A DNA stretch of 25,400 nucleotides from a virus: positions 1 to 25,400 of the IMG/VR virus record IMGVR_UViG_3300020552_000018. One strand, given 5' to 3'. Position numbers and translations under genes: made by a program. Positions 1-25,400 of this stretch are shown piece after piece (the stretch's first letter is position 1; each line of letters opens with the position of its first letter). A model generated the notes under the pieces. That model worked only from the letters and a program-made list of their open reading frames with translations. It made no database searches and had not been told where the DNA came from.

Positions 1-139
1 TTACTTCAGTGAACTTCTCACCTTCTGCTTCCATTGCACGGATGGTCAGTCGCATTTCGCGAGTGCATTCTGCTTCGGTTTTGAAGTCATTTGCAAGAAC
101 TTCACCATTCAGGAATACAACGGCTAGGATCCAAGACAT
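1..139 (-). CDS. Small phage protein, 3' end outside the window
   Basis: An open frame of 46 codons runs off the left edge. It starts at an ATG eight bases after a GGAG ribosome site. The N-terminus (MSWILAVVFLNGEVLAND) is hydrophobic and then turns charged and helical, so it may be a small soluble domain beginning with a beta strand rather than a membrane segment. It is the only gene behind the promoter at 173-200. The family is not recognised and no function is proposed. Confidence 0.7.
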   Translation of the reverse strand, partial: MSWILAVVFLNGEVLANDFKTEAECTREMRLTIRAMEAEGEKFTEV

Positions 140-172
140 TTCGTTTCTCCAGTTATTGTTGACTACAGGTAT

Positions 173-200
173 AGGATACTATATATTGGAAGGAAGTAAA
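173..200 (-). promoter_or_regulatory. Early promoter of the shared cassette
   Basis: On the minus strand: TTTACT, 16 bp, TATCCT, followed by the leader TTGTAGTC and a GGAG ribosome site before the gene ending at the left edge. This is one of many near-identical copies in the first 8.4 kb. Confidence 0.85.
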
Positions 201-201
201 G

Positions 202-264
202 TCAAAGAATGATATTGATCTGCGCTTGATGACCGAAATATCCTGTACCACCACATAGGGGCAT
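202..264 (-). CDS. Possible 20-residue peptide
   Basis: A 20-codon frame has a strong AAGGAG ribosome site four bases before its ATG and ends with TGA just upstream of the next promoter's -35 box, the arrangement used by several larger genes nearby. It contains CGGTG near its N-terminus but no recognisable domain. It follows the 84-residue gene by about 30 bp and could be the last gene of that operon. The call rests on the ribosome site and position only. Confidence 0.35.
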   Translation of the reverse strand: MPLCGGTGYFGHQAQINIIL

Positions 265-297
265 CTTTGCTCCTTGTCAAGCACTTCGAGACAATTT

Positions 298-552
298 TTA
301 TACAAACATCAGACGATTATAATTTCTTATTTTAGAACTTTTATTAGAATGATGTTCTCTAAATTTAATATCAATACCTTTTGCTTTCATGAAAACACTT
401 AAATCACAATCCTCTTCCAGATATACATCATCTTTTCTGATATATGAATATTGGCTGATTTCATGTAGGATATTGAGTTTAACTAATTCGCTTAACTTAA
501 CCTTGAGCCAACCGTGTCCCGGATCAGCATAGAAATCATATACTTTTTTCAT
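298..552 (-). CDS. Conserved phage protein with YLEEDCD motif
   Basis: This 84-residue protein contains KVYDFYADPGHGWLKV near the N-terminus and YLEEDCD in the middle. I recall this pattern from a widespread phage and plasmid family of unknown function, and the first motif suggests a small alpha/beta domain. The start is an ATG preceded by AGGAGA. It overlaps the end of the upstream gene by 17 bp, so the two are probably translated together from the promoter at 1032-1059. The C-terminal 20 residues are basic. Confidence 0.85.
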   Translation of the reverse strand: MKKVYDFYADPGHGWLKVKLSELVKLNILHEISQYSYIRKDDVYLEEDCDLSVFMKAKGIDIKFREHHSNKSSKIRNYNRLMFV

Positions 553-796
553 GATGTTCTCCTGTTGAAAGAGCGTTCGTTTTAGTGCCTTCCGCGGACT
601 TTGTTAGTTCTTCAAAGTATTTCAAAGAACCCAAGCTCGGTGTGGGAAGGTCGTCCCTGTCTCCATACCACCAATCAAGGTATGGCTGCAGGTCTGAGTT
701 TACGTGTCCTGACCTCTCGTATTCGTAGGCATCGGCCAAAGCCCAACCATCTTGGTTGGAGGTAGTGACACTGATCAGGTCATCAATTATGGTCAT
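536..796 (-). CDS. Small acidic phage protein
   Basis: The frame encodes 86 residues, acidic in the first two thirds (a tryptophan-rich LDWWYGDRDDLP stretch around residue 40) and charged but featureless at the end. The ATG follows AGGATAAAAAACC, a weak ribosome site. It is the middle gene of a three-gene operon that starts at 998 and overlaps the next gene. The family is not recognised. The C-terminus after about residue 65 may be a disordered tail. Confidence 0.75.
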   Translation of the reverse strand: MTIIDDLISVTTSNQDGWALADAYEYERSGHVNSDLQPYLDWWYGDRDDLPTPSLGSLKYFEELTKSAEGTKTNALSTGEHHEKSI

Positions 797-815
797 GGTT
801 TTTTATCCTGTTAAG

Positions 816-998
816 TCAAACCCAACCTTTCCCTACAACATAGAGAGGGCATTTGTCTTTCAGTATATCTATGACATCAATCGGAACTTCGTACATTCCT
901 TGACCATGAGCATTCTTCCCAACCAAGACGTATGGGATGTTGTATTTCTTCAGGTCAGAAACGAATGGACCGAATATAGTTCTGTGGGTTGGATACAT
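816..998 (-). CDS. Small phage protein, first in operon
   Basis: A 60-residue protein, MYPTHRTIFGPFVSDLKKYN and onward, with alternating hydrophobic residues (IPYVLVG, PLYVVGKGWV) that look like beta strands around one helix. GGAGAACAACA precedes the ATG, the standard leader of this region. It is the promoter-proximal gene of the 998-298 operon. No family is recognised. Confidence 0.75.
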   Translation of the reverse strand: MYPTHRTIFGPFVSDLKKYNIPYVLVGKNAHGQGMYEVPIDVIDILKDKCPLYVVGKGWV

Positions 999-1031
999 TG
1001 TTGTTCTCCAGTTATTGTTGACTACAGGTAT

Positions 1032-1059
1032 AGGATACTACAGCGGGGGAGGAAGTAAA
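1032..1059 (-). promoter_or_regulatory. Early promoter of the shared cassette
   Basis: TTTACT, 16 bp, TATCCT on the minus strand, then the TGTAGTCAA leader. It drives the operon of genes beginning at 998, 796 and 552. Confidence 0.85.
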
Positions 1060-1062
1060 GTC

Positions 1063-1197
1063 CTAAAGAATCGGAAGTCCGTGATGAGACTTCCGACCAG
1101 ATTTGACAATCCTCGGGATGCGAGGGGAGCGTTTCCCAGAACCAACGATAAGATGATTCAGAGTGAAGATAAGAGCAAGGCAGAAGATGTAACCCAT
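1063..1197 (-). CDS. 44-residue peptide with hydrophobic N-terminus
   Basis: A GGAGAACAACA ribosome site lies directly before the ATG and the gene has its own promoter at 1222-1249, which supports it despite its size. The first 18 residues (MGYIFCLALIFTLNHLIV) could span or enter the membrane, and the remainder is strongly basic (KRSPRIPRIVKSGRK). Hydrophobic then basic is typical of small phage peptides that act at the inner membrane, but no function can be read. The TAG stop lies a few bases upstream of the next promoter's -35 box. Confidence 0.6.
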   Translation of the reverse strand: MGYIFCLALIFTLNHLIVGSGKRSPRIPRIVKSGRKSHHGLPIL

Positions 1198-1221
1198 TGT
1201 TGTTCTCCAATTGACAACTAT

Positions 1222-1249
1222 AGGATACTACATTCAAGCAGGAAGTAAA
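1222..1249 (-). promoter_or_regulatory. Early promoter of the shared cassette
   Basis: TTTACT, 16 bp, TATCCT on the minus strand. Its leader deviates slightly (TAGTTGTCAATTGGAGAA) from the usual TTGTAGTCA form. It drives the 44-residue gene. Confidence 0.8.
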
Positions 1250-1251
1250 GT

Positions 1252-1317
1252 GGCAACGGCGAAGGGTGTAGTCGAACGAGGAACGAGTCCTCTGCCTGGA
1301 GAGCATTCGCCGTTGCC
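1252..1317 (-). ncRNA. Hairpin element 1 with anti-leader loop
   Basis: A perfect 12-bp inverted repeat (GGCAACGGCGAA at 1252-1263, TTCGCCGTTGCC at 1306-1317) encloses a 42-base loop. Read on the minus strand, the loop contains CTCCAGG and, downstream, CGACTACAC. These are complementary to the CTGGAG and TGTAGTC of the common leader of the early mRNAs, in antiparallel order. A small inner hairpin (GAGGA/TCCTC) separates the two blocks. It lies between the stop of the 150-residue gene and the next promoter. There is no good T tract, so a plain terminator is less likely, though not excluded. The transcribed strand is inferred. Compare element 2 at 2364-2408. Confidence 0.6.
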
Positions 1318-1327
1318 GTGAACTCAG

Positions 1328-1780
1328 TTATGCTGGACCATCATAGTCATAATCTTCTTCGTAATCATATTCGTCTTCCTCTTCTTCCACATAGGGATCG
1401 GTCTCTACAGATACTTCGCCAAACTTGATCACGCCATCCCAGTTTGCTTCTCCGCGACCGCCAGAGGTGTGGAATGCCTTCTCAAAATTGTGGATCATAC
1501 CAAGATCACGGATCTGGTCTTCGGTAAGATCTTCGCTGATATCCTCGATGCGAATGCAACCGATTAGTCCAGCGTCAACGTATAGCGTATCATTGGTGCT
1601 GGATTGATAAGATCCGTCACCGTATGCAGTTCCGTAGGTAGCGAATCGGCGACCATCAGAGAGATTGAATTCTCCATCCAGGCAATCATGTCCGTCGATA
1701 GTGATTGAACAGAATTCTTCCCACTCAGGGTGCATCACGTATGCTAGATCGCCGATGTAATAAGTTCCTGCTTGCATCAT
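1328..1780 (-). CDS. Conserved phage protein of the GTYYIGD type
   Basis: The 150-residue protein begins MMQAGTYYIGDLAYVM, a start seen in a common phage family of unknown function with GTYYIGDPCYV-like openings. The middle (DGRRFATYGTAYGDGSY, VDAGLIGCIRI) looks like a beta-rich barrel, and the final 20 residues are an acidic tail (EEEEDEYDYEED). The start is the first ATG, eight bases after GGAG. It is transcribed alone from the promoter at 1816-1843, the closest match to a sigma70 consensus in the window, so high early expression is likely. It is followed by hairpin element 1. Confidence 0.9.
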   Translation of the reverse strand: MMQAGTYYIGDLAYVMHPEWEEFCSITIDGHDCLDGEFNLSDGRRFATYGTAYGDGSYQSSTNDTLYVDAGLIGCIRIEDISEDLTEDQIRDLGMIHNFEKAFHTSGGRGEANWDGVIKFGEVSVETDPYVEEEEDEYDYEEDYDYDGPA

Positions 1781-1815
1781 GTTCGTTTCTCCAGTTGTTT
1801 GTTGACTACAGAGTT

Positions 1816-1843
1816 ATTATACCTGGACGAGGACGGAAGTCAA
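1816..1843 (-). promoter_or_regulatory. Early promoter, near-consensus
   Basis: TTGACT, 16 bp, TATAAT on the minus strand. This version shows that the repeated TTTACT/TATCCT cassettes are sigma70-type promoters. It drives the 150-residue gene. Confidence 0.9.
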
Positions 1844-2052
1844 GTCTCCAATTCAAACTCTTCGACGTTTTCTTCCAAGCGATCATAGTGCTTGATAAAC
1901 TTCTTACACAGATCATACAGATGAGACTTTGCTGATTCTTCGTACTGATTGAAATCCATATCCTCCCAGGAGTCTGCTTCGATCATGTAGTTTACAACCT
2001 GCGCCATTTCGAGAGAAGAGTTCTCCATCATGCAATAAGACATCGAGGTCAT
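1840..2052 (-). CDS. MSYC-family phage protein, copy 1
   Basis: A 70-residue protein with the MSYC opening (MTSMSYCMMENSS) and a helical body ending LCKKFIKHYDRLEENVEEFE. It is a diverged paralogue of the gene at 6193-6402, sharing MSYC, N(T/S)S, a central acidic stretch and L C x x F (I/V) x x Y (D/E) R L. The family is frequent in phages and has no function known to me. GGAG lies seven bases before the ATG. The gene's 3' end overlaps the next promoter (1816-1843). Confidence 0.85.
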   Translation of the reverse strand: MTSMSYCMMENSSLEMAQVVNYMIEADSWEDMDFNQYEESAKSHLYDLCKKFIKHYDRLEENVEEFELET

Positions 2053-2085
2053 TTTTGTTCTCCTGTTAGTTGCTTTGATAGGTTT

Positions 2086-2113
2086 ATTCTACCTGAATGG
2101 ACGCGGAAGTAAA
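2086..2113 (-). promoter_or_regulatory. Early promoter of the shared cassette
   Basis: TTTACT, 16 bp, TAGAAT on the minus strand. It lies partly inside the 3' end of the upstream gene (stop at 2089), so that gene's last residues are encoded by promoter sequence. It drives MSYC copy 1. Confidence 0.85.
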
Positions 2114-2301
2114 GTGTCCCGATGAACTTCCAACCACTCATCCTCTACTGCTGCGGTGAAGACAAATTTCTTGTCTCCAGCTTCCAGGAGCCAGAAGCCT
2201 TTGAAGTCATCAGCATATACCGCATTGGTTGCTCCCACAAAGGAAAACACTTCTTTGACGAAGGTATACTCTGAGTTGGCATTGACTTTGAACAGTTTCA
2301 T
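2089..2301 (-). CDS. Small phage protein, probable beta-barrel fold
   Basis: I place the start at the ATG at 2301, seven bases after an AGGAG site, giving 70 residues (MKLFKVNANSEYTFVKEVFS). The frame is open further upstream, but that part is leader and promoter. Alternating hydrophobic residues (YADDFKGFWLLEAGDKKFVF) suggest a small antiparallel beta domain. The C-terminal residues are read through the downstream promoter. Family not recognised. Confidence 0.75.
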   Translation of the reverse strand: MKLFKVNANSEYTFVKEVFSFVGATNAVYADDFKGFWLLEAGDKKFVFTAAVEDEWLEVHRDTLLPRPFR

Positions 2302-2333
2302 GATGATCTCCTGTTGGTTTTGACTACAACTAT

Positions 2334-2361
2334 AGGATACTACATTCAAGCAGGAAGTAAA
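2334..2361 (-). promoter_or_regulatory. Early promoter of the shared cassette
   Basis: TTTACT, 16 bp, TATCCT with the TTGTAGTCA leader on the minus strand. It drives the gene starting at 2301. Hairpin element 2 begins three bases upstream of its -35 box. Confidence 0.85.
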
Positions 2362-2363
2362 GT

Positions 2364-2408
2364 GGGCAGGGTGGTGTAGTCGTTTCCCTGGAGTGGAACA
2401 CCCTGCCC
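2364..2408 (-). ncRNA. Hairpin element 2 with anti-leader loop
   Basis: A perfect 10-bp stem (GGGCAGGGTG at 2364-2373, CACCCTGCCC at 2399-2408) encloses a 25-base loop. On the minus strand the loop reads CTCCAGG, then GAAA, then CGACTACAC: the same two blocks as element 1, although the stems differ completely in sequence. Both elements are also preceded on the minus strand by ACTGAGTTC and followed by a promoter -35 box. Pairing kept while sequence changes is a sign of a selected RNA structure. It sits downstream of the 51-residue acidic gene. Confidence 0.6.
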
Positions 2409-2424
2409 ATGGAGAACTCAGTGC

Positions 2425-2580
2425 TTAAAATTCCTCTGCCCAATGATTATATGATTCATCCTCACCCCACCCCACTGAGGTCATTGCTGAATCAAATTCC
2501 CCATCCATGGAGTCATCATAATCATATGGTTCATCTTCATAATCTTCGTTTGGTTCGTCAACGTCTGGATAATTGCCCAT
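2425..2580 (-). CDS. 51-residue very acidic peptide
   Basis: MGNYPDVDEPNEDYEDEPYD continues in the same style: about a third of the residues are Asp or Glu, with several Tyr and Trp. TTGAGGTATAAC before the ATG provides a ribosome site. It starts eight bases after the stop of the 104-residue gene and shares its promoter at 2937-2964. Such strongly acidic small proteins can mimic nucleic acid or bind basic host factors, but that is only an analogy. Confidence 0.7.
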   Translation of the reverse strand: MGNYPDVDEPNEDYEDEPYDYDDSMDGEFDSAMTSVGWGEDESYNHWAEEF

Positions 2581-2588
2581 GTTATACC

Positions 2589-2903
2589 TCAAAAGTCAAT
2601 CTTGCGTACGAAATCAAGCCCATAAGTCCAATATTCACCTTCCATTCTCACATCACCAAGGTCTTCACCCAATTCAACCAAACCATATTCAGTTTCATCC
2701 AGCGAGTTTAACCAATTATCAATAGTGGCAACGACAGGGTAAACATCATACCATTTGATGCAATCGTGATGAAAAACAATCCTTTCTGCTTCATTAAGAC
2801 TAGGTTCACTCCAGATTTCCGCGAATGCTTCCTTTACATCAGGAGGGCATTCGTTATATACAGTAGGATCGATGGCGATAACGATTTCAGAACGATAACC
2901 CAT
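2589..2903 (-). CDS. Conserved phage protein, MGYRSE family
   Basis: This 104-residue protein starts MGYRSEIVIAIDPTVYNE and carries HHDCIKWYD in the middle and YGLVELGEDLGD later. This matches a widespread phage family of unknown function with openings like MGYRSEV and a CIKWYDxYP core. Of two in-frame ATGs (2909, 2903), the second is seven bases from GGAG and is preferred; the first is too close. It is the first gene of a two-gene operon with the acidic 51-residue gene. Confidence 0.88.
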   Translation of the reverse strand: MGYRSEIVIAIDPTVYNECPPDVKEAFAEIWSEPSLNEAERIVFHHDCIKWYDVYPVVATIDNWLNSLDETEYGLVELGEDLGDVRMEGEYWTYGLDFVRKIDF

Positions 2904-2936
2904 TTTCATTCTCCAGTTAAAATTGACTACAACTAT

Positions 2937-2964
2937 AGGATACTACAATCAGTTAGGAAGTAAA
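2937..2964 (-). promoter_or_regulatory. Early promoter of the shared cassette
   Basis: TTTACT, 16 bp, TATCCT with the TTGTAGTCA leader on the minus strand. The upstream gene's stop codon (2953-2955) lies inside its spacer. It drives the genes starting at 2903 and 2580. Confidence 0.85.
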
Positions 2965-3090
2965 GCTGTTTTCCAGTTCAACTTCCTGTTCCAGTCGCAT
3001 GATCTGTAAGGTAAGATGTTGCCATTCCTCAATGGAAACGGCGCAATCACGCTGAAGGTACAGTTCATCAATGAGATCTTGTTTTGTCAT
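2953..3090 (-). CDS. 45-residue helical peptide
   Basis: MTKQDLIDELYLQRDCAVSI opens a protein that is almost entirely amphipathic helix and probably a short coiled coil (EEWQHLTLQIMRLEQEVELE). It has its own promoter (3120-3147) and leader. Its last four sense codons and stop (SFTS then TAA) are the -35 box and spacer of the downstream promoter, a clear case of promoter and coding sequence sharing bases. Confidence 0.7.
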   Translation of the reverse strand: MTKQDLIDELYLQRDCAVSIEEWQHLTLQIMRLEQEVELENSFTS

Positions 3091-3119
3091 CTTTGTTCTC
3101 AATTAGCGACTACAAGAAT

Positions 3120-3147
3120 AGGATACCGCAATTGGGTAGGAAGTAAA
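3120..3147 (-). promoter_or_regulatory. Early promoter of the shared cassette
   Basis: TTTACT, 16 bp, TATCCT on the minus strand, leader TTGTAGTCGC. It drives the 45-residue gene. Confidence 0.82.
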
Positions 3148-3151
3148 GCTG

Positions 3152-3346
3152 CTATGGAGCAGTAACAACTTCTGCACTTCCCACCTCAATGCCGTATTTT
3201 GGTATACAAAATTCATCCTTGAATTGTATTGCCTCTTGCTCTGTTTTGAACATTTTGATGTAATCCATTACAGTTGTCAATTGTACCTTTTGAGAAGCAG
3301 AAAGATACCTTGACACAAACATATTGTTGACTTTGATTGAATACAT
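3152..3346 (-). CDS. Small phage protein
   Basis: A 64-residue protein, MYSIKVNNMFVSRYLSASQK onward, ending in a hydrophobic beta-like stretch. The pattern of two strands, a central helix with FKTEQEAIQFKDEF, then strands fits a small alpha/beta domain in which the helix carries an x-E-Q-E-A signature seen in many short phage proteins. AAGGAAATAAT precedes the ATG. It lies 44 bp after the preceding gene with no clear promoter between, so it is probably in one operon with the gene at 3391-3588. Confidence 0.75.
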   Translation of the reverse strand: MYSIKVNNMFVSRYLSASQKVQLTTVMDYIKMFKTEQEAIQFKDEFCIPKYGIEVGSAEVVTAP

Positions 3347-3390
3347 ATTATTTCCTTGGATAGAAATAGAAATATGTATTCGGGAGATTA

Positions 3391-3588
3391 TTATGCTTTA
3401 ATCAGACCAAACGTGTCTCTTGAATCTTCACCTTCGCTTAGCAAAGTCTCAAACAATTCTTGCTGAATATCGTAACCAGCCTCAATTGTATAATTAATGA
3501 CTTCCATACAAGCATTGGTGAAAGACATACCATTATCAGAAGGAACAAGGTAAGAATTAGAAGAATCAAGAACTACAGAATAAGTCAT
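3391..3588 (-). CDS. Small phage protein
   Basis: I start this at the ATG at 3588, five bases after GAGG, giving 65 residues (MTYSVVLDSSNSYLVPSDNG). An in-frame GTG lies two codons upstream. The protein looks like a mixed alpha/beta domain and its family is not recognised. No convincing cassette promoter lies upstream, so it may be read from the promoter at 4430-4457 through the 242-residue gene. Confidence 0.7.
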   Translation of the reverse strand: MTYSVVLDSSNSYLVPSDNGMSFTNACMEVINYTIEAGYDIQQELFETLLSEGEDSRDTFGLIKA

Positions 3589-3667
3589 ATACACCTCAAA
3601 TGTTAATTAAAAAAGAATCAAACAAACTTAGTCAATTTAGATTTAGTTAACCTCCTACAACATTTTA

Positions 3668-4396
3668 TCAAGCAATCGCGAGGCGAAAACGACGTTTGAG
3701 GGTGCCGTGCACGATTATGCAAGGGTCTCCTTTGCGAGCATTAAACCCACCAGAGCAAGCAGTACAATCAACGCAAAGCATACGTTTCTTGCCCTCATCA
3801 GAAGCAGGGCAGACGAATTCACCCTTCAGAATGTCTTCCTCAGTAGTACGGACGCGGAAGGTGCGCCAGCCTAATGCCTTGGCTTCAGCACGTTCCTGCT
3901 CAGAGTCAGCAGATGCCATACACCATTCCTGAACGTGGTTGGCTTTGCCAGACTTCCATTGATGGGTATATCCAGTGTGGGATTTAGAACCATATAGAAG
4001 AGTTGCCCATACATACCCAGGAACAGCAGCAGGATCGCCATAAGTACCAAGACGAACAGCGCGATTATCGCAAGCACGGGCAGCAGCGGAAGGATCATAA
4101 GGATAGATTCCGCGAGCAATGCCTTTGGTGACAATCGTTGGACCCTGACCAACATTCACGTAGCAAGCACCACCCTTACCACGACGATGCTTACATTCAC
4201 CGCAGATAGATTCGTCTGCAAGGGACTGGTAGTTGGCAACCGGCATTTCACCGTTGTCAACCAGGATGTAGGTCTGGATCATGTTGCCAGTCTTGGAGTT
4301 CTTGGATTCCTTGGTGATTGCTACAACAACGATCGGTTTGCCATCCAGAAGAGAAGGACCGCGATAGATGATGTATCCAGAAGGTTTCTTTGTCAT
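3668..4396 (-). CDS. Conserved phage protein with two Cys-pair motifs
   Basis: A 242-residue protein of a large phage-borne family of unknown function that I recognise from its opening (GYIIYRGPSLLDGKPIVVVA), the core VRLGTYGDPAAVPGYVW, the GYTHQW box near residue 140 and GWRTFRVRT near residue 180. CGECKHR (about residue 65) and CVDCTAC (about residue 209), with further Cys residues, suggest a zinc or metal-cluster site. The pattern of G-D-P-A-A and Cys pairs recalls radical-SAM-like or metal-binding enzymes, but no CxxxCxxC cluster is present. GGAGAACTGAA precedes the ATG. It is transcribed from the promoter at 4430-4457. Confidence 0.9.
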   Translation of the reverse strand: MTKKPSGYIIYRGPSLLDGKPIVVVAITKESKNSKTGNMIQTYILVDNGEMPVANYQSLADESICGECKHRRGKGGACYVNVGQGPTIVTKGIARGIYPYDPSAAARACDNRAVRLGTYGDPAAVPGYVWATLLYGSKSHTGYTHQWKSGKANHVQEWCMASADSEQERAEAKALGWRTFRVRTTEEDILKGEFVCPASDEGKKRMLCVDCTACSGGFNARKGDPCIIVHGTLKRRFRLAIA

Positions 4397-4429
4397 TTCA
4401 GTTCTCCAGTTTTGTCTGACTACAACTCT

Positions 4430-4457
4430 AGGATACTACATTCAAGCAGGAAGTAAA
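4430..4457 (-). promoter_or_regulatory. Early promoter of the shared cassette
   Basis: TTTACT, 16 bp, TATCCT on the minus strand, with a GTAGTCAGACAAAA leader. The upstream gene ends at 4442, inside this promoter. It drives the 242-residue gene. Confidence 0.85.
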
Positions 4458-4756
4458 GGAGTTCCCCTTTCGTCCATAAACTTCAACAGGACTTCGAGTC
4501 CGTACTGAACCATTTCGCGGAGAAGAGTTTCGTCATCCCACTTCGGTTTGGCAGGGTTGCCGTGTGGGAACTCAAGGTTAGCGCGGATTTCCTCAGCAGT
4601 CTCCCGATTACCCCACTTGCGTTGGATCTCGAGTTGTTGGGCAACGTAAGCATCCAGCAATGCTTCGCGTTCCTCAGCGGTGATGGTAACACCCTGGACG
4701 TTATAAGCGCAAGGATCGTTCGCACGTGTGGCAGCGCCAATGCTATATTCGGTCAT
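4442..4756 (-). CDS. Small phage protein, paralogue of the gene at 8077
   Basis: The start is the ATG at 4756 (GGAGAAAAACG before it), giving 104 residues. The frame is open upstream, but that sequence is promoter. Residues 20-90 align with the 76-residue protein at 8077-8307: ITAEEREALLDAYVAQQLEI against LTPEQRIALTHLYVQHKLEV, then a W, a TxEExxxx helix, and a final helix. It is therefore a duplicated early gene. The fold looks all-helical. Its last codons and stop lie in the downstream promoter. Confidence 0.82.
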   Translation of the reverse strand: MTEYSIGAATRANDPCAYNVQGVTITAEEREALLDAYVAQQLEIQRKWGNRETAEEIRANLEFPHGNPAKPKWDDETLLREMVQYGLEVLLKFMDERGTPLLPA

Positions 4757-4789
4757 CGTTTTTCTCCAGTTTTGTCTGACTACAAGGAT

Positions 4790-4817
4790 AGGATACCGCA
4801 ATCGGATAGGAAGTAAA
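4790..4817 (-). promoter_or_regulatory. Early promoter of the shared cassette
   Basis: TTTACT, 16 bp, TATCCT with a TTGTAGTCAGACAAAA leader on the minus strand. It drives the 104-residue gene. Confidence 0.85.
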
Positions 4818-4837
4818 GTGGTTTTGTTATTGACTTC

Positions 4838-5014
4838 CTACAGTGGACACTTTAAAACTGCTGACACATTATGCAACGGATCAGATACCACCTCTCCAAC
4901 ATCAACGCTTGTTACCTTCTTTGCTGGGTTTGCCAATAAAGAATTCAATCCTGGATTCAGGGAACATTCATGGAAGGAGCATCCAGATAAGAATAAGAAT
5001 AGAATATATCGCAT
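4838..5014 (-). CDS. Small predicted lipoprotein
   Basis: This 58-residue frame starts MRYILFLFLSGC: a basic residue, a short hydrophobic segment and a lipobox-like LSGC with the cysteine at position 12. The signal is shorter than usual. Two more Cys follow (residues 17 and 55). GGAAGA lies upstream, although the spacing to the ATG is long. It is the last gene of the operon starting at 5561, after the 108-residue gene. If processed it would be a 47-residue membrane-anchored peptide. The target membrane is unknown. Confidence 0.6.
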   Translation of the reverse strand: MRYILFLFLSGCSFHECSLNPGLNSLLANPAKKVTSVDVGEVVSDPLHNVSAVLKCPL

Positions 5015-5032
5015 CCATTATTTATCTTCCTA

Positions 5033-5359
5033 TCAATACTTTGAGCCATTCTGCTTGCGAATATATTTGTCAATCATCACATTAACATCCAATTCTGTAT
5101 ATTCGTCTGGGATAGGAACGTCGTATGTATATTCGTTCCCATATACAATCTCGCGACCATGTTCCTTTACAAACTCTAGAACGAATTGATTATAATCTAC
5201 ATCAAGTTTGTTCTTTGTAAAGATATCGGCAATAACACGTTCAATCCTGGCTTTCTCTGCAGACAAATTCTCCTTATCAGTTGATTCCTCCCAATTCTTT
5301 AATGAAGCATAAGCAATCAGTAACAGACAATTTTCTTTGCGTTCAAATAAGGTTTTCAT
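5033..5359 (-). CDS. Hypothetical phage protein, helical
   Basis: A 108-residue, largely helical protein (MKTLFERKENCLLLIAYASL) with charged heptad-like stretches around residues 25-60 and an acidic, Tyr-rich segment (YGNEYTYDVPIPDEYTELD) before a last helix. It starts one base after the stop of the 66-residue gene, indicating one mRNA and probable translational coupling. No family is recognised. Confidence 0.78.
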   Translation of the reverse strand: MKTLFERKENCLLLIAYASLKNWEESTDKENLSAEKARIERVIADIFTKNKLDVDYNQFVLEFVKEHGREIVYGNEYTYDVPIPDEYTELDVNVMIDKYIRKQNGSKY

Positions 5360-5360
5360 A

Positions 5361-5561
5361 TTATTTCTTCATATCAATAAAAGACCAAGAAGAGGCAGGG
5401 TATCTATGCGGCGCTTTTGGACCAAAGAATAGTTTTTGATGTCCAGTAACAGGATGACGCACCTTTACTTTCTGTGCTGTTTGAGTTACAACTACTCCTC
5501 CATTAGCAAGAAACTGTTCAATATCAGCCGTCAATTGATTGCGAAGCTCAACCTTGTCCAT
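5361..5561 (-). CDS. Small phage protein
   Basis: A 66-residue protein whose N-terminal helix (MDKVELRNQLTADIEQFLAN) leads into GGVVVTQ and a basic strand (KVKVRHPVTGHQKLFFG). The helix-then-GGxVxxx pattern is common in small phage proteins that I remember only as hypothetical. First gene of a three-gene operon from the promoter at 5592-5619, with a GGAGAACGAAA ribosome site. Confidence 0.8.
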   Translation of the reverse strand: MDKVELRNQLTADIEQFLANGGVVVTQTAQKVKVRHPVTGHQKLFFGPKAPHRYPASSWSFIDMKK

Positions 5562-5591
5562 TTTCGTTCTCCAGTTATTGACTACAAGGAT

Positions 5592-5619
5592 AGGATACTA
5601 CAATCAGACAGGAAGTAAA
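5592..5619 (-). promoter_or_regulatory. Early promoter of the shared cassette
   Basis: TTTACT, 16 bp, TATCCT with the TTGTAGTCAA leader on the minus strand. It drives the genes starting at 5561, 5359 and 5014. Confidence 0.85.
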
Positions 5620-5634
5620 GTCTCTGACTTCCTA

Positions 5635-5874
5635 TCAATAATGATGCCGGGATCCTACATAGTTGAAATCGTCCAGGGGATCGCTTTCATCCTCTTCCTC
5701 CTCGTCTTCCTCATAAGCAAAGAATTCATTGACAGCGCACATATCCTTGACTTCTGCTTCTGACATATACGATAGGGCAGCAGTAAGCGCATCACGCGGA
5801 TCAATGTACCCCTCATCAACTGCTTCAAGAAGTTTGTTGGTGAATTCGCGGGTTTTGAAAAGTGAAATGCTCAT
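5635..5874 (-). CDS. Small acidic phage protein
   Basis: This 79-residue protein consists of helices (FTNKLLEAVDEGYIDPRDAL; AALSYMSEAEVKDM) followed by a run of about ten acidic residues (YEEDEEEEDESDPLDD). The pattern MS-x-A-x-V-x-D-M before an acidic tail occurs in other phage hypotheticals I recall. Own promoter at 5908-5935, GGAGAACAACC before the ATG. Confidence 0.82.
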   Translation of the reverse strand: MSISLFKTREFTNKLLEAVDEGYIDPRDALTAALSYMSEAEVKDMCAVNEFFAYEEDEEEEDESDPLDDFNYVGSRHHY

Positions 5875-5907
5875 GGTTGTTCTCCAGATATTGTTGACTA
5901 CAAGGAT

Positions 5908-5935
5908 AGGATACTACAATCAGACAGGAAGTAAA
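5908..5935 (-). promoter_or_regulatory. Early promoter of the shared cassette
   Basis: TTTACT, 16 bp, TATCCT with the TTGTAGTCAA leader on the minus strand. It drives the 79-residue acidic gene; the upstream gene ends three bases before the -35 box. Confidence 0.85.
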
Positions 5936-5937
5936 GT

Positions 5938-6129
5938 CTAAAGGTTTGGTTCGACTTCAAGCAGGGCATCGTAACCATCGTCGGCGCTGATTTCGCGCCT
6001 CCAAACCTTCCGCAAGGTTTCTTCGAACTCATCAACTTGAGGTCCATTGTAGCAAAGTTCATCTGCTACATCATCTGCGCTGATTTCGCGATGCCAGAGT
6101 CGAATCAAAAGGTCTTGAATTTCGTTCAT
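5938..6129 (-). CDS. Small protein with a duplicated REISADD repeat
   Basis: The protein is two copies of one unit: LIRLWHREISADDVADEL and LRKVWRREISADDGYDALLE, separated by about 14 residues. Each copy looks like helix-turn-helix with a fixed (W)xREISADD turn. Tandem ATGs lie at 6132 and 6129. The second has the better distance (seven bases) from GGAG and gives 63 residues. Own promoter at 6163-6190. No function known. Confidence 0.8.
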   Translation of the reverse strand: MNEIQDLLIRLWHREISADDVADELCYNGPQVDEFEETLRKVWRREISADDGYDALLEVEPNL

Positions 6130-6162
6130 CATCAATCTCCAGATATTGTTGACTACAACTAT

Positions 6163-6190
6163 AGGATACCTGATTCGTTCAGGAAGTAAA
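6163..6190 (-). promoter_or_regulatory. Early promoter of the shared cassette
   Basis: TTTACT, 16 bp, TATCCT with the TTGTAGTCAA leader on the minus strand. It drives the repeat-containing 63-residue gene; the upstream gene's stop is next to the -35 box. Confidence 0.85.
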
Positions 6191-6192
6191 GG

Positions 6193-6402
6193 TTACTCCT
6201 CTTCCTCATACACTTCTGCACTTTGCAGGCGTTCGTACTCCTCAACAAACCTTCCGCACAACTTAACCATGCGCACCATTGCTCGCAATTCTTCCTCGCT
6301 CAAATCCAGGTCCTGAAGAGTTTCCTCGTCCTGCATTGTATTGACGCAATCCAGAAGATCATTAGAAGTGTTTTGAAATCTGCAGTAGGACATATTCGCC
6401 AT
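6193..6402 (-). CDS. MSYC-family phage protein, copy 2
   Basis: A 69-residue protein (MANMSYCRFQNTSNDLLDCV) closer to the usual family pattern than copy 1 at 1840-2052: MSYCRFQNT, an acidic middle with LSEEE, then LCGRFVEEYERL. The start is the second of two in-frame ATGs, seven bases from GGAG. The C-terminus is acidic. Families of this type are common among phage early genes with no known role. Own promoter at 6440-6467. Confidence 0.88.
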   Translation of the reverse strand: MANMSYCRFQNTSNDLLDCVNTMQDEETLQDLDLSEEELRAMVRMVKLCGRFVEEYERLQSAEVYEEEE

Positions 6403-6439
6403 TTTCATTCTCCAGTTGGTTTTTTCTGACTACAAGGAT

Positions 6440-6467
6440 AGGATACCTCAATCTGGTAGGAAGTAAA
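6440..6467 (-). promoter_or_regulatory. Early promoter of the shared cassette
   Basis: TTTACT, 16 bp, TATCCT with a TTGTAGTCAGAAAAAA leader on the minus strand. It drives MSYC copy 2. Confidence 0.85.
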
Positions 6468-6478
6468 GCCTGAACTTC

Positions 6479-6631
6479 CTACCTCTGCTTCCTTGCAGAT
6501 TCCTCTGCAGCAAGTATCATGGTGGAGTAGAATCCATTGATACCATATACCATTTTCTCCAGCACATTGATGGTGATATGAGGATTCCAACAAGAACCTA
6601 GTACCAATACAGCAGCGAATAACCTTGTCAT
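6479..6631 (-). CDS. Small predicted lipoprotein
   Basis: A 50-residue frame, MTRLFAAVLVLGSCWNPHIT onward: a basic residue, a hydrophobic core and the lipobox LGSC with Cys at position 14. The remaining 36 residues hold one helix and a basic end. Its ATG overlaps the stop of the preceding 47-residue gene (ATGA), so translation is likely coupled. It ends just upstream of the promoter at 6440-6467. No partner gene resembling an o-spanin is seen next to it. Confidence 0.65.
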   Translation of the reverse strand: MTRLFAAVLVLGSCWNPHITINVLEKMVYGINGFYSTMILAAEESARKQR

Positions 6632-6771
6632 AACATTTCTATATTATGAATTGTGACGAAACCTAAGTCATTGAATAATATACTTAATGCAGAGCTTTCT
6701 GTTGAAGCATATACATTAGAAGTGAATGTACCTTCAAACAGATCGGTATACGTTATTCTGTAATTGTTCAT
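6628..6771 (-). CDS. 47-residue hypothetical protein
   Basis: MNNYRITYTDLFEGTFTSNV onward: two beta strands and a helix (ASTESSALSILFNDLGF), the layout of several short phage proteins. It overlaps the gene upstream by 38 bp and the lipoprotein gene downstream by four. No ribosome site is visible. A tandem near-repeat (GAACAATTACA twice, 15 bp apart) straddles the start, and an in-frame GTG precedes it by five codons. Confidence 0.55.
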   Translation of the reverse strand: MNNYRITYTDLFEGTFTSNVYASTESSALSILFNDLGFVTIHNIEML

Positions 6772-6928
6772 TTTGTAATTGTTCACTGATTTGGTTTATA
6801 ATGGAACGCTTTTGGTCTGGAGAGATTGATTGGACTGACATTCTATTGAAGACTTCATAGAAGATTTCAATTGGAGATTTGTTATCGGGGATTACGAAAT
6901 AATTGATATTGTTAATAGATACAAACAT
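6734..6928 (-). CDS. Small protein downstream of a terminator
   Basis: I start this at the ATG at 6928, directly after a strong GGAGGTGTC site, giving 64 residues (MFVSINNINYFVIPDNKSPI). The frame is open further up into the ATPase gene, but that is not needed. An N-terminal strand pair and a C-terminal Gln/Asn-rich helix are predicted. Its ribosome site is only a few bases after the T tract of the terminator at 6941-6964, so expression probably depends on read-through. Confidence 0.72.
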   Translation of the reverse strand: MFVSINNINYFVIPDNKSPIEIFYEVFNRMSVQSISPDQKRSIINQISEQLQNEQLQNNVYRSV

Positions 6929-6940
6929 GACACCTCCAGA

Positions 6941-6964
6941 AAAAGGGGAATCAAAAGATTCCCC
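6941..6964 (-). terminator. Intrinsic terminator after the AAA+ gene
   Basis: On the minus strand: a perfect 8-bp stem GGGGAATC/GATTCCCC with a TTTT loop, followed by five T. It begins 18 bp after the ATPase stop and ends just before the ribosome site of the next gene. Confidence 0.85.
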
Positions 6965-6981
6965 ATAGAAACAATTTGTAT

Positions 6982-7965
6982 TTATTTCATACAAACTGCC
7001 CGAACAAGTTTTTCCCAATTAGAAGGATTTGCCTTGAACAACGCAGATACCTTTTCTACCATTCTTAATGAAAGTTCAGTAAAAGATTCCTTGTGCTGTT
7101 CAATATAATCCATGATTTGGGTTTCTTCAGCCTTGGAGAAACCTTTATCGCGCAACATACCAGCGTTAACAGTTTGTTTGATTTTGATCAAATATTCTCT
7201 GCGAGTTTTGATCTTCATATCCAATACTAACGAACGGGATTCTAATGCTGACAAATGAGGAGCATTCTTATTGCCAGAAGCGATTAATTCGCGGATAGGT
7301 AGATTTGTCAGGAATATAATTGATCCTTCATAATCAAAATATCGCGGAATAGTTTCACCGTCTTCATCAAGAAATTCCTTTTCTGATCCCCAACCAATCC
7401 TACGGACAGGCTTTAATTCCAATGCGGCTTTCAAAATATTTAAGGCAGTTTCGTCAGAAAATATAGCATCACAATCATCAATAACGATTGTCATACCAGA
7501 ATGACGATTTTCCCAAAGCATACGGAATAAGTGAGTTGCACGCAAGTATCCTTTATGGATGGTGAAGTTATATTCCGATCCATAATTGATGTCAGTCAAT
7601 ACCTTATTGACAGTATGTGACTTTCCAATACCAGCAGCACCAGCGATAATCAACGAGTTTACAGTATTGGATGCCACAGAAGATACCAACGCTTCCATAG
7701 ATTCATAGGTATCAGCAATACGAATTGAGATTTCCTCATCAGTTTCAGTAATGGTTTGAACTTCTACTTTGGTAGGGAAATGATATACTCCACGGGATTC
7801 CCTGTTAGATTCTACAATAAACCATTGTGGGTATGAGATACCTTTTGCCGCTACAACCTGGTCGATTTGCTTTGAAGTGATGGTGGTAGACAAATCTGGG
7901 AAAACTTCCAGCGCAGTGTCAACGAACGCACGACGATTTGGAGAAAGAATATTATAATCAAACAT
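6982..7965 (-). CDS. AAA+ ATPase
   Basis: A 327-residue ATPase. The Walker A motif GAAGIGKS lies near residue 112, Walker B TIVIDDCD near residue 162, and a sensor-1-like IIFLTNL near residue 220. The first 75 residues form a domain also found at the start of the AAA+ protein at 10661 (pattern I-x-x-K-x-ID ... SYPxW ... G-x-Y-x-x-P). I know this combination from T4-like phages, where function is unassigned. The lid region after residue 250 is helical. GAGGTGAT precedes the ATG. The promoter is at 8013-8041 and a terminator follows. It could remodel a protein or nucleic-acid complex, but the substrate is unknown. Confidence 0.9.
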   Translation of the reverse strand: MFDYNILSPNRRAFVDTALEVFPDLSTTITSKQIDQVVAAKGISYPQWFIVESNRESRGVYHFPTKVEVQTITETDEEISIRIADTYESMEALVSSVASNTVNSLIIAGAAGIGKSHTVNKVLTDINYGSEYNFTIHKGYLRATHLFRMLWENRHSGMTIVIDDCDAIFSDETALNILKAALELKPVRRIGWGSEKEFLDEDGETIPRYFDYEGSIIFLTNLPIRELIASGNKNAPHLSALESRSLVLDMKIKTRREYLIKIKQTVNAGMLRDKGFSKAEETQIMDYIEQHKESFTELSLRMVEKVSALFKANPSNWEKLVRAVCMK

Positions 7966-8012
7966 ATATCACCTCAGTTGCTTCTGGTATTGCCCTTTTG
8001 TTCAATAGGGAT

Positions 8013-8041
8013 AGTCTACTTGGAGTGAATCAGGAAGTAAA
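8013..8041 (-). promoter_or_regulatory. Early promoter, TAGACT variant
   Basis: TTTACT, 17 bp, TAGACT on the minus strand. It keeps the TTTACTTCC upstream part but lacks the TTGTAGTCA leader. It drives the AAA+ ATPase gene. Confidence 0.8.
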
Positions 8042-8076
8042 GCGGAAATCTGTGATTTCCTATGGTCAAAAACTTC

Positions 8077-8307
8077 CTATGCTGCCGTGAACCGTTCGTA
8101 TACTGGAGCGCCATATTCCTTTAACATTGAAAGGAATTGCTCGTCGGTGAATCTTGGGCTGTTTTCATTCTGATGGCGGTGATTGATATCAATTGCTAGT
8201 TGTTCGGGTGTATCACGCTCACTAGGTGCCCAATCTTGCTGAACCTCAAGCTTGTGCTGTACGTACAGGTGGGTCAGGGCAATACGCTGTTCGGGTGTAA
8301 GGTTCAT
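8077..8307 (-). CDS. Small helical phage protein, paralogue of the gene at 4442
   Basis: A 76-residue all-helical protein (MNLTPEQRIALTHLYVQHKL). It aligns over most of its length with residues 20-90 of the 104-residue protein at 4442-4756, keeping LTxEx(R)xAL, YVxxxLExQxxW, a TxEx helix and a final F/Y-rich helix. GGAGCAAAAATC precedes the ATG. Own promoter at 8345-8372. Function unknown. Confidence 0.82.
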   Translation of the reverse strand: MNLTPEQRIALTHLYVQHKLEVQQDWAPSERDTPEQLAIDINHRHQNENSPRFTDEQFLSMLKEYGAPVYERFTAA

Positions 8308-8344
8308 GATTTTTGCTCCAGGTGTTTTTGCTTTCAGTAGGGAT

Positions 8345-8372
8345 AGTCTACCTCAAGAGAGCAGGAAGTAAA
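8345..8372 (-). promoter_or_regulatory. Early promoter, TAGACT variant
   Basis: TTTACT, 16 bp, TAGACT on the minus strand. It drives the 76-residue gene and is the last cassette promoter before the repeat region. Confidence 0.8.
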
Positions 8373-8434
8373 GCTGGAGGGTGAACTTCCTTTTTATAAA
8401 CTTCCTGATAGATGTTATGGGTTGGTGCTATGGG

Positions 8435-8623
8435 ATGGTCGTATGACCATACAAGGGGATGTAAAAACATCCCCGAATAGAATAGCCATATGGGGTCGTA
8501 TGACCCAAATTACTTATGCGATTACTTATGCGTTTTCAAATTACTTATGCGTTTTCAAATTACTTATGCGATTACTTATGCGTTTTCAGAAGGGGAACAT
8601 AAAGTTCCCCGATTACTTATGCG
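8435..8623. repeat. Six 12-bp direct repeats with four hairpins
   Basis: ATTACTTATGCG occurs exactly six times, at 8509, 8521, 8540, 8559, 8571 and 8612. Copies 1-2 and 4-5 abut, and copies 2, 3, 5 and 6 are followed by TTTT (CA in three of them). Hairpins flank and interrupt them: ATGGTC-GTAT-GACCAT (8435-8450), GGGGATGT-AAAA-ACATCCCC (8455-8474), GGGTC-GTAT-GACCC (8493-8506) and GGGGAAC-ATAAA-GTTCCCC (8592-8610). The first and third share the tip GTC-GTAT-GAC but differ below it. The whole 8308-8756 stretch holds no convincing gene. Repeats of this type can be replication-initiator sites, packaging signals or recombination hot spots. Confidence 0.85.
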
Positions 8624-8756
8624 TTTTATCTCCGAATTTACCAGGTCTTGTACCCTAGCGAATTTAGATAATTGAGCAATGTCGATAATATGGTAAGTTA
8701 TAATCGGTACCACCGGCACAAGATTCAATCCGTGCGTCAATGGAAGGTCAAATGGA

Positions 8757-9026
8757 TCACCAAAAGTCTTCAAGGGTAAGTGAAGAAGATTCAACATTAG
8801 AAGGTTTAGGTTTATCAAAACAACGAATACAAATACTCCTCAATTGTTCTGGAAACTTTTTCTTCGACCTACTTTCAAAATAGAAATCCACTTTAGGGTG
8901 ATATTGTTTACAAGAAGGGCAATACTTAACGTCCAAAGATAAACCCGAATATAAATTCGGAATAAGTTTATCAGTTACAGTTTTACGCCAAATTACTGGA
9001 ACTACTGAAGTACGAAAAAATTTCAT
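8757..9026 (-). CDS. Zinc-ribbon protein, possibly a truncated nuclease partner
   Basis: From the ATG at 9026 the frame gives 89 residues. Near residue 35 it has KYCPSCKQYHPKVDFYF and about 25 residues on CIRCFD, a CxxC...CxxC ribbon of the sort found in phage HNH-type and DNA-binding proteins. It lies 30 bp after the HNH gene. The frame stops at 8757 after TLEDF-W, while the next frame stays open and protein-like (TFGDPFDLPLTHGLN) down to the repeats. A frameshifted C-terminus is therefore possible. The ribosome site is weak. Confidence 0.65.
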   Translation of the reverse strand: MKFFRTSVVPVIWRKTVTDKLIPNLYSGLSLDVKYCPSCKQYHPKVDFYFESRSKKKFPEQLRSICIRCFDKPKPSNVESSSLTLEDFW

Positions 9027-9056
9027 AATATAAATCTCACTGAGATATTTCAATAA

Positions 9057-9488
9057 TTATAAACGCGAAGCTTTATGAATTTGATACTTATTCTGATTTT
9101 CTTTTGTTGATACCCATTCCAAATTGTTAATATTAAAATTCATAATGTCGTGGTCTATGTGGTTTACTTGGTATCTCTCTGCGTGAGAGACAAACCTTAA
9201 CAAAATATTTCTATCTGTTTCTGAAATACTATCCCAATCTACAGACTGTAATTCTTCCGGTATAGGAGGGGTTTTCCAAGTTTCACAAACTAATCTATGC
9301 ACCGACTTAGTTTTACTTTTTCCATTAATTGACAAACCAATCTTAGGGTATGGGTTATATTTATCTTCAGTAAAATTTACTTTAAGTGGTTTTAAAGTTC
9401 CTCTTTTCTTAGAAAGAAAATCTCCAGATTCACTAACATAATAATCATTTAGTTCTTCACCATCACAAATTACTTTCTTATATTTCAT
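9057..9488 (-). CDS. HNH endonuclease, probably homing
   Basis: A 143-residue protein with an N-terminal NUMOD4-like module (residues 1-55, with YYVSESGDFLSKK) and a C-terminal HNH core: VHRLVCETW near residue 63, NHIDHDIMNFNINNLEWV around residues 109-126, then STKENQNKY. The His-Asn-His residues are present. Free-standing HNH genes in T4-like phages are usually homing endonucleases. It has its own promoter at 9522-9550 and sits between unrelated genes, as expected of a mobile gene. The nick site is unknown. Confidence 0.88.
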   Translation of the reverse strand: MKYKKVICDGEELNDYYVSESGDFLSKKRGTLKPLKVNFTEDKYNPYPKIGLSINGKSKTKSVHRLVCETWKTPPIPEELQSVDWDSISETDRNILLRFVSHAERYQVNHIDHDIMNFNINNLEWVSTKENQNKYQIHKASRL

Positions 9489-9521
9489 ATATAACTCTCG
9501 ATAATTTAGGGCAGAAAATAT

Positions 9522-9550
9522 ATCTTACCGCAAGACTCAAAAAAAGTAAA
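9522..9550 (-). promoter_or_regulatory. Early promoter, N17 class
   Basis: TTTACT, 17 bp, TAAGAT on the minus strand. The -35 is followed by a T run rather than TCC as in the left block. It drives the HNH gene. Confidence 0.8.
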
Positions 9551-9570
9551 GGGTTTTTTACGCCAGACAA

Positions 9571-9599
9571 TAAAAAAGGGATGGCTTCATCCCTTTTTC
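9571..9599. terminator. Bidirectional intrinsic terminator
   Basis: GGGATG-GCTT-CATCCC forms a 6-bp stem flanked by A6 on one side and T5 on the other, so it can end transcripts on either strand. It lies just after the stop of the 331-residue gene on the minus strand. Confidence 0.85.
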
Positions 9600-9607
9600 A
9601 GTATTTG

Positions 9608-10603
9608 TTACATTTTTGGTAACTTCTTTTTCGGTTTGATAATTTCTCCAGAACCTTTTATTGGAGAACCTACTCTAGAAGCATACTTAAACCGCATTTT
9701 AGCAAAATCGCCATGATCTGCATGATTAAAAATAATAGAATTACCAGAAACTCTGTGCGATATTTTAGAATGATCGCCTAATAAATGATCAAAATGCGAA
9801 GAATCTTTATGTTCCGTACCAACATTCTCTCCTTCTCCACCACTAGTAACCATTGATACTGGATGAGAAGCATTCAACCTTAATACTTCTTTTCTGAGAA
9901 AATGTGTTTTGTTTTCTGGATTTTCGTCAAAATGTTTTTGCAATCCTTCGGCGTGAGCAGAAACAGAACTTTTTAAAAATTCCCCACCACGCTTTTGTAT
10001 GTCTTTATACTGTGGGTGAGATTTCATTAGCTTTTCTTTTTCCGCTTGACTTTTTCCAGAAATACCATAAGCATTATGTAAATTATTATGAAACTCTGAG
10101 TAATCCGAACCAGAATCTACACCACTATACCTCTTCAAAGTACCCAAACCAGGGTTTGATACTGGAACCTGTTTCCCTTTTTTAGCTGACGCCTTCAAAC
10201 TTAATCCATGACGAGATTTTTCGCCTTTCTCGTCGTCAAAATTTAATAACAAATCAGACGGGTTGTCTGATTGATGTTCGCCTATTTCTCCGGCTTTTGA
10301 AGTTCTAGTAATACTTGAAAGTTTTCTACCAGAATCTAAATGTGGTTGAATAATATGTTTCTTAATATGTTCTGCTGCATGAGCAGCTCTTTTTTTAGCG
10401 TGCTCATATTCTTCATCAGAAATATGTTGCCTTAATATATCATGTTCTGCTTCATATCCAGGGGATGAATGACTTCCACCGTTCAATATATGATGAACTA
10501 GGTTTTCGTGCATTTTACCCCTAATATCACTTATATTTACAGTATCTTTTTTGTCTTCATAAGAAGATTTTTTCTCTTCTAGGTATTGAATAAATCTTAA
10601 CAT
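9608..10603 (-). CDS. Phage protein with possible nuclease-like core
   Basis: A 331-residue protein beginning MLRFIQYLEEKKSSYEDKKD, an opening style frequent in T4-like cyanophage-type proteins. It is rich in His and Lys. Around residues 115-150, NPSDLLLNF then GLSLKAS then PVSNPGLGTL resembles the D-x(n)-S/E-x-K core of PD-(D/E)XK-type folds with a following glycine loop; this is a resemblance, not an established assignment. A T4-type late promoter (10632-10639) lies 29 bp upstream, pointing to late expression and perhaps a virion or packaging-related role. Its ribosome site GAGGAG is part of an inverted repeat (10610-10650). A terminator follows. Confidence 0.8.
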   Translation of the reverse strand: MLRFIQYLEEKKSSYEDKKDTVNISDIRGKMHENLVHHILNGGSHSSPGYEAEHDILRQHISDEEYEHAKKRAAHAAEHIKKHIIQPHLDSGRKLSSITRTSKAGEIGEHQSDNPSDLLLNFDDEKGEKSRHGLSLKASAKKGKQVPVSNPGLGTLKRYSGVDSGSDYSEFHNNLHNAYGISGKSQAEKEKLMKSHPQYKDIQKRGGEFLKSSVSAHAEGLQKHFDENPENKTHFLRKEVLRLNASHPVSMVTSGGEGENVGTEHKDSSHFDHLLGDHSKISHRVSGNSIIFNHADHGDFAKMRFKYASRVGSPIKGSGEIIKPKKKLPKM

Positions 10604-10609
10604 AAACTC

Positions 10610-10650
10610 CTCGGAAAATATAATTTTTAAGTATTTATAATTCCGAGGGG
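10610..10650 (-). promoter_or_regulatory. Inverted repeat covering late promoter and ribosome site
   Basis: CCTCGGAA and TTCCGAGG, about 24 bases apart, flank the region upstream of the 331-residue gene. On the minus strand the downstream arm includes the GAGG of the ribosome site, and the loop contains TATAAATA. A transcript arriving from the AAA+ gene upstream would fold and hide the ribosome site. A transcript starting at the late promoter would lack the first arm and leave it free. Confidence 0.55.
10632..10639 (-). promoter_or_regulatory. T4-type late promoter
   Basis: TATAAATA on the minus strand, exactly the late octamer of T4-like phages, 29 bp before the ATG of the 331-residue gene and without a -35 box. 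Confidence 0.6.
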
Positions 10651-10660
10651 TTTAATCAAA

Positions 10661-11818
10661 TTAAAAAGCTATATCATCTGGCATTGGGTGAATTTTTTCT
10701 TCACCAACAACATTACCGTCAGCGTCAAAACTCACTCCAGAATCTATTTTTGTATACAGATCCAAAAAACTTTCTTTGACATGGGTTTCATACCTTGAAC
10801 AGCACAGTTCAATCGCCTTCAATTTATTCTTAAATATGTTATACGTTTCTGCAATATGTACCAAACGTCTGGTTGAAATAATTTCATCAACACCACCGTT
10901 CTGATAAGTCTTACGAATAACATTCGCCCAACGTACCAACTTATCAATAAAGTCAGAATCTTCTAAATGATGTGAGAGAATTTTTGTTTCTACTTTTTCA
11001 GTAGGAAAAGGTTGTTCCAGAGTAATAACGAACCGTTCAAGAAAAGCAGAATCAAGAATCTGAGATAAGAATTTACCAGTTTCGTCTCCATAGCCTTTTG
11101 AGTTGGCTGTAACAATTACATTGAAACCTTCTTTCGCTTGAATGAACTTTTTGGTTTTTGGATTATAAAATCCTCTACCTTCAAGAATACCATTCAAAAT
11201 AAGAATATTATTTGGATTTGAACGATCGATTTCGTCAAGCAGTAATACATATCCGTTTTCTAAACATTCAATAACGGGACCATCATTATAAACAATATTA
11301 CCATCAACCAAACTTGGTCCGCCAATTAAGTCTACGGAATCAGTTTCAACAGAGAAATTTACACGAACACATTCACGCTTTAGTTCTGCACAAATTTGTT
11401 CAACCAAGAAAGTTTTCCCAATACCAGAAAGTCCAGAAATAAAGATAGGAAAGAACTTTTTTGATTTAATAATATTCTTCAGGTCTGTATAGAAACCGAA
11501 CTTTTCAAAATTGGGATCTTTTTGAGGTATTAAAGAAGTAGAATCTTTCATTTCATGAACTTGTTTTTTCATTGGTACTACATTTTCAATTACTGGATTT
11601 AGGTTTGGCATAATAACTTCGGCGATATCATCAGTAGAAGGAACTTTAAACTTACCCCAAGCAACCTTATACGGTTCTTTGGTTAACCAATAAGGATAAG
11701 AAACATTGGGTTTGTTTTCTGAATAAAGTTCGTCAATTTCTTTACGAGAAATTACATAATCTTTACCGAACTTGGATTCAATAATAGAAACGAACGACTT
11801 TTCTGCTTCTGTAAACAT
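10661..11818 (-). CDS. CobS/MoxR-like AAA+ ATPase
   Basis: A 385-residue MoxR/CobS-type AAA+ protein. Walker A GLSGIGKT lies near residue 128, Walker B VLLLDEIDRS near residue 190, and sensor 1 and following VIVTANSKGYGDETGKF near residue 232, with a later FLERF arginine-finger-like site. Residues 1-65 share the phage-specific N-terminal domain of the ATPase at 6982. T4-like phages often carry a cobS-like gene. Here the likely partner is the HExxH/VWA protein at 13299, as MoxR/CobS ATPases act with VWA proteins. Cobalt chelation itself is doubtful because no CobN or cobalamin gene is seen. TGAGAT precedes the ATG; promoter at 11851-11879. Confidence 0.88.
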   Translation of the reverse strand: MFTEAEKSFVSIIESKFGKDYVISRKEIDELYSENKPNVSYPYWLTKEPYKVAWGKFKVPSTDDIAEVIMPNLNPVIENVVPMKKQVHEMKDSTSLIPQKDPNFEKFGFYTDLKNIIKSKKFFPIFISGLSGIGKTFLVEQICAELKRECVRVNFSVETDSVDLIGGPSLVDGNIVYNDGPVIECLENGYVLLLDEIDRSNPNNILILNGILEGRGFYNPKTKKFIQAKEGFNVIVTANSKGYGDETGKFLSQILDSAFLERFVITLEQPFPTEKVETKILSHHLEDSDFIDKLVRWANVIRKTYQNGGVDEIISTRRLVHIAETYNIFKNKLKAIELCCSRYETHVKESFLDLYTKIDSGVSFDADGNVVGEEKIHPMPDDIAF

Positions 11819-11850
11819 GATAAAAATCTCAAAAATTTAATAGAGACTAT

Positions 11851-11879
11851 AGTCTAGCGCAAGACTTCAAAAAAGTAAA
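11851..11879 (-). promoter_or_regulatory. Early promoter, N17 class
   Basis: TTTACT, 17 bp, TAGACT on the minus strand, with a T-rich stretch after the -35. It drives the CobS-like gene. Confidence 0.82.
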
Positions 11880-11903
11880 GCGGGGATTTACTCCGCTTTT
11901 TTT
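11880..11903. terminator. Probable terminator
   Basis: GCGGGG-ATTTA-CTCCGC (6 bp with one wobble) is followed by T7 in the plus direction. On the minus strand it has 4-5 pairs and is followed by TTTACTTTTTT, the -35 region of the next promoter. It could end the transcript of the 207-residue gene. Confidence 0.5.
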
Positions 11904-11924
11904 GTTAAAAAAATATCAACTACA

Positions 11925-12548
11925 CTACCATTTTGGCATACGTTTTTTTACAAGCGTTTTATCAGACGATTCGCTTACATCTTCAGACTTAATCTTAGCT
12001 TTTCTTGGAACCTTACTTGTAGGAATACAATTTGGAACCGTTTTACCACCTTTTTCTTTCATACCTAATTGCACATAACCTTTCCAGCAAGCCTCATCCA
12101 TATCTTCTCTCATTTCTGCACAAAGATAATCAGAAATGGTCTGCATATAATCTTTTGCTAGAGTTAGTTTTGATTGAACCCATTCTGGCATATTAGTGTT
12201 ATCATCCAACAGTTCAGCAATTCTTTCTGCGTGCATCGTAATGATATGCAGATCATTCTTCGCCATTTCACCCTCATAATCGTATTCTTTTGGGTCTTTG
12301 GATTCTTGTACTGGCTTACTCAATTTTGAAATTACCTTTTTAATATTCTTATCTCTTTTATCAAGTTTTTGATTTGCATCAGCATATTCTTTATTAGACA
12401 TATCCTTACCTTTCTTGATAAGATTTCCTGAATCTTCTATGTTTTTATTGATCGCTTTTTTGACATAAGAAGATTTAACAGAATTAGAAATTTCGTCGAG
12501 GTTTTCTTTACTGCCTAATGCACTTTTTAATCTGTTTAATTCTGTCAT
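11925..12548 (-). CDS. Conserved T4-like phage protein, possibly virion-associated
   Basis: The start is the ATG at 12548 (GGAG nine bases upstream), giving 207 residues. An in-frame TTG five codons earlier is less likely. The first 90 residues are Lys-rich helix or coiled coil. Residues 90-145 contain YDYEGEMAKNDLHIITMHAE and NMPEWVQSKLTLAKDY, a segment I recall from many T4-like marine phage proteins. A second conserved box, ACWKGYVQLGMKEKGGKTVP, follows near residue 155. These boxes occur in uncharacterised proteins thought to be part of or packaged in the virion. A late octamer (12571-12578) lies 23 bp upstream. Confidence 0.85.
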   Translation of the reverse strand: MTELNRLKSALGSKENLDEISNSVKSSYVKKAINKNIEDSGNLIKKGKDMSNKEYADANQKLDKRDKNIKKVISKLSKPVQESKDPKEYDYEGEMAKNDLHIITMHAERIAELLDDNTNMPEWVQSKLTLAKDYMQTISDYLCAEMREDMDEACWKGYVQLGMKEKGGKTVPNCIPTSKVPRKAKIKSEDVSESSDKTLVKKRMPKW

Positions 12549-12570
12549 GACATTATTCTCCAAATAGAAT

Positions 12571-12578
12571 TATTTATA
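12571..12578 (-). promoter_or_regulatory. T4-type late promoter
   Basis: TATAAATA on the minus strand, 23 bp before the 207-residue gene and overlapping the stop of the membrane protein gene. Confidence 0.6.
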
Positions 12579-12786
12579 ATAAACTAACTAACAAAGCAAA
12601 TCCGCCAAATATAATTGTCAAGAATATAAATACAACCAAAAACATTTCAATTACGGATACTGCAAATTCGCCTTTAAATAATTCTTCTAGTATATTATTG
12701 ACAAACGGGATAAAAAATGTTAACATTAATATTCCCATTAATATGAGAAATACTACCGATGTAGCGATAATTAAAACGGGTAACAT
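12574..12786 (-). CDS. Small membrane protein, two helices
   Basis: A 70-residue protein with two strong transmembrane segments: residues 4-27 (LIIATSVVFLILMGILML) and about 45-69 (EMFLVVFIFLTIIFGGFAL), joined by a loop with a few acidic residues (NNILEELFKGEF). AGGAGAATAAC precedes the ATG. It lies 9 bp after the cupin gene in the same direction and probably shares its transcripts. A holin-like role is conceivable from size and topology but nothing else supports it. Confidence 0.8.
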   Translation of the reverse strand: MLPVLIIATSVVFLILMGILMLTFFIPFVNNILEELFKGEFAVSVIEMFLVVFIFLTIIFGGFALLVSLL

Positions 12787-12795
12787 GTTATTCTC

Positions 12796-13134
12796 CTAAA
12801 CGTAATAAGATTCCCAAACATTTCCTTCAGAAAAAAATCTGATCACCTTCAATGGAGATTCCCCGTCATATTCAAACTTATGGATCACTTTTGGTCCTAT
12901 TTGAATATAATCTCCCGGAGAACAATTAAAAACATTACCATCAATTATAAATGTTGCATTTCCTTCTAGAATAAACCTGCTCTCATGATCTAAATGATAA
13001 TGATTAGGAATTGATAAAGGCGTAGATGCTTCGAAAATATCAGAACGAAAAAACTCCTTATGTAAAGAAGCAATAAATTCATCAACAAATGCTTGATCGC
13101 TCAAATCAATATGACGAATGGAATAAGTTAACAT
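12796..13134 (-). CDS. Cupin-fold protein, acireductone-dioxygenase-like
   Basis: A 112-residue single-domain cupin. Motif 1 is HYHLDHESRFILEG (residues 46-59), with the HxH-x3-E metal pattern and the E-x-R-F-I-L-x-G signature typical of acireductone dioxygenase relatives. Motif 2 is CSPGDYIQIGPKVIHKF (about 70-86), supplying the second His. True ARDs are about 180 residues, so this is a minimal cupin. Metal-dependent oxidation or small-molecule binding is possible and the substrate is unknown. Promoters: an early one at 13198-13226 and a late-like GATAAATA at 13158-13165. Confidence 0.85.
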   Translation of the reverse strand: MLTYSIRHIDLSDQAFVDEFIASLHKEFFRSDIFEASTPLSIPNHYHLDHESRFILEGNATFIIDGNVFNCSPGDYIQIGPKVIHKFEYDGESPLKVIRFFSEGNVWESYYV

Positions 13135-13157
13135 TTATAAGAACTTCTAAAATAGAA

Positions 13158-13165
13158 TATTTATC
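13158..13165 (-). promoter_or_regulatory. Possible late promoter variant
   Basis: GATAAATA on the minus strand, 24 bp before the cupin start. It differs at one base from the late octamer. Confidence 0.4.
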
Positions 13166-13197
13166 TAAATTCTATAGTTCAACCGGGGTACATACTC

Positions 13198-13226
13198 ATT
13201 CTATTTTTAAAAAAATAAAAAGTAAA
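13198..13226 (-). promoter_or_regulatory. Early promoter, leftward member of a divergent pair
   Basis: TTTACT, 17 bp, TAGAAT on the minus strand. Its -35 region forms an 11-bp inverted repeat (AAAAAGTAAAG/CTTTACTTTTT) with the -35 of the rightward promoter at 13241. It drives the cupin and membrane protein genes. Confidence 0.82.
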
Positions 13227-13240
13227 GCTTTATTTTTCAC

Positions 13241-13269
13241 TTTACTTTTTTCTTGTTGTGAGCTATGAT
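13241..13269 (+). promoter_or_regulatory. Early promoter, rightward member of a divergent pair
   Basis: TTTACT, 17 bp, TATGAT. It drives the HExxH/VWA gene. The two -35 boxes are 14 bp apart, so two polymerases could not easily occupy both at once. Confidence 0.85.
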
Positions 13270-13298
13270 TATTTCGTAACGTAAATTTGAGGAAGATT

Positions 13299-15443
13299 AT
13301 GAACCTTACAGAATCCAAATCCAACCTTGCTCGCTTGATGTCTGAAGAGAACCTACTTGTTGAGCAGAGGTCTGGCGTTAGAAGCGCGTTTTTTGATACC
13401 AAAAATAGACTTCTTGTTGTGCCTAAGTTTAAGGATGACCTGTCTACAGACTGCCTTGACCTGATGTTGTCGCATGAGGTTGGTCATAGTATCAATTCGC
13501 CTGTTGATTGGGTTGAAATTTGTAGAAAAAAATCTTTAAATCATACAATCGTTAATGTTGTAGAAGATAGTCGTATTGAAAGGTTGGTTAAACGGAAATA
13601 TCCTGGTTTGCGTTCAATTTATTATCGTGCATATAAAGAATTATCCAATTCTGATTTCTTTGGTTTGTCTAAAGTAGACGACTTGTCTTCGCTCAATTTG
13701 ATTGATAAAATCAACCTTTACTGTAAAATTGGATTCCTTTCTTTTATCGAATTCAACGATGAAGAAAAAGTCCTTCTGAATAAAGTAGAAACTACAGAAA
13801 CCTTTGAAGAAACTATTAATGTTTCTTTGGAAATTCAAAATTATATTAAAGAACAATTAGAAAAAAGATATGAAGAAGAATCAGACGGTTTGGGTGAAAA
13901 CAAACCTTCTTATGGTGATTATGAACCTTTTGATTCCATAACTAACAATATCGCCCCGCTATCTGGAGAAACAGAAGAGGGTGAACAAGACTCAGAATCT
14001 AGTGATTCTGGAAACTATAATAGCACATTACCTAATTCTATTGGTGGTGATGAATTAGGCTCTTTGGAAGAATTTATTCAGAGTAACCTAAAATCATTTA
14101 CTCAAGAAGAAGCAGAAATTAGAAAAGAGGAATTATATTCTGAATCTAGTAAAGATTCTGTATATGTAGATATTCCTGATATTAAAATATCAGAATATGT
14201 AGAAGATTATAAAGTCTTGTATAAAAAACTTTCTAATTATTTCTCTACAGCTTATTATAGCGACTGGTATAATAGAAAACAAATGCCGTTTGTATTAGAT
14301 CAAACGGCGTATAATAAGTTTAAAGTTGAAAATTCTACTGTAGTGTCTTATTTGATTAAAGAATTTAATCTTAAAAAGAACGCCAAAGGCAGAAAGAAAG
14401 CAAAAGTATCCAAAACAGGAGATATTCATCTTAATAAATTGTATTCATATAAGATTTCAGAAGATATCTTTAAACGGTCTACTTCAATTCCAAAGTCTCA
14501 AAGTCACGGACTTGTATTCTTTTTGGATTGGTCTGGTTCAATGGTTGATTGGATGAAAGATACCATTAAGCAATTGCTGACTATGCTTATATTTTGTAGA
14601 AAACAAAATATTCCATTTGAAGTGTATGCGTTTTCTACTAATTATCCAAATAGGAATAAAAAATTCAAAGAAAAAGAACTGATTTTGCAACCAGTAATGT
14701 TGTATAATGTATTTTCTTCCAGAATGTCTAATTCAGAATTTGTATATGCTAGTAATTGTCTTTTGAATTTTGATGGATACAGTTTTGGTCATTATGAAGG
14801 TGCGCATGGTCCAAAGGTATATCCTCCAGAATGGTTTAGTCTTGGTAATACTCCATTGAATCATTCTATTTTTCTATCAAAGAAAGTTGTTGAAGAGTTC
14901 CAAACTAGGACTAAAGTACAGATTGTAAATAGTATTTACCTTACAGATGGCGAATCTCATGGTATTTGTTTTTATGTTAATCAGAATGGATATGCTCGCA
15001 ATTATACAATAGAAACAGAATTTTTAAATATCTATTTTAGAGACAAACAAACTAAAGAAACCTTGTTGATTAAACCGAGAAACAGAATTCAAGAAACTAA
15101 TGCTTGTGTTAAGTTTACAAAACAAATTTCTAACTTTAGAATGTTTGCCTTTAGGTTAGCAAGCGCCAAAGAACTAAAACGTAATGTTTATTCTTATTTT
15201 GGTTTTGGTGCAGATGGAGCATCAAAAGTTAGGGAATTTAATAGAGATAATTGTATTGAAGTTCCGTCTGAGTTTGATAAATTCTATTTTGTTAAGGGTA
15301 ATCTATTGAATAAAGAAGAATCATTATCAGATGGTTTTGATAGTAAAACTGTTACAACTATGTCAAAAGAGTTTCATAAAGTTATGAGTAATAGAGTGAA
15401 TACCAGAATATTCCTGAAAAAATTCATTGACTTCATTTCTTGA
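13299..15443 (+). CDS. HExxH and von Willebrand A domain protein, CobT-like
   Basis: The start is the ATG at 13299, six bases after GAGG, giving 714 residues. Around residue 56, MLSHEVGHSI contains HExxH, and about 40 residues later VNVVEDSRIERL supplies the following Glu: a zincin-like arrangement that CobT-type phage proteins share. An acidic, Ser-rich linker (about 200-280) follows. The VWA domain starts near residue 403 with the MIDAS DWSGSM, then GNTPLN and YLTDGES, so all metal-site elements are present. Such proteins work with MoxR/CobS ATPases, here the gene at 10661. A chaperone- or chelatase-like or proteolytic complex is inferred; the target is unknown. Confidence 0.88.
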   Translation: MNLTESKSNLARLMSEENLLVEQRSGVRSAFFDTKNRLLVVPKFKDDLSTDCLDLMLSHEVGHSINSPVDWVEICRKKSLNHTIVNVVEDSRIERLVKRKYPGLRSIYYRAYKELSNSDFFGLSKVDDLSSLNLIDKINLYCKIGFLSFIEFNDEEKVLLNKVETTETFEETINVSLEIQNYIKEQLEKRYEEESDGLGENKPSYGDYEPFDSITNNIAPLSGETEEGEQDSESSDSGNYNSTLPNSIGGDELGSLEEFIQSNLKSFTQEEAEIRKEELYSESSKDSVYVDIPDIKISEYVEDYKVLYKKLSNYFSTAYYSDWYNRKQMPFVLDQTAYNKFKVENSTVVSYLIKEFNLKKNAKGRKKAKVSKTGDIHLNKLYSYKISEDIFKRSTSIPKSQSHGLVFFLDWSGSMVDWMKDTIKQLLTMLIFCRKQNIPFEVYAFSTNYPNRNKKFKEKELILQPVMLYNVFSSRMSNSEFVYASNCLLNFDGYSFGHYEGAHGPKVYPPEWFSLGNTPLNHSIFLSKKVVEEFQTRTKVQIVNSIYLTDGESHGICFYVNQNGYARNYTIETEFLNIYFRDKQTKETLLIKPRNRIQETNACVKFTKQISNFRMFAFRLASAKELKRNVYSYFGFGADGASKVREFNRDNCIEVPSEFDKFYFVKGNLLNKEESLSDGFDSKTVTTMSKEFHKVMSNRVNTRIFLKKFIDFIS

Positions 15444-15451
15444 GGATAATT

Positions 15452-15535
15452 ATGAATCAAATTGTTATTGAAAAGTCCTTTTTTGTTTTATATATAATTA
15501 TTTTGGGGGTGTATTATTTTTGCGTTCGACATTGA
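15452..15535 (+). CDS. 27-residue membrane peptide overlapping the exonuclease
   Basis: A GAGGATAATT ribosome site and ATG open a 27-codon frame (MNQIVIEKSFFVLYIIILGV) with one probable membrane segment. It starts 9 bp after the VWA gene and overlaps the first codons of the exonuclease in another frame, ending at CGA-CAT-TGA. It may be a real peptide, a leader that delivers ribosomes to the exonuclease, or the N-terminal part of a frameshifted product (+1 shift needed). Confidence 0.5.
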   Translation: MNQIVIEKSFFVLYIIILGVYYFCVRH

Positions 15536-16088
15536 AACTTTGGATACCAGAGAAACTGCCGTAGTATTATCTGCGGCAATACTTTGGTTTGATGAAACCG
15601 AGAAATATTCTTATGAAGACCTGGTAGAAAATACTTTGCTTGTAAAGTTTGACGTCAAAGAACAAATTCAGAAATATAAAAGAACAGTATCCAAAGATAC
15701 CATGGATTGGTGGAATACCAAAGTTCCAAAATTGACTAGAGATATTTCATTCAAACCTTCTGATTCTGATTTGTCTGCTAAAGAAGGGATAGATGTTCTT
15801 AAATCCTACATAAAAGATAAAACAAACAATTCTGAAAGTGTTGTTTTTATCAGAGGTTCTTTTGACCAATACATTAGCGATCACCTTTGTAAATATTCTT
15901 TAAAAGAGGAACCTTTGTTTAGGTATTCTTCTTGGCGGGACTTTAGGACTGCAATAGATATTCTTAAAGAAACTTCTCGAGGAGGATATTGTAAAATTCC
16001 AGGGTTTGATTTTGAAAATCTCGTTTGGAAACATAACCCTAAACATGACGTTGCTTCGGACGTTTATATGCTTCTTTATGGAGAGTAG
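15516..16088 (+). CDS. DnaQ-fold 3'-5' exonuclease-like protein, non-standard start
   Basis: The protein contains IFAFDIETLDTRETAVVLSA at the N-terminus, the first exonuclease motif (DxE) of the DEDD/RNase H-like family seen in many phages. WNTKVPKL follows near residue 70, FIRGSFDQYIS near residue 115, and HDVASDVYML near the end supplies the last motif. The motif requires translation to start upstream of the first ATG, GTG or TTG. Between the in-frame stop at 15495-15497 and DIE, only ATT codons (15513, 15516) are plausible, and GGGGGTG lies four bases before the second. An AUU start, a +1 frameshift from the 27-residue frame, or a sequence error are the options. Confidence 0.8.
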   Translation: MFAFDIETLDTRETAVVLSAAILWFDETEKYSYEDLVENTLLVKFDVKEQIQKYKRTVSKDTMDWWNTKVPKLTRDISFKPSDSDLSAKEGIDVLKSYIKDKTNNSESVVFIRGSFDQYISDHLCKYSLKEEPLFRYSSWRDFRTAIDILKETSRGGYCKIPGFDFENLVWKHNPKHDVASDVYMLLYGE

Positions 16089-16090
16089 GT

Positions 16091-16276
16091 ATGAAAGATA
16101 AATTCCTCGTAAGGTTTTACATTCTCTTGATTATTACATTTTTTATTTTTTATTATTTCGGAGAAGAAAGGACGAGAAAGTTTGAGCGCGAGGGATTTGT
16201 TGTTTGTAATACAAAAGGGAGAGATATTTGGGTGAAGAATTGCGATCATAAATCTGGTTGGACTTTACTTTTTTAA
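16091..16276 (+). CDS. Small single-span membrane protein
   Basis: A 61-residue protein: a basic start (MKDKFLVRF), a hydrophobic helix YILLIITFFIFYYF, then a polar domain with two Cys (FVVCNTKGRDIWVKNCDHKS) that may form a disulphide outside the cytoplasm. GGAGAGTAGGT overlaps the end of the exonuclease gene. Its stop overlaps the spacer of the next promoter. Confidence 0.75.
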   Translation: MKDKFLVRFYILLIITFFIFYYFGEERTRKFEREGFVVCNTKGRDIWVKNCDHKSGWTLLF

Positions 16277-16292
16277 TTTTCAACGGTAGAAT
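16264..16292 (+). promoter_or_regulatory. Early promoter, N17 class
   Basis: TTTACT, 17 bp, TAGAAT. It overlaps the end of the membrane protein gene and drives the gene at 16322 and followers. Confidence 0.85.
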
Positions 16293-16321
16293 ATAATTCT
16301 AATCAACGATAAGAGGATGTT

Positions 16322-16630
16322 ATGTGTAAGTTTATTGTTCTTCATGGTCAAAATTCCACTCCCGGTACTAGTGGTACACGATATGAAATTTTCGATATAG
16401 TAACCTTTAATCCAAAGAAGGATATTCAAACCCAAATGCGAAAATATGCTTATCGTAAGTTCTATGAGGGTGGTAAGAAAGCGAGTAGGTTGAGAACAGA
16501 AATTTTCTGCCGCCGTAGAAATATCATTTTAAACAACGGATCTCTTTTTGCAGAAAAGGTAAAGATTTTCGACGACGAAATTACCAACAAATATTACGCC
16601 TTTATTCCTAAGGAATGTTTTGATTTTTGA
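16322..16630 (+). CDS. Small basic hypothetical protein
   Basis: A 102-residue protein, MCKFIVLHGQNSTPGTSGTR onward, with a strongly basic central helix (MRKYAYRKFYEGGKKASRLR) and an Arg cluster (FCRRRN), followed by beta-like segments. The basic character suggests nucleic-acid binding, but no family is recognised. AAGAGGATGTT lies before the ATG. First gene after its own promoter. Confidence 0.75.
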   Translation: MCKFIVLHGQNSTPGTSGTRYEIFDIVTFNPKKDIQTQMRKYAYRKFYEGGKKASRLRTEIFCRRRNIILNNGSLFAEKVKIFDDEITNKYYAFIPKECFDF

Positions 16631-16638
16631 GAATTGTT

Positions 16639-16782
16639 ATGTGGTTTCTAATTTTTTTCGTTTGTATTTTTGTAGCAATTAACTCTGGCGAAATTAGAGA
16701 GGAAATTGGTACTTTTGTTTGGGGTCAGTGGCTTGTTATTGGCGGTTTATTGTTTTATATGGTGTTATCTTGGTTACTTTAA
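16639..16782 (+). CDS. 47-residue membrane peptide
   Basis: MWFLIFFVCIFVAINSGEIR onward: a membrane helix, a short charged loop (GEIREEIG), then a second membrane helix (WLVIGGLLFYMVLSWLL). Both ends probably face the same side. TGAGAATTGTT gives a weak ribosome site. It follows the basic protein by 8 bp. Confidence 0.65.
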   Translation: MWFLIFFVCIFVAINSGEIREEIGTFVWGQWLVIGGLLFYMVLSWLL

Positions 16783-16868
16783 TCCAATTTGGCATAGCGA
16801 TATATGTAATTGCTTTGATACTTGCTTGCGTTTTTATTCATTCTGCAATGAAAGATAGGGATTTATAG
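16770..16868 (+). CDS. Possible 32-residue membrane peptide (TTG start)
   Basis: This frame begins at a TTG overlapping the end of the 47-residue gene by 13 bp, with GGTG five bases upstream. It encodes one hydrophobic helix (FGIAIYVIALILACVFIH) and a charged tail (SAMKDRDL). The hydrophobic pattern is coherent, but the start codon is weak and no ATG exists before the helix. Confidence 0.35.
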   Translation: MVTLIQFGIAIYVIALILACVFIHSAMKDRDL

Positions 16869-16877
16869 GAGAGTATT

Positions 16878-17246
16878 ATGACAGTTTATCTTGAAGATTT
16901 TAAAGAAATTGTAACTAATATTGAAAATTATCACAAGGAATCAGAAAAATATCTGTCTTCTTTAAGAGAAGTCGATACTTCTTTGTGCGAGTTTATAAAC
17001 GAAAATAAGTATACCGATTCTCTTTATTTCCAAAACCAATTCCTCCTGACCAAACTTCTTGGAGAAGATTTATACGGATGGCTCACTTGGTATTTGTACG
17101 AGCTTCCTTGTTTTTTTAATGATGGTAGTGTTCCGAATTGTTCAGTAGATGGTGTTGAATATAATGTAACAGATTTACAATCTTTTATGGATTTTGCTCA
17201 ACATGGATTAAAACTTCCAATGAAACCTAAACATGAGAATGAGTGA
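16878..17246 (+). CDS. Hypothetical phage protein, helical
   Basis: A 122-residue, mostly helical protein. It has an acidic N-terminal half (YLEDFKEIVTNIENYHKESE), a Trp/Tyr-rich centre (LYGWLTWYLYELP) and a C-terminal part with VDGVEYNVTDLQSFMDF, a pattern recalled from phage hypotheticals with a WxLYE core and a VxxxxYxIxxxxxFxDY end. AGGAGAGTATT before the ATG is a strong ribosome site. Confidence 0.8.
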   Translation: MTVYLEDFKEIVTNIENYHKESEKYLSSLREVDTSLCEFINENKYTDSLYFQNQFLLTKLLGEDLYGWLTWYLYELPCFFNDGSVPNCSVDGVEYNVTDLQSFMDFAQHGLKLPMKPKHENE

Positions 17247-17343
17247 TTACGAATTCTATGGGCATTTATTTGATGCTATTATAGAATTGATATATAGAAT
17301 CGTAATCATTGCAGCTTGTGTTAAATTTATATTCTTCACATGA
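17233..17343 (+). CDS. Small membrane peptide with overlapping ends
   Basis: A 36-residue frame (34 if the second ATG, 17239, is used) with one hydrophobic helix (IIELIYRIVIIAACVKFIFF). It overlaps the end of the 122-residue gene and its stop overlaps the next gene's start as ATGA. No ribosome site is seen, so it would rely on translational coupling. Confidence 0.5.
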   Translation: MRMSDYEFYGHLFDAIIELIYRIVIIAACVKFIFFT

Positions 17344-17549
17344 AAAAGTATTATGTTTTGACTCCTATGAACGACGTTGAATATATTGGAGAATTTCAAG
17401 AATTCAAAGATGCATGGGATTTTCTGGAGTATTCTTCTAATATAAGGTATGTCTGGTTAGTTTCAGAGAATTCTATAAATAAATTACATACATTGTTTGG
17501 TAATATATTGGAAAATAATAATGATAGGATACAAGAATCTTTCGGATAA
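17340..17549 (+). CDS. Small hypothetical protein
   Basis: A 69-residue protein (MKKYYVLTPMNDVEYIGEFQ) in which strands surround FKDAWDFLEYSSNIRYVWLV, as in small alpha/beta phage proteins. Start coupled to the preceding stop (ATGA). The family is not recognised. Confidence 0.65.
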   Translation: MKKYYVLTPMNDVEYIGEFQEFKDAWDFLEYSSNIRYVWLVSENSINKLHTLFGNILENNNDRIQESFG

Positions 17550-17667
17550 AGAACTTAGGCAATTATTAGAAAGTACTGCGCTTGAGGAATACGAGAAGTT
17601 GGATATATTAAACGAACTGATTCAAAGAGGAACAGTAGAATTTGTAAGAGAAGAATGGATTCATTAA
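17521..17667 (+). CDS. 48-residue helical protein
   Basis: MIGYKNLSDKELRQLLESTA onward: an amphipathic two-helix protein ending LDILNELIQRGTVEFVREEW, a plausible fold for so small a gene. It overlaps the previous gene by 29 bp. Its stop lies inside the -10 box of the candidate promoter for the RNA that follows. Confidence 0.55.
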   Translation: MIGYKNLSDKELRQLLESTALEEYEKLDILNELIQRGTVEFVREEWIH

Positions 17668-17670
17668 GAT
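17642..17670 (+). promoter_or_regulatory. Candidate promoter of the structured RNA
   Basis: TTGTAA, 17 bp, TAAGAT. The -10 equals that of the HNH gene promoter, but the -35 is weaker than in the TTTACT family. The predicted start (about 17677) falls at the first stem of the RNA. Confidence 0.4.
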
Positions 17671-17672
17671 TA

Positions 17673-17858
17673 TTGGAGTGTGAGGGAAAGAAACCGCAAA
17701 CCCTAATCGTCAAGGGGAAATGCCATCCTATCAAAAGATTCGCTTAGAATTCTTGTCGTTGCGGAGCAAGATTAAATCGGAGGATAGGAGATCAATATTG
17801 ATCTTAAACACGAGACGATACTCCAACCCAAATTCACCAATAATGGTGATGTTTTGTT
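17673..17858 (+). ncRNA. Candidate structured RNA of unknown class
   Basis: No frame covers this stretch. A closing stem joins TTGGAGT (17673-17679) to ACTCCAA (17820-17826). ATCGTC (17706-17711) pairs with GACGAT (17814-17819), directly stacked on it. TCCTATC (17726-17732) pairs with GATAGGA (17783-17789). CCGCAA (17694-17699) pairs with TTGCGG (17759-17764), which crosses the other two and so implies a pseudoknot. AGATCA-ATAT-TGATCT forms a local hairpin. A promoter lies before it and a terminator-like hairpin after it. It is not a tRNA. A short CGGAGCAAG-like match to RNase P is discussed under rejected ideas. Confidence 0.55.
17834..17858 (+). terminator. Weak terminator after the structured RNA
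   Basis: TCACCA-ATAA-TGGTGA followed by TGTTTTGTT. The stem is 6 bp and the T tract is interrupted. Confidence 0.5.
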
Positions 17859-17880
17859 AAGCTGTAAATGAGGTAATATT

Positions 17881-18090
17881 ATGAAGTTTGTAATTCTAAT
17901 GCTAAGTATGGGTATGTTTGTAGGTTGTGCAGCAAAGGCAACTACTCCTTCGGTTCAAGAGCAACTCACAGATCATATGCGTGCGGTTGAAGCGGATCAT
18001 ACTGCAATGGCTGAAAAGAATGCGACTCAAGATGCTCGCCTGAGCGAACTTGAAGCAAAAGTTGATAGAGCCTTCCGAAAAGGTAATTGA
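17881..18090 (+). CDS. Lpp-like small lipoprotein
   Basis: A 69-residue protein with a signal peptide and lipobox (MLSMGMFVGC, Cys at 16) followed by a pure heptad-type helix: VQEQLTDHMRAVEADHTAMA and onward to LSELEAKVDRAFRKGN. Length, lipid anchor, Ala-rich coiled coil and a basic C-terminus are those of the Lpp/OprI class of outer-membrane lipoproteins. There, a C-terminal Lys can be linked to peptidoglycan; here the end is RKGN, so linkage is uncertain. GAGGTAATATT precedes the ATG. It lies between the structured RNA and the tmRNA. A role in envelope modification or in excluding other phages is speculation. Confidence 0.8.
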   Translation: MKFVILMLSMGMFVGCAAKATTPSVQEQLTDHMRAVEADHTAMAEKNATQDARLSELEAKVDRAFRKGN

Positions 18091-18098
18091 TATAAATA
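18091..18098 (+). promoter_or_regulatory. Possible late promoter upstream of the tmRNA
   Basis: TATAAATA on the plus strand, directly after the Lpp-like gene. It could drive the 36-residue membrane peptide and the tmRNA. A perfect hairpin (ATAGTTTA-ATA-TAAACTAT, 18096-18114) overlaps it. Confidence 0.45.
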
Positions 18099-18129
18099 GT
18101 TTAATATAAACTATTGCGGGGACTCAATT

Positions 18130-18240
18130 ATGCTAGAAGATTTAACAAAAAATGTATTATTAACTATTCTTTTGATATTTTTTCTTGGTATGATTGGGTC
18201 CGTCGCATATTTGTTTGGTTTAATTGTTGAAAGTTTATAA
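18130..18240 (+). CDS. 36-residue membrane peptide
   Basis: MLEDLTKNVLLTILLIFFLG then MIGSVAYLFGLIVESL: a short polar head and one long hydrophobic stretch with a glycine-containing break. GGGGACTCAATT before the ATG is an acceptable ribosome site. It ends immediately before the acceptor piece of the tmRNA, so the two are probably on one transcript. Confidence 0.55.
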   Translation: MLEDLTKNVLLTILLIFFLGMIGSVAYLFGLIVESL

Positions 18241-18302
18241 CAGCGTAAACATATAAACGAAAGTTATTGCGGACGCGGGTGCGATTCCCGCCTTCTCCAC
18301 CA
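18241..18302 (+). ncRNA. ssrA: Permuted tmRNA, acceptor piece
   Basis: This is the 3' half of a tmRNA placed upstream of the 5' half. It contains a T arm (stem GCGGG/CCCGC, loop TGCGATT, 18275-18291), the acceptor strand CTTCTCC (18292-18298), discriminator A and an encoded CCA (18300-18302). The sequence around it, TTGCGGACGCGGG, closely matches the end of standard proteobacterial tmRNA. CATATAAAC (18250-18258) and TTATT (18264-18268) pair with the coding piece to form the long helix P2. The third acceptor pair is G:U, the identity element for alanyl-tRNA synthetase. The exact 5' end is not visible. Confidence 0.92.
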
Positions 18303-18401
18303 AAAGCATACTAGGAAGGTTACTATAACCGAGAAAGCGAACGATATAATAACTGATCAAGTTTATATCTAGTAAGAGCTAATGAATAGTATGCTTTTGA
18401 T
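18303..18401 (+). other. Intervening segment of the permuted tmRNA
   Basis: A 99-base spacer, expected to be removed so that the mature RNA is in two pieces. Its ends are a perfect inverted repeat (AAAGCATACTA, 18303-18313, and TAGTATGCTTT, 18387-18397) that continues with one mismatch into the acceptor stem. The precursor would thus be one long hairpin with the CCA end and the coding-piece 5' end in the same helix, a natural substrate for RNase P and a 3' nuclease. Confidence 0.8.
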
Positions 18402-18550
18402 GGGGAAGATCAGTTTCGACGTGGTAGTAAATAGTTTATATGCGCTCGGCAATACTGAAGTCGTTAGGATTGGGATATCCCGGTCAAAGAAGTAAATACA
18501 ATAATTGCAAATGATTCAAAATTTGCCCTAGCCGCTTGAGTTAGGTGAGG
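18402..18550 (+). ncRNA. ssrA: Permuted tmRNA, coding piece with tag ANDSKFALAA
   Basis: It begins GGGGAAG (18402-18408), which pairs with CTTCTCC of the acceptor piece over 7 bp, followed by the D-loop signature CAGTTTCGACG. AGTAA and GTTTATATG pair with the acceptor piece (P2). A hairpin GGGATATCCC occurs where the first pseudoknot is expected. The tag frame starts at GCA 18507 and reads A N D S K F A L A A, then TGA (18537-18539). The stop lies in the loop of CCTAGC/GTTAGG, as in known tmRNAs. The tag ends in ALAA, the ClpXP/ClpAP degradation signal. The 3' end lies between here and the terminator. Confidence 0.93.
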
Positions 18551-18553
18551 TTC

Positions 18554-18591
18554 AGGAGGGATTCCTTATTACCAAATATCCCTCCTTTTTT
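18554..18591 (+). terminator. Intrinsic terminator of the tmRNA
   Basis: A perfect 9-bp stem AGGAGGGAT/ATCCCTCCT followed by TTTTTT, directly downstream of the tag region. Confidence 0.92.
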
Positions 18592-18603
18592 ACGTGTGAA
18601 TAT

Positions 18604-18777
18604 ATGAAATCCTTTGAAAAAGAAGAAATGATAATTCTTACGGAATGTCTGCTCAAACAAATAACTCAAGTTCTTGATTCCCGTGGAACTGTTATTAATG
18701 GCGAACTTAGATCGAAATTAAGTTACGCAGAATTAAATCTATTTAAAATATCAAAATTACTCAAAAATGATAAGTGA
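18604..18777 (+). CDS. 57-residue helical protein
   Basis: MKSFEKEEMIILTECLLKQI onward: two or three amphipathic helices with LRSKLSYAELNLFKISKLLK at the end. No clear ribosome site lies before the ATG. It overlaps the start of the nucleotidase gene by 11 bp. The family is not recognised. Confidence 0.65.
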   Translation: MKSFEKEEMIILTECLLKQITQVLDSRGTVINGELRSKLSYAELNLFKISKLLKNDK

Positions 18778-19276
18778 AATTTTTGTTGACCAAGATGGCG
18801 TACTTTCTGATTTCAAGAAAAGATACGCTCAACTCTATAAAGCGGACCCGGAAGAAGATTATAATCCTTCTAATACAAAACGTAAAAAACTTCATAAAAA
18901 GCGATTTCATGATTTTATTGAAAACAAACAATTTGCTGTTCTAGAACCTATGCCGGATTTTAAAGAAGGCTTGGAGTATCTAAAGGGTATCCATAAACAA
19001 CACAAGATTCCTATTTGTATTCTTACTTCGACCGCAAAAGAAGAATACATAAAAGAATTGTCAGCACAAAAAGGGTTTTGGTTGAAGAAATATAATGTAC
19101 CATTTCATCCGGTATTCGTTCCAGGAAAAAAGTATAAGCATTATTATTCAAAACCGGGAAGAATTTTGATAGATGATACCAAATCTACTATTGATAATTG
19201 GAACAGTATGGGTGGAATTGGTATTCATCACCTATCCTGGAAAGATACTATTAAAAGAATAAATAGTTTATTATAA
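18767..19276 (+). CDS. HAD-family 5'(3')-deoxyribonucleotidase-like protein
   Basis: A 169-residue HAD protein. Motif I is FVDQDGVLSDF (residues 6-16, nucleophile D8, general acid D10), motif II CILTSTAKE around residue 84, motif III the Lys in the KPGR region, and motif IV RILIDDTKSTIDNW near residue 133. Size and motif spacing match the phage and bacterial 5'(3')-deoxyribonucleotidase group, which dephosphorylates nucleoside monophosphates. A cap region lies between residues 17 and 60. It may adjust dNTP pools during infection. The start overlaps the preceding gene, and an intergenic structured stretch follows. Confidence 0.88.
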   Translation: MISEIFVDQDGVLSDFKKRYAQLYKADPEEDYNPSNTKRKKLHKKRFHDFIENKQFAVLEPMPDFKEGLEYLKGIHKQHKIPICILTSTAKEEYIKELSAQKGFWLKKYNVPFHPVFVPGKKYKHYYSKPGRILIDDTKSTIDNWNSMGGIGIHHLSWKDTIKRINSLL

Positions 19277-19345
19277 CCACACCTCTCGCGCCTTGGGATG
19301 TGTGAACTAGGTTGCGGATTACCCTAGACTTCCAACGAAAATCCG
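19277..19345 (+). other. Short intergenic region with possible pseudoknot
   Basis: CTAGG (19307-19311) can pair with CCTAG (19323-19327), while CGGATT (19315-19320), inside that loop, can pair with AATCCG (19340-19345): an H-type pseudoknot. CACAC/GTGTG lies just upstream. It may be a transcript end or a small RNA. Confidence 0.35.
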
Positions 19346-19347
19346 AC

Positions 19348-19376
19348 TTTACTTTTTCACATTCCAAGTTTATAAT
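19348..19376 (+). promoter_or_regulatory. Early promoter, N17 class, TATAAT
   Basis: TTTACT, 17 bp, TATAAT. It drives the gene cluster starting at 19406. Confidence 0.88.
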
Positions 19377-19405
19377 AATATTTCTTACAATAATCGGAGA
19401 CGTTT

Positions 19406-19642
19406 ATGGATTCTTGGACCAACGGATATTATCACGACCCTGCCGGTAGAATTCTAGGTTCTATTGTTTTATATGGCGATAAGTATAAAGCAATGGTAGA
19501 TAACCTTTTCATTGGATGGTTTATCTCTGAAGATCATGCTAAAGTTGCTGTAGAATCGGCTCATAGAGATGGAATTCCTTCTAATCCGATAGAAAGATCT
19601 ATCAAAGCCCAATATACAGGAGCAAAATATGCAACAAACTGA
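19406..19642 (+). CDS. Small hypothetical protein
   Basis: A 78-residue protein, MDSWTNGYYHDPAGRILGSI onward, with beta strands (RILGSIVLYGDKYKAMVDNL) and a helix SEDHAKVAVESAHRDG. The strand-helix layout with a central ISEDxAKxxVE segment is typical of short DUF-type phage proteins. CGGAGACGTTT precedes the ATG; it is the first gene of its operon. Confidence 0.75.
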   Translation: MDSWTNGYYHDPAGRILGSIVLYGDKYKAMVDNLFIGWFISEDHAKVAVESAHRDGIPSNPIERSIKAQYTGAKYATN

Positions 19643-19823
19643 TTCTTTATTGAAAGGTTTTTTACTGTTAGTTTTTATATTTGCTAATTCTTGGGTTGCT
19701 TACCAAATTGGTAAACAATCTACAGTAACGAAGGTAGAAATGATTCTTGATGCGGAACATTCCGTATCTACTGATAATATTTCAATCGAAGACGTTAAAC
19801 TAGAAATTTCAAAATTGAGGTAA
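19629..19823 (+). CDS. Small single-span membrane protein
   Basis: A 64-residue protein: an N-terminal membrane helix (LLKGFLLLVFIFANSWVAYQ) and a polar C-terminal domain with IEDVKLEISKLR. It overlaps the previous gene by 14 bp with AGGAGCAAAAT as ribosome site. Topology is probably N-in. Confidence 0.75.
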   Translation: MQQTDSLLKGFLLLVFIFANSWVAYQIGKQSTVTKVEMILDAEHSVSTDNISIEDVKLEISKLR

Positions 19824-19824
19824 T

Positions 19825-20013
19825 ATGGGAATTCTAAAGCCAATTTCTGACGATGTTGATCAACTGGTCCAAGCAGGGTTTGACGATTATTATATTTGTA
19901 AATCTGTTGGTGTGGATTTTCCGGTATTAGAATATATCATTAAACATTTTCGTAAACAATACAATAAGCAACCTACAATAAATATTAAGGAAGTTTATAA
20001 ACCAGGAGACTAA
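19825..20013 (+). CDS. Small protein with helix-turn-helix-like pattern
   Basis: A 62-residue protein. DQLVQAGFDDYYICKSVGVD then FPVLEYIIKHFRKQY has the spacing of a helix, turn and recognition helix, as in small phage repressors or adaptors. This is a pattern judgement only. TGAGGTAAT precedes the ATG. Confidence 0.7.
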   Translation: MGILKPISDDVDQLVQAGFDDYYICKSVGVDFPVLEYIIKHFRKQYNKQPTINIKEVYKPGD

Positions 20014-20014
20014 T

Positions 20015-20248
20015 ATGGTTACAATAGAAATTAGTTGGGAAGAAATTAAGTTTTTTATTGCTCTTTGTGTTGCTGGTGGGGTTTATGGATATTATGTCTA
20101 TAATAGGGGTTTGAAAAAAGGTTGGGATAATGCCATATATTCTCTTGAGGACGCAGGCGTTTTATATGTTGATGAAGATGGTGATGTTTGTAGAGTTTCA
20201 GATCAAGAGTTCGAAAGTTATCAAGAAAGTATGGGATATTCTGAATAG
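20015..20248 (+). CDS. Small membrane-anchored protein
   Basis: A 77-residue protein with an N-terminal membrane segment (FFIALCVAGGVYGYYVYNRG), then a GxKKGWDNAI stretch and a soluble acidic domain (AGVLYVDEDGDVCRVSDQEF). An N-terminal anchor followed by a small acidic beta domain recurs in phage hypotheticals. CAGGAGACTAAT gives a strong ribosome site. Confidence 0.75.
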   Translation: MVTIEISWEEIKFFIALCVAGGVYGYYVYNRGLKKGWDNAIYSLEDAGVLYVDEDGDVCRVSDQEFESYQESMGYSE

Positions 20249-20254
20249 TCGTTT

Positions 20255-20416
20255 ATGATTATTTGCGTTTGTTCTAATCTAAATGAATCCAAAATGAGAA
20301 GTCTTATTAAGTGTAATAAGATTAAGTCTGTCAGAGAATTCCATAAATTACAACTTTGCTGTAATTGTGGGAAATGCTACAAAGACGTTCAGAAAATATT
20401 GAAAGAAAATGAATAA
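20255..20416 (+). CDS. Bfd-like [2Fe-2S] protein
   Basis: A 53-residue protein matching bacterioferritin-associated ferredoxin: MIICVCSNLNESKMRSLIK at the start (C-V-C) and LCCNCGKCYKDVQKIL near residue 35, giving the CxC...CxxC cluster ligands plus one extra Cys before the second pair. Its size is close to the minimal fer2_BFD domain (about 50-60 residues). Host Bfd helps release iron from bacterioferritin. A phage copy could draw on iron stores or carry an Fe-S cluster for another enzyme. No ribosome site is obvious; it lies 6 bp after the previous gene and overlaps the next. Confidence 0.8.
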   Translation: MIICVCSNLNESKMRSLIKCNKIKSVREFHKLQLCCNCGKCYKDVQKILKENE

Positions 20417-20573
20417 AATTTATACAAGAAAAGTCGAATATGATTTTGAGGGCTATGCTATAATAGAGATTCCTGAAGAGATTTGTGAAGAGTTAGATTT
20501 ACATCTAGGAGATGTTTTAGTTTATGAAATTAAGGCGGATTCTGTTATTTTGAGAAAGCGATTGGAATATTAG
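20409..20573 (+). CDS. AbrB/SpoVT-like small protein
   Basis: A 54-residue protein with the swapped-hairpin pattern of AbrB or antitoxin domains: IIEIPEEICEELDLHLGDVL and then VYEIKADSVILRKR. Members bind DNA as dimers. There is no toxin gene next to it, so an antitoxin role is not supported; a regulator is more likely. The start overlaps the Bfd-like gene (8 bp); AAAGAAA is a weak ribosome site. Confidence 0.65.
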   Translation: MNKIYTRKVEYDFEGYAIIEIPEEICEELDLHLGDVLVYEIKADSVILRKRLEY

Positions 20574-20583
20574 GAGTTGTATT

Positions 20584-20868
20584 ATGCCAAAATATATTGT
20601 GACTGCTATTTCGCAGTTTCGAATGAACTACGTTGTGGAATGTAAGAATGAAGAACACGCTTTAGATACTGTTTCTATGGAAGAGGTTCAGCAGGAGTTT
20701 TCTCAATTACATCTTGGGGAAACTATTGTCTCTTCCAGAAGAATTTCTGATGAAGAATATCTAGAGTTGTTTGATAAGGAAAACTCCTATTTAACTTCTT
20801 GGTCTGATGAACAAAAGTTTCAATTTGTTCATCAGGTTGATTATCCAGAAGATTGGGAATTCTCCTGA
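20584..20868 (+). CDS. Conserved small phage protein
   Basis: A 94-residue protein with MPKYIVTAISQFRMNYVVEC then a helix with EEHALDTV, and EFSQLHLGETIVSSR in the middle. I recall phage hypotheticals with an identical MPKYxVTxISQ...YxVE layout and an EFSQxHLGE box. The fold looks like a ferredoxin-type alpha/beta sandwich. AGGAGTTGTATT lies before the ATG. Confidence 0.82.
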   Translation: MPKYIVTAISQFRMNYVVECKNEEHALDTVSMEEVQQEFSQLHLGETIVSSRRISDEEYLELFDKENSYLTSWSDEQKFQFVHQVDYPEDWEFS

Positions 20869-21122
20869 TGAGAGATATAGATTGTGTTGATATCATAGCA
20901 GAATTGGCCAAAGAATCTTCTAACGAATATCCTATAGATTTTGCTGATTTGTCTATATCTGAATCTGATGCTTTTAAATTAATGGCTAGCGAAATTTATG
21001 AGAAATTTAACGCCACAAAAGGTACGGATAATGAGAGATTGATTCTATTATCAGCTATAACAACGCTAACAGTAGAAAATTTCGTTTTGAATTTACGATT
21101 GTTGAAACAACATAGAGGTTGA
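20868..21122 (+). CDS. Small helical hypothetical protein
   Basis: The start is taken as the ATG overlapping the previous stop (TGATG), giving 84 residues (MRDIDCVDIIAELAKESSNE). An upstream in-frame TTG would add five codons. The protein is helical with a hydrophobic C-terminal helix (LSAITTLTVENFVLNLRLLK). Family not recognised. Confidence 0.72.
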   Translation: MRDIDCVDIIAELAKESSNEYPIDFADLSISESDAFKLMASEIYEKFNATKGTDNERLILLSAITTLTVENFVLNLRLLKQHRG

Positions 21123-21123
21123 T

Positions 21124-21273
21124 ATGTTTGTATTGATGCTAGTATTATCTCTGGGGTATGGTCAAAAGCAAATTCTATTCCAAGAATTTAGTTCTCTTAA
21201 TAAATGTCAATTTGCTATATCGGAAATCTCTAAGATTGATATGGTAGAAAAATCTGTCTGTATACAGAAGTAG
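21124..21273 (+). CDS. 49-residue protein with possible signal sequence
   Basis: MFVLMLVLSLGYGQKQILFQ onward: a hydrophobic N-terminus with a possible cleavage site near GYG, then a helical segment with two Cys (SLNKCQFAIS, KSVCIQK) that could form a disulphide in the periplasm. AGAGGTTGAT before the ATG supports translation. Confidence 0.65.
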   Translation: MFVLMLVLSLGYGQKQILFQEFSSLNKCQFAISEISKIDMVEKSVCIQK

Positions 21274-21280
21274 GTTCATT

Positions 21281-21460
21281 ATGGAAAAGTATTTGATAGA
21301 TAAAGTTTCGCAATTTACTCTAGAACAAATATATGATGAATTATATCAAATTAAAAGGGATTTGGATTGGCTTGATGATTCAATTTCATTAACAAAAGAT
21401 CAGCGCCAAATCTATAATGATATCAATACAAGAGTCAAGAAACTTTTAGGTTGCCGATGA
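21281..21460 (+). CDS. 59-residue helical protein
   Basis: MEKYLIDKVSQFTLEQIYDE onward, continuing with LYQIKRDLDWLDDS and a final basic helix: a likely antiparallel coiled coil. It ends next to the promoter at 21462-21490. Ribosome site weak (AGTAGGTTCATT). Family not recognised. Confidence 0.65.
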   Translation: MEKYLIDKVSQFTLEQIYDELYQIKRDLDWLDDSISLTKDQRQIYNDINTRVKKLLGCR

Positions 21461-21461
21461 C

Positions 21462-21490
21462 TTTACTTTGTACCGCTCTTACGGTATAAT
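21462..21490 (+). promoter_or_regulatory. Early promoter, N17 class, TATAAT
   Basis: TTTACT, 17 bp, TATAAT, starting one base after the previous stop. It drives the cluster starting at 21525. Confidence 0.88.
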
Positions 21491-21524
21491 ACTTTTGTAG
21501 TTGAATTTTGTGAGATTTTTTAAT

Positions 21525-21878
21525 ATGAAATTGACAAAAAAAGATCTAGAAAGTCTGGTGGTATTCAATAAAAACCAAAAGCGAATTGGTGAACCTAAAC
21601 TAACTCCTGAAGAATACCTTTTTTACCTGTACGGCAAGGGTTTTAAACATTTACAGGTAAAAAAAGAAAAGAAAAAGCTGAAATCTCTTGATATTCCAAA
21701 CTGGGCGACCGACCACCGAAATATTGTTTCGGTTACTTCGGATCATATCGCTACAAAACCAAACGAAGAATATAAGAAAGAAGTTTCTAAGAAATATCCT
21801 GTTGCACTAGCCTACAATAAAGGAAATTATCAAGTATTATTGCCTTCTGAAATCCAACACGCAGGAAGAAAAGTATGA
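21525..21878 (+). CDS. Small basic hypothetical protein
   Basis: From the ATG at 21525 the gene encodes 117 residues, Lys-rich in the first half (LQVKKEKKKLKSLDIPNW) with a Tyr-rich helix EEYLFYLYGKGF before it. The C-terminal half has short strands. A nucleic-acid-binding role fits the charge, but no family is recognised. An upstream in-frame GTG (21510) is an alternative start, and GTGAG is the only nearby ribosome-like site. Confidence 0.72.
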   Translation: MKLTKKDLESLVVFNKNQKRIGEPKLTPEEYLFYLYGKGFKHLQVKKEKKKLKSLDIPNWATDHRNIVSVTSDHIATKPNEEYKKEVSKKYPVALAYNKGNYQVLLPSEIQHAGRKV

Positions 21879-22108
21879 ATGTAAAAGAGTTGATTGTAGT
21901 ATTATCAGGATTTGATCCTGAAGCGATAGTTGTTGTTAATGGATATGAAGGTGGATATACTGAAGATATTGGTGTATCTGAAAAAGAAATTTATTTAAAT
22001 GTTTACGATGAATGGTATTATGGAAAACATGGAGATGCCTTTGATATTTCCTATGGAAAAGAAGGTCTTTCTTTTGAAAAAGCAAATGCTGTGATTATAT
22101 CGAGGTAA
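21875..22108 (+). CDS. Conserved small phage protein with GYEGGY motif
   Basis: A 77-residue protein: MNVKELIVVLSGFDPEAIVV then NGYEGGYTEDI, strands, and a closing AVIISR. The helix, FDPxAxVVV, GYEGGYxxI order is a common phage and plasmid family of unknown function. Overlaps the previous gene by four bases (ATGA). Confidence 0.85.
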   Translation: MNVKELIVVLSGFDPEAIVVVNGYEGGYTEDIGVSEKEIYLNVYDEWYYGKHGDAFDISYGKEGLSFEKANAVIISR

Positions 22109-22110
22109 GT

Positions 22111-22308
22111 ATGGATATGGCTAAGACTATTGTTATTACGATTGCTTGTTTTTTCATTTCTCTTTTTGTTGCTTTTTTGTTGATTAACGATAACAGTTAT
22201 ATTATTATAAAATCTGAATGGAATTGTACTAAATCTTTGATACTTGACAATAATAATGTTGATCAAGTTACTTGTATTGAATATAGAAAGGTAACTGATA
22301 ATGAATAA
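22111..22308 (+). CDS. Small single-span membrane protein with two Cys
   Basis: A 65-residue protein with one membrane helix (IVITIACFFISLFVAFLLI) followed by a domain with KSEWNCTKSLIL and QVTCIEYRK. The two cysteines about 20 residues apart, WNCT first and TCIEYRK second, recur in phage membrane peptides I remember as hypothetical. Probably the C-terminus is periplasmic with a disulphide. Confidence 0.75.
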   Translation: MDMAKTIVITIACFFISLFVAFLLINDNSYIIIKSEWNCTKSLILDNNNVDQVTCIEYRKVTDNE

Positions 22309-22555
22309 AGAATTAAATACTTTACTGAACACAACTGTTGATGGAACTGGTAATAACTATAATCTTTATTTTGAAATAAAAGATTCGTCAATTCCTGATT
22401 ATGTAGATATTAACTTTTATTCTACGTTGAGTTCTGCTAAGAATCCTTCAGCAACTCAAGATAAGTGGAAAACTACTTTGCCTCTCGAAAGTATCGATGA
22501 GTTATCAGATACTTTGATTGAATATCTAAGAACTAAGGTAATGGAAAAGATATGA
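22301..22555 (+). CDS. Small hypothetical protein
   Basis: An 84-residue protein, MNKELNTLLNTTVDGTGNNY onward, with strands (YNLYFEIKDSSIPDYVDINF) and a final helix. It overlaps its neighbours at both ends (8 bp and 4 bp), so it is in a tightly coupled operon. Family not recognised. Confidence 0.72.
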   Translation: MNKELNTLLNTTVDGTGNNYNLYFEIKDSSIPDYVDINFYSTLSSAKNPSATQDKWKTTLPLESIDELSDTLIEYLRTKVMEKI

Positions 22556-22773
22556 TTCTAAATTCCCAAGATTTGAAAAATATTTTCAATGATTCCAATA
22601 ACAATAAAGAATACGAAGTATTGGTTTATACATCTTTTAATCATTATCCTATCAATAATATAATCAAAGATGGTAATAAGATTTATATTATTACAGAAGA
22701 AATTGGTGGAACTTTGGTTAATGAAGGTAAAGAAGAAATTGAAGAAACTAATGATGGACCTATGATTGCGTGA
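22552..22773 (+). CDS. Small hypothetical protein
   Basis: A 73-residue protein: a short helix, then strands (YEVLVYTSFNHYPINNIIKD; NKIYIITEEIGG) and an acidic tail. The strand layout resembles small beta-sheet phage proteins, with no specific match. Start overlaps the previous stop by four bases. Confidence 0.7.
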   Translation: MILNSQDLKNIFNDSNNNKEYEVLVYTSFNHYPINNIIKDGNKIYIITEEIGGTLVNEGKEEIEETNDGPMIA

Positions 22774-22779
22774 GGTAAT

Positions 22780-22941
22780 ATGTCTAAAATTGTTGAATAT
22801 AAAATTATTATGGTTGAAAATTTTGCAGAATTGCAAGATGACGTAAATAAGTATATCAAAGAAGGTTGGCAACCTTATGGTAATTTTTTCTTAACTGAAA
22901 ATTATCTAATAATTCAACCTATGGCGAAATATGAGGAATAA
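22780..22941 (+). CDS. DUF1737-like small protein
   Basis: A 53-residue protein: MSKIVEYKIIMVENFAELQD, then VNKYIKEGWQPYGNFFL and a closing strand IIQPMAKYEE. The order (Y-K-I/V strand, helix with L-x-x-x-V-N, EGWQPxG, strand ending QxMxKYE) is that of DUF1737, a small family of unknown function found in bacteria and phages. GAGGTAAT precedes the ATG. Confidence 0.8.
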   Translation: MSKIVEYKIIMVENFAELQDDVNKYIKEGWQPYGNFFLTENYLIIQPMAKYEE

Positions 22942-22943
22942 TA

Positions 22944-23243
22944 ATGATAACAGCTGAAAAGGCGAAAGAACTAACAAAACGAGCAATTTTTAATAATATT
23001 GACGAGCAACTCCGATATGTATTTGAAGATATCAGAGATGCAGCATTAGATGGTAAGAAAGAATTTATTATTGATAATTATAGATGTACCAAAGAAAGTT
23101 ATAGTCCTTATATTTGGTTGCTTGGACCTAGAAGCAATTCTTCGGATTGGCAAAAGGTAGAGAAAGTTATCAAGGATCAAGGATTTAATGTCAAATATTA
23201 TCTAATCCGTCAAGGTGAAGATTATGTTTCTATTACGTGGTAA
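22944..23243 (+). CDS. Small hypothetical protein
   Basis: A 99-residue protein with an N-terminal helix pair (ITAEKAKELTKRAIFNNIDE; VFEDIRDAALDGKKEFII) and a C-terminal alpha/beta part (VEKVIKDQGFNVKYYLIRQG). This helix, strand, helix-with-LxxQGF, strand order is common in phage proteins of about 100 residues. AGGAATAATA gives the ribosome site. No function is known. Confidence 0.78.
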   Translation: MITAEKAKELTKRAIFNNIDEQLRYVFEDIRDAALDGKKEFIIDNYRCTKESYSPYIWLLGPRSNSSDWQKVEKVIKDQGFNVKYYLIRQGEDYVSITW

Positions 23244-23246
23244 TAT

Positions 23247-23366
23247 ATGAGAGCGTTATTTTTTGTATTGATATTTTCTCTTGTTGCTGGTTGTATATAC
23301 AGAGAAAATTGCCCTCATCATAAAAATCTTCCCAAAGGTCGTCAGTGTGATACTTTTCTTTTATAA
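23247..23366 (+). CDS. 39-residue predicted lipoprotein
   Basis: MRALFFVLIFSLVAGC: a canonical lipobox (LVAGC, Cys at 16). The mature part is only 24 residues, with two more Cys (ENCPHH, RQCDTF) that could form a disulphide. It follows the 99-residue gene by 3 bp. Its size is close to that of small phage o-spanins, but it lacks their Pro-rich body. Confidence 0.7.
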   Translation: MRALFFVLIFSLVAGCIYRENCPHHKNLPKGRQCDTFLL

Positions 23367-23375
23367 TGGTGTGAT

Positions 23376-23561
23376 ATGAAACTTGGTCTTGGCGTTTTTG
23401 GTATTTTACTTGCTGTATATATTATAATTATACCTTGTGGATTTATTTGGTCTATTAATACATTATTTCAATTAAATATTGAATATGATTTTGAGAATAT
23501 TGCCGCAGCGTTCTTTCTGCTTTCTGTTCTAAGTCCATATTCAAATTATTCTAAGAAATAA
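23376..23561 (+). CDS. Small membrane protein, two helices
   Basis: A 61-residue protein with two hydrophobic segments (LGVFGILLAVYIIIIPCGFI; NIAAAFFLLSVLSP) separated by a short acidic loop and ending in a basic tail (NYSKK). Its stop overlaps the next start (TAATG). Function unknown. Confidence 0.72.
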   Translation: MKLGLGVFGILLAVYIIIIPCGFIWSINTLFQLNIEYDFENIAAAFFLLSVLSPYSNYSKK

Positions 23562-23704
23562 TGGAATTTAAAGTAGGAATGAGAGTTATTTGTTATAACT
23601 CTTTTAAAGGTAAAATACTCTCGATAGAGAAATCTAATTGCGTTGTCAAGATTGATAGGTCTTGTATGATGTTATGTAATTTTGTTTATATGAAACCGGA
23701 ATAA
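23561..23704 (+). CDS. 47-residue protein, possible SH3-like barrel
   Basis: MEFKVGMRVICYNSFKGKIL then SIEKSNCVVKIDRSC: the V-G-x-R-V...GKIxxIE...VVKID pattern suggests a small KOW/SH3-type barrel. It contains four Cys. It starts on the overlapping TAATG and stops one base before the next gene. Confidence 0.65.
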   Translation: MEFKVGMRVICYNSFKGKILSIEKSNCVVKIDRSCMMLCNFVYMKPE

Positions 23705-23705
23705 T

Positions 23706-24536
23706 ATGAGAAACAGATATTGGTCAAACGGGAAATTCGCTAATTGGGTAAGAGGTACTCCTCAACCAGAATGCGGAACTTCTAAAGAATGGCGAGATTG
23801 GAAGCAAACTGCTAAAACGAAACATCCATTTCGATATTGGCTTGCTGAAACTGCTCTTGATAAGATTCAAGACTTTATTATGTATCCTATTGATAAACTC
23901 TATTCTGTGAAATATTGGTTAGTTAATAGATTTGTAACCAAAACTCATCAACTCACGTCCAATTTGAAAAAAGGTGAATGGCACGAACTAGATGAAAGAA
24001 TTCTTCATTGTTTATTTGATGAGCTTGTGAATTTTGTCGAGGTGGAAGTTGCATGGAAAAATATCATTTGCGATGAAGCTTCTGCAGTAAAATATAATGC
24101 GCCTTGGCATTCAAAAGGTTGGTTTAAGAGCAGAACTTGGAGAAATGCTCAATCTGGTCTAGATTATCTTGATTGGGAAACTACTCTTATCAAAGACGAA
24201 TCTTGGGGATTAAGTAAAGATGATCCAGAATATGGTCAACCTACTGAACAATCTCTGAAAGCTCAAGAAATCTCTGAACTCTACCATTGGTGGAAATTCA
24301 CCAGACCTAATAGACCCGACCCTTATGAAGTTTCTGGGTGGAACGCCCGTTACGAAACAAAAACCAATAGCGGCGATAGCCTTTGGGATTATATGTGTAC
24401 ACCAGAAACCGAAGAAGAAAAATTAGAAACCAGAAGGATTCATGATCTTATGAATAAAATCGAGGAGGATTATTTTCAAGAAGATGAAGAAATGTTGATA
24501 AAACTTATTCGTCTGCGTAGATCCCTCTGGACTTGA
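23706..24536 (+). CDS. Conserved phage protein, YW-rich
   Basis: A 276-residue protein beginning MRNRYWSNGKFANWVRGTPQ, with HPFRYWLAETALDKIQDF around residue 40, RFVTKTHQL near residue 75, LFDELVNFVEVEVAWKN near residue 103 and APWHSKGWFKSRTWRNAQ around residue 131. I recognise this as a protein shared by many unrelated large phages, rich in Trp and Tyr, always annotated as hypothetical. GAATAATATG at the start gives only a weak ribosome site, so coupling to the previous gene is likely. Its stop overlaps the -35 box of the RNA ligase promoter. Confidence 0.88.
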   Translation: MRNRYWSNGKFANWVRGTPQPECGTSKEWRDWKQTAKTKHPFRYWLAETALDKIQDFIMYPIDKLYSVKYWLVNRFVTKTHQLTSNLKKGEWHELDERILHCLFDELVNFVEVEVAWKNIICDEASAVKYNAPWHSKGWFKSRTWRNAQSGLDYLDWETTLIKDESWGLSKDDPEYGQPTEQSLKAQEISELYHWWKFTRPNRPDPYEVSGWNARYETKTNSGDSLWDYMCTPETEEEKLETRRIHDLMNKIEEDYFQEDEEMLIKLIRLRRSLWT

Positions 24537-24561
24537 CTTTTTCTCAAGACTGTAGTATGAT
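24533..24561 (+). promoter_or_regulatory. Early promoter, N17 class, near-consensus
   Basis: TTGACT, 17 bp, TATGAT. It drives the RNA ligase gene, and its -35 box overlaps the previous stop codon. Confidence 0.88.
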
Positions 24562-24587
24562 TTACTTTCTGTTTAAGGAGCGTAAAT

Positions 24588-25400
24588 ATGTTACAGTCAC
24601 AACTCAAAGAATATGTAGAAAACAATTCTAATCTTGTTCAGATGAAAAAATCTGAATCCTATACTGATTTATTTGTATTAAAATATAAAAGAAAAGTCTT
24701 TTTTGATGGGCTTTGGAATCGTTATCTTGAAAAGTGTCGTGGTCTGGTAGTAGATAAAGATTTCAACATTATTGTTCATCCTTTCGATAAAATCTATAAT
24801 TACGGAATAGAAAAGAACTCTCCAGTATTATCTGATGATGAAAAGGTCTTAGCAATCAAGAAGTATAATGGATTTATGGCAACGGCATCAAAGTATAAAG
24901 ATGGTGTTGTAGTTGCAACTACTGGATCTTTGGATTCTGATTATGCTAAGTTAGCAAGGGAAATGATATTAAAAGCAATTCCTGAGAAGAATTTCATTCA
25001 TAATACTACTTTTATGTTTGAAATTTGTCATTCTTCTGATCCTCATATTATTCCAGAAAAAGAAGGAGTGTATTTCTTGGGTCAAAGAGATAATGGTTAT
25101 AATGATAAAATATCCCATTCCACGTCAATTTCTCAGATGGTTGACTATGGATTGGATTGGTATTGTAGTTCTGAATTTGATCGTGAATATTATATGTTGG
25201 GATTGTGGAATGTTCCAGTTCCAACTTATACTACTCTAGGCGAATTAAAGGAAAGAGTTAAGAAGGTAAAACATGAAGGTTATGTTGCATACACAAAAGA
25301 TGGGGAATCGTTTAAATTAAAATCTCCATATTACTTGATTAACAAATTGTTTGCTCGTAAGCAAAATATTGATTCTTTGTTAAATGGTGACTTGAGTAAG
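24588..25400 (+). CDS. RNA ligase, Rnl1-like (3' end outside the window)
   Basis: The open frame (271 codons in the window) has the covalent nucleotidyltransferase motifs in order: CRGLVVDKDFNIIVHPFDK near residue 50, motif I KKYNG (KxxG lysine near residue 92), motif III-type FMFEICH near residue 143, motif IV EGYVAY near residue 227 and motif V FKLKSPYY near residue 241. The pattern CRGLVxD...PFxKIYNYG before motif I is that of T4 RNA ligase 1 relatives. These repair tRNAs cut by host anticodon nucleases. No kinase-phosphatase partner lies in the window. AAGGAGCGTAAAT precedes the ATG, and the promoter is strong. Confidence 0.9.
   Translation, partial: MLQSQLKEYVENNSNLVQMKKSESYTDLFVLKYKRKVFFDGLWNRYLEKCRGLVVDKDFNIIVHPFDKIYNYGIEKNSPVLSDDEKVLAIKKYNGFMATASKYKDGVVVATTGSLDSDYAKLAREMILKAIPEKNFIHNTTFMFEICHSSDPHIIPEKEGVYFLGQRDNGYNDKISHSTSISQMVDYGLDWYCSSEFDREYYMLGLWNVPVPTYTTLGELKERVKKVKHEGYVAYTKDGESFKLKSPYYLINKLFARKQNIDSLLNGDLSK

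Follow-up and report, generated by a model that had tools for sequence, protein, structure and literature searches.

A candidate recombination-prone seam of short repeats and hairpins between two modules of a T4-like phage

Results and Discussion

The window analysed here is a fragment of an IMG/VR virus record (IMGVR_UViG_3300020552_000018, positions 1 to 25,400, 25,400 nucleotides in all), and at 8435–8623 it carries hairpins and 12-bp direct repeats. We give about an even chance to the reading that this segment is a non-coding, recombination-prone seam between two modules of a T4-like phage, at which the unit count changes by slippage; the left module would be an early-gene island rich in promoter cassettes and the right module a 39.4-kb core segment. 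This reading is favoured because the array stands at a compositional border, holds the only indel among near-identical phages and adjoins an inverted repeat that frames the 39.4 kb, and for these reasons a recombination site is, among the roles offered by the original prediction, the one that we prefer.

The phage and the records compared

Judged from its genes and promoter sites, the phage is T4-like and without a near named relative. Its AAA ATPase belongs to PHROG 1250, matched by 1236 phage records that are mostly T4-kind phages as judged from host and size, and its 718-aa protein and AAA_5 protein resemble counterparts in T4-like cyanophages. A longer record of the phage, G1 (IMGVR 3300042908_000811, 74.6 kb), is 99.86% identical across the entire 25.4-kb window and encodes two RNA ligases (one of the tail-fibre-attachment type) and an endolysin; it has TATAAATA late-promoter-like sites, CTTTACTT early-promoter cassettes and, just past the island, a cluster of 23 tRNA genes (L031:13421-19884).

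We compared the window with G1 and three further records, all of them metagenomic contigs, without reads: G2 (3300021140_000012, 42 kb), with roughly 98-99% identity in most of the stretches that are shared; G5 (3300044844_000790, 39.4 kb), with 99.96% identity to G1; and the relative G3 (3300016464_000352), whose AAA ATPase is 59-60% identical and whose gene order is the same as in the window. Nothing in named phages or plasmids matched the region; a single 47-bp match fell elsewhere in the window. The features of the window to which we refer are as follows.

6982–7965, minus strand: AAA ATPase of PHROG 1250, present in many T4-like phages, with a diverged inverted paralogue in G3
8077–8307, minus strand: small ORF with no assigned function, in a slot that holds a different ORF in G2 and G3
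8343–8374, minus strand: first early-type promoter cassette in the left block, CTTTACTTCCT ... TAGACTATCCC, adjoining the non-coding segment on its left side
8435–8450, no strand: hairpin 1, ATGGTC-GTAT-GACCAT, perfect stem
8455–8474, no strand: hairpin 2, GGGGATGT-AAAA-ACATCCCC, perfect stem
8460–8870, no strand: GC change-point interval, best position 8780, with 41.7% G+C to the left and 32.2% to the right
8493–8506, no strand: hairpin 3, GGGTC-GTAT-GACCC, stem perfect in the window and bulged in G2
8509–8623, plus strand: array of six exact 12-mers ATTACTTATGCG, starting at 8509, 8521, 8540, 8559, 8571 and 8612
8592–8610, no strand: hairpin 4, GGGGAAC-ATAAA-GTTCCCC, between 12-mer copies 5 and 6, present twice in G2
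8679–8765, minus strand: C-terminal gene remnant inside the ORF 8576–8818, 87 bp identical to an inverted copy
8757–9053, minus strand: small Cys-rich (zinc-ribbon-like) protein, with its stop codon just inside the 87-bp repeat
9057–9488, minus strand: HNH endonuclease, a homing-type neighbour of the junction

The array is non-coding and specific to one lineage

All six copies of ATTACTTATGCG lie on the plus strand, and the 12-mer has no further match in the window, even when one mismatch is tolerated. As a control for chance, 200 first-order Markov sequences as long as the window were searched for exact 12-mers recurring within 115 bp; the maximum was 4 copies of any 12-mer, against 6 in the array, which rules out coincidence and bears out the six repeats in 115 bp that had been noticed at the outset. 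The regular TTTTCA spacers described with them did not hold: the gaps separating the copies are non-uniform (0, 7, 7, 0 and 29 bp, giving an irregular 12/19/41-bp spacing), and three of the five start with TTTTCA.

A coding array was rejected, as the unit spacing disrupts the frame and the plus-strand ORFs 8422–8658 and 8490–8675 have no family match; a search of the segment against Rfam returned no RNA family. TTACTT inside the 12-mer resembles the -35 box CTTTACTT of the early promoters, a likeness that, with six bases in common and no -10 partner, is too weak to make the 12-mer a promoter element.

Pattern scans of IMG/VR, strict and relaxed, found the array only in this lineage; the relaxed matches were unrelated sequence, mostly evidently coding (one gene in six contigs, codon-periodic repeats). 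Seven loci with two close TTACTTATGCG in bacterial genomes have unrelated neighbourhoods and no common gene that could be recognised, and were judged to be chance tandem repeats. At the equivalent gene junction G3 has no array, the Cys-rich gene and the small gene being only ~17 bases apart, and among more distant relatives of the AAA ATPase (33-55% identity) no gene is preceded by a comparable array. The search for the repeat in related phages, proposed earlier as a check, thus recovered it from the near-identical lineage only, and neither from G3 nor from more distant relatives.

The array is a hot spot of length change

The alignment of the window with G1 contains a single gap in 25.4 kb, and this gap is the loss of one 19-bp array unit (ATTACTTATGCG + TTTTCAA). 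G2 has the units in another arrangement: 79 bp, hairpin 4 among them, are duplicated in tandem, and the first 12-mer is degenerate. Since the sole indel between the window and G1 and the rearrangement in G2 both fall within the array, we regard it as a hot spot of length change: records that are 98-99.9% identical hold six copies (window), five (G1) and a rearranged six with one degenerate (G2), with start spacings of 12/19/19/12/41, 12/19/12/41 and 19/41/19/19/41, respectively. Units of 41 bp (12-mer, TTTTCA, hairpin) probably gave the 19-bp and 12-bp units through loss of the hairpin or the spacer.

Such fast turnover between near-identical phages would also fit a neutral satellite, that is, a slippage by-product in an unselected intergenic gap with no recombination or regulatory role, and the genomes do hold further unrelated non-coding repeats, while relatives do without the array. 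We consider this explanation unlikely, because the array lies on an island border, other island borders have arrays at or near them too, and the 12-mers are perfectly identical in the window. This same identity could also mean selection for protein binding, which would count against a recombination-prone seam.

The altered spacing bears as well on a replication origin, in which the 12-mers would serve an initiator protein as iterons, with opening aided by the hairpins or the A+T-rich spacers. Like the iteron origins of plasmids and phages, the array consists of short identical direct repeats in a segment without an intact gene, here non-coding, and the copies lie roughly on one helix face in the window (R 0.72) and in G1 (R 0.91). 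Unlike in those origins, regular, phased sites are not kept, as the spacing differs and the phasing is lost in G2 (R 0.06); neither G3 nor the other relatives have the array; and no initiator was recognised by PHROG or Pfam among the flanking genes, most of which have no assigned function. The switch in GC skew and strand lies at ~13.2 kb, away from the array. T4 oriE, which is likewise described with 12-nt direct repeats in a T4-type phage, was considered as a precedent and set aside: on inspection its repeats are coding, with a 24-nt period inside gene 5, unlike the irregularly spaced non-coding array, the review of T4 reports no established link between them and replication, and the T4 origins known in detail rely on promoters and R-loops (PMC3016281). 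We hold an origin with the initiator sites first suggested to be decidedly improbable.

The hairpins and a possible transcription boundary

All four hairpins that had been described are present, and hairpins 1 and 3 indeed have the common tip GTC-GTAT-GAC on different lower stems; the interleaving with the repeats applies to one of the four, the other three lying to the left of the array. A single strand of the segment folds better than shuffled sequences (z = -3.0 as DNA; range of folding z -2.1 to -3.0). The array is known in three versions, which are not enough to test the hairpins for covariation.

Four strong hairpins that separate the promoter at 8343–8374 from the stop codon at 8757, with the flanking genes both on the minus strand, could form a transcription-boundary element. 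The hairpins and repeats would then insulate two units by termination, pausing, transcript-end stabilisation or regulator binding, in the 3' untranslated region of a leftward early transcript (with the Cys-rich and HNH genes) and immediately before the left block's first promoter. The GGGG...CCCC stem style resembles that of a likely terminator at 6945–6964, which is followed by TTTTT. In the array, no stem of the four hairpins leads directly into a T-run, on either strand, whereas those of several other strong hairpins of the genome do (e.g. at 36003, 33394, 16571 and 1813 in G1r). The sequence of an intrinsic terminator, a G+C-rich hairpin and then a T-run, is therefore not found in the array, although a looser terminator scan lists hairpin 4 from the scattered T in GATTACTTAT. 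In addition, the matching junction of G3 has no such element and the unit number is not conserved, and we rate a transcription boundary as rather unlikely.

The array adjoins an inverted duplicate of a gene end

The original prediction had seen no convincing gene for about 450 bp. This is correct in that there is no intact gene in 8308–8756; the minus-strand ORF 8576–8818, however, contains a gene remnant. Positions 8679–8765 match the final 87 bases of G1 with 100% identity, in inverted orientation and at a distance of 39.4 kb; there they make up the 3' portion of a longer gene (MLTILDF...GDPFDLPLTHGLNLVPVV...) whose open frame begins MLTILDFVNAGG and runs off the end of the contig. What adjoins the array is thus an incomplete, inverted copy of a gene end that lies at the far side of the core segment.

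Three assemblies (G1, G2 and G5), each of a different dataset, terminate within this second copy: G2 ends 49 bp into the repeat, and G5 covers precisely what lies between the copies, with 48 bp of the repeat at either end. The second copy is incomplete in every record, no contig extending past it, and shared ends at one place are what a repeat too long for the assembler would give. The array itself is seen once in the 74.6 kb of G1, where contigs end at the second site, while its 87-bp flank is repeated.

T4-like phages package their DNA by the headful, with permuted ends. A packaging site or genome terminus, also among the first proposals, would account for several contigs ending in the duplicate sequence, but those breaks are explained by the inverted repeat, and the contigs of the window, G1 and G2 continue through the array into the same left block. 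The phage is, moreover, T4-like, and the genome of T4 is circularly permuted without fixed ends (PMC3016281); we judge a terminus at the array to be very improbable.

Turning again to a recombination-prone seam, an ectopic (inverted) duplication or repair event may have brought the gene end next to the array and so made the seam, the 12-mers and the hairpin later being multiplied and lost through slippage or unequal recombination. The inverted repeat would exceed the 87 bp seen and would supply the phage's recombination machinery with the homology needed to exchange or invert the core segment, and no protein binding to the 12-mer would be necessary. The assembly breaks lend this reading indirect support; the identical order near the junction in the window, G1, G2 and G3 and the unrelated sequence of the far-border arrays speak against it. 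What function the array may have, sequence-specific or not, we infer from its position and its variability.

At the far end of G3, ~36 kb away, lies a second AAA ATPase (PHROG 1250), an inverted paralogue with 74% DNA identity (L033:1-399) and a promoter-like sequence of its own. Inverted paralogous arms may therefore have flanked the core segment already earlier in the history of the group.

The array lies on a module border

The segment had been placed between a promoter-cassette block and a differently organised block, and both edges were recovered: the last cassette is at 8343–8374 and the GC change falls in 8460–8870, with a gain of 113 log units for the change point against at most 33 in 300 block shuffles. 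Between 156 and 8375 the window has ~14 early promoter cassettes that resemble one another (CTTTACTTCC ... TATCCTAT ... TTGTAGTCA), and many of the small island genes have one in front of them. At the slot 8077–8307 beside the border, three related phages each have an ORF of their own, which suggests cassette exchange at the island edge.

The GC-rich island spans 20581–35221 in G1 and 7681–18481 in G3 (window orientation). The far island border of G3 has an unrelated non-coding array of 45-bp units at 7461–7687 (L035:7006-7232), and in G1 two further unrelated arrays lie at 21561–21987 (L031:12613-13039), ~1 kb inside the far border and beside the tRNA cluster, with 12-bp units in ~16 copies and 30-bp units in 2.9 exact copies and with no clear ORF. 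These arrays, few in number, have their position in common and not their sequence; that G3, with island borders at 7681 and 18481, has its own 45-bp array, and that G1 has arrays near its far border, is part of why we favour a seam at the array of the window.

A larger parallel in Campylobacter phages

A further reason is that the same arrangement exists on a larger scale in the Campylobacter group II phages, T4-type phages in which modules of 28-55 kb are separated by repeat regions with a 13-nt core; unit numbers differ among close relatives, CP21 and CP220 are distinguished by the inversion of two modules, and the assembly of a third phage broke into contigs matching the modules (PMC4546147). 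We re-found clusters of the 13-nt core in CP21 at four sites and in both orientations (46 sites with at most one mismatch), and no cluster of ATTACTTATGCG in that genome.

The repeat regions RR1-RR4 of CP21, CP220 and CPt10 (Firehammervirus) appear to be the closest known parallel of the array. Both belong to T4-type phages, both have short cores (13 nt there, 12 nt here) that are extragenic (mostly so there), the unit number varies in close relatives, and both stand at the border of a large module (28-55 kb there, 39.4 kb here); assemblies break at the repeats there and at the second copy of the flank here. The differences are equally plain. The cores AAACTTAAAGCAA and ATTACTTATGCG are unrelated; the Campylobacter regions measure 1-2.9 kb, with units of 72-86 bp at four sites and in both orientations, whereas the array takes up ~115 bp at one visible site; and module inversion is documented there, while the window, G1, G2 and G3 include no inverted isomer, the order near the junction being identical in all four. 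By this analogy the array seems to act like a small version of the Campylobacter regions, and, given its other sequence, its one visible site and the lack of any inversion seen, we do not file it as a member. If the reading as a seam is right, the array would be a second, unrelated example of short repeat arrays between exchangeable T4-type modules; it would point to a general route of island exchange and genome rearrangement in T4-type phages and explain why T4-type assemblies fragment at fixed places.

Other observations

Two 31-bp units, each with the palindrome GTACTATTAATAGTAC and then GCGAGACC, lie in a non-coding gap at L029:12859-12918, and the spacer between the units varies between strains. 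The window also encodes a phage permuted (two-piece) tmRNA of the alphaproteobacterial type at 18210–18630 on the plus strand, with the tag ANDSKFALAA, and G3 has a tmRNA with the tag ANDDVYSYAIAA; permuted tmRNA in aquatic phages is already known (Melnitz, PMC9004378).
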